Source of the DNA: Comamonadaceae bacterium
GTDB taxonomy: Bacteria > Pseudomonadota > Gammaproteobacteria > Burkholderiales > Burkholderiaceae_C
Assembly (NCBI GenBank): GCA_027488115.1
Contig: JAIYCG010000001.1
Span: forward strand, 124,001-188,000
DNA length: 64,000 nt
Direction of reading: 5' to 3'
The notes beneath the pieces were generated by a model. It saw only the letters and a list, made by a program, of their open reading frames with translations. It searched no databases and had not been told where the DNA came from. The translations under genes were made by a program, and so were the position numbers. Shown here in pieces: positions 1-64,000 of this stretch (positions within the stretch are counted from its first letter, which is position 1; each line of letters begins with the position of its first letter).

Positions 1-503
1 TGAGTGGCACTGATGAAGTCGGCGGAATAAGCCATGTACAAAATAGCATTTCGATTCATTCGATCATAGATCGCCGACATGACCATGGTCGGCATGACGT
101 TGTGTGCAATTTCAGGGATGTTGAAGGTGGCCGTATCACTTGCGAATGAAACATCACAAAGGGCTGCAATGGCCGTCCCAAAGCCCATGCATTTTCCTTC
201 AATGACGCCGATGACGGGTACCAGGCAACTGCGCAATGCTTTGTAACTGTTGAAAATTGAATCGTATTCTGGGCGGCGTGAATAGGCTTCTGGGGATGGT
301 GGAAAGTCTGCATCACGAACACGACCCGTACAAAAATCTGGCCCGACGCTGGTCAGAACCACACAGTCGGAGGTTTCATGTGCATTCATCACCGCATCAG
401 ACAAGGCAGCAGCCATGCTGTCTGACACGCCATTGCCTTCAGCGCGGTTGAAAGTAACGCGCAAAATACGCCCATCTTGTTGTATGTTGATTTGGTCGCT
501 CAT
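1..503 (-). CDS. Enoyl-CoA hydratase/isomerase family protein (3' part runs off the left edge)
   Basis: Reverse-strand frame from ATG at 503 translates MSDQINIQQDGRILRVTFNRAEGNGVSDSMAAALSDAV...VPVIGVIEGKCMGFGTAIAALCDVSFAS..., a crotonase-fold N-terminal pattern; open to the window edge, so absent from the ORF track. Confidence 0.8.
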   Translation of the reverse strand, partial: MSDQINIQQDGRILRVTFNRAEGNGVSDSMAAALSDAVMNAHETSDCVVLTSVGPDFCTGRVRDADFPPSPEAYSRRPEYDSIFNSYKALRSCLVPVIGVIEGKCMGFGTAIAALCDVSFASDTATFNIPEIAHNVMPTMVMSAIYDRMNRNAILYMAYSADFISAT

Positions 504-1321
504 GCTTGACTCCCTGTGAAATGATGAAAAAAGTGGCGCATCAATGCTGCGTTAAATAATTGGGTTTGATCAATGTTAGGTAAATGACCGGCATTGGGAA
601 TGATGTCCAGATGTGAGCCTGAAATGATTTGCTGCATCGCTTGCATGGCCATCGGTAGAGGACCGTCATTCGCACCTGCGATCAAGCTTGTCGGAACCTT
701 GATTTGATCGACCTGGGGCAAATAATGTAGGCCCTGAATGGCTTTAGCACAACTTAAAAATCCATTGATTTGCGTGAGCCCAATGGTGTCCTTGAATGCT
801 TTGGCTGTTGCTGGATTAGCAGCGAGGAATTCGGAACCAAACCAACGCTCAGTCGTGACGTTGGCTAGGCTTTGGCAGCCATCTTGAATGGCGCTTGCCA
901 TTCGATCGTTCCAAACATCGCCCAAAGCAGCAGGCATGTCTGCACGGCAGTCACACAAGACCATGCTTAACAAACGGTCAGCATGTTGAATGCCAAAACC
1001 TATCCCACTCATGCCCCCCAAAGACAGCCCAACATAATGTGCCTTTTGAATGTGGAGCCCATCCAGGACAGACAAGCTGTCAGCCACTAAGTCGTCCATG
1101 GTGCAACTTTGTGTCATGCATTCAGATTGGCCATGCCCTCTGGTGTCAGCGCAAATGACACGCCAGCCAGTGGCAGCCAGCAAGCTGGCTTGTTCATGCC
1201 ACATCATGCTAGAAGAAAGGATGGAATGGTTCATCAAAACAGCAGGACCATCAGAGGGGCCTGATATGTGAACCGCTATTTGGCCAGCTGGCCCGGGTAA
1301 CATCAAAGTTTGAGTTGGCAT
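500..1321 (-). CDS. Alpha/beta hydrolase, 3-oxoadipate enol-lactonase-like
   Basis: 273 aa with nucleophile elbow GLSLGGMSG, DTRGHGQS and terminal GAGHLPN motifs; stop overlaps the downstream ECH start (ATGA). Confidence 0.8.
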   Translation of the reverse strand: MPTQTLMLPGPAGQIAVHISGPSDGPAVLMNHSILSSSMMWHEQASLLAATGWRVICADTRGHGQSECMTQSCTMDDLVADSLSVLDGLHIQKAHYVGLSLGGMSGIGFGIQHADRLLSMVLCDCRADMPAALGDVWNDRMASAIQDGCQSLANVTTERWFGSEFLAANPATAKAFKDTIGLTQINGFLSCAKAIQGLHYLPQVDQIKVPTSLIAGANDGPLPMAMQAMQQIISGSHLDIIPNAGHLPNIDQTQLFNAALMRHFFHHFTGSQA

Positions 1322-1345
1322 GTCAGTTGGCCATTGAAAGTTAAA

Positions 1346-3745
1346 TTAGCTGGCTGGTTGAGCATCGTTCAATGCACACCAGATGGCTTGTGGCGTCATG
1401 GGCAGGTAGTCAATTTTGGCGCCCCGTGTAGATAAAGCATCGTTGACTGCACTTGCGATGGCAGCTGGGCTACCCAAATAACCTGCCTCACCAGACCCTT
1501 TTTGGCCAAACTCTGTGAGGGGTGATGGGGTGCAATGGTCAACAATGGTGATGGCAGGAACTTCTGCAGACGATGGCAGCAAATAATCCATGAAAGTGCC
1601 CGACAAAAGTTGACCCTCTGGAGAGAAAGCAAATTTTTCCATGAGCGCAGCACCCAAGCCATGCGCAATGCCACCATAAGTCATGCCATGCACGACATCT
1701 GGGCTGATCATGACCCCACAGTCGTGACCGCAGACGTATTTGCGCACGGTCACTTTGCAAGTGCCAGGATCGATGCTGACCAACACCACATGAGATTCGA
1801 AAGAATGACAGGGGTACATTTGAACTCGGCCATCTTCAGTGGGCAACATGCCGCCAGTAGGAACTTCCCAAACAAATTTTTCTTGAAGTCCAGGTTCCAT
1901 GCCTTCGGGCAGTTTGTGAAATTTGCGGTGCGCAATTTCTACCAAGGCATCCCAGGACAATTTTTTTTCAGGCTGGTTTTTGACTTGGACGTGACCGCCC
2001 TCGTAGTCCAATTGGTCAAGTGAAACGCTCAGGTTGTGCGCCGCAATCAGCAGCAGTTTGTGCTTAATTTTTTTGGCGGCACCAGCTGCTGCGCCTCCTA
2101 GCATGATCGCCATTCGGCTACCTACCGGACTGTTGGAGGGCAGTGCGTTCAATGAATCTGCGTGCAGGACGCGAATGCTGTCAGGTTCTCTGTGAAGCAC
2201 CTCGCCCACGACGGTGGAAACCATGGTTTCGTGGGCTTGGCCCGAACTGGAGGTGCCCATCAAGGCGGTCACTGACCCAGACAAATCAACACGAACCAAA
2301 CAAGAGTCCATCCAAGTGGTCGTTTCGTTTTTGGGGTTGAACAAGGGTTCGAACGAAGAATTGCCGCCTGACGGCTCTAGGCAAGTTGAAATGCCGATGC
2401 CGGCCAATTGACCCGATGCTCTTAAGGCATCACGCTCCTTGAGCAAATCACCATAAGCTGCCGTGTTGAGGGCTTTGGTCATGACGGTGTCGTAATCCCC
2501 GGAATCGTAGGAAGTTCCGCTGGGGATTAAATAGGGAAACTCGTCTTTGCCGATCATGTTGAGACGGCGCAGTGCAATGCGATCGATGTTGAGAAAACGG
2601 GCTACTTTGTCAATGCCTGTTTCAATGGCATAGTTGGTTGGCGCCTGCCCAAAACCTCGTACAGCTTCCTGGGGTGTTTTGTGGGTCATGACGGCCATTG
2701 CATCGTATGACACGCTCTTGATTCTGTAAGGACCAACAATGGCACCAACTGGCTTGCCCAACTGCAAAGGCGAACGGCCGGAATAGGCGCCGATGTCGTC
2801 TACCGCCTTCATGCGCATGCATTTGATTTCGCCATTGTTTTGAAAGCCCAAAGTAACATCAAAAATGCGGTCGGGGCCTTGCATGTCACCGCCGCGCATA
2901 TTCTCTAATCGATCTTCTATCAATCTGACGGGACGGCCTAATTTTTTGGCCAAATAACCCACCAGAACAGTGTGCTTGAGGCCTCGCTTGACGCCATAAC
3001 TGCCACCCACATCGACATCGAAGTGAACACGAACAGCATTGCCAGATAGGCGCAGGGCTTTGGCTACTTGATCAGGAAATTTGGGCATCTGAATTGAAGC
3101 CCAAACATCCAAAATTCCAGTTGAATCGTTCCATTGACAGGCGACTGCAAAAGTCTCAATGGGGACCGTCGCGTTTCGAGCCCAACTGACCCGGTAGCTG
3201 AGTTGATGGTCGCATTGGGAAAAATCTTGGTCCACCGGGCCCCACACAAAGTGGCGGTGAAAAATAACATTGCTGCCATGTGCAGGGTGTACCAAAGTGG
3301 CGTTGGGCAGCAAGGCTTCTTGCGGGTCGACCACAGCTGCGAGTTGCTCGTATTCAACAAATACCAATTCGGCGGCGTCTTCTGCAAGGGCTCTGCTGTC
3401 GGCAACAACGGCAGCCACCCATTCGCCAGCGTAACGGGTGACACCAAAGGCCATGGGATAGCGAGTGACCTGCGGCGCATCGACGCCGGGAAGCATGGCC
3501 TCTGTATTTTGCCGAAGCTCTTCGCCCGTTAAGACGGCATGAACTCCTGGCATCGCCAAAGCTTCACGGGTATCGATGGATTTGATTTTGGCACTTGCAT
3601 AAGGCGATGCCACCAAAGCCACATGCAGCATGCCTTGAACCTGAATGTCAGCGGCATAACGGCCTTGACCCACGACAAAGCGTTTGTGCTCAACAGCGCG
3701 GCGATGTTTGCCAATGAAGCGAAATGGGCTTTGGCTCATGATCAC
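1346..3745 (-). CDS. Xanthine dehydrogenase family protein, molybdopterin-binding large subunit
   Basis: 799 aa; FIGKHRRAVEHKRFVVGQGRYAADI N-terminus, VGGSYGVKRGLKH, EAVRGFGQAPTNYAIE and C-terminal GQKGSGEAGYLGSPAAIASAVNDAL (catalytic Glu region). Confidence 0.92.
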   Translation of the reverse strand: MIMSQSPFRFIGKHRRAVEHKRFVVGQGRYAADIQVQGMLHVALVASPYASAKIKSIDTREALAMPGVHAVLTGEELRQNTEAMLPGVDAPQVTRYPMAFGVTRYAGEWVAAVVADSRALAEDAAELVFVEYEQLAAVVDPQEALLPNATLVHPAHGSNVIFHRHFVWGPVDQDFSQCDHQLSYRVSWARNATVPIETFAVACQWNDSTGILDVWASIQMPKFPDQVAKALRLSGNAVRVHFDVDVGGSYGVKRGLKHTVLVGYLAKKLGRPVRLIEDRLENMRGGDMQGPDRIFDVTLGFQNNGEIKCMRMKAVDDIGAYSGRSPLQLGKPVGAIVGPYRIKSVSYDAMAVMTHKTPQEAVRGFGQAPTNYAIETGIDKVARFLNIDRIALRRLNMIGKDEFPYLIPSGTSYDSGDYDTVMTKALNTAAYGDLLKERDALRASGQLAGIGISTCLEPSGGNSSFEPLFNPKNETTTWMDSCLVRVDLSGSVTALMGTSSSGQAHETMVSTVVGEVLHREPDSIRVLHADSLNALPSNSPVGSRMAIMLGGAAAGAAKKIKHKLLLIAAHNLSVSLDQLDYEGGHVQVKNQPEKKLSWDALVEIAHRKFHKLPEGMEPGLQEKFVWEVPTGGMLPTEDGRVQMYPCHSFESHVVLVSIDPGTCKVTVRKYVCGHDCGVMISPDVVHGMTYGGIAHGLGAALMEKFAFSPEGQLLSGTFMDYLLPSSAEVPAITIVDHCTPSPLTEFGQKGSGEAGYLGSPAAIASAVNDALSTRGAKIDYLPMTPQAIWCALNDAQPAS

Positions 3746-4236
3746 TTGCTTTCAGGTTGGGTTGCGTGCATCACAGCGTCCACAATTTGTTGATAGCCTG
3801 TGCAACGGCAAATATTGCTGCTGATAGCATCTCTCACTTGGTCTTCTGTGGGGTGGGGATTGTCAGCGACCAGCGCATGGCATGCCATCAGCATGCCGGG
3901 CGTGCAGTAGCCACATTGAAGAGCGTGTTTTTCACAAAATGCATCCTGTATTTTTGTCATCACACCGCGTTCAGGCGCAAGTCCTTCCACGGTGGTTACA
4001 CGCATGTCATCGGCTTGAACTGCAAACATACAACACGAGCGCACCGGTTCGTCATTCAACATCACTGTACAGGCGCCACAAACGCCGTGCTCGCACCCAA
4101 CGTGAGTGCCAGTCAGTCCAAGGTCATCGCGAATGAAATCGACCAGGCTGGTACGCGGTTCTACAAGACGGCGCTGCAGGGTGCCATTGACTTCGATTTG
4201 AATCGATTTTTGAAACGAGTGGGTGGAGTCGGTCAT
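3742..4236 (-). CDS. (2Fe-2S)-binding small subunit of the molybdenum hydroxylase
   Basis: CEHGVCGACTVMLNDEPVRSC and CGYCTPGM / CRCTGYQQIV two-cluster motifs; internal Met (MTDSTHSFQKS) is the likely start of track ORF 3742..4299; overlaps both neighbours by 4 bp. Confidence 0.93.
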   Translation of the reverse strand: MTDSTHSFQKSIQIEVNGTLQRRLVEPRTSLVDFIRDDLGLTGTHVGCEHGVCGACTVMLNDEPVRSCCMFAVQADDMRVTTVEGLAPERGVMTKIQDAFCEKHALQCGYCTPGMLMACHALVADNPHPTEDQVRDAISSNICRCTGYQQIVDAVMHATQPESK

Positions 4237-5132
4237 GTGATTGAGGATGCATGGAGGGTGGCGCAAGCTTGTGCATAAGCAGTTTCTAGCGCTCGGCACA
4301 GAAGGACCTCGGCCAGATGTTTGCGATAAGCTGCTGTAGCATGCATATCACTTCCAGGCTGAGTTGATTGAACGGCCTCATGTGCGATGTGTCGCGCTTG
4401 ATCAGGGCTGATAGTTTGTCCAATCAAAGTCTTGGCTAGATCTGGAAATGCAAGTGGCGTTCCATCGACACCGCCTAGGCCAAAACTGATTCGATGAACG
4501 CGACCATCTTCATGGGTTTGAATTTGGCAGGCGGCAGAGGCCATGGCAAAGTCGCCCTTTCGAATGGCCGTCTCCTCAAAGGCGGTTCCGATGCGAGTCC
4601 CTTGCCAAACGGGCCAATCGATTTGAGTCAGGGCTTCTGTGTCTGAAACCGCGGTGAACATGGGACCTAGAAAAAACTCATTCGCCTTGAGTTGTCTTGA
4701 ACCATCCGATTTTGATTCAAGCTTGAGGCTTGCCTCCAGAACCAATGCGGCCAGTGCTAATTCTGCAGAAGGATCGGCATGGACCAGACTGCCGCCCACA
4801 GTGCCGCGGTTGCGTGTTTGCTCATGACCCACCCATTGCAAACCTTTTCCAACCAAAGGGAGAAGGGCGTGAAGTTGGGGGTGAAACTCTAGATCGCGTT
4901 GCCTGACACCGGCGCCCAATTTGACTTGACCTTCAGTCATTTCAATGTTCTTGAGTACGTCTAATCGGTTGATGTCAATCAACAGGCTTGGCCTGGCCAA
5001 TCGCATTGCCATCATGGGTACCAAGCTCTGGCCACCCGCAATCAATTTGGCATCGCCACCGTTCTGGCTCAGCATGTCTAATGCATGTGAAAGATTTTCA
5101 GCGCGAATGTAGTCAAAAGCAGCGGCTTTCAT
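4233..5132 (-). CDS. FAD-binding medium subunit of the molybdenum hydroxylase (CoxM/HcrB family)
   Basis: 299 aa; AGGQSLVPMMAMRLARPSLLIDI and RNRGTVGGSLVHADPSAEL FAD motifs. Confidence 0.93.
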   Translation of the reverse strand: MKAAAFDYIRAENLSHALDMLSQNGGDAKLIAGGQSLVPMMAMRLARPSLLIDINRLDVLKNIEMTEGQVKLGAGVRQRDLEFHPQLHALLPLVGKGLQWVGHEQTRNRGTVGGSLVHADPSAELALAALVLEASLKLESKSDGSRQLKANEFFLGPMFTAVSDTEALTQIDWPVWQGTRIGTAFEETAIRKGDFAMASAACQIQTHEDGRVHRISFGLGGVDGTPLAFPDLAKTLIGQTISPDQARHIAHEAVQSTQPGSDMHATAAYRKHLAEVLLCRALETAYAQACATLHASSIT

Positions 5133-5299
5133 GCTCTGACAACACCCTTGTTAAATTTGATTTTTCTCACAAAGAACTCCTTCGGCAACACCGATTGGTT
5201 TTGCCCTGTTAGGGGGGCTATGGACTTCAGTTTATTTCAGACAAGTCGAGCAAATCTCACACTTCAGCAAGAAATCTAATGCTTAGGTAAGATAGGGGT

Positions 5300-6241
5300 A
5301 TGAGAAAACTTCCACCATTGAATGCAGTCAGGGCATTTGAGGCTGCCGCACGGCATGTCAGCTTTACCAAGGCCGCCAAAGAACTTTTTGTCACACATGG
5401 TGCCGTCAGCAAGCAAGTTGCCACGCTTGAAACTTGGCTGGGAACGACTTTGTTCAATCGAGCTCAATCCCAATTAAGCCTGACGGATGCGGGCAGAACA
5501 TTCTTGGCTGCTGTCACACCTGCTTTAGATCGAATAGCCGTCACCTCCATGCAATTGTTGGAGCAAACTGAGCCCACGGCTTTGAAAATCAGTGCCCCAC
5601 CGACTTTCACCATGAGATGGCTGATTCCCCGAATTTCAGCTTTTCAAAGGCGGCGGGGTGGTGTGGAGGTCAAATTAACAACTTCTACAGCCCCTGTCAA
5701 TTTTGAAGATCGCCTCTACGACATCGCTATTCGCGGCTCACATCAACCCATTCCAGGGATGCTTTCAGTCCCATTCATGACCGAAACCATTGTGCCGGTG
5801 TGCCATCCCGATTTGATGGAAAACGGCCAATTAGACAGCCCCCATTTACTTGCCAATCACACCTTGATCAGCTACGACACAGAGCCCATGGCTTGGTCTG
5901 AATGGTTGCCTATTGCCGGTCAAGCCGATTTGCGCGTTTCTCACAGCCTGCAATTTGAACAAATGTATTTTGCGCTACAAGCCGCAGCAGAGGGCCTGGG
6001 TGTTGTGTTAGTTCCTTTGTTCTTGGTAGCTGATGACATCATTGCCGGCCGCATGTGCGCCCCTTTCGGCTTGTTGGCAGCGCGGCAGCGTCGCTACTAC
6101 GCCAATGCACCTCTCAGTGCCCAAGAAAGTCCCGTCATCGATGGCTTCTGTGAGTGGTTGCTCAAAGAAGGTCAGGACACAGAACAATCAATCGACCAGC
6201 TTTCGATGGGTATGGGGTGGACGCCCAATTTGCCGTCTTGA
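5300..6241 (+). CDS. LysR family transcriptional regulator (GcvA-like)
   Basis: 313 aa; N-terminal HTH MRKLPPLNAVRAFEAAARHVSFTKAAKELFVTHGAVSKQVATLE. Confidence 0.92.
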   Translation: MRKLPPLNAVRAFEAAARHVSFTKAAKELFVTHGAVSKQVATLETWLGTTLFNRAQSQLSLTDAGRTFLAAVTPALDRIAVTSMQLLEQTEPTALKISAPPTFTMRWLIPRISAFQRRRGGVEVKLTTSTAPVNFEDRLYDIAIRGSHQPIPGMLSVPFMTETIVPVCHPDLMENGQLDSPHLLANHTLISYDTEPMAWSEWLPIAGQADLRVSHSLQFEQMYFALQAAAEGLGVVLVPLFLVADDIIAGRMCAPFGLLAARQRRYYANAPLSAQESPVIDGFCEWLLKEGQDTEQSIDQLSMGMGWTPNLPS

Positions 6242-6323
6242 GTGTGAGTATTTCTCGGGTTGTGTCAGATGCTTGCCTCTTTTAAAAAGTGCATCATCGG
6301 CGCATCAAATTGAATTTGCAGTC

Positions 6324-7958
6324 ATGAGTCAATCAAAAACAGGTTATCCAGATCTTCACGACCATTTAGAGACCTTGAAACAACGTGGTTTGTTGCAAGT
6401 GATCGATCGTCCTATCGACAAAGATTCCGAACTACATCCCTTGGTGCGTTGGCAATTTGTGGGTGGCATGGATGAGGCAGAACGAAAAGCATTTTTGTTT
6501 ACCAACATCGTCAATGCCCAAGGCCGCAAATATGAGATACCGGTTGTCGTGGGTGCATTGGCAGCCAATCGTGAAATCTACAGTGTTGGCATGGGCTCCT
6601 CGGTGGAGGAAATACAGGCCCGTTGGGATCGCGCAATTTCAAACCCTATTCCTCCCAAGATGGTTGAGAATGCGGAATGCCAGGAGGTTGTGCATGAAGG
6701 TGCAGACTTGTTGGGTGATGGCAAGGGCCTAGACATGTTGCCTATTCCCATCTCAACACCAGGATTTGACAGCGCGCCAACCCTGACGGCTACTAACGTG
6801 ATCACTGTCGATCCTGAAACCGGCGTGCAAAACATGGGAACCTACCGGTGCGCTCTGAAAGCGTCTGACCGCATGGTTGTTCGCATGGCCACCCGTGTGG
6901 GCGGTGCAGGAGGCTATTTGCATTACCAAGCCTGGAAGAAAGCCGGCCACAAAACGATGCCTTGTGCCGTGGTTTTAGGTTGCCCCCCGTTTGTGGCATT
7001 CATGGGTCCTCAAAAATTGCCCATCGGCATGGATGAATTTGATGTGGCGGGTGGTTTGGCAGGCGTACCGATTCAAATTACACAAGCCCGAACGGTCAAC
7101 CTGCACGTTCCAGCTCAAGCTGAAATTGTGATTGAAGGCCAAATTGATTTGGACATGCTAGAGCCCGAAGCCCCCTTTGGTGAATCGCATGGCCATGTGG
7201 CATTGGAAGAGTTCAATCTGCCCATGAAAATCACGGCCATCACGCATCGCTTCAAGCCAGTCATTCCTTCTTACATCAGCCAGGTCGCACCCAGTGAATC
7301 CAGTGTGATCAAGCGAGTAGCCTACGAACCCCTGTTTTTGGCTTACCTGCGCACAACACTGGGAATTCGCGGCGTGAAAAAGGTTTCCTTGCACGAGCCT
7401 TTGACGGGCTTGCTGCGAGTCACCATTGTTACTTTTGAAAAGACAACCCCTAAAACAGAAATTTGGCGAGCGCTTTATGGCGCGGCCTTTTTTAAAGGGG
7501 ATTGCGGCAAGATCGTGATTGCCGTCAATGAGGACATCGACCCCGACAATGCAGATGCTCTGCTTTGGGCGATGGCTTACCGCATGAATCCTACGGCTGA
7601 TGTGAGAACACTTGACCACCGCGGTCAGGGTCACGGGCCGAAGCGGGAGAATGATGGTGAGGAAGACTCCACATTGCTGATGGACGCAACCATGAAAGGC
7701 GATATGCCGCCCTTGGCGCTGCCAACCAAAGTGTACATGGAGCGTTCGAAGCTCATTTGGGAGGAGCTGGGATTGCCCAAGCTACGCCCTCAAGCACCAT
7801 GGTTTGGCTACTCCTTAGGCGATTGGCTGCCACAGTGGGATGAGTCTGCTAAGCGCGCTGCCACGGGACTTTATTTAGAAAATGGCATGATCAGCCTCAA
7901 ACAACAGCGCAATGACGTGAAGGCCGAATCCAAATTCAGACCTGACGAAGACAATTGA
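6324..7958 (+). CDS. UbiD family (prFMN-dependent) decarboxylase
   Basis: Track ORF 6033..7958; likely start MSQSKTGYPDLHDHLETLKQRG at 6324. UbiD-type body DLDMLEPEAPFGESHGHV, IPSYISQVAPSESSVIKRVAYE. Confidence 0.9.
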   Translation: MSQSKTGYPDLHDHLETLKQRGLLQVIDRPIDKDSELHPLVRWQFVGGMDEAERKAFLFTNIVNAQGRKYEIPVVVGALAANREIYSVGMGSSVEEIQARWDRAISNPIPPKMVENAECQEVVHEGADLLGDGKGLDMLPIPISTPGFDSAPTLTATNVITVDPETGVQNMGTYRCALKASDRMVVRMATRVGGAGGYLHYQAWKKAGHKTMPCAVVLGCPPFVAFMGPQKLPIGMDEFDVAGGLAGVPIQITQARTVNLHVPAQAEIVIEGQIDLDMLEPEAPFGESHGHVALEEFNLPMKITAITHRFKPVIPSYISQVAPSESSVIKRVAYEPLFLAYLRTTLGIRGVKKVSLHEPLTGLLRVTIVTFEKTTPKTEIWRALYGAAFFKGDCGKIVIAVNEDIDPDNADALLWAMAYRMNPTADVRTLDHRGQGHGPKRENDGEEDSTLLMDATMKGDMPPLALPTKVYMERSKLIWEELGLPKLRPQAPWFGYSLGDWLPQWDESAKRAATGLYLENGMISLKQQRNDVKAESKFRPDEDN

Positions 7959-7988
7959 TCAAATGACATCGGCAAAGCAGAGCATCTT

Positions 7989-8588
7989 ATGAGTCACTCA
8001 AGTACTTCTAAAACCCCACGGCGTTTGATTGTGGGCATCAGTGGTGCATCTGGCATTGTCTACGGCGTTCGCATTCTTCAAGTTTTGCAGCATTCAGACA
8101 TCGAAACGCATTTGGTCATGAGCGATTCAGCGCGCATGACACTGGCCACAGAGCTGGACATGAACGTGAAAGAAGTCGAAGCACTGGCCACCGAGGTGCA
8201 CAACGCTAAAAATATTGGCGCAACCATTTCATCAGGATCTTTCAAAACCATGGGCATGGTGGTTGCACCTTGTTCCATCAAATCTTTGTCAGAAATTGCT
8301 TATGGCATGACCGGTGGCTTACTTTCCAGAGCGGCCGACGTGGTGTTGAAAGAGCGCAGAAGGTTGGTCCTCATGATTCGCGAAACGCCGCTTCACAGTG
8401 GGCATCTTCGGACCATGTTGCAAGCCTCTGAAAACGGCGCTATCTTGATGCCCCCAGTCCCTGCTTTGTATGCGCGTCCTCAATCCATCGACGACATGGT
8501 GAACCATACGGTAGGCCGTTGTCTTGACTTATTTGACATCGAAACAGATTTGGTCAAACGCTGGGCCGGTATGGGGCAAGACAAGTAA
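7989..8588 (+). CDS. UbiX family flavin prenyltransferase
   Basis: 199 aa; RLIVGISGASGIVYGVRILQVL, APCSIKSLSEIAYG, ADVVLKERRRLVLMIRETPLHSGHLRTM. Confidence 0.93.
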   Translation: MSHSSTSKTPRRLIVGISGASGIVYGVRILQVLQHSDIETHLVMSDSARMTLATELDMNVKEVEALATEVHNAKNIGATISSGSFKTMGMVVAPCSIKSLSEIAYGMTGGLLSRAADVVLKERRRLVLMIRETPLHSGHLRTMLQASENGAILMPPVPALYARPQSIDDMVNHTVGRCLDLFDIETDLVKRWAGMGQDK

Positions 8589-8622
8589 ATTCATAGATAA
8601 CAATCAGGGCCATCCGTTGAAC

Positions 8623-8907
8623 ATGCAAACCTTATTTGTTTATTACAAACTACCGATTGCTGATCATGCTCAGTGGCGCCCGCGAGTTGAAGCTTTTCAA
8701 AATGAACTGAAGCAAAAGTGGTCGGGCCTCAGTGCAGTGTTAATGCAAAGACCGGAAGCCACGCCAGATGGCATTGAAACCTGGATGGAAATCTACAGTC
8801 ACCACCAAGGCGTCACCCAAGAGATGATGGACAGCATTGCTGCTGAAGCCTTAGCTCATGGCTTGCCGCCAAAGAGGATGTCTGAGTTTTTTATTCCCTT
8901 GAGATAA
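8623..8907 (+). CDS. DUF4936-like small protein
   Basis: About 94 aa starting MQTLFVYYKLPIADHAQWRPRVEAFQNELKQKW (internal start in track ORF 8524..8907); resembles the small DUF4936 family. Confidence 0.6.
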   Translation: MQTLFVYYKLPIADHAQWRPRVEAFQNELKQKWSGLSAVLMQRPEATPDGIETWMEIYSHHQGVTQEMMDSIAAEALAHGLPPKRMSEFFIPLR

Positions 8908-8946
8908 AAACAATCCGATCCACCTGTCTATTTGAGGAGCACAAAG

Positions 8947-10983
8947 ATGACAGAACCTACGCATTCAGGGCAGCCCGCTGACAGCAGCCCTGCCGAAAAT
9001 CAAACCCATCCAAACAGTCTAGCGCTACCTCAACTTGCCCGTCGGGGATTTTTGAGTGGCGTTCTTGCCTCAGGGGCTGTTGCTGCCGGTACGGCGGCAT
9101 CGCTGGTTTCCAACCCTGTGCAAGCAGCAGGTCCTGCCAAGCCCTCTGTTTTACCGCCCTCGGCCAAAGGGGCCTTGGCAGAAACCGGGGTGCCACCCGA
9201 TCTGGGTCATGCCCCAGGTGCCGGCATGCCTGGCTCAGACTTCATGGTCGATGTGATCAAGTCACTGGACATTAAATACTTACCATCCAACTGCGCGTCG
9301 AGTTTCCGAGCCTTGCATGAATCGCTGATTGATTATGGTGGCAACACCAAGCCTGAGTTCCTAACCTGCATGCACGAGGAGTCGGCAGTAGCCATGGGCC
9401 ATGGATATTTCAAAGCCTGTGGCAAGCCCCTCCTGACACTTTGTCACGGAACAGTCGGATTGCAACATGCCTCCATGGCCATCTACAACGCTTGGTGTGA
9501 TCGCGTACCCGTGATTGTGGTGGGTGGCAATGACCTTGATGCGGCCTATCGGCCACCTGGTGTTCCCACCTTCCATGCAGCGCAAGACATCAATGCCATG
9601 GTCCGCGATTACACCAAGTGGGACGATACCCCCGTGTCTTTGCAACACTTCTCGCAGTCATTCGTTCGCGCCTACAAAATTGCCATGACGCCACCCTACG
9701 GTCCCGTGGCTATCTCGCTTGATGCGGCTTTGCAAATGGCGCCCGTTCATTTGCACGAAGGCAAGATGCCTTACATCCCTAAGTACATTCCCACATCGCC
9801 ACCACAAGGTGACTCGGGGGCTGTTAAAGAAGCTGCAAAAATGTTGGTTCAAGCCAACAATCCCGTGATCGTGGTCGACCGAGCCGCCAGAACCCCTGAA
9901 GGTGTTGCCCTTTTGGTTCAATTGGCAGAGTTGCTGCAGGCCAAGGTGATTGATCAGGGAAGTCGCATGAACTTTCCTAAAACGCATTATTTAAGTGCAC
10001 CTGCTACAGCCATTGCCAATGCAGACGTAATCATTGGCATGGAACTCTCTGATTTTTGGGCAACCGTCAATGCCTACACCGACAATAATTCAAACGATGG
10101 CCACGGTACCAATGCCTCTCGCATCAAGCCACAAACCAAGCTGATCAGCATCAACTCGGTGGATCTCAACACAAAATCAAACTACCAAGACTTCCAGCGC
10201 TTTCAAGTTGTGGATGTGCAAATGGCAGCCGATGCCCAAACCACTTTGCCATCATTGATTGAGGCCGTTCGTTCTGCTTTGCCCAACGACAAAAAAGATG
10301 CCATTGCAAAACGTGGTGAACTGCAACGCAAAACTTACGAAGAAGACCGCATTCGAACACGCACGGCTGCAGCCTTGGGTTGGAATGAAAGTCCCATCAG
10401 CACAGCGCGTTTGGTCATGGAAACGTTTGCTGCTGTCAAGAATGAAGATTGGGCCTTGGTCGCTTCGGAAGGCAATGTGAGCAATTGGCCCGTGCGTTTG
10501 TGGCCGATGGAAAAACATCATCAGTGGTTGGGCAGATCAGGTGGCTACGGCGTGGGCTATGGTGCGCCTGCCTCGGTTGGGGCTGCATTGGCCAATCGCG
10601 ATTTAGGTCGTTTTTCTGTCAGCATTCAATCAGATGGCGACTTGATGTTTGCCCCAGGCGTGCTGTGGACTGCTGCCAAACACAAAATTCCATTGCTGTC
10701 AGTGATGCACAACAACCGCGGGTACCACCAGGAAGTGATGCACATTCAACGCTTGGCCAATTTCCGCAATCGCAAAGTGAACCTGGACGGTGACATGGGC
10801 CCTGTAGGAACCAGCATCGAAAATCCTGACATTCAGTACCACGAGTTGGCCAAATCGATGGGCTGGTGGGCGAAAGGCCCAATCAAAGATCCTGCCCAAT
10901 TGGCTTCGGCTTTGAAGGAAGCAGTTGCAGTGGTGAAGTCTGGCCATCCTGCGTTGCTCAACGTATGGACTCAACCTCGTTGA
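8947..10983 (+). CDS. Thiamine pyrophosphate-dependent enzyme with predicted Tat signal peptide
   Basis: TPP-enzyme fold: MHEESAVAMGHGYF (catalytic Glu), SDGDLMFAPGVLWTAAKHKIPLLSVMHNNRGYH (TPP/Mg motif region); N-terminus LARRGFLSGVLASGAVAAGTAASLVSNPVQAAG is a Tat-like signal; ATG at 8947 follows a gaggag RBS-like stretch. Confidence 0.88.
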   Translation: MTEPTHSGQPADSSPAENQTHPNSLALPQLARRGFLSGVLASGAVAAGTAASLVSNPVQAAGPAKPSVLPPSAKGALAETGVPPDLGHAPGAGMPGSDFMVDVIKSLDIKYLPSNCASSFRALHESLIDYGGNTKPEFLTCMHEESAVAMGHGYFKACGKPLLTLCHGTVGLQHASMAIYNAWCDRVPVIVVGGNDLDAAYRPPGVPTFHAAQDINAMVRDYTKWDDTPVSLQHFSQSFVRAYKIAMTPPYGPVAISLDAALQMAPVHLHEGKMPYIPKYIPTSPPQGDSGAVKEAAKMLVQANNPVIVVDRAARTPEGVALLVQLAELLQAKVIDQGSRMNFPKTHYLSAPATAIANADVIIGMELSDFWATVNAYTDNNSNDGHGTNASRIKPQTKLISINSVDLNTKSNYQDFQRFQVVDVQMAADAQTTLPSLIEAVRSALPNDKKDAIAKRGELQRKTYEEDRIRTRTAAALGWNESPISTARLVMETFAAVKNEDWALVASEGNVSNWPVRLWPMEKHHQWLGRSGGYGVGYGAPASVGAALANRDLGRFSVSIQSDGDLMFAPGVLWTAAKHKIPLLSVMHNNRGYHQEVMHIQRLANFRNRKVNLDGDMGPVGTSIENPDIQYHELAKSMGWWAKGPIKDPAQLASALKEAVAVVKSGHPALLNVWTQPR

Positions 10984-10997
10984 AGAAGGAGACAACC

Positions 10998-11363
10998 ATG
11001 AAAAATAATTCAATCAATTCTTACTTCAACAAACTTGTCTTGATAGCGATCATGGCCTTGATATCTTCACATGCAATGGCTCAAGCCCCTCAGGCTTCGG
11101 CTGACAAAGGCAAGCAAGCCTATGTCAAAAATGGTTGCTGGGGATGTCATGGTTTTGTTGGACAGGGCGGCATTGCCGGACCCAAGTTAGCGCCAGAGAC
11201 CAAGCCAATTGAGTATTTCCAAGCTTTTGTCCGCTATACCAATGGCCCCATGCCGCCCTACAGTGAAAAGATTCTTTCAAATCAAGACTTGACCGACATT
11301 CATGCTTACCTTAAGTCAATTCCCAAGGGCCCTGACTACAAAACATTGCCTTTGTTAAATTGA
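10998..11363 (+). CDS. Secreted monoheme c-type cytochrome
   Basis: N-terminal signal peptide (LVLIAIMALISSHAMAQA), CWGCH heme motif and candidate Met ligand MPPYS; ATG at 10998 with aaggaga RBS. Confidence 0.9.
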   Translation: MKNNSINSYFNKLVLIAIMALISSHAMAQAPQASADKGKQAYVKNGCWGCHGFVGQGGIAGPKLAPETKPIEYFQAFVRYTNGPMPPYSEKILSNQDLTDIHAYLKSIPKGPDYKTLPLLN

Positions 11364-11405
11364 TTCAAGCTTGTAATCATTTGTCTTACTGATTTTCCCC
11401 AACTG

Positions 11406-11456
11406 CAGGCCATGCAGGCGCATGACACAATGTGCTTCATGGCCTGTTCTGTTTTT
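11406..11456 (+). terminator. Hairpin after the cytochrome c gene, terminator-like
   Basis: 9-bp perfect inverted repeat CAGGCCATG ... CATGGCCTG (11406-11414 / 11438-11446) followed by ttctgttttt. Confidence 0.45.
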
Positions 11457-11483
11457 CAGGGCAGCATCTGAGAAATTGAAACC

Positions 11484-12959
11484 ATGCAGCAAGATATTTT
11501 GATCAATTGGTCCCCCCAAGAAACACGCGTCGCTGTCGTGGAGCAGGGCGCGGTGCAAGAATTGCACGTAGAAAGATCTCTTGAGCGTGGCTTGGTCAGC
11601 AACATTTACCTGGGAAAAGTTGCCCGTGTGTTGCCGGGTATGCAGTCGGCTTTCATTGACATCGGCTTAGAACGTGCCGCTTTTTTGCATGTGGCCGATG
11701 TTTGGCAAAGGCAGCCTGAGGGCGAGCCTCCCCAAGTTGCACGCAGCAGTCAAGCGCTGGTACCCATTGAAAAACAAGTCTTTGAAGGTCAAGCCTTGAT
11801 GGTCCAAGTGGTCAAGGATCCGATTGGTACCAAAGGCGCTAGGCTTTCGACGCAAATTAGCATTGCCGGACGACATTTGGTTTTTTTGCCCCAAGACGAT
11901 CACATTGGTGTGTCGCAAAAAATCCCACCCGATCAGCGCGATGCGTTAAGAGCACGTTTGCAAAATTTGGTGGGAACACAGGGTGGTGGTTTTATATTGC
12001 GGACCAATGCGGAAGATTCCAGTGATGCAGAGTTGGAGGAGGACATTGCTTACCTTCGAAAAACTTGGGCGCGAATCAAGGATGCTTCTGTCAAGCTTCC
12101 TGTGCAGTCATTGCTTCACCAAGATTTGACGCTTTTGCAAAGAGTTTTGCGAGATCTGGTAGGTGAGGGCACTCAAACCATTCGCCTCGATTCCAAGGAG
12201 CAGTTTGAATACTTGTCAGCTTTTGCCAAGGAGTTCATGCCGGCTTCAGCAACTCGACTTCAACTTTACAAAGGCGAGCGCCCCATTTTCGATTTGTACG
12301 CAATCGATGAAGAAGTCGCCAAAGCTTTAGGCCGCCGCGTTGAATTGAAATCGGGTGGCTACCTCATCATTGATCAAACAGAAGCCCTGACCACTGTCGA
12401 TGTGAACACAGGTGCTTATGTAGGAGCGAGAAATTTCGACGACACTATTTTTAAAACGAACTTAGAAGCCGCACATGCCATTGCTCGTCAACTCCGGTTG
12501 CGCAATTTGGGTGGGATCATCATTGTTGACTTCATTGACATGTCTCGAGAAGAACATCAAACAGCCGTGCTTGAAGAGTTTAAAAAGCAATTAAGCCGTG
12601 ATCGCGTTAAAACCATGGCGGGTGGTTTTTCACAACTTGGCTTATTGGAAATGACGCGCAAGCGAACTCGCGAGTCTTTGTCGCACATGCTGTGTGAGCC
12701 ATGCCCAAGTTGCGAGGGCAAGGGAAGCGTCAAAACCAATCGCACGGTGGTCTACGATATTTTGCGTGAAATACTGCGTGAAGCTCGCCAGTTCAATCCT
12801 CGAGAGTTTCGAGTGGTGGCGGCACCTGCTGTCATTGAGTTGTTGCTTGACGAAGAAAGCCAACACCTTGCGGCCCTGTCTGATTTCATCGCCAAACCTA
12901 TTTCGTTACAAAGCGAAACTGCCATGGGTCAAGAGCAATACGACATTGTGCTGCTCTGA
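11484..12959 (+). CDS. rng: Ribonuclease G
   Basis: 491 aa; MQQDILINWSPQETRVAVVEQGAVQELHVER, S1-like region, GGIIIVDFIDM and CEPCPSCEGKG. Confidence 0.93.
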   Translation: MQQDILINWSPQETRVAVVEQGAVQELHVERSLERGLVSNIYLGKVARVLPGMQSAFIDIGLERAAFLHVADVWQRQPEGEPPQVARSSQALVPIEKQVFEGQALMVQVVKDPIGTKGARLSTQISIAGRHLVFLPQDDHIGVSQKIPPDQRDALRARLQNLVGTQGGGFILRTNAEDSSDAELEEDIAYLRKTWARIKDASVKLPVQSLLHQDLTLLQRVLRDLVGEGTQTIRLDSKEQFEYLSAFAKEFMPASATRLQLYKGERPIFDLYAIDEEVAKALGRRVELKSGGYLIIDQTEALTTVDVNTGAYVGARNFDDTIFKTNLEAAHAIARQLRLRNLGGIIIVDFIDMSREEHQTAVLEEFKKQLSRDRVKTMAGGFSQLGLLEMTRKRTRESLSHMLCEPCPSCEGKGSVKTNRTVVYDILREILREARQFNPREFRVVAAPAVIELLLDEESQHLAALSDFIAKPISLQSETAMGQEQYDIVLL

Positions 12960-12960
12960 T

Positions 12961-14757
12961 TCAAGTAGCATCGATTTTGTGATGCAATCTTGAATAAACG
13001 CCCCCTGCCTTCAGCAGCTCTTCATGGCGTCCTTGCTCCACAATTTCTCCATGCGACATCACAATCACGCGGTCAGCATGCTCAATGGTGGAAAGCCGGT
13101 GGGCAACGATGAGGGTGGTGCGACCCTTCATTAAATTTTGCAAAGCATCTTGCACCCATCGCTCGGATTCATTGTCAAGTGCTGAGGTGGCTTCGTCTAA
13201 AATTAAAACAGGTGCATTTTTATAAAGTGCTCGGGCAATGGCCAAGCGCTGACGTTGCCCACCTGACAGTTCGGTGGCGTTGTGTCCCAGTAGGGTGTCC
13301 ATGCCTTGTGGCAGTTTACTCACATGTTGGTCAAGGTTGGCCGCTTCCAAACATTCTTTAATTTTGGTGCGATCGACAACTTGTCCCAATGCAATGTTGG
13401 CTGCAACGGTGTCATTCAACATGACGACATCTTGACTCACCATGGCAAATTGCTGACGCAATTGGGGAAGCGGCCAATCTTGAATGTCCGTGCCTTGAAA
13501 AATAACTTGGCCAGAGCTGGGTTGAACAAAACGCGGCAATAAATTGACCAAGGTGGATTTGCCCGAGCCGCTGGTGCCGACAAAGGCCACTGTTTCACCT
13601 GCCTGAATGCGAAGACTTAAATTATTGACTGCAGGTGAGGAATCGGCCGCATATTGAACATGAACATTTTGAAACTCAATGCACGGATCATTTCTTGAAT
13701 CTGATGCAGTTTTCATGCTTTGAGCACTGGGGCGGGTTGCTTTACCTTCCACTTCAACTTGAACTTCCTCAAGCAAGCGCAGACCTCGTTCAAGCGCGGC
13801 CAAGCCTCGAGTGACCGGTGTTGCTATATCAGCCAGTCGCTTGATAGGGGATACCAGCATGAGCATGGCTGTGATGAAAGCCACAAAGCCGCCTACGGTG
13901 GCGCCCTCTAACCCAGTTCGGCTTTGAATCAAGGCCACCACCAAAACGGTCGACAAAGCCACAGCTGCCATGAGTTGTGTCAGAGGGGACATGGCGGCCG
14001 ATGCAATGGTTGATTTCAAAGCCAAACTTCGAAGTCTTTGGCTTAAGGCTTGAAAACGATTGAGTTGACTTTCTTGTGCTCCATGAAGTCGAACCATACG
14101 GTGCGCCAAAACATTCTCTTCCACCACATAGGCTAAATTGTCAGTTGCAGTTTGACTGTCACGGGTAAGGCCATAAAGGCGCTTAGACAGTTTCTTCATG
14201 ATCCAAGCTGAACCAGGAACCACGATGAAGACCAACATGGTGAGTTTCCAGTTCAAAAACATCAGGTAGCTGATTAAAGCCAGCAATGTGAAACCATCTC
14301 TTGAGAGGCCTAACAGAGCAGAGATGAGTTGCGTCGCGCCTGTTTGAACTTCATAGACCAGGGTGTTGGACAAGGCACTGGCAGATTGTTTGCTGAAAAT
14401 GGACATGTCAGCCTGCATCAGTCTGCGAAATAAGGCTTCACGCAAGGCTTGCATGCCATCGTTGGCAATGCGTGCTAGGGCGTACTGAGAAACAAAAAAT
14501 GCAAGGCCTCTGATGAAAAAGATCCCGATGACTGCCGTTGGAACCAGCCAAAGTGGCAGGCTATTTTCGGCAAACCCTTCATCTAGAAGGGGTTTAAAGA
14601 GTGCGGGAATGAGGGGCTCAGTGGCCGCAGCCACGATAGTAGCCAAGATGGCAAGGGCCCAAGGGCCTTTTTGTTGGCCAAAGTAAGGCCAAAGACGACG
14701 CATCCGCCGCAGGTAACTTAAGTCCTGTTGGGGGTTGTCTTGGTCGTTTTGTGTCAT
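12961..14757 (-). CDS. msbA: Lipid A export permease/ATP-binding protein MsbA
   Basis: 598 aa; N-terminal TM domain, Walker A GTSGSGKST, LSGGQRQRLAIARALYKNAPVLILDEATSALD. Confidence 0.9.
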   Translation of the reverse strand: MTQNDQDNPQQDLSYLRRMRRLWPYFGQQKGPWALAILATIVAAATEPLIPALFKPLLDEGFAENSLPLWLVPTAVIGIFFIRGLAFFVSQYALARIANDGMQALREALFRRLMQADMSIFSKQSASALSNTLVYEVQTGATQLISALLGLSRDGFTLLALISYLMFLNWKLTMLVFIVVPGSAWIMKKLSKRLYGLTRDSQTATDNLAYVVEENVLAHRMVRLHGAQESQLNRFQALSQRLRSLALKSTIASAAMSPLTQLMAAVALSTVLVVALIQSRTGLEGATVGGFVAFITAMLMLVSPIKRLADIATPVTRGLAALERGLRLLEEVQVEVEGKATRPSAQSMKTASDSRNDPCIEFQNVHVQYAADSSPAVNNLSLRIQAGETVAFVGTSGSGKSTLVNLLPRFVQPSSGQVIFQGTDIQDWPLPQLRQQFAMVSQDVVMLNDTVAANIALGQVVDRTKIKECLEAANLDQHVSKLPQGMDTLLGHNATELSGGQRQRLAIARALYKNAPVLILDEATSALDNESERWVQDALQNLMKGRTTLIVAHRLSTIEHADRVIVMSHGEIVEQGRHEELLKAGGVYSRLHHKIDAT

Positions 14758-14817
14758 TCACATGATTTTAACGCGTGTCACAATGCTAAATTAACGGTGT
14801 ATTGACCAGACATTCCT

Positions 14818-16119
14818 ATGAAAAAGTCCTCATTTTTGACCTATTTTTCGCATTTAAAAGCGCATTTCAATGCCTTGTTTTTGAGCTGTGTCTTTGCCAC
14901 CAGCACTGCATGGGCTCAGTTCAAGGTCGACGTATCTGGCGTTGGATTGACGCAAGTACCTATCGCCATTGCAAGTTTCAAGGGGGAAGACACTGCACCA
15001 CAAAAGACCTCTGCCATTGTGTTGGCAGACTTGGAAAGAAGTGGTCAGTTTAGAGGGATTCCCAATTTGGGTTTGACCATGGATGAACTCACGCGACCTG
15101 ATCATGCTTTGTTGCGACAGAAAAGTGCAGATGCCCTGGTGGCAGGCAGTTCATCGCGTCTTGCAGATGGTCGCTATGAAATACGTGCCAAGTTATGGGA
15201 TGTTGTTTCCGGTCAAGAACGAGGTGACTACCGCGAAACTGTGGCTGCAGCTGACTTGCGTTTATCAGCGCACCGCCTGGCCGATTGGGTCTATGAAAAA
15301 CTAACGGGTGAGAAGGGCGTCTTCGCAACCCGAATTGCTTACATCACCAAGACCAACGGCAAATACAGTTTGTGGATTGCGGATTCTGACGGTGAGAATG
15401 CGCAATCTGCCTTAACCAGTGCAGAGCCCATCATTTCACCGTCTTGGTCGCCCAAGGGCAATCAGTTGGCCTATGTTTCGTTTGAGTCTCGAAAGCCAGT
15501 CATTTATGTGCACGAGTTGGCCACAGGCAAACGCAAAATCATGGCCAATTTCAAAGGCTCAAACAGCGCGCCAGCGTGGTCGCCTGATGGGCGATCTTTG
15601 CTGGCCACATTGAGCCGAGATGGGGGTTCTCAGTTGTATCTGATCGATATTGCCTCAGGTGAAGCTAAACGCTTAACTCAAAACTCAGGGATCGATACTG
15701 AGCCTAGCTTTGCCCCCGATGGCTCAAAAATCTACTTTGTATCTGATCGAGGCGGAAGTCCTCAAATTTACAAAATGAGCGATAGCGGTTCTGGGGTTGA
15801 AAGGGTCACTTTCAGTGGAAGTTACAATATCTCTCCTGCACTTAGCCCTGATGGGCGATGGCTAACCTACATCTCGCGTGTTGGGGGGCAGTTCAAAGTT
15901 CAAGTCATGAATTTGAGCACCGGTCAGACCAGTGCCATCACTGAAACCACAGCCGATGAGCGCCCTAGCTTTGCGCCCAACAGCAAATTGATTGTTTATG
16001 CCACTGTGCTTCAAGGACGTGAGGCTCTCATGACCACCACTTTAGACGGCAAGATCAAAGCCAGGCTGTCTGGACAAAGTGGTGATATTCGTGAACCTGC
16101 CTGGGGTCCTTACCGTTAA
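14818..16119 (+). CDS. tolB: Tol-Pal system beta-propeller protein TolB
   Basis: 433 aa; signal peptide, repeated PSWSPKGNQLAYVS / PSFAPDGSKIYFVSDRGGSPQIY propeller blades. Confidence 0.95.
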   Translation: MKKSSFLTYFSHLKAHFNALFLSCVFATSTAWAQFKVDVSGVGLTQVPIAIASFKGEDTAPQKTSAIVLADLERSGQFRGIPNLGLTMDELTRPDHALLRQKSADALVAGSSSRLADGRYEIRAKLWDVVSGQERGDYRETVAAADLRLSAHRLADWVYEKLTGEKGVFATRIAYITKTNGKYSLWIADSDGENAQSALTSAEPIISPSWSPKGNQLAYVSFESRKPVIYVHELATGKRKIMANFKGSNSAPAWSPDGRSLLATLSRDGGSQLYLIDIASGEAKRLTQNSGIDTEPSFAPDGSKIYFVSDRGGSPQIYKMSDSGSGVERVTFSGSYNISPALSPDGRWLTYISRVGGQFKVQVMNLSTGQTSAITETTADERPSFAPNSKLIVYATVLQGREALMTTTLDGKIKARLSGQSGDIREPAWGPYR

Positions 16120-16144
16120 TTTTTTTCAAATTGGAGTTTTTTTC

Positions 16145-16666
16145 ATGATCAAACGCAGTCTTTGGATTTTGGCCTTGACCGCAGCTTTGGCTGCATGCTC
16201 ATCGGGCGTTAAGTTGAGCGAGGTGCCCGTGGAAGACAAGAATGCTTCTGCATCAGCCATAGCCGCTCCATCCGATGCTGCTCAAAGCAGCGTCGCTGCA
16301 GTTGTGGGTGGCAAAGCAGGAGCCCAAGGCTTTGCGCCCGCTGGCGTGAATGTGGTTTATTTTGACTACGACAGTTTTACTTTGAAGCCAGAAGCCCGAG
16401 CTGTCTTGGAGCGCAATGCAGCCCATTTACAAGCCAATAAGCAATTTAAAGTTCAACTTGAAGGCCATACCGACGATCGCGGCGGCCGTGAATACAACTT
16501 GGCATTGGGCCAAAAACGTGCTGAAACCGTTCGCCGTGCATTGACCTTGTTGGGTGTGAGCGATTCTCAACTGGAAGCCGTCAGTTTTGGCAAAGAAAAA
16601 CCTGCAGTTGCGGGCGCTGATGAAGCAAGCTATGCCAAAAACCGCCGTGTTGAAATTAAATATTGA
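16145..16666 (+). CDS. pal: Peptidoglycan-associated lipoprotein Pal
   Basis: Lipobox LAAC; OmpA-like VQLEGHTDDRGGREYNLALGQKRAETVRRAL; internal start MIKRSLWILAL at 16145. Confidence 0.95.
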   Translation: MIKRSLWILALTAALAACSSGVKLSEVPVEDKNASASAIAAPSDAAQSSVAAVVGGKAGAQGFAPAGVNVVYFDYDSFTLKPEARAVLERNAAHLQANKQFKVQLEGHTDDRGGREYNLALGQKRAETVRRALTLLGVSDSQLEAVSFGKEKPAVAGADEASYAKNRRVEIKY

Positions 16667-16679
16667 TTGAAGTTGTCAT

Positions 16680-17471
16680 ATGCGAAATCGGGCTTTTTTA
16701 TCTTTCTGTCATTTAAGCTTGGCTTGCTTGTTTCTAAGCTTCAGTGGGCATGCCAATGCGGCCTTGTTTGGAGATGATGAAGCCCGTCGCGCAATTTTGG
16801 ATTTGCGGCAGCGACTTGAAGCAGCGCAACAAACGCTGAAGACCCAATCAGCTGAAATTGCAAAGTCTCAGTCCGATGAAAATGCAAAGTTGCGAAGCAA
16901 TTTGTTGGAGCTGCAAAATCAAATTGAAGGTTTGAAATCAGAGCAGGCAAGGCTGCGAGGCACCCTTGAAGGCTTGTTGCGTGATTTGACTGACTTGCAG
17001 TTGAAGCAAAAGGACGTTCTCCAAAGTGTGGACACTCGCTTGAATAAGTTTGAGCCTGTCAAAATTGTTTTGGACGGTCTAGAATTCCAAGCAGAACCCG
17101 CCGAAAAAAGGCAGTTTGACAGCGCACTTGCCGTTTTTCGCACTGGGGACTTTGCAGCAGCACAAACTAGCTTGCTGGGTTTCTTACTTAGTTACCCAAG
17201 CAGTGGTTATGCTTCCTCCGCTCTTTTTTGGTTAGGCAATGCCCAGTACGCCACCAAAGACTACAAAGAGTCCATGTCCAATTTCCGAAAGCTTTTAAGC
17301 ATTGCGCCGCTTCACACGCGTGCGCCTGAAGCCATGCTGGCCATCTCCAATTGTTTGGTTGAACTCAAAGATTTAAAGGGCGCCAAAAAGGCAATGGAAG
17401 ATTTGATCAAAATGTACCCCAACAGCGATGCAGCTCAAACGGCAAAAGATCGACTCAGTCGCATGAAGTAA
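16680..17471 (+). CDS. cpoB: Tol-Pal system protein YbgF/CpoB
   Basis: 263 aa; signal peptide, coiled coil, C-terminal TPR (SALFWLGNAQYATKDYKESMSNFRKLL); immediately downstream of pal. Confidence 0.92.
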   Translation: MRNRAFLSFCHLSLACLFLSFSGHANAALFGDDEARRAILDLRQRLEAAQQTLKTQSAEIAKSQSDENAKLRSNLLELQNQIEGLKSEQARLRGTLEGLLRDLTDLQLKQKDVLQSVDTRLNKFEPVKIVLDGLEFQAEPAEKRQFDSALAVFRTGDFAAAQTSLLGFLLSYPSSGYASSALFWLGNAQYATKDYKESMSNFRKLLSIAPLHTRAPEAMLAISNCLVELKDLKGAKKAMEDLIKMYPNSDAAQTAKDRLSRMK

Positions 17472-17477
17472 TTCAGC

Positions 17478-18584
17478 ATGAATGAGTCTCAAATTGTCCA
17501 TTTACAGTGGTTGGTTTTGGGTTCCACTGCAGTCGTTTCTCTCTTTCTAGGCGCGTTGTTCCATCGCTCTCATTTCTGCACCATGGGTGCAGTCAGCGAT
17601 GCCGTCATCATGGAGAATTTTGACCGACTGCGTCAGTGGGCTTTGGCATTGGCGGTAGCCATATTAGGATTTGGCGGTATGGCCTATGCTGGCTTGATCA
17701 ATCCATTGAAGTCCATTTATGCCACCAAGGATCTTCTCTGGCTTTCTTCGCTGCTCGGCGGTCTGTTGTTTGGTTGGGGAATGGTATGGGCTTCAGGTTG
17801 TGGGTCAAAGACCTTGATAAGGCTGGGTGCAGGTAATTTGAAATCTCTATGGGTATTGCTTGTCATGGGCGTTGTAGCGCTTTCAAGCATGAAGGGTATC
17901 TTGGCTGTAGGCAGAGTGAATTACTTAGACACCGTGAAAATTGAAATACCACAGGGCTTGTTTGTGGGCGAATGGCTGAGTCATTATTTCAATGTTTCCC
18001 TTCCATTTGGCATGTTGTGTGCCTCTATTCTTGCTGCAGCACTTTTGCTGTATTGGATTCTCAAAGATCAAAGCTTCTTAACACGTCATAACCTGGTCAC
18101 AGGCACTTTGGTCGGTCTTGTCATTTGTACTGTCTGGTGGATTTCTGGTGTTTTAGGCCATGGCATGGAACACCCAGAGACATTGGAAGAGTTTTTCTTG
18201 GCTACCGCCAGTCGCAAAATGGAGGCTCTCAGTTTTACCGGTCCTGTGGCACTCACATTAGATGCTCTGATGTATTTCAGTGATGGTACCAAGCGTTGGA
18301 CCATCGGCTTGATCAGTGTGTTGTGTGTCTGCTTAGGCTCATTCATCAGTGCTTGGCTTCAAGGTACCCTAAAGCTAGAAGGCTTTACAAGTGCGGCAGA
18401 TATGCGCCGTCATCTTGTGGGTGCAAGTTTGATGGGTTTAGGCGCAGTGCTTGCTATGGGATGCTCAATTGGCCAAGGTTTAAGTGGTTTGTCGACGCTC
18501 AATTTAGGCAGTTTGATTGCGAGCTTGGCCATCATTGCAGGCGCTTATGCAGCTTTGCATTTCGATTTGCGGCAAGCCGATTAG
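17478..18584 (+). CDS. YeeE/YedE (TsuA-like) family membrane transporter, probable sulfur-compound uptake
   Basis: 368 aa multi-TM; HRSHFCTMGAVSDAV, WASGCGSKTLIRLGAGNLKS and MGCSIGQGLSGLSTL cysteine motifs. Confidence 0.85.
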   Translation: MNESQIVHLQWLVLGSTAVVSLFLGALFHRSHFCTMGAVSDAVIMENFDRLRQWALALAVAILGFGGMAYAGLINPLKSIYATKDLLWLSSLLGGLLFGWGMVWASGCGSKTLIRLGAGNLKSLWVLLVMGVVALSSMKGILAVGRVNYLDTVKIEIPQGLFVGEWLSHYFNVSLPFGMLCASILAAALLLYWILKDQSFLTRHNLVTGTLVGLVICTVWWISGVLGHGMEHPETLEEFFLATASRKMEALSFTGPVALTLDALMYFSDGTKRWTIGLISVLCVCLGSFISAWLQGTLKLEGFTSAADMRRHLVGASLMGLGAVLAMGCSIGQGLSGLSTLNLGSLIASLAIIAGAYAALHFDLRQAD

Positions 18585-18614
18585 GCGCAAAATATATTTC
18601 ATACCAAGACTGCC

Positions 18615-19415
18615 ATGCAATCCATCATTTCCAGCCGAAGGTTTGGCGGCATGGCAAGACTTTATGGTCTTGATGGTGCTGAACAAATTGCTCGGTCACA
18701 CGTTTTGATTGTGGGCATTGGTGGCGTAGGCTCTTGGATCGCTGAGGCTTTGGCAAGGAGTGGTGTTGGTGAAATCACCCTGATTGACATGGATCACATA
18801 GCTGAATCCAATATCAATCGTCAAATTCATGCTTTAGAAAGCACCATTGGACAGGCCAAGGTTTTGGCCATGAAAGAACGAATTGCACAGATCAATTCGG
18901 AATGTCGTGTTCATGTTGTCGATGACTTTGTGACGCCAGACAACTGGGCAGAATTAGTTTCTAACATCCATGTATCTTCTTCCAGCATCTTGCCTTTAAC
19001 GGCAGTGGTGGACGCTTGCGATCAAGTCAAAGCCAAAGTGGTCATGGCTGATTGGGCCCTTCGCCAAAAAGTTTTCTTGGTCACCCTGGGCGCTGCAGGT
19101 GGAAAGCGAGAAGCGCACCTTGTTGAGCAGGCTGATCTGTCGCAGGTTACCCATGATCCACTCTTGTCCCAAGTGCGTTATCGACTTAGAAAAGAAAAGG
19201 GTGCCCCTAAGGATGGTAAGAAAATGGGTATTCGTTGTGTATTCAGCCGTGAAAATGTTGCGCCACCAGATGCTTCTTGCCTGGTTGAGGGAGATGGCAC
19301 GCTCAACTGCCATGGTTATGGATCTGCTGTGACCGTGACCGCGACCTTTGGCTTGGTGGCGGCGTCATTGGTCGTTAATTTTCTCGCCAGTGGCTTGGCA
19401 AAGCCCAAAATATGA
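18615..19415 (+). CDS. tcdA: tRNA threonylcarbamoyladenosine dehydratase (TcdA/CsdL)
   Basis: 266 aa; ThiF/E1-like GIGGVGSWIAEALARSGVGEITLIDMDHIAESNINRQIHA. Confidence 0.92.
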   Translation: MQSIISSRRFGGMARLYGLDGAEQIARSHVLIVGIGGVGSWIAEALARSGVGEITLIDMDHIAESNINRQIHALESTIGQAKVLAMKERIAQINSECRVHVVDDFVTPDNWAELVSNIHVSSSSILPLTAVVDACDQVKAKVVMADWALRQKVFLVTLGAAGGKREAHLVEQADLSQVTHDPLLSQVRYRLRKEKGAPKDGKKMGIRCVFSRENVAPPDASCLVEGDGTLNCHGYGSAVTVTATFGLVAASLVVNFLASGLAKPKI

Positions 19416-19441
19416 CGCTATAATTTAAGGCTTGGGTAGTT

Positions 19442-19517
19442 GGGTCGGTAGCTCAGTCGGTAGAGCAGCGGACTTTTAATCCGTTGGTCGCGAGTTCGAA
19501 TCTCGCCCGACCCACCA
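19442..19517 (+). tRNA. tRNA-Lys(TTT)
   Basis: gggtcggtagctcagtcggtagagcagcggacttttaatccgttggtcgcgagttcgaatctcgcccgacccacca: cloverleaf arms, anticodon TTT, encoded CCA. Confidence 0.97.
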
Positions 19518-19535
19518 ATTACTCAAACTCTTCTG

Positions 19536-19568
19536 AAAACCCCGCAAAGCTTGCTTGTGGGGTTTTTT
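19536..19568. terminator. Rho-independent terminator between tRNA-Lys and the convergent ABC-F gene
   Basis: aaaaccccgcaaagcttgcttgtggggtttttt stem-loop, A/T-tract on both sides (probably bidirectional). Confidence 0.8.
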
Positions 19569-19579
19569 CTTGCGCCTTC

Positions 19580-21559
19580 TTAATTAAGTTTTTCCAATTC
19601 TTCTGACCAAGCCAGCCATTGAATTTCTAATTCTTCAAGGCTTGCATTGACTGACTTTAAAAGTTTACCTGTTTCAGCTATTTCTGCTGGTGAGAGTGGA
19701 GTCGCCAGTTTGCTTTCTAAGATCAGCTTTTCTGCTTCTAGTTTTGCGATTTTTTGATCAGCTTGTTCAATTGATTTTTTCAACGGTTTTTGCAGCGCTG
19801 ACTTTTGTTGACGCTGAAGGGCGTCTTCTTTTTTTTGCTCGGATGTTCGATTGACAATCGTTGCAACTTGTTTCTGAGGTTCAGCGATCAATGCCGTAGA
19901 TTTTGATAGGGACGCATCGGATTCGTTGTTTTTGGCTTCCTCACGCAATCGTTTGGATTCTTCTAGCAAATAGCGCTGGTAATCGTCTAGGTCGCCATCA
20001 AATGGCTTGATCTCTCCGCGGCCCACAAGCCAGAACTCATCGCAAACTGCGCGAAGTAAGGCCCGATCGTGGCTGACCAGCATGACAGTGCCTTCGAATT
20101 CATTCAAGGCCATCGACAAGGCCTCACGAGTGGCCAGGTCCAAGTGGTTGGTAGGTTCATCGAGCAACAAAAGGTTAGGGCGTTGCCACACAATCATGGC
20201 CAAGACCAGTCTGGCTTTCTCACCACCACTCATGAAGCCCACGCTTTGCTTGACCATGTCGCCTGTGAAATTGAAAGTGCCTAAAAAATTTCGAAGGTCT
20301 TGTTCGCGCGATGACTGGCCAGGAGTAGCCCCCAGTTCTTTGACCAACCGTATCATGTGTTCAAGCGGATTGTCTGCGGGATGCAAAACGTCCAACTCCT
20401 GCTGTGCAAAATAGCCAATGTTCAGGCCCTTGCCCTCTGTCAGTTCGCCTGACAAAGCTTTGATGCTGCGCGCGATGGTTTTGACCAAGGTGGATTTGCC
20501 TTGACCATTCGCTCCCAAAATGCCAATTCGCTCTCCTGCCAAAACGGATTTATTGACTTGCTTGACAATGATCTTGTCATTGCCGTCCACCGAATAACCT
20601 AGATTGGCATCTGTAATGGCCAACATGGGGTTGGGCAGGTTCTGCGGTTCTTTGAATTCAAAAGTAAAGTCAGCATCCGCCAGAACGGGTGCAATCTTTT
20701 CCATGCGTTCAAGCGCCTTGACCCGACTTTGCGCTTGTTTGGCTTTGCTGGCCTTGGCTTTAAAGCGGTCAATGAACTTTTGTAAATGTGCAATCTTGTC
20801 TTGCTGTTTTGAAAAAGAGGCTTGCTGCAATTCAAGTTGTTGTGCTCGGAGAGTTTCAAAAGCGCTGTAATTGCCGCCATACCGGTTGAGCTTGGCATGC
20901 TCAATGTGCAGCGTGACATCTGTGACTGCGTCCAAAAATTCTCTGTCGTGGCTGATGACCACCATGGTGCCTGCATAACGCTTAAGCCAGGCTTCAAGCC
21001 ACACCAAAGCGTCCAAGTCCAAGTGGTTGGTAGGTTCATCCAGGATCAGCAAATCAGAAGGGCACATCAAAGCGCGGGCAAGTTGCAAACGCATGCGCCA
21101 ACCACCTGAGAAGCTGTTAACCGGATGATCTAATTCTGATGATCGAAATCCCAAACCCAAAATCAAAGACTGCGCTCTGGGAACCGCATCATGTTCGCCC
21201 GCATCTGCCAAGTCAACGTGGGCATGTGCCATGGCCATGCCATCTTCAGCGAGCTCTGCTGCATGAAGCACAGCACGTAATTCAGCCAATTTTGTATCGC
21301 CCCCCAATACAAAATCTGTGGCGCTTTCATCGGTCTCTGGCATGTTTTGCGCGACTTGTGCCAAACGCCATTGCTTAGGGATGGAGAAATCGCCACCGTC
21401 TTCATGCAAAGTCCCATTGAAAAGCGCGAAAAGAGTCGATTTTCCAGCGCCATTGCGACCTACCAATCCAACTTTTTCTCCGGGATTAAGGGTAACGGAA
21501 GCCGCATCGAGCAACACTTTAGCGCTTCTGCGCAGCGTGACGTTTTTCAGTTGAATCAT
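19580..21559 (-). CDS. ABC-F family ATPase (YheS-like)
   Basis: 659 aa; two ABC domains each with DEPTNHLDL, MIQLKNVTLRRSAKVLLDAASVTLNPGEKVGLVGRNGAGKSTL, C-terminal coiled coil. Confidence 0.92.
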   Translation of the reverse strand: MIQLKNVTLRRSAKVLLDAASVTLNPGEKVGLVGRNGAGKSTLFALFNGTLHEDGGDFSIPKQWRLAQVAQNMPETDESATDFVLGGDTKLAELRAVLHAAELAEDGMAMAHAHVDLADAGEHDAVPRAQSLILGLGFRSSELDHPVNSFSGGWRMRLQLARALMCPSDLLILDEPTNHLDLDALVWLEAWLKRYAGTMVVISHDREFLDAVTDVTLHIEHAKLNRYGGNYSAFETLRAQQLELQQASFSKQQDKIAHLQKFIDRFKAKASKAKQAQSRVKALERMEKIAPVLADADFTFEFKEPQNLPNPMLAITDANLGYSVDGNDKIIVKQVNKSVLAGERIGILGANGQGKSTLVKTIARSIKALSGELTEGKGLNIGYFAQQELDVLHPADNPLEHMIRLVKELGATPGQSSREQDLRNFLGTFNFTGDMVKQSVGFMSGGEKARLVLAMIVWQRPNLLLLDEPTNHLDLATREALSMALNEFEGTVMLVSHDRALLRAVCDEFWLVGRGEIKPFDGDLDDYQRYLLEESKRLREEAKNNESDASLSKSTALIAEPQKQVATIVNRTSEQKKEDALQRQQKSALQKPLKKSIEQADQKIAKLEAEKLILESKLATPLSPAEIAETGKLLKSVNASLEELEIQWLAWSEELEKLN

Positions 21560-21715
21560 GAAAGGGGTTGAGCATCGGCCGCGAACGAGGGGCGCCCGAG
21601 GAAGATCAATTCTGCATTAGAGCGTGTTTTAAAAAGAGGGTAGTGGCAGGAAACCAAAAGTGCGATAGAGCTTAACTCTTTCGCATTGCAGTGCCATGCA
21701 TTGAATGGGATTTGA

Positions 21716-22657
21716 TCATAGTGCATCACACTTTGCTTTGTGCAAGGTCTTCATGAAGGCTTCTTTGGTGATCAAGACAACTTGATCTTCACCCGAACTG
21801 GTGTCTAGCCAAATGGCTTCAAGTTCTGGAAATGCGACTTCAAAGTGTTCGCGCTCATTGCCAATTTCTAGGACCAATATGGCTTTGTCGTTCATGCGTT
21901 CAGGCAAGTCGACGAACAACTGACGGATGAAATCCATACCGTCAACGCCGCCCGCTAAGGCAAGCAGTGGCTCAGCTTTGTATTCTTTAGGCAGTATTTG
22001 CATGCTGGCTTCGCACACATAGGGTGGATTGCAAATAATGCAATCAAATGATTGGCTTAAGCCTTTCATGCCATCACTTTCAATCAATTGAATACGATCT
22101 GACAATTGATGTTTTTCAACATTGATTTTGGCAACAGCCAATGCGTCTGTTGAAATGTCTGAGCCAGTGACTTCTATTTCAGGATAAGCCATGGCACACA
22201 GAACAGCCAAACTGCCATTGCCAGTGCAGAGGTCTAAAAACGAATGAGACGTTTCTGACAGCCAACTATCAAAAGCGCCATCCGCTATTAACTCGGCAAT
22301 GAAGCTGCGCGGCACAATGCTTCGTTCATCGACATAAAAAGGGATACCTTGCAACCACGCTTCACGAGTGAGGTAGGCAGCAGGTTTGCGCGTTTGAATG
22401 CGTTTTTCAATGAGTTCTTGGCAAGCCCTTACCTGCTCGACCGAGAGAGTTGCCAGATTGAAGTCTGAGTGAAACAACGATACCTGATCCTGAAGTTTGC
22501 TGAGGTCTTCAGTCAAGTCTAGGTCTAATGGCAAATGAAGTTGCCAAAGAACAAGCCAAGCTGCTTCATCATGTGCTGTCAAAGTGCCGTGACCAAATGC
22601 AACTTTGGCTTGGTCTAGTTCTTGAGCACTTGCTTGTATGAGTTGTTTTAAATCCAT
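21716..22657 (-). CDS. prmB: 50S ribosomal protein L3 N5-glutamine methyltransferase
   Basis: 313 aa; FLDLCTGNGSLAVLCA, IICNPPYV motif. Confidence 0.93.
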   Translation of the reverse strand: MDLKQLIQASAQELDQAKVAFGHGTLTAHDEAAWLVLWQLHLPLDLDLTEDLSKLQDQVSLFHSDFNLATLSVEQVRACQELIEKRIQTRKPAAYLTREAWLQGIPFYVDERSIVPRSFIAELIADGAFDSWLSETSHSFLDLCTGNGSLAVLCAMAYPEIEVTGSDISTDALAVAKINVEKHQLSDRIQLIESDGMKGLSQSFDCIICNPPYVCEASMQILPKEYKAEPLLALAGGVDGMDFIRQLFVDLPERMNDKAILVLEIGNEREHFEVAFPELEAIWLDTSSGEDQVVLITKEAFMKTLHKAKCDAL

Positions 22658-22669
22658 TGATTGAGCGCC

Positions 22670-23842
22670 TTATGGCGTATGACCCATCTGCCGCTCACAA
22701 GCTTGGTTCAAGTTGAACAAGACCTTTTTGTAAATGTCTTTCAGGGGTTCAATGTCGGCCAAGGCAACATGCTCATCAATTTTGTGAATGGTGGCGTTGG
22801 GTGGGCCCAATTCAATCACTTGTGGGCATGTTTGCGCGATGAAGCGCCCATCGCTGGTGCCACCCGTTGTGGATAGCTCAGTTTGAAAACCTGTCACTTC
22901 AAGGATGGCTTCTTGCACTGCTTTAACCAGGGTGCCTGGGGTGGTTAGAAAAGGCAGTCCGCCCAAGGTCCAATCGATGTCGAATTTCAATTGATGTTTC
23001 AACAAAATATCTGTGAGCCGCTTTTTCAAAGAGGCTTCTGGGGATTCTGTGCAAAAACGGAAATTAAAATCAATGATCATTTCACCCGGAATGACATTGG
23101 TGGCGCCCGTACCCGCTTGCACGTTGCTGATTTGCCAGCTGGTGGGCGGAAAAAATGCATTGCCTTCGTCCCAAACCATGCTGGCCAATTCCGCCAGTGC
23201 GGGTGCCGCACGGTGCACGGGGTTGTCTGCCAATTGCGGATATGCAATGTGGCCTTGAATGCCTTTGACAATCAGTTTGCCACTGAGCGAACCACGTCGT
23301 CCATTTTTGATCATGTCGCCGGTTTGCTTAACCGATGTGGGCTCGCCCACAATGCAATAGTTGGGCGTTTCATTGCGATTCTTCAACATGTCGCAAATGC
23401 GAGCAGTGCCGTCCAGCGCAGGGCCCTCTTCATCGCTGGTGAGTAAGAAGGCAATGCCCAATGCCGGATTTGCGCACTCCTTGTAAAACTCTTGCGTGGC
23501 AACCACCATGGCTGCCAAAGATGTTTTCATATCGCTTGCACCTCGACCAAACAGTTTGCCTTCTCTGTGCGTAGGTGTGAAGGGGTCGCTGGTCCAATGT
23601 TTCAAGGGGCCGGTTGGAACGACATCCACGTGACCTGCAAACGCCAGAGTTTGTCCTGATGAGCCAGATCTTTTCGCCCACAAATTGCGAACCCTGAAAT
23701 GGTCTGGTCCTAAATCGATGACTTCGCAGTGGAAGCCCAATGGCTCAAGGTAGGTATTGATCAGCGCCGTGCAACCACCATCTTCGGGAGTGATAGAAGG
23801 CAGGGATATCAGTTGTTCTGCCAATCGGAGTGTGGCACTCAT
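22670..23842 (-). CDS. dapE: Succinyl-diaminopimelate desuccinylase
   Basis: M20 peptidase motifs [40 protein letters not shown]; start [19 protein letters not shown] at 23842. Confidence 0.95.
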
Positions 23843-25050
23843 GATGATTTTCCTGCCCTGACAAATCTTGCAATGCGGTGAGCTGCTTCCAAGCATTCTT
23901 CCGTTTCGGCCACCAAGGCCATTCGAATGCGTCCTTGTCCAGGGTTTTGCCCGTTGGCTGTTCGGCCGATGTAACTGCCTGGTAAAACCGTGACGTGTTC
24001 TGCCGCATAAAGTTCACACGCAAAATCTGTGTCGCTGTTGCGCCAAGCATCTGGCACACCGGCCCACAAATAGAAACTGGCATCGGGTAATTTGACATCC
24101 ATAACCTCAGCCAAGACCGGAGTCACTTGTGCAAACTTGGTGCGGTACATGTTGCGATTTTCAACCACATGGGCTTCGTCGTTCCAAGCGGCAATGCTGG
24201 CGGCTTGAACTGCGCCACTCATGGCGCAACCATGGTAGGTTCGGTACAGCAAAAAGTCCTTGATGATGGCGGCATCGCCAGCCACAAAGCCACTGCGCAA
24301 GCCGGGCACGTTACTGCGTTTTGACAAGCTTGTGAATGCAATCAAGCGCTTGAATTCTTTGTAGCCTAAAAGAGAAGCTGCTTCGAGCCCTCCCAAAGGG
24401 GGTTCTTCGCGAAAGTAAATTTCGCTGTAGCACTCATCGGAGGCAATGACAAAGCCATATTTCTCGCTGAGTTCAAACAAGGTCTTCCACTCTTCCAAGG
24501 GCATGATTTTGCCGGTAGGGTTGCCAGGTGAACAAACAAACACGAGTTGTGTTTTTTGCCACACCGATTCAGGAACGGCATGCCAGTCGGCTGAATAATC
24601 GTTTTGAGGTGAGTTGGCTACGTAGTAAGGCTCGGCACCGCCCAAGAGCGTGGCCCCTTCGTATATTTGATAGAAAGGATTGGGGCTAATGACCCTAGCG
24701 CCTGGTTTTGTAGGATCAAGCACGGCTTGAGCCAGGGAAAACAATGCTTCTCGCGAGCCATTGACCGGCAAAACTTGGGAGCTGGCTTGAATTTCGATTC
24801 GGTATCGGCGTTGAAGCCACTGAGCGCAAGCTTCACGCATGCGCAATTCACCAGCCGTGGCAGGATAGCCAGACAGTGCAGTATCCAGAGACGACTTGAG
24901 GGCTGTTTTGATGAAATCTGGCGTTGCATGTTTGGGTTCACCAATGCCTAGACTAATGTGCGAAAGGCCTGAGGGTGAGGCAACGCCTGCGAACAATTGA
25001 CGAAGGCGCTCGAAAGGGTAGGGTTGGAGGGTAGCCAGTAGGGGATTCAT
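23839..25050 (-). CDS. dapC: Succinyldiaminopimelate transaminase
   Basis: 403 aa class I/II aminotransferase; [40 protein letters not shown] lysine region; ATGA overlap with dapE. Confidence 0.92.
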
Positions 25051-25186
25051 GCCTCAATTATCCGGGATTGTGATGTCATTTTTGACCATAATTTCAGGTG
25101 TTTTGCATCTCCGTGGCTTAGCTTGGGTCGGTTAACATGGAGGCTTCGGGCACAAGGTGTGCCTTTTGACCCAATTTCAGACTGCC

Positions 25187-28100
25187 GTGCGCCTTAATTC
25201 CATTAAATTATCAGGATTCAAATCCTTTGCAGAGCCCACCAACTTTGTGCTTCCGGGACAGTTGGTCGGTGTTGTAGGCCCAAATGGCTGCGGTAAATCC
25301 AACATCATGGACGCTTGTCGCTGGGTACTGGGCGAGTCAAAGGCTTCAGAGTTGCGTGGTGAGTCCATGCAAGATGTTATTTTCAATGGCACCAACACAC
25401 GCAAAGCAGCCAGTCGTGCCAGCGTTGAACTGGTCTTTGACAATGCAGACCATCGTGCTGGCGGTCAGTGGGGGCAGTTTGCTGAAATCGCAGTCAAAAG
25501 GGTTTTGACTCGTGATGGCAACAGCAGCTATTTCATCAACAACCAACCTGTGCGCCGCCGCGATGTTCAGGACGTCTTCTTAGGCACCGGACTCGGCCCC
25601 CGAGCCTATGCCATCATTGGGCAAGGCACCATCAGCAGGATCATTGAGTCCAGACCCGAAGAGCTGCGCTTGTTCTTGGAGGAAGCTGCGGGTGTCTCCA
25701 AGTACAAGGAGCGCCGTCGCGAAACCGAAAATCGTTTATCGGATACGCGTGAAAATTTAACGCGAGTCGAGGACATTCTGCGTGAATTGAATGCCAATTT
25801 GGAAAAGCTGGAAATGCAGGCTGAAGTGGCTCAACGCTTTAATGACTTGAAAGCCGACAGCACCCTGAAGCAACAGCAACTTTGGTTTTTCAAGCGAGCT
25901 GATGCTGAAAGTGATCAAGTCAAAATCAAGGCAGATGTTGACAAGGCAGTCATTGATCTAGAAGCCCGAATTGCAGATTTGCGCCACGTTGAAGCAGATT
26001 TGGAGACTGTGCGCCAAGCCCACTATGCAGCAGGAGATCAAGTCAATCAGGCACAAGGTCAGTTGTACGAGGTCAGTGCAGAGGTGGGGCGGTTAGAGGC
26101 TGAAATTCGCTTTGTGATCGAAGGGCGTCAACGCGTCGAGCAACGTTTGGCCCAATTGCAAGCACAAACAACAGACTGGTCTGAAAGACAAATACAAGCT
26201 CAGGCCGAGTTGGAGTCTTTGGCTGAACAGGCTTTGCAAGCAGAAGACCAAACCATCACATTGGCAGCCCAAGTTGAGGAACAAGCTCAAGCATTGCCCG
26301 AATTGGAAGAAGCCATGAGGCAAGCCCAAGTCAAGGCCAATGAGCAAAGGGGCAGTGTGGTTCAAGTTCAGCAGCAAATTCAAGTGCTTGCGGCCGACCA
26401 ACGGAACATTGATGATCAGTATCGCCAAATTACGCTCAGACGAGAGCGTTTGGTGGCTGATCGAAAGGCCTTGGAAACGCCCGATGAGCAGCGTTTGGTT
26501 CAACTCCAAGAGCAGTTGTCGCTTGCGGATGCTCTGGCTAAAGAAACCAGTCTCAGCTTGCAAGATTTAGAAGCTCAAACTCCTCTGCTAGATCAAGCAA
26601 GACGCGATCAGCAGCTGGCAGTGAACAATGAATCGGCCAAACTTGCCGACCTCACAGCCAAAGTTGAAGCTCTCAAATCGCTTCAAGAAAAAGTCAAAAC
26701 AGATGGCAAGCTTAAGCCTTGGTTAAGCAAACATGGGCTCGATCAGCTTCAAGGTTTGTGGAGCAAGATTCACATGGAACCCGGTTGGGAAAATGCCATG
26801 GAGTCAGCCCTTCGCGAGAGGCTTTCTTCTCTCGAAGTATCGCGTTTAGACATGGTGAAGGCGTTTGCTTCTGATGCACCGCCTGCAAAGCTCTCTTTTT
26901 ATTCGCCGCCCAACGCCACTCAAACACCCACTCGCAAAGGATTGCCTGTTGGATGCCGCCCACTTTCAGATTTGCTCAGACTCTCTGATGCAGGTCTATC
27001 AGCTCTTTTAACGGATTGGCTTCAAGGTTATTTCACGGCGCCTACCTTGGAAGATGCCATGGCTTGGCGTGATCAACTTCAAGGATCCGAATTCTTTGTT
27101 GTTCAAAATGGCCACGCTATTGGCAAACACAGCGTCAGTTTTTACGCGCCAGACTCTGAACAAGCAGGTTTGCTAGCCCGTGCTCAGGACATTGAAAACT
27201 TTGAAAAACAATTGCGTGCTCAAACACTCATTGCGGAAGAAACCAGATCTGCATCTGTTCGAGCCGAGGCTACTTATTCTGACAGTGCTCAGCGGTTGAT
27301 CATGGTGCGACAAGAAGCCACTGAAGCACAATCCAAGGCCCACGAAATTCAGGTAGAAGCGCTGAGATTGTCTCAATTGGCAGAGCAAGCACGAGCTCGA
27401 AGTGAACAAATTTCAAGTGACATGGCTGAAATTGATTTGAGCTTAGAGGACTTGCAAGAACGTCGAATGACAGCAGAAGCCCGCTTTGAAGAACTCGACA
27501 TGCAATTGGCTGACAGCCAAGAGCGTCATGCTCAATTGGATGAGCGTGTGATGGAAGCTGAGCGTCAATTGGCTGAGTGCCGTGAGCAACAGCGTTCCTT
27601 GGAGCGTTTGGCGCAAGAAGCTACTTTTTCACAACGAAGCCTCCAAGCAAGACGCTCTGAATTGCAACGTGGAATTGAAACTGCTGGACAGCAAATTCAA
27701 ACCATTGCCGATGAGCAAGAGCGCGCTAAGGAAGAGTTGTTGCGGCTTAGCGATGCAGCGGCGCAAGGTGGCTTGCAAAATGCCTTGGCGCTTAAATTGG
27801 AACGAGAACAAGTTTTGGGGGCAAAGCGAAGCGAATACGACGACCTGACGGCTCGTTTGCGTGCAAGTGATGAGCGCCGCATGGGTTTTGAGCGCGAGCT
27901 TGATCCTTTGCGCCAAAGAATTACCGATTTGCAACTCAAAGAGCAAGCCTCTCGTTTGGGTCTTGAACAATATACGCAGCTTCTGATCGATGCCGAAGCA
28001 GACCTTGTAGCTTTAGCTCAATCCATTGATCAAGGTCAAGTTCGCTTGACTGGTTTGCAATCTGAGATTGACAGACTTAACCGTGAGATTTCGGCTTTGG

Positions 28101-28714
28101 GTCCTGTAAATTTGGCTGCTTTGGATGAATTGACAACATCTCGAGAGCGCAAGGTATTTTTAGATTCTCAGACGTCTGACTTAACCGAAGCCATGACAAC
28201 TTTAGAAGATGCCATTAAAAAAATTGATGCTGAAACCAGAGATCTTTTGGCTGGCACTTTCAAAATTGTCAATGAACATTTTGGCCGGATGTTTCCTGAA
28301 TTGTTTGGTGGGGGCAATGCACGTTTGGTCATGACAGGTGATGAAATTTTGGACTCAGGTGTTCAGGTCATGGCGCAGCCTCCGGGTCAAAAAAATCAGA
28401 CAATCCATTTATTGTCAGGAGGCCAAAAGGCACTCACTGCCATCGCCTTGGTGTTTGCTATTTTCCAACTCAATCCCGCACCATTTTGCTTGCTCGATGA
28501 GGTTGATGCTCCGTTGGACGATGCCAACACAGAGCGCTATGCCAAATTGGTCAAGAGCATGGGTAAAGAAACTCAGTTTTTGTTCATCAGTCACAACAAA
28601 ATTGCGATGGAAATGGCCGAACAACTCATCGGTGTCACCATGCAAGAACAAGGCGTTTCACGCATTGTGGCGGTTGACATGGAGGCTGCAGTTTCAATGG
28701 CCGAGTTGGTTTAA
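25187..28714 (+). CDS. smc: Chromosome segregation protein SMC
   Basis: [50 protein letters not shown], long coiled coils, hinge, [19 protein letters not shown]...[17 protein letters not shown]; track ORF starts at 25157 but GTG 25187 fits the family N-terminus. Confidence 0.95.
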   Translation: [1175 protein letters not shown]

Positions 28715-28758
28715 ACAATTTCAAATTTTTATTCACTGCCTAAATTGCATTTCCCATC

Positions 28759-32485
<3,727 letters not shown>

Positions 32486-32489
<4 letters not shown>

Positions 32490-33646
32490 AGTTTGGCCAG
32501 TCTTTGAAGGGCGGCGTTCAAAGTGGCGTCCTTCTTTGCAAAGCAAAACCGAATGATATTTTGGTCAAATGAGTCGCCATAAAAGGCTGACATAGGAATG
32601 GCTGCGACTCCCATTTCGCGTGTCAACCATTTACAGAACTCTGCTTCACCCAAATCTTTTTCTGCGACCGATAAGTTAGAAATATCTGCGCATTGGAAGT
32701 AGGTGCCTTCTCCGGGCAAAAGTTTGAATTTGGTTTTTGATAATCCCTCTCTAAAGAGGTCGCGCTTGCTTTGATAAAACTGCGGCAAATCCAAATAGGG
32801 TTGAGGGTTTGCCATGTAACGAGCCAAGCCAAATTGCATCGGCGTGTTCACCGTAAACACATTGAACTGATGGACCTTTCGAAACTCGGTGGTCAGTGAA
32901 GCTGGTGCCACGACGGTCCCCACTTTCCAACCAGTGACGTGATAGCTCTTGCCAAAGCTCGAGACTACAAATGCGCGCTCGGCCAAGCCCTTGTATGAAC
33001 TTGCGCTGTGATGTTGTAGCGGTTGGTAGACCATGTGCTCATAGACTTCATCACTGATAAGCAAGATGTTGGTAGATACCAAAATTTCTTGCAAGCGAAG
33101 CATGTCCTCGTGTCGCCAAATGATGCCGCTGGGGTTGTGCGGAGAATTGATCAGAATGGCACAAGTTTTTGAAGTGATTGCAGCTTGAATCTTGTCGAAG
33201 TCTGGTTTGAACGTGCCGGGCCTTAAAGGAACTCGGACTACGACGCCTCCAGCCATTTCGACATTGGGCACATAGCAATCGTAGCAAGGCTCTAAAACAA
33301 TCACTTCATCACCTGGATGCACCACCGCCAGCATGATGGTGATCAAAGCTTGCGTGGCACCCGCTGTGATAGTAATTTCCGATTGTGCATCGTAGTGGCG
33401 GCCATAGAGTGTTTTAATTTTCTGTGCCACGGCTTCCCGCAGGGGCAAGACGCCAGGCATGGGGGGGTATTGATTCAGCCCTTCACACATGGCCTTTGTC
33501 ACGGCGTCAATGAGGGCAGGGTCGCATTCAAAATCAGGAAATCCTTGTCCTAAATTGACAGCCCCCACTTCGGCGGCCAATGCAGACATCACTGAAAAAA
33601 TAGTTGTCCCCATTTTGGGGTGCTTTGAAATCAGTTCAGGTGTCAT
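32486..33646 (-). CDS. Pyridoxal phosphate-dependent aminotransferase (methionine aminotransferase/YbdL-like)
   Basis: 386 aa; [39 protein letters not shown]. Confidence 0.9.
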
Positions 33647-33664
33647 GGTGGCGAATGAATAGCA

Positions 33665-34606
33665 TCAAAGTTCATAGTCATTGACATGACCCGTCATGGC
33701 TTTTGCAACCAAAGCCGCTGTCAATCGGTCGCTCAATAACTCTGCAAATTGATAAACAAAGTTGCGCAGATAGGCGCCGCGTTTAAAGGCAACTCGAGCT
33801 ACATTCTTGCCGAGGATATCGCCTAAGGGGCGAGCAAGCAAATCACCCATGGGATCGTCTTTCATGGCCATTTCAGCCACGATGCCAATACCCAAGCCTA
33901 AGCGTACGTAAGTTTTAATGACATCTGAGTCAATGGCTTCAAGCGCAATGCGAGGATGAAGTTTTTTGCTTGCAAAGGCAGCATCAATTCTTGTTCGCCC
34001 TGTGAAAGACGGGTGGTAAGTGATGAGAGGTTCTTTGGCGATGTCTTCAAGATGCAAGTGCTTCTTCATTGCCAAGGGGTGGTTGGGGGGAATGACCAAC
34101 ATGTGTTGCCATTCGTAGCATGGCAGCGTCACAAGGTCCTCATATTCTGCCAATGATTCGGTTGCCATGCCTATTTCTGCGGTGTCATCCAGTAGCATTT
34201 TTGCCACTTGATCCGGTGAACCTTGGTGCAGGCTGATATTGACTTGTGGGTACTGCTCACGCAATTTGGCAACTGGAACAGGCAATACATAACGAGCTTG
34301 CGTGTGTGTGGTGGCGATCGACAGGGTCCCATTGTCTTGAGCGCTGAACTGCTCACCAATTCTTTTTAGGTTGCCAATTTCTCGCATGATGACTTCGATG
34401 CTTTTGAGCACATGCTGGCCTGGCTCGGTAATGCGCTTAAGCCTTTTTCCATGTCGGGCAAAGATGTCAATGCCAAGTTCTTGCTCCAACTCAATAATGG
34501 CTTTGGAGACACCAGGTTGAGAGGTGTGAAGCGCTTTGGCTGCTTCCGTCAAATTGAGATTGCGGCGTGCAGCTTCTTGTACAAATCGAAATTGATGTAA
34601 GTTCAT
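33665..34606 (-). CDS. cysB: CysB family LysR regulator
   Basis: 313 aa; MNLHQFRFVQEAARRNLNLTEAAKALHTSQPGVSKAIIELEQELGIDIF, TTHTQARYVLP. Confidence 0.88.
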   Translation of the reverse strand: MNLHQFRFVQEAARRNLNLTEAAKALHTSQPGVSKAIIELEQELGIDIFARHGKRLKRITEPGQHVLKSIEVIMREIGNLKRIGEQFSAQDNGTLSIATTHTQARYVLPVPVAKLREQYPQVNISLHQGSPDQVAKMLLDDTAEIGMATESLAEYEDLVTLPCYEWQHMLVIPPNHPLAMKKHLHLEDIAKEPLITYHPSFTGRTRIDAAFASKKLHPRIALEAIDSDVIKTYVRLGLGIGIVAEMAMKDDPMGDLLARPLGDILGKNVARVAFKRGAYLRNFVYQFAELLSDRLTAALVAKAMTGHVNDYEL

Positions 34607-34722
34607 ATCGATAAACCCAGTAAGATGGGTTTTATTATGCCTTACTGATCTATAGAGATTTCTTTACCTTTGGTTCACGCGGTTTACTTTCAGATCGATC
34701 AAGCACCTGGCTAAGGGTCTAA

Positions 34723-35097
34723 TTAACGCAAAGCGATGTTTGCCATGGCCAATGTCAGTTCTGGTTCCTCGCCTATTGCTTTTCTCAATTCGAAAGTCAC
34801 ATTTGGATGCTTCGCCTTGAGATCTTGCATCAACAAAGGCAAATCTTCTCGAGCGTGTCGCCCCACTCCCAAGAACATGGGAATAATTCGCATTTCAAGA
34901 ATTCCCAATTGAACCAAACGTTCAACGGTAGAAAGTAAGTCTGGCTCAGTGAGCTCTAAATACGCACACGCAACTTCTATATCGGGAGAAATTGTCCGAA
35001 TTTGATCGGCCACGGCGTCAATGGGCCGCATCCAAAGTGCATCTCTGGATCCGTGAGCAAATAGAATCACGGCCTGCTTGTTCTTGTTAATTGCCAT
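34723..35097 (-). CDS. cbiX: Sirohydrochlorin chelatase (CbiX family)
   Basis: About 124 aa; ILFAHGSRDALWMRPIDAVA, IPMFLGVGRHAREDLP; MAINKNKQ at 35097 is the probable start inside track ORF 34723..35376. Confidence 0.88.
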   Translation of the reverse strand: MAINKNKQAVILFAHGSRDALWMRPIDAVADQIRTISPDIEVACAYLELTEPDLLSTVERLVQLGILEMRIIPMFLGVGRHAREDLPLLMQDLKAKHPNVTFELRKAIGEEPELTLAMANIALR

Positions 35098-35108
35098 TTT
35101 AAAAGCCT

Positions 35109-36215
35109 TTACTGACGCAAAACCAGCCACCAGAAAGTAGCCAGAGAAATGATGCTGTAGATCATCGCCGGCGCGGCAGCGGTCAACCAAGGTTGCCAAT
35201 TTTGAAGATTGCCCATAAATCCAAAGACGTTGTTGAGCAAATAAAAACTGATGCCCGCCATGACACCCCCAAACACATAGCCTGCAATGTTGCCTGATCT
35301 GAAGTGCAAATAAGCAAAAGGAAGTGCAAGTGTCAACATGACCCAGCAGCTGAGAGGGTAGAAGACTTTTCGCCAAAACTCAATCTCATAGCGTTGTGGA
35401 TTTTGCCCATTCGCTGCCAAATGCCTCATGTATTGAAACAAATCGATGGTCTTCATTCGATCTGGACTCAATAGCGCTGCTGCAATCATTTCCGCGCTGA
35501 TTTCTGTTTTCCAAGACCATTCAGCAAGTTTCAAAATTTCTATTCGTGATTCTTCAGAGCTTGTCGTATGAAAAACTCTGCGATCGACAGACTTTAAAAG
35601 CCAAGCACCATCACTCATCAATTGAGCAGTGGGTGAGATGGTCATCGACTTTAAGCGCCCCTCGTTGTCAAACTCATGAATTCGAATGTTTTCTGGCTGG
35701 CCCTCACTGCTCATGGATTTCACATTGACCGCAAATTGTGATTGCGCTTGTTTTTCTCTGAGCCAAGCGCCAGTTTGACCCACGGTTATTTGGCCTTGGT
35801 AATGCGCCTTCAACAGTTGTGCCTGCTTGTCAGTCCAAGGTGAAATGTAATCACCAAAAATGAAGGTGACCGTGACAAAAATAAGCCCCAGTTGGAACAG
35901 CGTTTGAAGTGCAAGCCATGGCCCGAGTCCGCCAGTTCTCAAAATGGTGAACTCAGAGCTCTGCGCGAAGCGAGCCATGACAAAGATAGAGCCAATCAGG
36001 ACGGAGATGGGCAACAACTCATACAAATGACTGGGCATGAGCAAGGCCACATACATCAGGGCATGCTGCAATTGATAACCTTGAAATTTGTTTCGACTCA
36101 ATGTCTGAAGTTGATCGACCAAGTCAAAAAAGACAAAAAGTGCCAGAAAACCTATCGCCACAAAACTGACCGCGCGAATAATTTCGCCATGAATTAATCG
36201 ACGAATGGTTTTCAC
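35109..36215 (-). CDS. lptG: LPS export ABC transporter permease LptG
   Basis: 368 aa; N-terminus MKTIRRLIHGEIIRAVSFVAIGFLALFVFFDLVDQL, LptG/YjgP-YjgQ membrane topology; GTG start at 36215. Confidence 0.9.
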   Translation of the reverse strand: MKTIRRLIHGEIIRAVSFVAIGFLALFVFFDLVDQLQTLSRNKFQGYQLQHALMYVALLMPSHLYELLPISVLIGSIFVMARFAQSSEFTILRTGGLGPWLALQTLFQLGLIFVTVTFIFGDYISPWTDKQAQLLKAHYQGQITVGQTGAWLREKQAQSQFAVNVKSMSSEGQPENIRIHEFDNEGRLKSMTISPTAQLMSDGAWLLKSVDRRVFHTTSSEESRIEILKLAEWSWKTEISAEMIAAALLSPDRMKTIDLFQYMRHLAANGQNPQRYEIEFWRKVFYPLSCWVMLTLALPFAYLHFRSGNIAGYVFGGVMAGISFYLLNNVFGFMGNLQNWQPWLTAAAPAMIYSIISLATFWWLVLRQ

Positions 36216-36379
36216 AGGATGCCTTCAGTTTTGAGCTGCAAGGAAAAACAGAACATATTTTTCCGCGACAAATTGAAGTGAAGGAAAAGCAGCCACGCTT
36301 TCACGATTGTGGCTAAAACCACCACCTTGGCACCAAAACTTCGGGCCAAATCTTTTTGAATGGAAGAATGGAATAACAT
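36212..36379 (-). pseudogene. lptF: Truncated lptF remnant (N-terminal fragment only)
   Basis: MLFHSSIQKDLARSFGAKVVVLATIV matches the LptF N-terminus of Burkholderiales as I know it, then departs into KAWLLFLHFNLSRKNMFCFSLQLKTEGIL and stops, with the TGA overlapping the lptG GTG (GTGA). A full LptF is about 360 aa. Confidence 0.75.
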
Positions 36380-36402
36380 TGTTGGATTGGAAAACCTCAA
36401 TT

Positions 36403-37893
36403 ATGAACTTCGAATTAAAAACTCTTTCGCTGGCAACAGCTGCTAAATCCGCTTCAGAACACCTGATTGTCCTCATTTCTGATCATTTTCAAGCCAAAAA
36501 AGACCCACTTTCTGCGCTGGTTCAGATAGCCGTGAAGGCCAAAGATTTTTCCAGCAAGACCGGAAAATTGCTTCATTTTTACGCTGCTCCTGGAATTGCA
36601 GCCTCCAAAGTGATGTTTTTAGGCGTTGGAGCAGCCTCTGCCTCTGACATCAAATCGGCCATGGCAGTTATCACCTCTGGTCTGAAGGCCACCGAAACAA
36701 AAAAACTAACGATCATCTCACCGGAGCCACTCAGTGCCCAATCTGTTCAAGCCTTGCTTGTCGGATTGGCGGAGGGCACCTATGTTTACGGTACCACCAA
36801 ATCCAAGCCCAGTTCACGCATGCTGAGTCAAGTTTGCTTAGGCCTGCCCAGCTTGAAACCAGAGGTGCAAAATGCCTTTGATGCTTCCGTTGGCATGATC
36901 CATGGCATTGAATTTGCCAAAGAGTGGGCCAACCGACCAGCAAACCATGCAACGCCCAGCATGCTGGCCAAGGCTGCTGCTTCCCTTGCCAAATCAGGCG
37001 GATTTTCGTGTGAAGTACTTGGCCCCAAGGAAGTCAGCAAGCTTGGCATGGGCTCATTCATGTCGGTGGCTCAAGGCTCTGCTGAGCCACTCCGCTTCAT
37101 AGTTTTGAATTACCAAGGCGGCGCCAAATCGGAGGCGCCCACTGTGTTGGTTGGAAAAGGCATCACCTTTGATACGGGTGGTATTTCCATGAAACCTGCA
37201 GCCGAAATGGATGAGATGAAATTTGACATGGGCGGCGCGGCCAGTGTCCTAGGCGTCTTCAAGTCCTTAAGTCTCATCAAACCCAAAATTAACGTTGTCG
37301 GCTTAATCCCCGCTTGTGAAAATATGCCCGACGGACTTGCTGTGAAGCCCGGTGATGTGGTGACCAGCATGAGCGGACAAACCATTGAAATTTTGAACAC
37401 AGACGCAGAAGGCCGACTGATTTTGTGTGATGCACTGACTTATGCTGAGCGATTTAAACCTCGTGCAGTCATTGACATTGCGACCTTGACGGGTGCTTGT
37501 GTCATTGCTTTGGGCGCCATTCGAAGTGGTATGTTTGCAACTGAAGACGAGTTGGCTCACAACTTACTCCAAGCGGGCGAGCAAGCCATGGACCTGTGCT
37601 GGAGAATGCCGCTTGATGATGATTATGCAGACGCACTCAAGAGCAACTTTGCTGATGTGGCCAATGTAGGGGGACGTGCAGGCGGCGTGATTATTGCCGC
37701 TAAATTTCTTCAGCGATTTACCAAAAAATACCCTTGGGCTCATTTAGACATTGCTGGAACGGCATGGCGAAGTGGCGCTTCAAAGGGCGCAACTGGAAGG
37801 CCTGTTGGCTTGTTGTTGCATTACCTGCTTTCACAGCAGCCTACCCAAGCTAGCTCTACTGCTAAAAAGTCAAGTCGATCAGCCGTCAAATAG
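36403..37893 (+). CDS. pepA: Leucyl aminopeptidase
   Basis: M17 signature NTDAEGRLILCDAL, VGKGITFDTGGISMKPAAEMDEMKFDMGGAA; start MNFELKTLSLATAAK at 36403. Confidence 0.95.
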   Translation: MNFELKTLSLATAAKSASEHLIVLISDHFQAKKDPLSALVQIAVKAKDFSSKTGKLLHFYAAPGIAASKVMFLGVGAASASDIKSAMAVITSGLKATETKKLTIISPEPLSAQSVQALLVGLAEGTYVYGTTKSKPSSRMLSQVCLGLPSLKPEVQNAFDASVGMIHGIEFAKEWANRPANHATPSMLAKAAASLAKSGGFSCEVLGPKEVSKLGMGSFMSVAQGSAEPLRFIVLNYQGGAKSEAPTVLVGKGITFDTGGISMKPAAEMDEMKFDMGGAASVLGVFKSLSLIKPKINVVGLIPACENMPDGLAVKPGDVVTSMSGQTIEILNTDAEGRLILCDALTYAERFKPRAVIDIATLTGACVIALGAIRSGMFATEDELAHNLLQAGEQAMDLCWRMPLDDDYADALKSNFADVANVGGRAGGVIIAAKFLQRFTKKYPWAHLDIAGTAWRSGASKGATGRPVGLLLHYLLSQQPTQASSTAKKSSRSAVK

Positions 37894-37921
37894 AAAACAT
37901 CGATTGGACAATTGTTTACTG

Positions 37922-38365
37922 ATGACACAAGTTGATTTTCATTTCAATGCGCCCGACAAGATGGCTTATGTGTGTCGATTGTTGCGCAAGGCCAGCGGCC
38001 AACGCAAAAGAGTGGGAGTGTGGGCCGACCAAGAAGCTGGCCATGTGCTCAATCTATCTTTATGGAATTTAAACGCGTCTGACTTTGTGTCACATTGTTG
38101 GGCCAACGACCCCCTTAACATGCTTGAACAATCGAGCGTGATTTTGTCTTCCCAGTGGGCTGACTTGGTTGCAATTCCATATTTGGACGTTCACCTAAAC
38201 CTCAACGAACTTAGCCCACCTAACTTCGAACAGGTTGCCCGTTTGATCGAAGTGGTTGGCCCTGAAGAGAGGGACCGTTCGAGTGCCAGAATTCGTTGGA
38301 AACAGTATTCTCAGCTCGGATTTCAAATCAATCGATTTGATTTGGCATCTGCCAACCCAAATTAG
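37922..38365 (+). CDS. holC: DNA polymerase III chi subunit
   Basis: MTQVDFHFNAPDKMAYVCRLLRKASGQRKRVGVWADQEAG; directly downstream of pepA. Confidence 0.88.
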   Translation: MTQVDFHFNAPDKMAYVCRLLRKASGQRKRVGVWADQEAGHVLNLSLWNLNASDFVSHCWANDPLNMLEQSSVILSSQWADLVAIPYLDVHLNLNELSPPNFEQVARLIEVVGPEERDRSSARIRWKQYSQLGFQINRFDLASANPN

Positions 38366-38484
38366 CCTTGTTTTACCCATCTTTTTGCACGGTTACGCAA
38401 AAAGTACCTTTAACGTGAATCAAATTTGCGTTATTGTTATGGCTTGCTTGATTGAAGCAAAACCTCATTATTTCGGAGTTATTC

Positions 38485-39651
38485 ATGAAATTGTCTTCTC
38501 TTAAGACCCCTCTTACAGCGGTTGCAGTGGCCGCAGTTGTTTTGACACTCGTTGCTTGTGGCAAAAAAGATGGCGGTGGCGCTCAAGTCATCAAAATTGG
38601 CCACGTGGGTCCAACCAGCGGTGCCATTGCCCATTTGGGTAAGGACAACGAAAATGGCGCCAAAATGGCCATTGAAGAGTTGAATGCCGCTGGCATCAAA
38701 ATTGGTGACAAAGCTGTCAAATTCGAATTGTTGGCAGAAGACGATGCCGCCGATCCAAAACAGGGTACTGCCGCAGCTCAAAAGTTGGTGGATGCCAAGG
38801 TTCAGGGTGTGATCGGCCACTTAAATTCCGGCACCACCATTCCTGCTTCGCAGCTCTACAACGCAGCTGGCATTCCCCAAATTTCACCTTCTGCAACCAA
38901 TCCCAAATACACGCGCCAAGGTTACGCTGGTGCGTTCCGCGTTGTGGCCGATGACGTGCACTTAGGCGGCACATTAGGCAAATATGCTGTTGAAACTCTC
39001 AAAGGCAAAAACATTGCTGTGATTGATGACCGTACGGCTTATGGTCAGGGCGTTGCTGAAGAATTCGAAAAAGCGGTGAAAGCCGCTGGTGGCAATTTAG
39101 TGGGCCACGAGTTCACAACCGACAAAGCCTCTGACTTCAATGCCATTTTGACCACCCTCAAGGGCAAAAAACCTGATATCGTTTTCTTCGGCGGTATGGA
39201 TGCTGTTGCTGGCCCCATGCTCAAGCAAATGAAACAACTTGGCATCAACGCCAAGTTCATGGGTGGTGATGGTATCTGTACAGCAGAGTTGGCCAAGTTG
39301 GCTGCCGAAGGCATGGCTGACGAAAACGTTTTCTGTGCTGAGGCTGGCGGCGTTGAAGGCGAACAAAAAGCAGGCATGGACAAATTCCGTGCAGACTTCA
39401 AAGCCAAGTACAACGCAGAAGTTCAAGTCTATGCACCCTACGTCTATGACGCTGTGAAAGTCATGGCTCAAGCCATGGTGACAGCTGGTTCTTCCGATCC
39501 AGCCAAATACTTGCCCGCTTTGAAGTCCATCAACTACAAAGGCGTGACAGGTAACATCGCGTTTGATGAAAAAGGCGACATCAAAAATGGCGCTTTGACT
39601 TTGTTCACCTACAAGGGCGGCAAGCGCGAGCAAATCGCTGTGGTCCGTTAA
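38485..39651 (+). CDS. Branched-chain amino acid ABC transporter substrate-binding protein (LivK-like)
   Basis: Lipobox LVACGKKD; IKIGHVGPTSGAIAHLGKDNENGAKMAIEELNA; start at 38485 after cggagtt. Confidence 0.93.
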   Translation: MKLSSLKTPLTAVAVAAVVLTLVACGKKDGGGAQVIKIGHVGPTSGAIAHLGKDNENGAKMAIEELNAAGIKIGDKAVKFELLAEDDAADPKQGTAAAQKLVDAKVQGVIGHLNSGTTIPASQLYNAAGIPQISPSATNPKYTRQGYAGAFRVVADDVHLGGTLGKYAVETLKGKNIAVIDDRTAYGQGVAEEFEKAVKAAGGNLVGHEFTTDKASDFNAILTTLKGKKPDIVFFGGMDAVAGPMLKQMKQLGINAKFMGGDGICTAELAKLAAEGMADENVFCAEAGGVEGEQKAGMDKFRADFKAKYNAEVQVYAPYVYDAVKVMAQAMVTAGSSDPAKYLPALKSINYKGVTGNIAFDEKGDIKNGALTLFTYKGGKREQIAVVR

Positions 39652-39680
39652 TTCCCTCTTGCTTGTTCCAAGCTCGCATC

Positions 39681-39709
39681 AAAAAAACCCCGCATCTGCG
39701 GGGTTTTTT
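39681..39709. terminator. Rho-independent terminator between livK-like gene and the M3 peptidase
   Basis: aaaaaaaccccgcatctgcggggtttttt perfect stem with A/T tracts both sides. Confidence 0.88.
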
Positions 39710-39720
39710 CTGGGCCTTGA

Positions 39721-41751
39721 TCAATAAAGTCCGCGTTTGGTCAACAGCGGGGTCACTGTGGGTTCTCTGCCTCTGAAAGCAACATAAGCTTTCATCGGGT
39801 CTTGTCGATTTCCAGCTGAGTAGATGTGCTCGTAGAGTTTTTTTGCCGGCTCCTTGGCAAAAATGTCGCCTGCTTCCAAGAAAGCATCAAAACCATCGGC
39901 ATCTAACACCTCGGCCCACATGTAGACATAGTAAGCCGATGCGTAACTGTTAGATGAAAACAAATGCGAGAAATGTGGCAGCCTGTGTCGCATGCCAATG
40001 GCGGGGGGCATTTGAATGCTTTCAAGCGTGTTGAATTCAAACTCTTGAAAGTCCAAGTGTTCGATGTCGACAGTTTCATGAAGTGCTAAATCAACCAAGG
40101 CTGAAGACACATACTCAACGGTTGCAAAGCCTTGATTGAAAGTTTGTGCAGCCAAAATTTTGTCGATCAATGTGTCTGGCATGGGCTCTCCAGTTTCTTC
40201 ATGCAACGCAAATTCTTTCAATATTTGCGGTTGCATCAGCCAGTTTTCATAAACTTGAGAGGGAAATTCAACAAAGTCTCTGAGCACGCTGGTCCCTGAA
40301 AGGCGAGGGTATTTGACCTGAGACAACAGGCCATGCAAGCCATGACCAAATTCATGAAAGAGCGTTCTGGCGTCGTCTAAACTGAGAAGGGTTGGTTTTC
40401 CTTCAGGCCCTTGTGAAAAATTATTGTTGTTCACCACAATGGGGCGAACTTCCTGCGTGAGGTGCATCGGATCACGGTAGGTGCTCATCCATGCGCCAGA
40501 TCGTTTGCTGCTGCGAGCAAAGTTGTCACTTAAGAACAAGCCTACATGTTTTCCTTCTTCATTTGTAACGTCCCAGCCCGTGACTGAGGGGTGGTACTTG
40601 GCAATGTTTTCAAGTTGCTTAAAGTTCACACCAAACAATCGGTGCGACACATGGAACATGGCTTCCATGAGTTTGTTCAATTGCAGGTAGGGTTTGAGTT
40701 CTGCCTCATTCAAATTAAATTTTTCTTTGCGGACTTTTTCGGTCCAGTAGTGCCAATCCCAAGCAGCCAGGTCACTTAATCCTGAAAGCTTCTTCAAGTC
40801 TTCGCGCTCTTGAATGGCCCTTAATCTTGCTGGAGCCCAAACGCGCATGAGTAAATCTTTGGCATTGGCTGCTTGACCTGCCATGGTGTCAGCCAAGGCA
40901 AACTCTGAAAAATTCTTGTAGCCTAAAAGCTGTGCTTGGGCCAATCGAATTTTCAAAATCTTCTTCATCACCAGTGCGTTGTTGTGTTCGCCAGGGTTGT
41001 CGCCGCGCTTGCACCATGCAAGCCACATTTTTTCACGCAAGTCCCTTCGCTCGGAAAAGGTCATGAATGGCGTCAATGACGATCTGGAAAGCGTGAAGGC
41101 ATGGGCGTTGTCTTGCTCTAAACAACGTTCTTTGGCCAGCTGCTTGGCTGCACTCTTGACGAAATCGGGCAAACCTTTGAGCTGTTCTTCTTCAGTCAGA
41201 ACCAAGCAGAACGAGGCTTCATCAGCTAATACATTTTGTGAAAATTCTGTAAAACAACTAGCCAGCTGTTCTGAATAATTGGCAAAAGTCAGCCGGTCTT
41301 GGTCCTTGAGTTTGGCACCTGCACGAACAAAATCCAAATGGTACCGCTCTATCAAACGGACGCTTTCAGAATCCAAGCCTAAGTTGGCTCTATCTTGAAA
41401 GAGTGCGTCGATGCGTTCAAAGAGCTTGGCATTTAAAAACAAGGCTGCCGAATGTGCAGCAAGCCGAGGAGACATGTCGCGCTCAATGGCTTGAATTTCA
41501 GGAGAAGTGTGTGAGGCGCTCAAGTTGAAGAAAATCGCTGAAGTCTGGTTCAACAGTTCACCACTTCCTTCGAGTGCGACCAGCGTATTTTGAAAGCTAG
41601 GGCTCTCATTTTGATTGGCAATAGCTTGTATTTCAGCCTGGTGCATAGCCAAGGCTTGGTGAAAAGCTTCTGGAAAATGGGATGCATGAATGGCTTCAAA
41701 CGGCGGCATTTCAAAAGGTGTAGACCACATTTGGAGCAAAGGATTTGTCAT
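39721..41751 (-). CDS. prlC: M3 family metallopeptidase (oligopeptidase A)
   Basis: 676 aa; zinc motif TLFHEFGHGLHGLLS, thimet oligopeptidase-like. Confidence 0.9.
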   Translation of the reverse strand: MTNPLLQMWSTPFEMPPFEAIHASHFPEAFHQALAMHQAEIQAIANQNESPSFQNTLVALEGSGELLNQTSAIFFNLSASHTSPEIQAIERDMSPRLAAHSAALFLNAKLFERIDALFQDRANLGLDSESVRLIERYHLDFVRAGAKLKDQDRLTFANYSEQLASCFTEFSQNVLADEASFCLVLTEEEQLKGLPDFVKSAAKQLAKERCLEQDNAHAFTLSRSSLTPFMTFSERRDLREKMWLAWCKRGDNPGEHNNALVMKKILKIRLAQAQLLGYKNFSEFALADTMAGQAANAKDLLMRVWAPARLRAIQEREDLKKLSGLSDLAAWDWHYWTEKVRKEKFNLNEAELKPYLQLNKLMEAMFHVSHRLFGVNFKQLENIAKYHPSVTGWDVTNEEGKHVGLFLSDNFARSSKRSGAWMSTYRDPMHLTQEVRPIVVNNNNFSQGPEGKPTLLSLDDARTLFHEFGHGLHGLLSQVKYPRLSGTSVLRDFVEFPSQVYENWLMQPQILKEFALHEETGEPMPDTLIDKILAAQTFNQGFATVEYVSSALVDLALHETVDIEHLDFQEFEFNTLESIQMPPAIGMRHRLPHFSHLFSSNSYASAYYVYMWAEVLDADGFDAFLEAGDIFAKEPAKKLYEHIYSAGNRQDPMKAYVAFRGREPTVTPLLTKRGLY

Positions 41752-41981
41752 TTGAGTAAGTACTTATTTGGTATTGAAAAATTTGACTTTAAGGGTTTAC
41801 CTGAGGCCCAAGCCTCAATGAAGAAAATACACCTTAAATCGATCTTATTGTGACGAATTTATGTGATTTAGATTATTCTTCAAGCCTGAGCACTTTGGTG
41901 CAAATTTCCATTCCAAGATTGAGGAAGATTGTGCATTTTGTAGTTGGAATTCATGGGGCAAACAATGGGCGCTCCAAAGTC

Positions 41982-43784
41982 ATGCGATTCGAGCGAGCTT
42001 TGAAATTTGTCTGTCTCAGTCTGGTTTTAGGACTGAGTGGCGCAGTTGTGCTTGCCAGTCCCAATCCGAAAGCCAATCCTGCAGACCCTGAAAAGGTGTT
42101 GCGGGTGGCTTTCCCCACGCCAGAGACCGGCTTTGATCCTGTGCGTGTGAATGATCTGTATTCAAACACCATCACTGCGGCTATTTTCCAGCCACTGCTG
42201 ACCTACGACTGGTTGGCCATGCCGACTCAGATCGTACCGAATGCAGCGGAAGCCATGCCGGTCATTTCTGCTGACAGCAAAACCTACACCTTCAAAGTCA
42301 AAAAGGGCTTGTACTTCACGCCCGACGAAGCCTTCAAAGGACAAAGGCGAGAACTCACAGCGCATGATTTTGTGTACACCTTGTTACGCCATGCAGACCC
42401 TAAAAATCGAAGCCCACAGGTCTCTGACTTTGATGACAAGATTTTTGGATTCGCCGAATCCAGGAAGAAGGCGGTGGCCAGTGGCAAATTTGATTACGAT
42501 CAAAAACATCCTGGTATTTTCGCCCTAGACCGATACACCATGGTCATTCAACTGGTGCAGCCAGATCGAAATTTTCTGACATTGCTGACCAATCCATTTG
42601 CGGGCGGGATGGCCCGTGAAGTTGTCGAAAAATACGGGTTTGAGGGAACCATGTCCAACCCTGTTGGAACAGGGCCTTACATCCTTGAAAAGTGGGTCCG
42701 TGGTTCTAAAATTATTCTCAAAGCCAACCCTGAATTTCCAGGCTTTGTTTGGGATTTCCAACCGCCGGCCAACAAGCCCGTTGAGCTTCGAATTGCCAAC
42801 CAAATGCAGGGCAGACAAATGCCTCAGATTGGCCGTGTCGAAGTCAGCATCATTGAAGAGCCTCAGTCAATGTGGTTGGCGTTCAGCGGCAAAGAAATTG
42901 ATGCGGTGGCCGTACCTCCCTCTTTCATTGAAAAAGCTCTGACCCCCAACAACGACTTGCTTCAAACTTGGGTGGCACAAGGTGTCAACATGTACAGAAG
43001 TGTTGAGCCCGATATTCGCTACCAATTCTTCAACATGAAGGATCCCGTCATCGGTGGCTATACCCCTGAAAAAATTGCGCTTAGACGCGCCATCATCATG
43101 GGTTTTGATGTCGATGAAGAAATTCGTGTCATTCGAAAAGGACAAGCCGTCAAAGCGCAGCAAATGGTCTCCCCAGTCATTGCAGGGCATGATCCGAATT
43201 ACAAAAGCATTGTGAAATTCAGTCCCTTGTCGGCCAATGCTTTGTTAGATCAATTTGGTTACAAGAAGGATGCCAAGGGGTATCGCAACATGCCCGACGG
43301 CAAACCACTTGTGTTCACTATTTACTCCTCCACATCTTCTATCGATCGTGAAAGAGATGAGCTTTGGAAGAAATCAATGGACCGCATAGGTATTCGCCTC
43401 AAGGTTAAGAAAGACAAGTTTCCTGAAATGCTGAAGCAGGGCAAACAATGTGCCATACCTTCTTGGGCCTTGGGTTGGACCCGCTCTTCCGAGGCCGAAT
43501 TTGTGATGAAACTCTTGTATTCCAAAACCATTGGTCAAAACAATTACGCTTGTTTTGAAAATGCAGAATACGACGCCTATTTTGAACAACTTAAGCGCTT
43601 GCCAGATGGCCCTGAACGCACTCGCGTTTTGCACAACATGTATCGCTTGATGGAGGTCAATGGGGTGCTGGGCTTGAGTTCAACTGGTATCGCCACAAGG
43701 CTCAGCCATCAGCGTTTGGAAGGCTATCGCAAACACCCCTTGATCTTGGGCGATTGGATTTACTATGACATTCAAAAACCTTAA
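41982..43784 (+). CDS. Peptide/oligopeptide ABC transporter substrate-binding protein
   Basis: SBP family 5 (LRVAFPTPETGFDPVRVNDLYSNTITAAIFQPLLTYD); signal peptide after internal start MRFERALKFVCLSLVLGLSGAVVLA. Confidence 0.9.
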   Translation: MRFERALKFVCLSLVLGLSGAVVLASPNPKANPADPEKVLRVAFPTPETGFDPVRVNDLYSNTITAAIFQPLLTYDWLAMPTQIVPNAAEAMPVISADSKTYTFKVKKGLYFTPDEAFKGQRRELTAHDFVYTLLRHADPKNRSPQVSDFDDKIFGFAESRKKAVASGKFDYDQKHPGIFALDRYTMVIQLVQPDRNFLTLLTNPFAGGMAREVVEKYGFEGTMSNPVGTGPYILEKWVRGSKIILKANPEFPGFVWDFQPPANKPVELRIANQMQGRQMPQIGRVEVSIIEEPQSMWLAFSGKEIDAVAVPPSFIEKALTPNNDLLQTWVAQGVNMYRSVEPDIRYQFFNMKDPVIGGYTPEKIALRRAIIMGFDVDEEIRVIRKGQAVKAQQMVSPVIAGHDPNYKSIVKFSPLSANALLDQFGYKKDAKGYRNMPDGKPLVFTIYSSTSSIDRERDELWKKSMDRIGIRLKVKKDKFPEMLKQGKQCAIPSWALGWTRSSEAEFVMKLLYSKTIGQNNYACFENAEYDAYFEQLKRLPDGPERTRVLHNMYRLMEVNGVLGLSSTGIATRLSHQRLEGYRKHPLILGDWIYYDIQKP

Positions 43785-43796
43785 AGGCACAGAAGC

Positions 43797-44735
43797 ATGA
43801 GTGCCTACATCTTTCGCCGAATCTGGCAAATGATTCCTACCCTAGCGGGTGTGATCTTGTTGGTTTTTTTCCTTTTCAATTGGATCGGCGGTGACCCCGC
43901 CTATGTGCTGGCGGGTTTGTTTTCAAATCAGGAACAAATTGACAGCATTCGGGCTGAATTGGGTCTTGATCAGCCGCTGGCAGTGCAGCTGTGGATTTTT
44001 GTCAAACAAGTTGCCACTTTCAATTTTGGCAACAGTTGGACCACAGGTGAATCGGTCGCCGATATTTTTGCAACACGCTTGCCTGCTTCTCTGACATTGA
44101 TGGCGCCTTTGCTCATCATTGAAACTCTCATTGCCTTGGTCCTTGCCTTGGGACTTGCGTGGGTGCGAGGGTCTTCAATTGACCGTGGCACCATGGTCGT
44201 GTTCACGGCATTGATGTCGGTCAGTATTTTGGTCTTCATCATTTTGGGCCAGTATGTGCTGGCATACCGTTTGGGCTGGTTTCCAGTGCAAGGGTGGAGC
44301 GACAACTATTGGAAAAACATCAGCACCTATGCCCCATTACCCATCTTGCTTGGGTTGGTGGTTAGCATTGCACCCAACACGCGGTTGTTCAGAAGTTTTG
44401 TGCTCGACGAAGTCGATCAAGATTATGTTCGAACAGCCAGAGCCAAGGGCCTTTCTGAGCCACGGGTGATGTTTGTGCATGTTTTACGCAATGCCTTAAT
44501 TCCAGTCATCACGTTTGTTATTTCCAATCTGCCTGGCCTTTTGCTAGGAGCGTTCTTGTTGGAAAGGTTCTTTGGCATTCCGGGCGTTGGTCGTGAAATC
44601 ATTTTGGCTGTAGAGCGAAGTGATTTCCCAGTGATCAAGGCCGTCACTGTTTACGTGGCCATTGCCACCATGATTTTCAATTTGATGGGTGATGTTTTGT
44701 ATCGCCTGACCGACCCGCGTGTTCAATTGCGCTGA
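43797..44735 (+). CDS. ABC transporter permease (DppB/OppB type)
   Basis: 312 aa; EAA-type loop DQDYVRTARAKGLSEPRVMFVHVLRNALIPVITFV. Confidence 0.93.
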   Translation: MSAYIFRRIWQMIPTLAGVILLVFFLFNWIGGDPAYVLAGLFSNQEQIDSIRAELGLDQPLAVQLWIFVKQVATFNFGNSWTTGESVADIFATRLPASLTLMAPLLIIETLIALVLALGLAWVRGSSIDRGTMVVFTALMSVSILVFIILGQYVLAYRLGWFPVQGWSDNYWKNISTYAPLPILLGLVVSIAPNTRLFRSFVLDEVDQDYVRTARAKGLSEPRVMFVHVLRNALIPVITFVISNLPGLLLGAFLLERFFGIPGVGREIILAVERSDFPVIKAVTVYVAIATMIFNLMGDVLYRLTDPRVQLR

Positions 44736-44752
44736 AATCCAATCACTCCATT

Positions 44753-45850
44753 ATGAATATGCACAGTCATCCTATTTCAGCTGAGGGCGCGCACACGCCT
44801 TTGAGCAGTTCTCTCAAACAAAACTTAAGCGAACAAGTCAGCGAAGGTGCATGGGCTTTGGCTTGGCGTCGATTTAAATCTGATCGCGTTGGGGTGTGGA
44901 GCGGCATCACAGTGGTGCTCAGTTTAGCCTTGGTGTTCACGACCTTGTTGGGGTCATTGGCTTCAGATTGGGAAAAAGAGGTGGCCATTAGCAACGCACC
45001 GCCTTCATGGGTCATGGGTGGCATTCAGGGGTCTGACGCCAGCAAGACCATGCCAGAGCTTGTTCTTTACGAGCCCACGCCAACTGACGTGTTAGACCCC
45101 ATTGCACCTCAGTGGGAGCTGGCTCAAAAAGCCGTCAAACCTGCAGGCGAAAAGGTCAATGCTTTGGCAACTCATCTGCCCATGGGCTCCGACAAGTGGG
45201 GGAGAGACGTTTTGGCCAAGACAATCAAAGGTGCCGAAACCAGCATCTTGGTGGGCTTGGCAGCTGCTTTCATGGCCACGCTACTGGGTTCTGTATTGGG
45301 GGCTGTTTCTGGTTGGTACGGAGGCATTGTGGATGACTTGAGCAATTGGCTTTACAACGTTTTTCATTCCATTCCTGGTATTTTGCTGATCCTGGCCATT
45401 GCAGCTGTTCTGAACACCAAGGGCACCATGGCTGTAGTTCTGATATTGGGAACCACAGGTTGGACGGGTACATACCGATTGATTCGGGGAGAATACATGA
45501 AGCACCGAAACAGAGAGTATGTGAGGGCGGCAGATGCCATCGGCGCTTCCAACAATCGCCGCATGTTTGTTCACATCTTGCCCAATGTGAGCCACGTCAT
45601 CTTGGTCCAGTTTTCTCTCTTAACGGTCTCTTGTATCAAAGCCGAAGTCATTTTGTCTTTCCTCGGATTTGGCGTGCCAGTTGATGGCGTTTCATGGGGA
45701 ACCATGCTCACCGAAGCACAAAACGATTTGCTGGTTGGATATTGGTGGCAACTCTTGTCTGCCACCGTTGCCATGTCCATTTTCGTCACTGGTTTGTCCC
45801 TTCTTACAGACTCATTGCGGGATGCCTTAGATCCCAAAGTGATTCACTAA
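44753..45850 (+). CDS. ABC transporter permease (DppC/OppC type)
   Basis: 365 aa; MGSDKWGRDVLAKTIKGAETSILVG, NREYVRAADAIGASNNRRMFVHILPNVSHVILV. Confidence 0.93.
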   Translation: MNMHSHPISAEGAHTPLSSSLKQNLSEQVSEGAWALAWRRFKSDRVGVWSGITVVLSLALVFTTLLGSLASDWEKEVAISNAPPSWVMGGIQGSDASKTMPELVLYEPTPTDVLDPIAPQWELAQKAVKPAGEKVNALATHLPMGSDKWGRDVLAKTIKGAETSILVGLAAAFMATLLGSVLGAVSGWYGGIVDDLSNWLYNVFHSIPGILLILAIAAVLNTKGTMAVVLILGTTGWTGTYRLIRGEYMKHRNREYVRAADAIGASNNRRMFVHILPNVSHVILVQFSLLTVSCIKAEVILSFLGFGVPVDGVSWGTMLTEAQNDLLVGYWWQLLSATVAMSIFVTGLSLLTDSLRDALDPKVIH

Positions 45851-45864
45851 GCCCCATTGATTGA

Positions 45865-47673
45865 ATGCTTGACATGGCAACACGCAGATCCCCTCCACCC
45901 ATCGCCCAAATTTCTGACAATTTGTTGGAAGTTAAAAACCTGACCGTCGATTTCATCAGCGCTTCCAAAGCCCCTGTACGAGCTGTTGAGTCGGTTTCAT
46001 TTGTGATTCCTCGTGAACGCACCGTAGCCTTGGTCGGTGAGTCTGGCAGCGGCAAGTCGGTCAGTGCATTGGCCATCATGGGCTTGTTGCCACCACAAAA
46101 TGCCATCCTTGGATTGCACTCATCCATTGAGTATGACAACCGGTCTTTGTTAAGTCTCTCCAGGTCAGATTGGCAACTCATTCGGGGCTCTCGAATTGCG
46201 ATGATCTTTCAAGATCCAATGACCTCACTCAACCCTGTTTACACCGTTGGCTTTCAACTGGCAGAGATGCTGAAAGTTCACAAGCATTTTTCAAACAAAC
46301 AGGCCTCTGCACGCGCTTGTGAACTGTTGGAAGAAGTAGGTATTCCCGAGCCCCAAAAACGCGTCAACGCTTACCCGCACGAACTTTCAGGTGGCCAACA
46401 GCAACGCGTCATGATTGCCATGGCATTGGCCTGTGAGCCAGAACTTTTAATTGCTGATGAACCCACTACGGCTTTGGATGTGACCGTTCAACGCCAAATT
46501 TTGATGCTGCTTGCTGAGTTGCGCGAAAGACGACGCATGGCAATGCTTTTCATCACCCACGATTTGGGCTTGGTCAGCGAAATCGCTGACCATGCAGTGG
46601 TCATGCGCAAGGGCACAGTTCGTGAAGCGGGTCCTGTCAGAACCCTCTTCAGCCAGCCACAAGACGCTTACACCAAGGCACTTTTAAGTTGCCGTCCTAG
46701 TGTGGAGCGACAGGGCAAAAGACTTTTAACGATTGACGATTGGATGTCATCCAGCACAGGTTCGGTGAATGCCGACAGTGCACCGTTTGACTTTTTGCCA
46801 GTTGCGACGGAACCAGCACAAGCTCCAGCAACGCCAGATGCCAATGCACAGGCTAAGGCGAAGGAACAATTTCAACAGCCCTTATTAGAGGTACAAGGAC
46901 TGCGCAAAGTGTTCAAGCGTTCTGGGCCGTGGTTCCAAAGAGACGATTTTGTTGCAGTCGAAAACGTCGGATTTCAACTCATGCGCGGCCAAACTGTTGG
47001 CTTGGTGGGTGAGTCGGGCTCGGGGAAAACCACTGTTGGATTGTGTCTACTTAGACTTCACGAAGCTTCAGCCGGCAAGGTGCTTTTTGATGGTCGGAAT
47101 TTGTTGGATATGTCGAGCATTGAGTTCGCAACTTACAAACGCAGGCTTCAAATTGTTTTTCAAAATCCCTATGCTTCATTGAATCCTCGATTTACAGTGG
47201 GCGAAATTTTGAGTGAGCCCATGCAACTCCACGGCATTGGCACTCACAGTGCTGATTGGGAGAAAAAATCTCTCAGTTTGCTAGACAAAGTAGGCATGCC
47301 TGCTTCTGCCTTAAAGCGTTACCCCTTTGAATTTTCTGGAGGGCAGCGCCAGCGAATTGCCATTGCCCGTTCTCTGAGTTTGTCACCGGAGGTGGTGGTG
47401 CTCGATGAAGCTGTTTCAGCCCTAGATGTTTCTGTTCAAGCGCAGGTACTGAATTTGCTGAAAGATTTACAAAAAGAATTGGGCCTGAGTTACTTGTTCA
47501 TTTCGCACGATTTAGAAGTGGTGCGTTACATGTCCGACTCTCTGTTGGTCATGAACAAAGGCCACGTGGTAGAGCAAGGTGACGCCGCTCAAATTTACCA
47601 ATCACCTCAGCACCCTTATACCCAGACACTGCTTGCAGCTGTCCCCAAAGTGCAAGAATCCATCGGCGTTTAA
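45865..47673 (+). CDS. Dipeptide/oligopeptide ABC transporter ATP-binding protein, two fused ATPase domains
   Basis: 602 aa with two Walker A ([22 protein letters not shown]) and two signature motifs ([32 protein letters not shown]). Confidence 0.95.
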
Positions 47674-47690
47674 GTTGCCTTGATCTGAAT

Positions 47691-48962
47691 TCAGCCTGGA
47701 GTGCTTGAAGTTTCTTTGATCTCAGGCAGCTTTTTGATTGATTTCAAGTAAGGTCTCAATGTGGCCACCACAGCCACCATCAGGGAGCCCAATCCGGCGC
47801 ACAGAAGTGAGCTTCGCATGCCAATGTGCTCTGCCATCCAGCCGCCTAACAGCGCACCTGGCGCAGCGGGCAAAGTAATTAACCAACGCATGGTAGTGGT
47901 CATGCGTCCCAGAAGATCTGTGGGAGTGAAAGCTTGCCTAAGCGATAAAAAATTAACAAAGAGCAGGGTGGCGCCCCAGCTGAAACAAATGAGCATCCAT
48001 GAAAACAAAAAGATACTGGGGAGCCAGCCCTCAAACAACAATAGACTGATCCAGCCCACTGAGGTGATGGCAATGCCCACAATGAGTGCGGGCCCTAAGC
48101 CAATTTTTTTTGAAATGGGAGGGCCAGCCATGCCACCCAAAACAGATCCAATGCCCATAGCTACAAAACTTGAGGCCACCAAAGTTTCATCAAGTCCCAA
48201 GTCTTTGACTGCAAAAATAATCTGAACAGAAAGCGCCACTTGAGCAAAAAACTGCCATGCGCCCACGGTGGCAGCCATTTCAATTAGCATCGGATGAGAT
48301 CGAACAAAGTTAAGACCTTTCATGAGTTCATCTTTGAAGGATCTGTCTTTCCATGTTGATCTTGGCGCCACTTCTTCCTTGATGCGAATGCCTTTCAGCA
48401 TTAGGACTGACCCAATTAGGAGCAAAGCATCCATGACCAATGCCAAAGGTGCCCCAAAGACACGGATTAAGATGCCCGCGAGTCCGGGTCCCATGACTTC
48501 CGCCATGGAACCTGCAATGGCATTTTGAGAATAGGCTTCGACCAATTTGTCACGCCCAACCAATTGGGTGAGAACCAATTGCGAGGCCGAGCCCGCAATG
48601 GTGTAGACCGCACCGATGGCAAAGCTCACCACGTACATGAGGTTAATGCTTAGGAGGTCAAGGGCCCATGCTAAGGGAATGGTTAACAGTGACAGCCCCA
48701 TGACAATCTCACCTGCAATGTAGACGGGTAGTTTTTGCATCCGGTCAAGGAGCACGCCGCCTGGCAATGACAGCAACACAAAGGGCGCGATTTCCATGGC
48801 GGTGAGCAGGCCCATTTGTGTGGGTGTGGCATCAAGCAAGAAAACGGCAGTAAGTGGCAGTGCAAGCAGGGTAATTTGCCCGCCTAAATTGCTGAACAGG
48901 ATGGAGAACCACATCCGCCTGTATCCAGGAATTTTGAACAAGGGGCTTTTGAAAATGTTCAT
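47691..48962 (-). CDS. MFS transporter
   Basis: 423 aa, about 12 TM segments; GYRRMWFSILFSNLGGQITLLALPLTAVFLLDATPTQMGLLTA. Confidence 0.88.
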   Translation of the reverse strand: MNIFKSPLFKIPGYRRMWFSILFSNLGGQITLLALPLTAVFLLDATPTQMGLLTAMEIAPFVLLSLPGGVLLDRMQKLPVYIAGEIVMGLSLLTIPLAWALDLLSINLMYVVSFAIGAVYTIAGSASQLVLTQLVGRDKLVEAYSQNAIAGSMAEVMGPGLAGILIRVFGAPLALVMDALLLIGSVLMLKGIRIKEEVAPRSTWKDRSFKDELMKGLNFVRSHPMLIEMAATVGAWQFFAQVALSVQIIFAVKDLGLDETLVASSFVAMGIGSVLGGMAGPPISKKIGLGPALIVGIAITSVGWISLLLFEGWLPSIFLFSWMLICFSWGATLLFVNFLSLRQAFTPTDLLGRMTTTMRWLITLPAAPGALLGGWMAEHIGMRSSLLCAGLGSLMVAVVATLRPYLKSIKKLPEIKETSSTPG

Positions 48963-49013
48963 AGGCTAAGTAACAAACCCCACTAAAACAAGGTTCTAGC
49001 AGGGTTTCAAATA

Positions 49014-49103
49014 TGGCGGAGCAGGCGGGATTCGAACCCGCGGTGGGGATAAACCCACACACGCTTTCCAGGCGTGCGACTTAAACCACTCATCCACCGC
49101 TCC
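49014..49103 (-). tRNA. tRNA-Ser(GGA)
   Basis: Reverse complement GGAGCGGTGGATGAGTGGTTTAAGTCGCACGCCTGGAAAGCGTGTGTGGGTTTATCCCCACCGCGGGTTCGAATCCCGCCTGCTCCGCCA; long variable arm, anticodon GGA, encoded CCA. Confidence 0.97.
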
Positions 49104-49222
49104 GAGCTTTTGAGTATAGCAGTTTAGGCATAGTTTCTTGAGCCCAAAAGCCGCTGTCAGGCCGTTTATTCATTACACTTCGCCCCTGTTGTGTAATTTT
49201 TTTGACCCAAGGCAGGGACCTT

Positions 49223-51505
49223 ATGAAATTTCGTTTTCCGATTGTCATTATCGACGAAGACTACCGTTCTGAAAACACTTCTGGACTGGGTATTCGTGCC
49301 TTGGCTCAAGCCATTGAAACTGAAGGCTTTGAAGTTCTGGGTGTGACCAGTTACGGTGATCTATCGCAATTTGCTCAGCAACAATCTCGGGCCAGTGCAT
49401 TCATCTTGTCGATTGACGATGAAGAATTTTCGCCAGGACCTGATTTAGATCCTGCCGTCTTAAGCTTGCGAGCCTTCATTGAAGAGGTTCGACGCAAAAA
49501 TGCAGATGTACCCATTTACATCTACGGCGAAACAAAAACATCGCGCCACATACCCAACGACATCTTGCGTGAGTTGCATGGCTTCATTCACATGTTTGAA
49601 GACACGCCTGAGTTTGTGTCACGGCATATTATTCGGGAAGCCAAAAGTTATTTGGAAGGTGTTCAACCTCCCTTCTTCAAAGCCTTGCTTGATTATGCGG
49701 AAGATGGTTCTTACTCTTGGCATTGCCCAGGACACTCAGGGGGCGTGGCATTTCTGAAGAGCCCTGTGGGGCAGATGTACCACCAGTTTTATGGTGAGAA
49801 CATGCTGCGCGCAGACGTGTGCAATGCGGTAGAGGAACTGGGTCAATTGTTGGACCACAATGGCGCCATCGGTGAAAGCGAACGCAACGCTGCTCGTATT
49901 TTCAACGCCGACCATTGTTTCTTTGTGACCAACGGCACCAGCACATCCAACAAGATGGTTTGGCATCATGCTGTTGCGCCAGGTGATGTGGTGGTGGTCG
50001 ATCGCAACTGCCACAAGTCTATTTTGCACGCCATCATCATGACGGGTGCTATTCCAGTTTTCTTGAAACCCACACGCAACCATTACGGAATCATTGGCCC
50101 CATTCCGCAAAGTGAGTTTGCGGTGGCCAGCATTCAAGCCAAGATCAAGGCCAACCCACTCTTGAAAGGCATTGATGCCAAAAAAGTGAAGCCCAGGGTC
50201 ATGACCTTGACGCAATCAACCTACGACGGCGTTTTGTACAACACGGAAACCATCAAAGGTATCCTCGACGGTTATGTGGAAAACTTACACTTTGACGAAG
50301 CTTGGTTGCCGCACGCCGCTTTCCATCCTTTTTATGGCACTTACCACGCCATGGGGAAAAAACGCCCACGGCCGAAGCATTCTTTGGTGTACGCCACACA
50401 ATCTATTCACAAGCTGTTGGCTGGCATTAGCCAAGCCAGCCATGTGCTCATTCAAGATTCGCAGAACACCAAGCTAGACCGGCACTTGTTCAACGAAGCT
50501 TATTTGATGCACACCAGCACCAGCCCCCAATACAGCATCATTGCCAGTTGTGACGTGGCTGCAGCCATGATGGAACCCCCAGGTGGAACGGCATTGGTGG
50601 AAGAAAGTATTGCCGAGGCGCTTGACTTTCGCCGCGCCATGCGCAAAGTCGATCATGAGTACGGAAAGGACTGGTGGTTCAAGGTTTGGGGCCCCGAGAA
50701 TTTGGTCGAAGAAGGCATTGGTCGCGCTGAAGATTGGATTCTGCGAAGCGACCCGAAAAAGAAGGGCGGCAAGTGGCACGGGTTTGGTCAAATGGCCGAC
50801 GGCTTCAACATGCTCGACCCCATCAAGGCCACGATTGTCACGCCAGGCTTGAATTTAGATGGCAAGTTTGACAAAACAGGCATTCCTGCTTCTGTGCTGA
50901 CCAAGTTTTTAACTGAGCATGGCGTGGTGGTTGAAAAAACTGGCTTGTACAGTTTCTTCATCATGTTCACCATTGGTATTACCAAAGGTCGTTGGAATTC
51001 TTTGCTGACTGCTTTGCAGCAGTTCAAAGACGACTACGACCGCAACCAACCCATGTGGCGCATCATGCCGGAGTTTTGTCAGAAGCAGCCAAAGTATGAG
51101 CGCATGGGCTTGCGCGATTTGTGTCAGCACATTCACGCCCTGTACGCCAAATACGATATTGCGCGACTCACCACAGAAATGTATTTGTCAGACTTGACGC
51201 CCGCCATGACGCCTGCAGATGCTTATGCGCACATTGCACGTCGTCAAACTGAGCGTGTTTCAATTGACGAACTTGAAGGTCGCATTACAGTTGGTCTGGT
51301 AACTCCCTATCCTCCAGGCATTCCTTTGTTGGTGCCTGGTGAAGTCTTCAACAAGAAGATTGTCGACTACCTCAAGTTTTCTCGTGAGTTCAACCTTCAG
51401 TGCCCTGGCTTCGAAACCGACATACATGGCTTGGTCGAGGAGAAGGGCGAGGACGGCGTCAAACGTTACTTTGCAGATTGCGTTCGCGTAGCCGCTCAAC
51501 CTTGA
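49223..51505 (+). CDS. Inducible-type Orn/Lys/Arg decarboxylase
   Basis: About 760 aa; receiver-like wing domain, STYDGVLYNTETIKG, FDEAWLPHAAFHPFY, YATQSIHKLLAGISQASHV PLP lysine motif. Confidence 0.92.
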   Translation: MKFRFPIVIIDEDYRSENTSGLGIRALAQAIETEGFEVLGVTSYGDLSQFAQQQSRASAFILSIDDEEFSPGPDLDPAVLSLRAFIEEVRRKNADVPIYIYGETKTSRHIPNDILRELHGFIHMFEDTPEFVSRHIIREAKSYLEGVQPPFFKALLDYAEDGSYSWHCPGHSGGVAFLKSPVGQMYHQFYGENMLRADVCNAVEELGQLLDHNGAIGESERNAARIFNADHCFFVTNGTSTSNKMVWHHAVAPGDVVVVDRNCHKSILHAIIMTGAIPVFLKPTRNHYGIIGPIPQSEFAVASIQAKIKANPLLKGIDAKKVKPRVMTLTQSTYDGVLYNTETIKGILDGYVENLHFDEAWLPHAAFHPFYGTYHAMGKKRPRPKHSLVYATQSIHKLLAGISQASHVLIQDSQNTKLDRHLFNEAYLMHTSTSPQYSIIASCDVAAAMMEPPGGTALVEESIAEALDFRRAMRKVDHEYGKDWWFKVWGPENLVEEGIGRAEDWILRSDPKKKGGKWHGFGQMADGFNMLDPIKATIVTPGLNLDGKFDKTGIPASVLTKFLTEHGVVVEKTGLYSFFIMFTIGITKGRWNSLLTALQQFKDDYDRNQPMWRIMPEFCQKQPKYERMGLRDLCQHIHALYAKYDIARLTTEMYLSDLTPAMTPADAYAHIARRQTERVSIDELEGRITVGLVTPYPPGIPLLVPGEVFNKKIVDYLKFSREFNLQCPGFETDIHGLVEEKGEDGVKRYFADCVRVAAQP

Positions 51506-51520
51506 TTGACACGGCCATGA

Positions 51521-51549
51521 AAAAACCGCTCCGAGGAGCGGTTTTTTTT
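51521..51549. terminator. Rho-independent terminator after the decarboxylase gene
   Basis: aaaaaccgctccgaggagcggttttttt. Confidence 0.88.
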
Positions 51550-51583
51550 AGCTAAGCCCCAGAAGCAATCTGGGGTGTTGTGA

Positions 51584-54262
51584 TCAGAACTTGTAGTTCG
51601 CTTTCACAACCATCGCACGACCCAATGGATCTGTGTAACGTGGGTCGTAACCTTGTTGGAACGTGGCACCTTGGTTTGAGAAAGGTGGTTTGGTATCAAA
51701 CACGTTACGCAACACTGCGCCCAATGTCAGGTTTTTCATGCCTGTGTAGCTCACACCAAAGTCAACCAATGTGTAGGCTTTGACTTCATTGATGTACGAA
51801 GGATCGGCATTTTCATCGGTGTAACCAGACATGTAACGCACGCCAGCGCTGTAACGATAGTTACCTTGTGCCATGGTGGTTGACAAGTTGTGCTTCCAAC
51901 GAAAGATGGGGCTGGAGTCTTTGTACTTGCCAGCGTTTTCAATGTACTCGCCATTGATTTCACGTTGGTATTTGTAGCTGTTGACGTAAGTGCCATCGTA
52001 GTTGAAGTTGGTTTTCAAGCCAGCAATGGTGGTGGAGTAAGCCGCACTGAAGTCCAAACCATTTGTTTTCACATTGCCCAAGTTATCGGTCAATGTTTTG
52101 ATGTAAGCGATAGCACTCGAGCCAGCCACAACTTGGCAACGTTCCCAATTGGCAGCTTCGGCATTGCTCAAAGTATTGCAGCGAATGATTTTGCTAGCGT
52201 ATTTGGTGGGATCGTCAAATATGGTTTGTTCTGGGAATGAACCAATTTGGCTCTTCACTTGAACATTCCAATAGTCAACTGTCATGAGCAAGTTCTTGGT
52301 GGGCTGGAAAGCTGTACCAAAGCTCACTGCTTTTGACTTCTCTGGCTGAACATCAGGATTGCCACCATTCAAAGCTTGAGTTTGCTGACCACAATCACGT
52401 GATGTGATACCGGCTGCTGTAGCCTTACCGCCAGCGCACAAGATCGGGTCGTTGTAGGCATTGCTAGAGAAGGTACGTGACTGAGGACCAAACACATCAT
52501 CCAAAGATGGGGCACGGAAACCCGTGTTGGCAGAACCACGCAACACAGCGGTTGGTGACAATGTGTAACGGAAGCCCACTTTGGGGTTCACGCTGTTGCC
52601 AAAGTCGCTGTAATTGTCGGCACGCAAAGCGGCTTGCAATTCCAACTGCTTGGACACTGGGAAAATGGCTTCTGCCACTACAGCTGTTACTGTGCGTGAT
52701 GCGTCGTTGACGTGATAAGGGCTGCGACCAGCAGATGGGACATTGCTGACCAAGTCGTCATCGGTGTTGGTAGAGTATCCTTCTCGGCGAGCTTCAGCTC
52801 CCAAAGAAATGGCCGCATTGCCACCATCCATTTTGAACCAATCGCGATTGAATCGAGCGTCAACACCGGTCGCTGTGCCGCGGCCAGTGGAGAATGTGCC
52901 GCGTGCTTTGGCAGCATCAATGTAGTCCAAAGCGGCCTGTGAGTTTGCGCCAAATGGGTTCAACAAGCCACTCGTGACGCCAGCTTGAATTTTTGATTTG
53001 CTGACATAGCCATTGGTTGGACCATCAGAGACTGTGCTAGAAGCAGAGTAGAAACCAGTTTTGTAGTCCCATGCACCCTCTACGCCAGACAAATCAACCA
53101 CAACTCGGTTGGCTGTTGCATTGGAGGTGTTTTCACGACGTCCTGCTGGCACCATGCGCCAGCCAATGCCGATCAAGCCCTTGGTGGCATCTAAGCCTGA
53201 GAATGTCTTGGGATAGAAGGGGCTCGTGATAGGCATGGTCATGCCAGTAACGGGGTCGGGTGCAACGCGTGCAACGTTGGTGTTTTCTGAGTGAACAGCT
53301 TCCACAGTTAACAAACGACTGTCACTCAAACGGAACGAGCCTTTGGCGTTGATGTTCAGATTCTCTGTTTCAGGAATGATGTCGATTGCCGAGGTGTAGT
53401 CGTATCGGCAAGTGACGCCACCTTGAAACAATGAGCCTGGAGGCGCGCAAGTAGGCGCTGTGATGTTGCCAGACTTGATTGCACCTGTTTTGTCGTAGTA
53501 ATTGAAATTGGCAGGAAACGTGGTGCCTGAGGTTTTGTTCAATCCTGATGAAGGAATCACACCCGTAGCACCGAAAGCGCGGTCAGTGGCTTTTGCTGAT
53601 GCCTGTGCCTTGTTGTCCATTGAGAACCACAAGTTGTAGCCGTCTTTGGACAAAGAGCCCTGGCCGCCAGAGAAAGTGAAACGCTTGATCTGGCCACCTG
53701 TTGTGGATGGGGAAGTGTTTTCAACTGCCAGATCCATGCCTTGGTAGTCACGCTTCGTAATGAAGTTGATCACACCACCCACAGCATCGGTGCCGTAAAT
53801 GGCAGATGCGCCATCGCGCAATACTTCGATGCGCTCTAAGGCAGCAAAAGGAATAGCGTTCAAATCAACAGCGCTAGCGCCAATGCCAAAGAAAGCCAAA
53901 CGACGTCCGTTCAACAATATCAATGTTTTGTTGGAACCTAGACCGCGCAAGCTGGCGTAAGAGCCGCCACCTGTGGCTGAGCCAATGCTTTGGCTACCAC
54001 CCGCGCTAGATTGGCTTGCTGTGATGCGCTGGACAATTTCTTCTGTTGACGTTACACCAACAGATCTCAACTCATCGGCTGAGTAAATCGAAACTGGCAG
54101 AGCACTTTGGTTTTCAATGGAGCGTTTGATTGAAGACCCTGTGATGGTCACTGTTTCAACCTGTTGAGCTTGTGCAAATTGCATGCTCGCCAGCGTCAAA
54201 GCAGTGCCACCGAATGCCAGGCAAAGCTGACGATTCAGGGTGCTGATTTTGAATTGAGGCAT
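51584..54262 (-). CDS. TonB-dependent receptor
   Basis: 892 aa; signal peptide, plug VETVTITGSSIKRS...LRGLGSNKTLILLNGRRL...ERIEVLRDGASAIYGTDAVGGVINFITKRDYQG; C-terminal aromatic ...VVKANYKF. Confidence 0.95.
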   Translation of the reverse strand: MPQFKISTLNRQLCLAFGGTALTLASMQFAQAQQVETVTITGSSIKRSIENQSALPVSIYSADELRSVGVTSTEEIVQRITASQSSAGGSQSIGSATGGGSYASLRGLGSNKTLILLNGRRLAFFGIGASAVDLNAIPFAALERIEVLRDGASAIYGTDAVGGVINFITKRDYQGMDLAVENTSPSTTGGQIKRFTFSGGQGSLSKDGYNLWFSMDNKAQASAKATDRAFGATGVIPSSGLNKTSGTTFPANFNYYDKTGAIKSGNITAPTCAPPGSLFQGGVTCRYDYTSAIDIIPETENLNINAKGSFRLSDSRLLTVEAVHSENTNVARVAPDPVTGMTMPITSPFYPKTFSGLDATKGLIGIGWRMVPAGRRENTSNATANRVVVDLSGVEGAWDYKTGFYSASSTVSDGPTNGYVSKSKIQAGVTSGLLNPFGANSQAALDYIDAAKARGTFSTGRGTATGVDARFNRDWFKMDGGNAAISLGAEARREGYSTNTDDDLVSNVPSAGRSPYHVNDASRTVTAVVAEAIFPVSKQLELQAALRADNYSDFGNSVNPKVGFRYTLSPTAVLRGSANTGFRAPSLDDVFGPQSRTFSSNAYNDPILCAGGKATAAGITSRDCGQQTQALNGGNPDVQPEKSKAVSFGTAFQPTKNLLMTVDYWNVQVKSQIGSFPEQTIFDDPTKYASKIIRCNTLSNAEAANWERCQVVAGSSAIAYIKTLTDNLGNVKTNGLDFSAAYSTTIAGLKTNFNYDGTYVNSYKYQREINGEYIENAGKYKDSSPIFRWKHNLSTTMAQGNYRYSAGVRYMSGYTDENADPSYINEVKAYTLVDFGVSYTGMKNLTLGAVLRNVFDTKPPFSNQGATFQQGYDPRYTDPLGRAMVVKANYKF

Positions 54263-54435
54263 TTTTGAGTCCTTTTGTATTTAAATGAATATGAGTTTGA
54301 ATATAAAAATCTTTTAAAAAAGTTACAAACATGAGTGTTTGGACTAAAAAAAGACCAAAAGTTACATTCCAATAACTCAATTGCTAAATATGTGACAAAA
54401 ATAAGAAAATTACTATTCTGACTTTCGTAAATGTT

Positions 54436-54468
54436 AAAAAAAAACAACGCCCACAGGCGTTGCTTTTT
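54436..54468 (-). terminator. Rho-independent terminator downstream of fabI
   Basis: Reverse complement GCAACGCCTGTGGGCGTTG followed by TTTTTTTTT; 7-bp stem CAACGCC/GGCGTTG. Confidence 0.8.
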
Positions 54469-54491
54469 GGAGTCACATTGCCTGGTCATTT

Positions 54492-55277
54492 TTAAACGCC
54501 CCCAATGCCCCCAACCACATGACTGAATCCGCCGTCTACATACACAATTTCAGCGGAGATGCCGGCAGACAAAGGACTCATTAAGAAAGCGGCCGTGTTG
54601 CCTACGTCTTCAATTGTTACATTTCGACGAATGGGTGAAGCGGCTGCAACAGCACTTAAAATTTTGCCGAAGTCTTTGATGCCACTGGCTGCCAGTGTTT
54701 TGATAGGTCCTGCGCTGATGCCATTGACGCGAATGTTTTTGGGCCCAAGGGAGTCTGCCAAATATCGAACTGAGGCTTCGAGTGATGCTTTCGCAAGACC
54801 CATGGTGTTGTAGTTGGGTACCACTTTGAGTGCGCCAAGGTAAGTCAGGGTAAGCAGGGCAGAATTTTCATTTAAATAGGGCAACGCTGCCTTGGCCATG
54901 GCAGGGAAAGAATAGGCGCTAATGTCATGCGCAATTTTGAAGCCCTCGCGGCTCAGGCCTTCAATGAAGTCGCCCGCAATTGCTTCACGGGGTGCGTAAC
55001 CAATGCTGTGAACGAAGCCATCAAACTTGGGCCAAGTGACAGCCAAGTCTGTGAACAGTTTGTCGATCTGCGCATCGTCACCTACATCACAGTCAAAAAT
55101 AAGCTTGGAGTCAAAGTCGGCTGCAAACTCTGTAATTCTGTCTTTGAAGCGCTCGCCCACGTAACTGAAAGCAAGTTCAGCGCCTTGTGCGTGGCATGCT
55201 TTGGCAATGCCATAGGCAATTGAACGGTTTGACAAAACCCCCGTAATGAGGATTTTTTTACCTTTTAAGAAGCTCAT
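54492..55277 (-). CDS. fabI: Enoyl-[acyl-carrier-protein] reductase (NADH), FabI
   Basis: SDR fold; [69 protein letters not shown] start at 55277. Confidence 0.95.
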
Positions 55278-55443
55278 CGTGTCGTTCTCGTTGATCAAAG
55301 TCTCATTTTGACACGATCAGTTTTTGCACCCCCTCATTCAAATGTTGTCTATTTACAACATAGGGTTCTTTCTATCAGTGAACCTGTTTTCGGTCATTAA
55401 ACTGACAAATTCATTAAAACCACTAAAAAAGAAGGTCCTCAAG

Positions 55444-58320
55444 ATGTTCAAACCATCCAAGATCAGCCTGGCTGTCATGGTTCTCATGACCACAGGTTTT
55501 AGCCAAATGTCCTTAGCCCAATCTTCAGGCATGGCAGAAGTCATGATCACTGGCTCCAATTTAAAGCGTGCCGACAAAGAAGGCACGTCCCCTATTCAAA
55601 CCATTACAGCTCAGGAAATACAGCAGTCTGGTGCTACAAGTGCCCTTCAACTGTTGAAAGCAGTTCCCTCTATGGGCGTCGGCGGCTACAACGATACACC
55701 TGATCAAAATGGCTTTTCTCGCGGTGTGGCCACGGCATCGCTTCGCGCCTTAGGTTCAACTTCAACCTTGATTTTGCTGAACGGTCGTCGCATGACGCCA
55801 TCTGCATATGCAAACCCCAACAATGGTCAGTCAACACTTTACGACTTGAATAGCATTCCAATTTCTGCCATTGAGCGCATCGAAATTTTCAAAGATGGTG
55901 CGTCTGCTGTGTATGGATCAGATGCCATGGCAGGTGTGATTAACTTCATCACCAAAACAGGTTTTGTGGGCAGTGAAATTTCCACCAGCATGGGCTCTAA
56001 TGACAACCAAGAATTTGGTCGTCGCAATGTGAATGGCACCTTGGGTGTAGGTGATTACAAGGCAGATGGCAAGAGCCTGATGTTGTCCTTTGATTTATCG
56101 ACTCAAAATGCTACCAATGTTCGCGATGGCTCCTTTGACATAAGAGCTTCTGAATATGCAGCGATGAACAATCGCTTAATTCCCTATTACAGCTACGTGA
56201 CCAATCAACCGTTCTTCTTCAAAGAGCGTACGTTGAATTCAAAGTCATTTTTTACCACGGGTAACGCAACTTCCCCCAACATTTTGAACACATTGAATTG
56301 TGATCCCTCCAAACAACTTGTGGGCGGAGCTGCCTATGGCATTGCCTCATCCAGCTTTTTGTTTGGACGCACTTTTTGTAACTACGATGGCGATGCATTC
56401 ACCGATGTGCAAACCGCAGGTCAAGACTTCAGTCTTTTGGGCATTGGCAAATTTAGAATCAATGAAAACTTAACGGCTTTCAGTGAGTTTGCTTTCAACG
56501 ACACCAAGAGGACTTACCGATCTCCCGCCCGAACCATCAGTGGTACAGCCCCAACTACCAATTTCTTGGTGGGTGGCATTGCAGATCCGTTCCAAGCTAT
56601 TTTGCCGATTGGTCACCCTGACAACCCATTCAAAGATGCACGAACAGCCGTTGCTTATCGTTTTGAAAACCTCAAAACTGGAACTGATTTGTCAAACCAA
56701 AATGCAAGGGTCTTGGCAGGCTTGAAGGGCGTTCAAGGCGATTGGGATTGGGAATCTGCAGTGTTGTGGAACCAGTCACGCCGTGAAGAAACTTCCTACG
56801 GCTTCCTTTATTTGCCCACATTGCGCAAATTGATCACGGAAAATCGTTCATTGGCTTCTCTCGCTGCGGACCCAACCATCACCAAAGATTTGACCAACGT
56901 CGGCATCGCTGAAATTGTTCAGTGGGATGCCAAGGCGACCCGAGAATTGGGTCAATTGCCAGGTGGCAAGATTGGTTTGGCTGTAGGTATTGAAGCTCGC
57001 CAAGAACGTTTGGGAATCGATCCTGATCCCGCTAATGCACGTGGTGACATTTTGGGCTTGTCCACAACGGCCATTCAAAGTAAGCGGGACGTGATGTCTT
57101 CGTTCTTCGAATTGCGTGCGCCTTTCACTCAAACTTTCGAAATGGATTTCGCTGGGCGCTTCGACAAGTACCCCAGTTTTAAAACCAATTTCGTTCCCAA
57201 AGTCGGTGCTAAGTGGAAGGCACAAGACGGACTTGCCTTCCGCGGTACTTACTCAGAGGGATTCCGTGCCCCTGCTTTGTCACAAGTGGCTTCAGGCGGC
57301 GCACAATTCTTCTTGAATGGTACGGTCGATCCCATTCGATGCCCAGATGGCGTTACGCCAGTTGCAGGCGCTGACCAATCTGATTGCTCCAAAAGTGTAT
57401 CTGGCGTTGGTGGCTCAAACCCTGATCTCAAGCCAGAGAAATCCAAAGGATTCTCCTTGGGACTCATTTATTCTCCCACCAAAGACATCGATGTGTTGAT
57501 TGACACTTACAAAGTCCGCCAAGAAAACGAAGTGGCTTTGGGGAGTGCAACTTATTTGTTGGAACACCCAGATCGCTTTCCTGCAGATGCGATTACGCGT
57601 GACACCAATCCTTTGAATCAATTGAAGGATGCCAGTGGCAACCCGATTCCTGGTACAGGGCCCTTGATCGCGGTTAAAACACCTTGGGTGAACCAAGGTG
57701 CAACGGAGATCACTGGCATTGACTTGGAGTTGAAGTCCCGCAACAACTTGGGTGAGTATGGTCGCTTGACCTCTTCATTCAAGATGACGCACTTGATGTC
57801 TTATATGCGCGCAGAGGCGCCAGGTGATTTCATGCGCAATGCGGTGGGAACCAGTGGTGGCTTGAACGATTGGGCCACATCTGTGGGTGCTATTCCCCGC
57901 AATCGCTTTAGCTTGTCAACAGCTTTAGAGCAGGGCTCACACATCTTCTTGGCTGCCATGAAGATGACCACCTCTATTTCTATGATGCGACGTTATGACG
58001 GTGCGAATGAGTACCCAGAGGCCTATTGCCACTACGGTTCTGGACAGCCTAAAACAGCCACTTCCTTGGGTGGCGTGCCTCTGTACAACACCTATTACCC
58101 AGACTGCAAAGTGCCATCTTGGAAAACCTTTGATGTGGGCTACATGTACAACGGCATTAAAAACTTTAACTTGGGTGTGAACATTTCGAATGTATTTGAC
58201 AAGCCAGCACCTTACTATCCTGGTTCCAACACCAGCACCACAGTTCAACAGGGTTACAACTCTAGCCTGTATAACAACACGGGTCGTTACACTCGCTTTA
58301 CAGCCAAGTACACCTTCTGA
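55444..58320 (+). CDS. TonB-dependent receptor
   Basis: About 958 aa; signal peptide from MFKPSKISLAVMVLMTTGFSQMSLAQ, plug with LRALGSTSTLILLNGRRM...IEIFKDGASAVYGSDAMAGVINFITKTGF, C-terminal FTAKYTF. Confidence 0.95.
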   Translation: MFKPSKISLAVMVLMTTGFSQMSLAQSSGMAEVMITGSNLKRADKEGTSPIQTITAQEIQQSGATSALQLLKAVPSMGVGGYNDTPDQNGFSRGVATASLRALGSTSTLILLNGRRMTPSAYANPNNGQSTLYDLNSIPISAIERIEIFKDGASAVYGSDAMAGVINFITKTGFVGSEISTSMGSNDNQEFGRRNVNGTLGVGDYKADGKSLMLSFDLSTQNATNVRDGSFDIRASEYAAMNNRLIPYYSYVTNQPFFFKERTLNSKSFFTTGNATSPNILNTLNCDPSKQLVGGAAYGIASSSFLFGRTFCNYDGDAFTDVQTAGQDFSLLGIGKFRINENLTAFSEFAFNDTKRTYRSPARTISGTAPTTNFLVGGIADPFQAILPIGHPDNPFKDARTAVAYRFENLKTGTDLSNQNARVLAGLKGVQGDWDWESAVLWNQSRREETSYGFLYLPTLRKLITENRSLASLAADPTITKDLTNVGIAEIVQWDAKATRELGQLPGGKIGLAVGIEARQERLGIDPDPANARGDILGLSTTAIQSKRDVMSSFFELRAPFTQTFEMDFAGRFDKYPSFKTNFVPKVGAKWKAQDGLAFRGTYSEGFRAPALSQVASGGAQFFLNGTVDPIRCPDGVTPVAGADQSDCSKSVSGVGGSNPDLKPEKSKGFSLGLIYSPTKDIDVLIDTYKVRQENEVALGSATYLLEHPDRFPADAITRDTNPLNQLKDASGNPIPGTGPLIAVKTPWVNQGATEITGIDLELKSRNNLGEYGRLTSSFKMTHLMSYMRAEAPGDFMRNAVGTSGGLNDWATSVGAIPRNRFSLSTALEQGSHIFLAAMKMTTSISMMRRYDGANEYPEAYCHYGSGQPKTATSLGGVPLYNTYYPDCKVPSWKTFDVGYMYNGIKNFNLGVNISNVFDKPAPYYPGSNTSTTVQQGYNSSLYNNTGRYTRFTAKYTF

Positions 58321-58364
58321 TGTTGTATCGATTTTGATTTAACTTTTTGTGAATTGAAATTTCT

Positions 58365-58392
58365 AAAGCGCCTCTTCTTGAGGCGTTTTTTC
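58365..58392 (+). terminator. Rho-independent terminator after the second TonB-dependent receptor
   Basis: aaagcgcctcttcttgaggcgtttttt stem-loop with T tract. Confidence 0.8.
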
Positions 58393-58462
58393 TTTGATAT
58401 TGAGATTTTTCACAGTGCATTCAGCTTGCGCTAAAGTAAGGCATCTCTTCAAACTCACAATC

Positions 58463-60709
58463 ATGCTTAGTTACTTCAAACGTTTGAATTTTTTTGTGAG
58501 CTACGTGGCTGCCTTGAGCCTTCTTGCTGGTTGTGGGGGCGTCACCAACGAACCTGTTCCTAAGGCCATGCTGGCTGAAAATGTTCTTTTCAGTTCTTAT
58601 CAAGAGTCGCCTAAGTATCTAGATCCCACTTCTTCTTACAGCAACAACGAGACCCCTTGGACTTACGCGGTTTACGAGCCACCTTTGAAGTATCACTACC
58701 TTAAGCGGCCTTACGAATTAGAACCGCGCACTTTGACAGAGCTGCCCAGTGTGAAGTTTTTGAGCAAGGACGGCAAGGAACTACCTGTTCAGACGCCCGC
58801 CGATCAAATCGCTGAAAGTGTGTTCGAACTCAAAATTCAGCCTGGCATTTTGTATCAGCCTCATCCTGCTTTTGCCAAAAAAGAAGACGGAAAGTATCGT
58901 TATTTGTCTTTGAGAGAGTCTGACATTGAAGGCATTCGAAGACCATACGACTTTGAGCACATGGGCACACGCGAGTTGATCGCTGATGACTATGCCTATG
59001 CCATCAAACGCTTGGCAACGCCTCGCGTCAAGTCACCTTCATTTGGATTTTTATCCGAAAAAATTGTGGGCCTTGCAGACTATGGGAAGCAGATCAAGGC
59101 GATCAATGAAAAAATGAAAGAAGGAAAAACAACCAAAGAGGCCGGGCCTTTAGGCCATCTGCCATGGTTAGATTTTAGGGAGCATGCACTGTCTGGGGTT
59201 GAAGTGCTTGACGCACACACTCTCAGAATTCGTGTAGTGGGCAAATACCCTCAATTTAAATATTGGCTGGCCATGACCTTCTTTGCACCCATTCCTTGGG
59301 AAGTGGATGCTTTTTACTCCCAAAATGGCATGTCACGTCGAAATTTAAATCCCGACACATGGCCTGTTGGGACGGGGCCTTACATGCTCACCGAATACAT
59401 TCCCAACGCTAGAATGGAATTGGTTCGCAACCCCAATTACCGTGGGGTCGCATATCCCTGCGAAGGGGAGCCCAGCGATCAAGAGAAAGGTCTTTTGAAA
59501 GATTGCGGGCAAAAAACGCCCTTTGTTGACAAGGTGGTTTCAGTCATCGAAAAAGAAGCCACCTCCGTGGCCACAAAATTCATTCAAGGCTATTACGACA
59601 TTCCACAACTTGAACGTGGCGAACCTGGCATTGGTTATCAAGTTTCTATTCAAGATGGAACAGGCCGCGCCAAGGAGTTGCTTGAAAGAAAGATTCAACT
59701 GCCCAGTACCATTCAAGTTGGTTTTTGGCACTTTGGTTTCAACTGGCTAGACCCTGTTGTGGGTTTGGGGAAAACGCCAGAAGACCGCATTCGCAATAAA
59801 AAATTGAGGCAAGCCTTGGCCATTGCTTTTGATTTTGAAGAGTATGTGTCTATCTTTGAGGATGATCGTGCCAAGGTCAATCACAGTGTGGTGGTGCCAG
59901 GTTTATTTGGCAACCACTTGTCAACTCACAACCCAGTCATTTACGAGAAGTTGCCAGATGGGAAATTTAAGCGCAAGTCAATTGACGTCGCCAAAAAACT
60001 ATTGGCAGAAGCAGGTTACCCCGACGGACGAGACCTCAAAACTGGGCAAGCTTTGGTATTGAACTACGACACGCAAGGCGTGGGGCCAGGTTATAAAGCT
60101 CGCTTAGATTGGGTGGCCAAACAATTTGCAAAGCTCAATGTGCAGATTGAAATTCGCAATACTGACTACAACCGATTCCAAGACAAAATGCGCAAGGGTT
60201 CTGCCCAATTCTTCTTTTGGGGCTGGCTGGCAGACTACCCAGATCCTGAGAACTTTCTGTTCTTGTTGTACGGGCCCAACTCCAAGGCCAAGTTTGATGG
60301 TGAAAATGCCGCCAACTTTGCACACCCTGAGTTTGATCAGTTGTTCGATCGCATGAAGGACTTGGACGATACCCCTGAAAGAGCCGCCATGATTTCTCGC
60401 ATGATAGAAATCATGCAAGATGAATTGCCCATGTTGTATGGATGGTCTGAAGAGTTTGGCGGCGCTTACCACCAATGGGTGAGCAACGGTAAGCCCTCCA
60501 ACATCATTCGCGACAACTTACCCTATTTGAAAATTGATGCAGCATTGCGCACCAGCAAGATCAAAGAATGGAACCAAGCCATTTGGTGGCCACTTGCGGC
60601 CTTGCCTTTCTTGCTGCTAGCAATCGCTTGGCCTGCTTGGCAAGCTTGGCGAAGACGCCAATCACAACGTGCCGTTCAAGCCGGCGCTTCCACACCCAGG
60701 AGTTTGTGA
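58463..60709 (+). CDS. ABC transporter substrate-binding lipoprotein (family 5) with a C-terminal transmembrane segment
   Basis: Lipobox LLAGCGG, SBP family 5 body, and C-terminal WWPLAALPFLLLAIAWPAWQAWRRRQ; internal start MLSYFKRLNFF at 58463. Confidence 0.9.
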   Translation: MLSYFKRLNFFVSYVAALSLLAGCGGVTNEPVPKAMLAENVLFSSYQESPKYLDPTSSYSNNETPWTYAVYEPPLKYHYLKRPYELEPRTLTELPSVKFLSKDGKELPVQTPADQIAESVFELKIQPGILYQPHPAFAKKEDGKYRYLSLRESDIEGIRRPYDFEHMGTRELIADDYAYAIKRLATPRVKSPSFGFLSEKIVGLADYGKQIKAINEKMKEGKTTKEAGPLGHLPWLDFREHALSGVEVLDAHTLRIRVVGKYPQFKYWLAMTFFAPIPWEVDAFYSQNGMSRRNLNPDTWPVGTGPYMLTEYIPNARMELVRNPNYRGVAYPCEGEPSDQEKGLLKDCGQKTPFVDKVVSVIEKEATSVATKFIQGYYDIPQLERGEPGIGYQVSIQDGTGRAKELLERKIQLPSTIQVGFWHFGFNWLDPVVGLGKTPEDRIRNKKLRQALAIAFDFEEYVSIFEDDRAKVNHSVVVPGLFGNHLSTHNPVIYEKLPDGKFKRKSIDVAKKLLAEAGYPDGRDLKTGQALVLNYDTQGVGPGYKARLDWVAKQFAKLNVQIEIRNTDYNRFQDKMRKGSAQFFFWGWLADYPDPENFLFLLYGPNSKAKFDGENAANFAHPEFDQLFDRMKDLDDTPERAAMISRMIEIMQDELPMLYGWSEEFGGAYHQWVSNGKPSNIIRDNLPYLKIDAALRTSKIKEWNQAIWWPLAALPFLLLAIAWPAWQAWRRRQSQRAVQAGASTPRSL

Positions 60710-61686
60710 TGTTTCGATTTTTAACTCGCAAGTTGATCTATGGCTTTGCCATTTTGATTGGTATTAATTTACTCACATTTATTTTGTTCTTTAAAGTTAA
60801 CACGCCTGACGACATGGCTCGCATGCAACTGGGTGGTAAACGCGTCACACCCGATGCCATTGAAAAATGGAAGGCTGAACGTGGCTATGACCGTCCTTTG
60901 TTCTTCAATGAACAAGAGCAGGGCCTTTCAAAGATAAGCAACACTTTATTTTTAGACAGTTCTCTGCGTATGTTTGCCTTTGACTTTGGCCGAGCTGACA
61001 GCGGTCGTGACATAGCCTCTGAAATTGTGAGACGGGCAGGGCCCTCCATTGCATTGGCTTTGCCAAGCTTTGTGGTCGGCCTGGGCGTGTCGATTGTGCT
61101 TGCCTTGGGCTTGGCATTTTTTAGGGCCACTTACCTCGACTTTTGGGGTACCGTGTTGTGCGTGGTTTTCATGTCCATTTCGTCGCTTTTCTTCATTGTG
61201 ATGGGGCAGTTCTTGTTCTCTCGTGTGCTTCAACTCTTTCCCGTATCAGGATTTGCTGCTGGCATAGACGCATGGCGCTTCTTGGTCGTGCCTATCGCTG
61301 TTGGCATCTTCTCGCGATTGGGCGGCGAAGTTCGATTTAACAGAACGCTGTTCATGGAAGAAATCGGAAAAGACTATGTGCGAACTGCCCGATCCAAAGG
61401 ATTGTCTGAAAGCAGAGTCCTGCTTGTACATGTACTGCGCAATGCGCTGATTCCTATCTTGAGTTCCTCTGTTGCCGTCATTCCTTTGCTGTTCATGGGC
61501 AGTTTGATCACTGAATCATTTTTTGCCATTCCTGGTTTAGGCAGTTATTTGATTGAAGCCATTGCAGGTCAAGACTTTGCGATTGTCAGGGCGATGGTTT
61601 TCATTGGTTCATTTCTGTACATCCTTGGTTTGATACTGACCGACATCAGCTACACATTGGCTGATCCACGCATTCGTTTGCAGTAA
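60709..61686 (+). CDS. ABC transporter permease (DppB/YejB type)
   Basis: Starts MFRFLTRKLIYGFAILIGINLLTFILFF at 60709 (TGATG coupling with SBP gene); EIGKDYVRTARSKGLSESRVLLVHVLRNALIPI. Confidence 0.93.
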   Translation: MFRFLTRKLIYGFAILIGINLLTFILFFKVNTPDDMARMQLGGKRVTPDAIEKWKAERGYDRPLFFNEQEQGLSKISNTLFLDSSLRMFAFDFGRADSGRDIASEIVRRAGPSIALALPSFVVGLGVSIVLALGLAFFRATYLDFWGTVLCVVFMSISSLFFIVMGQFLFSRVLQLFPVSGFAAGIDAWRFLVVPIAVGIFSRLGGEVRFNRTLFMEEIGKDYVRTARSKGLSESRVLLVHVLRNALIPILSSSVAVIPLLFMGSLITESFFAIPGLGSYLIEAIAGQDFAIVRAMVFIGSFLYILGLILTDISYTLADPRIRLQ

Positions 61687-61693
61687 GCGCACC

Positions 61694-63136
61694 ATGCAAC
61701 CCGTTTTCTTACTCACTGATTTATTTGTCTATGCCATTTTGCTGTTTGTACTTTGGTACATCTGGCAAGTTAGATCCGATCGAAACCTCAGAGCCAATTG
61801 GCGACTGGCCATGAAGCGGCCTGTGGTCATGGTCAGCAGCATGGTGTTGGGTTTCTTTTTAATCGTGGCTTTCGCAGATTCGATTCATTACAGGCCAACT
61901 TTGCCTTCCTCACCTGGTCAAGCCACTCAATATTCATCCGAAGCTGCGTCAGTTCTCGATCAGATTTTGTTGCCCCTTTCATCAGCCAGAGAGCGCAGTT
62001 ATTCAGAACCGCTTTCTGCTGTGGCCTTCAGAAAAGAAACCTTTGAACGCGATGGCGTGTCCGTGCGGGACTACCCCCGCCTTCAGTTTGGTGGCAAACA
62101 CCTTGACCATCCAGACAGTCAACTTTCGGACGATGTCTCCTATCGAACTGCTGTTGCACTTGGCTGGGGTTTCTGCATGGTTGTTGCTGTTCTGTTTCTC
62201 GGATTCCTTTTGGCTGTTATTTTAAGCCAGCAATCTTGGCCCCGTGTTGTTTCTCAATTCATGAAGGGCGAGACCGAATGGCCATGGCGTTCAATGGCGA
62301 TCACATTCACAGTCATGTGCTTGGCAATTTGTTGGGTAACTTTTCTTTCTCAGGGGTACCATGTTTTTGGCACAGACCGAACCGGCAATTCAGTGCTTGT
62401 TTTTGCCTTGAAGAGTGTGCGAACTGCCTTGGTCATTGGTGGTTTAACGACCTTGGTGGTGCTTCCTTTGGCACTTCTGCTCGGTGTCACTGCGGGCTAT
62501 TTGCGTGGCTGGGTGGATGAGGTCATTCAATATGTATACACCCTGCTTGCATCGATTCCAGATGTCCTTTTGATTGCCGCTTCTGTATTGCTTTTGCAGG
62601 TCTTCATCGACAAAAACCAAGGTGTTTTTGAAACTTCTTTAGAACGGGCAGATGCTAGGTTATTTTTCTTATGCCTCATCTTGGGCATCACCTCTTTCAC
62701 TGGCTTGTGTCGACTGGTTCGCGGCGAGACTTTGAAGTTGCGTGAGTTGGAATACATCCAGTCTGCCAAAGCTTTTGGAGTTTCAACACCACGTGTTTTG
62801 TGGCGTCACATTGTTCCTAACCTGATGCACTTGGTGCTGATCAATACCGTGATGCAATTTTCTAGCTTTGTTTTGGCTGAGGCAGTTTTGTCCTATGTCG
62901 GTGTGGGCGTCGATCCAAAGACAGCAAGTTTTGGCGTCATGATCAATACCGCCCGAGCAGAATTGGCGGCAACCCCCTTGGTTTGGTGGACTTTGACCAC
63001 CGCCTTCGGATTTATGTTCTTGATTGTGCTCAGTGCCAACTTACTTTCCGATGCCATTCGAGATGCATTTGATCCTAGAACCAGATTGCGCAGCACAAAT
63101 TCGAGCACAGCACCAAGCCAAGAGGTGACAGCATGA
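61694..63136 (+). CDS. ABC transporter permease (DppC/YejE type), enlarged
   Basis: 480 aa; VFGTDRTGNSVLVFALKSVRTALVIGG, ELEYIQSAKAFGVSTPRVLWRHIVPNLMHLVLI; long N-terminal region with extra TM segments. Confidence 0.92.
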   Translation: MQPVFLLTDLFVYAILLFVLWYIWQVRSDRNLRANWRLAMKRPVVMVSSMVLGFFLIVAFADSIHYRPTLPSSPGQATQYSSEAASVLDQILLPLSSARERSYSEPLSAVAFRKETFERDGVSVRDYPRLQFGGKHLDHPDSQLSDDVSYRTAVALGWGFCMVVAVLFLGFLLAVILSQQSWPRVVSQFMKGETEWPWRSMAITFTVMCLAICWVTFLSQGYHVFGTDRTGNSVLVFALKSVRTALVIGGLTTLVVLPLALLLGVTAGYLRGWVDEVIQYVYTLLASIPDVLLIAASVLLLQVFIDKNQGVFETSLERADARLFFLCLILGITSFTGLCRLVRGETLKLRELEYIQSAKAFGVSTPRVLWRHIVPNLMHLVLINTVMQFSSFVLAEAVLSYVGVGVDPKTASFGVMINTARAELAATPLVWWTLTTAFGFMFLIVLSANLLSDAIRDAFDPRTRLRSTNSSTAPSQEVTA

Positions 63137-64000
63137 TTCAACAACTGAACGTGAAGAATTTGGTGGTTGATTTGCAAACTGAGTTGGGCATGGCCCGTGC
63201 AGTAGATGCTCTCAACTTGACGCTTCAAAAAGGTCAAACGTTTGCATTGGTCGGTGAGTCTGGATGTGGCAAATCCATGACGGCACTCTCCTTGCTGCGT
63301 CTGTTGCCTGACAATGCTTTGATACAAAGTGGCCATGTCGATTTGTCGGATGTGGATGTTTTTCAACTCAGTGAAAATCAGATGCGATCGATTCGAGGTC
63401 GTCGCATCTCCATCATTTTTCAAGAGCCATCGACCAGTCTCAATCCAGTGATGACGGTGGGCGATCAAATTTTGGAAGTGATTGCTCAGCACACCTCATT
63501 GAAGGGGGAAGCTGCACATGCACGTGCCCTTGAGTGGCTGACCAAGGTAGGTTTGCCAGAGCCAGCTCGTCGCATGGACAGCTATCCCTTTGAAATGTCG
63601 GGTGGGCAATTGCAAAGGGTCATGATCGCCATCGCTTTAGCGGCTGAGCCTGATTTATTGATTGCAGATGAGCCCACAACGGCGCTTGACGTCACCATTC
63701 AAGCGCAAATATTGGACTTGCTGAAAAGTCTGCAAAAGGAGCGCGGCATGGCCATGCTTCTGATCACCCATGATTTGGCTGTTGTCAGTGGCATGGCAGA
63801 CCATGTGGCCTTGATGTATGCCGGTCAAATTGTGGAAGTCGCATCAGCTGCTGATTTTTTTGTTCGGCCATCGCACCCCTACGCCAAGCTGCTCATGCAA
63901 GCCTTGCCCGGAGAAGACCTTAGGGGGCGTCAGTTAGCAGCCATTCAAGGCACAGTGCCGGCATTGACTCAAGTTTTTCAGGGTTGTCGATTTGCGCCAA
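63133..64000 (+). CDS. Peptide ABC transporter ATP-binding protein (runs off right edge)
   Basis: ATG at 63133 overlapping the previous stop (ATGA); [75 protein letters not shown]; no stop before 64000. Confidence 0.93.

Follow-up and report, generated by a model that had tools for sequence, protein, structure and literature searches.

ThDP enzymes are generally taken to be cytoplasmic, most enzymes of the DC superfamily are non-oxidative, and three outlets are known for the electrons of the ThDP enamine, namely lipoamide, flavin and iron-sulfur clusters. The closest solved relative of the enzyme analyzed in this work is benzoylformate decarboxylase (MdlC; PDB 1bfd, 4q9d), which has the same three-domain ThDP fold and whose Glu47 and His70 have equivalents in our enzyme; however, MdlC is cytosolic and non-oxidative, it has no cytochrome partner, and its identity with our enzyme is only about 20%. 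The gene under study lies in a stretch of 64,000 nucleotides, hereafter the window (positions 124,001 to 188,000 of contig JAIYCG010000001.1, Comamonadaceae bacterium assembly GCA_027488115.1), and the comparison of this locus with its relatives gives good support to the idea that it encodes an enzyme bearing a Tat signal and paired with a secreted cytochrome c.

The ThDP enzyme and its N-terminal signal

The open reading frame extends from 8947 to 10983 on the forward strand (ATG at 8947, stop codon ending at 10983, 678 aa); we judge it real, and a GAGGAG Shine-Dalgarno sequence is located just 5' of the ATG. The mature enzyme (9127–10983, forward strand), consisting of a linker and of the N, central and C ThDP domains (residues 95–195, 293–436 and 509–673, all over the Pfam cut-offs), was assigned to the decarboxylase superfamily on the basis of Pfam, an AlphaFold model, a fold search and the aligned residues E144 and H167; the criteria of the superfamily are met by the three domains together with the conserved E144, D563-G564 and N589-N590. 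In the AlphaFold2 model, built from 53 sequences (mean pLDDT 85, pTM 0.83), the enzyme part is confident and the signal is disordered (pLDDT <50 at residues 1–32 and 36–59).

According to sequence profiles, the closest solved structures are benzoylformate decarboxylases (profile E ~4e-44), in which Glu47 and His70 correspond by alignment to E144 and H167. H167 is invariant in 53 sequences; the His281 of these structures has no clear counterpart in the window enzyme, the alignment being weak there. The fold search returned the whole ThDP superfamily at similar scores, barely separating its members, and benzaldehyde lyase and glyoxylate carboligase were among the best fold and sequence matches. 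When the curated NCBIfam cut-offs for named equivalogs were applied, all the listed families remained below cut-off, including benzoylformate decarboxylase (NF005485, 153.6 bits vs. 493), acetolactate synthase and the other named ThDP equivalogs, the best of which was NF006203 (212.8 bits vs. 456). Neither benzoylformate decarboxylase nor benzaldehyde lyase contains a flavin; since these best profile relatives lack this cofactor, it is not expected, by analogy, in the window enzyme, where its presence or absence is inferred only. The idea of a FAD or quinone site, raised by the original prediction, found no indication in anything that we analyzed.

The same prediction, made from the sequence alone, had claimed that the TPP (ThDP) enzyme at 8947–10983 bears a Tat signal and that a linker of about 40 residues precedes the catalytic domain. 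The first claim held, on the evidence of TIGR01409 and of the family-wide conservation of the RR pair, and the second held approximately, as about 34 residues were counted between VQA/A and GSDFMVDV. The signal peptide (residues 1–60; 8947–9126, forward strand) contains R32-R33-G-F-L, with the RR codons at 9040–9045, followed by an uncharged stretch of small residues and by VQA/A at residues 58–61, where cleavage is predicted, by inspection, after residue 60. With 20.0 bits against a cut-off of 16.7, the N-terminal 80 aa pass the NCBI Tat model TIGR01409; of the eight other family members tested, all pass but L014 (15.3). The distant relative L006 gave no TIGR01409 match, and the Pfam TAT_signal model did not match the window sequence.

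Within the family, 87 of the 90 ThDP genes with a locatable N-terminal region carry RRx[FLM][LMI]; the list of 90 counts one gene fetched twice (L002/L012). One of these 87 genes has KR; the fourth position is F in 85, the following residue is L, M or I in all 87, and AxA occurs 15–45 residues past RR in 81. Two of the three genes lacking the motif (L006 and the second gene of L015) are distant cytosolic-type paralogues with 31% identity. The third, L083, was considered as a signal-less exception and rejected, as its signal, LDRRRFITGAAVAGAA, is present in another frame, before a frameshift at a run of C. In this MAG, the ThDP gene is interrupted between signal and enzyme (L083:929-1127), and the break may be a sequencing error or a true frameshift.

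In 72 of 86 loci, a Shine-Dalgarno-like motif accompanies a start codon lying 5' of RR, vs. a 7% background inside genes, and only 10 loci have any start of this kind in the interval from RR to the catalytic domain. The possibility of a downstream, unexported start was thus rejected, as none that carries a ribosome site is conserved there. Two of the three conditions under which the Tat claim would have been refuted, i.e., loss of RR in the orthologues and a conserved downstream start without the signal, were checked, and neither was fulfilled. The genome of the window codes for TatC. As the Tat pattern is kept across the family, a chance RR is excluded, and the view that the window enzyme is a Tat export substrate is well supported, even though export itself is inferred from the sequence.

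The adjacent cytochrome c and the surrounding genes

A gene that the original prediction did not mention begins 14 nt downstream of the ThDP gene (10998–11363, forward strand) and codes for a small secreted class I cytochrome c of 121 aa, identified by Pfam, conserved position and co-occurrence; it has a signal peptide (assigned by inspection), CWGCH and an MPPY Met ligand. The criteria for a class I c-type cytochrome are met, as Pfam is over cut-off and the CxxCH and MP motifs are kept in the consensus of 71 sequences. Considering the 85 loci in which an exported ThDP gene has enough flanking sequence, a same-strand cytochrome c gene lies directly 3' in 74 (71 detected by script, plus L039, L066 and L073 by BLAST), with a median gap of 13 nt that is ≤50 nt in 68 of 71. 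The cytochrome is convergent and nearby in four Limnohabitans paralogues (at no more than 55 nt in three of them and at 583 nt in the fourth), one locus (L007, genome G012) has a copy about 5 kb from the ThDP gene, and no adjacent cytochrome was found at six Acidobacteriota loci. At three of these six loci (L075:11932-13389, L077 and L086), the position directly 3' of the exported ThDP gene is occupied by an Abhydrolase_10-family gene instead of the cytochrome.

Three consecutive ThDP–cytochrome pairs occur in an alphaproteobacterial MAG (L060:7160-14726). Two of these pairs are sisters (68% identical), and one is divergent (46–48%).

The association also holds at the level of whole genomes. 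The genome of the window encodes only two cytochromes similar at E<1e-5, each beside one exported ThDP gene. The exported enzyme was found in five of 60 related genomes and the cytochrome (E<1e-10) in exactly those five; the chance of an identical five-genome pattern is 1 in C(60,5), i.e., ~2e-7, but the five share one genus and are not independent. The copy numbers of enzyme and cytochrome agree in those genomes, including a pair of G003 split by a contig end. An extra unpaired cytochrome in G003 was considered and rejected, as the contig begins within a ThDP gene, of which only the C-terminus is present. Moreover, the distances among the enzymes follow those among the cytochromes (r = 0.76, a value that 1000 permutations never reached), with shared species history left uncorrected. 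On the whole, the pairing of the exported ThDP enzyme with its own secreted cytochrome c is well supported, and it strengthens the original idea of a periplasmic 2-oxo acid enzyme, whose location and activity are inferred.

Upstream of the ThDP gene, on the same strand, there are genes for a UbiD-family decarboxylase (6324–7958; Pfam PF01977), which likely belongs to the same transcription unit, for a UbiX-family flavin prenyltransferase (7989–8588; Pfam, NCBIfam) and, directly upstream, for a DUF4936 protein (8614–8907; Pfam PF16290). This last gene, between those for UbiX and the ThDP enzyme, is conserved in Limnohabitans-type loci. A LysR regulator is also encoded upstream, and, divergently, a PcaD-like hydrolase and a CO-dehydrogenase-type molybdenum hydroxylase (1346–5132, reverse strand). 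Both UbiD and UbiX are next to the ThDP gene in no loci but those of Limnohabitans type, a few others having just UbiD, and we rejected them as a general functional partner, the set being missing from most loci; we consider them a local addition, outside the conserved ThDP–cytochrome unit. Since the UbiD/CoxL set is absent from most loci, it cannot define the function of the ThDP enzyme. Nevertheless, UbiD and a CoxL-type enzyme recur by the ThDP–cytochrome pair in distant loci (L070, L081, L085, L027 and L031), and this recurrence makes plausible a pathway for aromatic or heteroaromatic acids shared with these two enzymes. The gene neighbours did not single out a specific substrate: Bug/Tct binding proteins, molybdenum hydroxylases, UbiD, MFS carriers and porins come up repeatedly, but no one of them is found at every locus.

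Distribution of the family and its unexported sisters

The relatives (about 90) come from a scan of GTDB genomes plus three whole-genome searches. The exported enzymes span Beta- and Alphaproteobacteria and Acidobacteriota, and the family is patchy: a match at E<1e-60 was found in three of 398 genomes drawn across the phylum, two of the three being to unexported sisters. The window's genome, which its relatives place in Limnohabitans, has a second exported copy (L008, 54% identity). Around this second exported ThDP gene (L103; own genome, C48:57000-72500) there are genes for a cytochrome c and a Tat-exported molybdenum hydroxylase, as well as for an MFS carrier, solute-binding proteins, two cupins and an EutA-like protein; an EutA gene is likewise found near the ThDP gene of a Phyllobacterium relative (L117).

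In a tree of 42 rows, constructed under a mixture model, one branch (100/100) separates 33 exported enzymes from nine unexported relatives. The exported side includes enzymes of cultured strains, i.e., Caballeronia zhejiangensis (48% identical, RRTFLKE, the neighbouring gene being annotated as a dihaem cytochrome) and Novosphingobium sp. KACC 22771 (43%, RRNFLTT, cytochrome 2 nt downstream); Limnohabitans sp. 15K is another cultured carrier. The annotation of the Caballeronia locus says no more than 'thiamine pyrophosphate-binding protein' beside 'c-type cytochrome'.

The unexported enzymes (among them Salipiger abyssi WP_076694631.1, Phyllobacterium zundukense WP_262291239.1 and L006) are the sister group of the same enzyme, 31–37% identical, and differ from the exported ones in having neither Tat signal nor cytochrome; the absence of the latter was checked in five genome stretches, over about 6 kb around the gene. 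Several of their genes are beside or near an aldehyde dehydrogenase gene (those of L100, L101 and L102, that of Salipiger abyssi, which has two such neighbours, and that of Sinorhizobium terangae, where the call rests on sequence resemblance only), and the Salipiger abyssi locus also has an alpha-hydroxy acid oxidase gene. These neighbours suggest 2-oxo-acid chemistry together with oxidation at the aldehyde level. The simplest reading, inferred from the gene neighbours, is that the ThDP step goes with an aldehyde-level oxidation, for which the cytosolic branch would use an NAD-dependent aldehyde dehydrogenase and the exported branch cytochrome c.

Possible function, rival explanations and known systems

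The sequences support the Tat signal, the ThDP fold with its catalytic residues, the near-exclusive pairing with the cytochrome and the single branch between exported and unexported enzymes. The explanation that we favour, although it is only about as likely as not, is that the enzyme acts in the periplasm as a ThDP-dependent dehydrogenase of 2-oxo acids (or aldehydes) and hands the electrons over to its own cytochrome c; its substrate, its oxidative step and a direct electron transfer from ThDP to haem are inferred only, as are activity and location. According to this model, the enzyme would fold and load ThDP/Mg in the cytosol and then be carried by Tat across the inner membrane; ThDP would take up a 2-oxo acid (or an aldehyde), with loss of CO2 in the former case, the cytochrome c would oxidize the enamine in two one-electron steps, the acyl-ThDP would be hydrolysed to a carboxylic acid, and the electrons would reach a terminal oxidase without NAD, CoA or flavin. 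The 2-oxoacid:ferredoxin oxidoreductases show that the one-electron oxidation of ThDP intermediates is possible in principle; no ThDP enzyme is known to reduce haem directly. A bolder reading, against which we lean slightly, is that of a new class of respiratory dehydrogenase in which a periplasmic ThDP enamine reduces a c-type cytochrome directly, without flavin, iron-sulfur cluster, lipoamide or CoA. Besides the lack of a known haem-reducing ThDP enzyme and the non-oxidative nature of most of the superfamily, two findings speak against the dehydrogenase reading: at the six Acidobacteriota loci that lack a neighbouring cytochrome, the enzyme would need one encoded elsewhere, or none, and the Tat-exported molybdenum hydroxylases near the gene in L085, L103 and L105 could be the true reductants of the cytochrome.

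Because of these hydroxylases, the main rival explanation stays open as a possibility. It assumes a periplasmic non-oxidative 2-oxo acid decarboxylase releasing an aldehyde, with a separate periplasmic aldehyde oxidase, e.g., a Tat-exported molybdenum enzyme of the isoquinoline-oxidoreductase type, reducing the cytochrome c. In its favour, the nearest solved relatives are non-oxidative decarboxylases and the cytosolic sisters often adjoin an aldehyde dehydrogenase; however, in most loci the cytochrome is the sole constant partner, no exported aldehyde oxidase is adjacent, and the cytochrome tracks the ThDP gene rather than an oxidase. A periplasmic acyloin lyase or ligase of the benzaldehyde-lyase or glyoxylate-carboligase type, acting on C-C bonds of exported intermediates with the cytochrome serving a coupled step, appears unlikely: these two enzymes do rank among the best matches, but fold scores hardly discriminate within the superfamily, and the invariant His at the His70 position and the alpha-hydroxy acid oxidase by an unexported sister point to decarboxylation. 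Lastly, that the N-terminus is a membrane tether or a chance RR and the enzyme works in the cytosol with UbiD and UbiX, which lack export signals in the same putative operon, is very improbable despite the failed TAT_signal match, given that the Tat pattern is kept in signals otherwise very different in sequence, TIGR01409 is over cut-off, the link to a secreted cytochrome is near-exclusive and most loci have no UbiD/UbiX.

Returning to the dehydrogenase reading, a widespread exported family genetically bound to cytochrome c points to a fourth drain for enamine electrons and suggests that bacteria of soil and fresh water oxidize 2-oxo acids (or aldehydes) in the periplasm; the proposal is directly testable, as cultured carriers exist and cytochrome reduction can be read by simple spectroscopy. 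The full-text literature searched, on the export of such enzymes and on one-electron enamine chemistry, describes neither an exported ThDP enzyme nor a ThDP–cytochrome c couple; as it includes few subscription journals, this absence is suggestive only. To our knowledge, this would be the first exported ThDP enzyme and, if the bolder reading were true, the first case of ThDP-to-haem transfer.

Pyruvate oxidase (PoxB) and the 2-oxoacid:ferredoxin oxidoreductases are likewise ThDP enzymes in which the enamine is oxidized and the electrons pass to a respiratory or redox carrier; unlike the proposed system, they are cytosolic and use FAD/quinone, or Fe-S clusters with CoA, and no secreted cytochrome c. 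Conversely, sulfite dehydrogenase SorAB and gluconate 2-dehydrogenase share the plan of a Tat-exported cofactor enzyme with a dedicated cytochrome c, but they rely on molybdopterin or FAD instead of ThDP and have an unrelated fold. Each part of the system described here, i.e., the ThDP fold, the Tat signal and the cytochrome c, is of a known kind, and it is their combination that appears to be new.

Follow-up and report, generated by a model that had tools for sequence, protein, structure and literature searches.

Replacement of the canonical LptF by a second LptF, LptF2, encoded elsewhere in the genome, is well supported by our analysis of a freshwater bacterium of the Limnohabitans lineage. 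The alarm raised by a seemingly missing essential gene is most likely resolved by this finding, LptF function having passed to the second protein. We consider it likely that a duplicated LptF became part of a putative island for lipid A remodelling and displaced the canonical subunit, probably on two occasions, the stub of the original gene being left behind as a leader ORF. Model species cannot live without LptF, whose gene normally lies alongside lptG. The window (the whole 64,000-nucleotide stretch of DNA analysed) carries only a stub at that place.

Results

The native lptF locus retains both ends of the gene joined in frame

The stub is genuine. The features of the locus, in positions of the window, are as follows.

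36212..36379, minus strand: lptF stub, the first 26 codons and approximately the last 29 of native lptF joined in frame, as aligned with the intact lptF of loci L064-L068
36302..36379, minus strand: retained 5' part of lptF, codons 1-26, of which codons 1-16 (36332-36379) are nearly invariant
36212..36301, minus strand: retained 3' end of lptF, past the deletion junction, KAWLLFLHFNLSRKNMF against native LVWLLFRHFNLSWKNMF
36212..36215, minus strand: GTGA, in which the lptG start codon overlaps the TGA of the stub, a possible translational coupling signal
35109..36215, minus strand: lptG, intact LPS export permease (TIGR04408 323 bits; PF03739 215 bits)
36403..37893, plus strand: pepA, divergent leucyl aminopeptidase, its 5' flank overlapping the lptF start region

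The stub translates as MLFHSSIQKDLARSFGAKVVVLATIVKAWLLFLHFNLSRKNMFCFSLQLKTEGIL*, opening with MLFHSSIQKDLARSFGAKVVVLATIV. The original prediction had described a 55-codon lptF stub whose TGA overlaps the lptG GTG, an intact lptG beside it and a divergent pepA beginning 23 bp from the stub start, and the coordinates, translation and model matches bear out this description. Its assignment of the stub's opening to LptF is likewise upheld, 47 of the first 48 bases being identical to those of the intact L066 gene in a DNA comparison. It had further held that the frame then leaves the LptF family; here our alignment disagrees, as residues 27-55 (KAWLLFLHFNLSRKNMF...) correspond to the C-terminal tail of LptF in intact relatives (VWLLFRHFNLSWKNMF...), and the stub is therefore both ends of lptF joined in frame. 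An in-frame internal deletion has removed approximately 315 codons from a gene whose native product in relatives is 370 aa. The stub alone matched no Pfam or NCBIfam model; its homology to lptF rests on the DNA, and both ends align with the intact lptF of relatives. At 55 codons it falls well short of a complete permease. The adjoining lptG evolves under a dN/dS of 0.03-0.05 relative to its counterparts in relatives.

A second, full-length LptF is encoded in the same genome

The genome-wide search for LptF that the original prediction had recommended turned up a second complete protein. A PF03739 search of the whole genome (G000) returned two full proteins, the LptG of the window and the following:

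203557-204672 of contig C47 of G000: lptF2, 372 aa, TIGR04407

LptF2 scores 319.9 bits against TIGR04407 (cut-off 230), with residues 3-347 of 372 covered, and just 54 bits against the LptG model; it also matches solved LptF chains (6mjp_F, E 2.4e-35). Residues E84 and R292 (E. coli numbering), of the coupling helix and the nucleotide-contacting loop, are present in all rows of our alignment, whether native LptF (F1), LptF2 (F2) or the third group described below (F3). The gene is under strong constraint (dN/dS approximately 0.05-0.10), similar to that of native lptF, hereafter lptF1. It departs from the usual, though not obligatory, pairing with lptG, the two genes lying on contigs C47 and C36.

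The LPS pathway looks complete, since LpxC, LptD and LptC are encoded in the genome; a check for such genes had also been advised. Among the options originally put forward, relocation of lptF comes nearest, because a full-length LptF is found elsewhere in the same genome. In its details it needs amending: a diverged paralogue has replaced the native gene, and seven relatives have both. The presence of full LptF2 contradicts an LptG-only transporter, and that of LpxC, LptD and LptC lends no support to a changed LPS state in the sense of LPS loss.

lptF1 and lptF2 show a patchy distribution across the genus

Searching 90 genomes of the genus (Limnohabitans and relatives) revealed an lptF2 orthologue in 10, at 70-100% identity, the remaining full-length LptF proteins being at most 53% identical. 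Seven of the 10 (G076, G079, G060, G028, G054, G087 and G075) also have an intact lptF1 beside lptG, and in G040 lptF1 is cut by the contig end. The other two, G000 and G063, possess lptF2 and a stub, with no other lptF. G034 has a stub and no lptF was found in it; its lptF2 region is probably absent from the bin, which is 86% complete and from which ppk1 and the GT4 gene are also missing. The nearest relative of G063 and G034, G027, has lptF1, a ppk1 with no adjoining island and no lptF2. In the isolate G019 the island is present with ugd directly next to the epimerase gene and without lptF2, lptF1 being retained.

Comparison of the locus in close relatives, as the original prediction had proposed, thus yielded the same kind of stub in G063 and G034 and intact lptF1 in others. 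The states lptF1-only, lptF2-only and both occur among near-sister genomes whose LptG is nearly the same, and the pattern is one of patchy reciprocal loss.

Two further members of the genus, G030 (99% complete) and G071 (94%), gave no PF03739 match yet encode LpxC, LptD and LptC; contig gaps or masked stretches could account for this. Elsewhere in the family, G121, G327 (g33), G187 (g99) and G295 (g114) have two LptF matches apiece, which may represent further duplicated or split lptF genes.

lptF2 lies within a putative lipid A remodelling island

Within contig reach, lptF2 occupies the same conserved island in all 10 genomes, mostly between ugd (or phoA) and the gene for a nucleotide-sugar epimerase. 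The neighbours encode PhoD, an Mpo1-like protein, a GT4 glycosyltransferase, LplT, Ugd, alkaline phosphatase, the epimerase, a PAP2 enzyme, an LPG-synthase-TM protein, an ArnC-like GT2, an ArnT-like transferase, an LpxF-like PAP2, Ppk1 and SixA. Catalytic motifs are visible for PAP2 (K-x6-RP, SGH and R-x5-H-x3-D) and for the epimerase (Y-x3-K). A GalA/Ara4N-type set, as judged by enzyme class alone, is present together: Ugd, epimerase, polyprenyl-phosphate sugar transferase, ArnT-type transferase and lipid A phosphatase. Scores lie below the NCBIfam equivalog cut-offs for ArnC (177 bits against 529), ArnT (133 against 567) and LpxF (112 against 400). The set resembles a known route in which LpxE/LpxF and RgtE/RgtF replace the phosphates of lipid A with galacturonic acid (PMC7663294). 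The island is predicted from its gene content to remove lipid A phosphates and to add a sugar, probably a uronic acid; that this is GalA, Ara4N or another sugar is a guess from the similarity to ArnC, ArnT and the epimerase. Genes for PhoD and PhoA phosphatases and LplT are also in the island (L164:432-9549), a content suggestive of membrane remodelling under phosphate starvation.

The island can do without LptF2, since G019 and several other genomes carry the island without lptF2. In G044 an island of the same kind (locus L285, G044:C62:10001-30000), again lacking lptF2, follows the canonical lptF-lptG downstream at a distance of a few kb and contains genes for PAP2, LPG-TM, ArnC-like, ArnT-like and LpxF-like proteins and the epimerase. 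At four ppk1 loci without the island (L296, L297, L299 and L300) another gene set is found, with a different GT4 glycosyltransferase (approximately 35% to that of the island). Envelope genes seem to be exchanged in the vicinity of ppk1, to judge from the different gene set that island-free genomes hold there.

A separate lptF clade is also found beside an ArnT-like gene

In six genomes (G003, G008, G016, G038, G051 and G073) the pepA-lptG interval contains no full lptF, and the one lptF that they have, F3, immediately follows an ArnT-like gene on its downstream side. F3 forms a separate clade within the genus (100/100, stem 1.46). Remnants of lptF, 25-48 codons in length, persist in the pepA-lptG gap of the F3 genomes (L145, L181, L183, L175, L177 and L179). 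By a rough estimate, a random site in 3 Mb would lie no further than 8 kb from either of two ArnT-like genes with a chance of 0.011, and two such placements would have a chance of approximately 1e-4. It is mainly this repeated nearness of lptF to ArnT-type genes that leads us to think the link functional.

Origin of lptF2, number of losses and substitutions in the cavity

In a tree with family outgroups, F2 is nested among its own lineage's lptF1 sequences (98/97, 100/97) on a stem of 2.03 changes per column, and duplication is therefore favoured over transfer. An AU test left two other positions of F2 unrejected, one beyond the lptF1 of its lineage (p 0.43) and one beyond that of the genus (p 0.11). 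A search for an outside source among 401 sampled genomes of the family found at most 48% identity in other genera at E values up to 1e-100, and a plasmid search gave no close match, all being under 60% and the top match 28%. A distant or plasmid origin was dropped for want of a close match in either.

A four-gene tree places G000 outside a clade (100/100) that unites G063, G034 and several lptF1-positive genomes, and for this reason lptF1 was probably lost twice, in G000 and in G063/G034. Both deletions begin at the same 5' point, codon 26, as would sooner be expected of one shared deletion than of two, and the shorter stubs are derivable from the longer form through a 39-nt loss between AAA repeats. 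A single loss of lptF1 followed by regain through recombination is possible; a single shared deletion would, given the tree, require regain in several branches.

At cavity positions, F2 carries P62, K317 and either D or E at 322, and in F3 R33 is replaced by Q in 6/6, with D/E at 322. In the Shigella structure, phosphate is contacted by R33 and K317 (PMC6744409). The predicted loss of phosphate contacts was not seen in LptF2; the protein gives no clear sign of a simple adaptation to phosphate-free lipid A, since it keeps R33 and has K instead of Q at 317. Changes are weakly enriched at LPS-contact sites in F3 (p 0.025) and not significantly so in F2 (p 0.22), and the LptG of stub genomes has no changes at LPS-contact sites compared with relatives possessing lptF1.

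The remnant is kept open and in phase with lptG

Where a full-length lptF lies upstream, in 77 loci, its stop codon overlaps the start of lptG (ATGA or equivalent); L077, whose lptF is cut by the contig end, shows the overlap as well. Eight of the nine stub or remnant loci keep an ORF that runs from the lptF start, remains open to lptG and ends in a stop-start overlap; the exception is L181, where the phase of the leader ORF is broken. The open remnants have five different lengths to the lptG start (164, 125, 143, 74 and 140 nt), all in phase. The joint chance of this, taken as the product of composition-shuffle chances per length, is approximately 5e-5, a figure that overstates the case, as the F3 remnants are related and L181 was left out. 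The encoded peptide is not conserved past approximately codon 16.

The simplest reading is that the stub is a leader ORF, presumably itself translated, that would keep lptG translated by coupling. Of 354 16-codon windows compared across 18 intact lptF genes, codons 2-17 show the highest synonymous conservation, as could be expected if this stretch overlapped the pepA control region or took part in translation initiation. A scan of the pepA-lptF gap for sigma-70 promoters found nothing above chance. The earlier suggestion that the stub is kept through overlap with the pepA 5' region can thus stand for the constraint on codons 2-17; it leaves the eight open, in-phase remnants unexplained.

Discussion

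Our findings can be assembled into the following model. The lptF2 gene is most likely an lptF duplicate that arose inside this Limnohabitans lineage, changed fast and then settled in the lipid A-modifying island. Its product would pair with unchanged LptG and LptB2 to export LPS; both this partnership with LptG and a specialisation for modified lipid A are inferred. Once LptF2 was present lptF1 would have become dispensable and been lost, probably twice; loss of native lptF, we propose, was tolerated because its role had by then passed to a second LptF. The deletion would have been kept in frame by the coupling of lptG translation to the upstream ORF through the ATGA overlap, and the first codons probably by their overlap with the pepA control region, so that the stub survives as a leader ORF.

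Two readings that would deny any replacement can be set aside as very improbable. An assembly or binning artefact, in which a full lptF is present at the locus but collapsed, had been among the original options. The stub sits deep within a 363 kb contig, two other assemblies hold stubs that are 39 nt shorter and each bear their own substitutions, and remnants occur in six more genomes; this recurrence makes an assembly accident unlikely. Hardly more credible is an exporter built on LptG alone, or the loss of LPS export. The window does hold the stub alone, and no LptF whatever was found in G034; yet full LptF2 is encoded in G000 and G063, the genes for LpxC, LptD and LptC are present, and the incomplete G034 bin is without ppk1 and GT4, the neighbours of the island.

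Of greater weight, though still unlikely in our judgement, is plain redundancy followed by drift: the duplicate would have reached the island fortuitously, one copy of either kind would have been enough, and random loss would have followed with no link to lipid A modification. Each copy is indeed dispensable in some genome, the island of G019 manages without lptF2, and the enrichment of F2 changes at contact sites falls short of significance. Against drift, two separate and unlinked lptF lineages, F2 and F3, have both come to lie by ArnT-like genes, both have long stems, and F2 was strongly constrained afterwards. Horizontal transfer of LptF2, possibly along with the island, from a lineage outside the sample, with displacement of the native gene, appears more doubtful again. 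It would suit the very long F2 stem, the tolerance of the AU test for an origin outside the genus lptF1 and the patchiness of the island at the ppk1 locus, but it sits poorly with the nesting of F2 in the lineage's own lptF1 and with the low identity of every candidate from other genera in the family sample. Duplication and displacement within the lineage, with the stub left as a leader ORF, is thus the account that we prefer.

The location of lptF2 and the appearance of a similar pattern more than once are unusual, and in the open-licence literature we found no report of LptF paralogues or duplication, of LptF associated with ArnT, or of lptF/lptG translational coupling like that seen here. 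The phosphates of lipid A have been named as key determinants of binding (PMC12738788), and the residues that contact them have been listed (PMC6744409). It is an attractive, if tentative, prospect, to which we give somewhat less than even weight, that the LptF subunit is swapped to match lipid A chemistry: a dedicated island LptF would handle remodelled LPS, dual-LptF genomes would run two versions of the exporter around one LptG, and some genomes would have gone over for good. Near-sister genomes with lptF1 only, lptF2 only or both constitute a natural subunit-swap experiment on lipid A recognition by LptB2FG. More generally, where an essential gene seems to be missing, the rest of the genome should be searched before a loss is called.

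Three known systems invite comparison. LptF2 resembles the LptF (YjgP) of the LptB2FGC exporter in being a full LptF by the curated model, by its match to solved chains and by its E84 and R292. It differs in that its gene lies outside the pepA/lptF/lptG locus, within the putative lipid A remodelling island, in being about 50% identical to the native LptF of its own lineage, and in its fixed changes at cavity positions 62, 317 and 322. The galacturonate modification of lipid A (LpxE/LpxF; RgtE/RgtF/RgtD) has been described in Rhizobium, Mesorhizobium, Oligotropha and Caulobacter (PMC7663294), and the island unites the same classes, namely a nucleotide-sugar dehydrogenase, an epimerase, an ArnC-like GT2, an ArnT-like transferase and a PAP2/LpxF-like phosphatase. 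Unlike that system, the island's similarity to ArnC, ArnT and LpxF is below equivalog level, and it includes an LptF gene, of which we found no report. Lastly, the case resembles paralogue displacement, in which a duplicate takes over and the original decays, and a short upstream ORF with a stop-start overlap could couple translation; it is set apart by the nature of the ORF kept in three lineages, the in-frame shell of a gene for an essential membrane protein.
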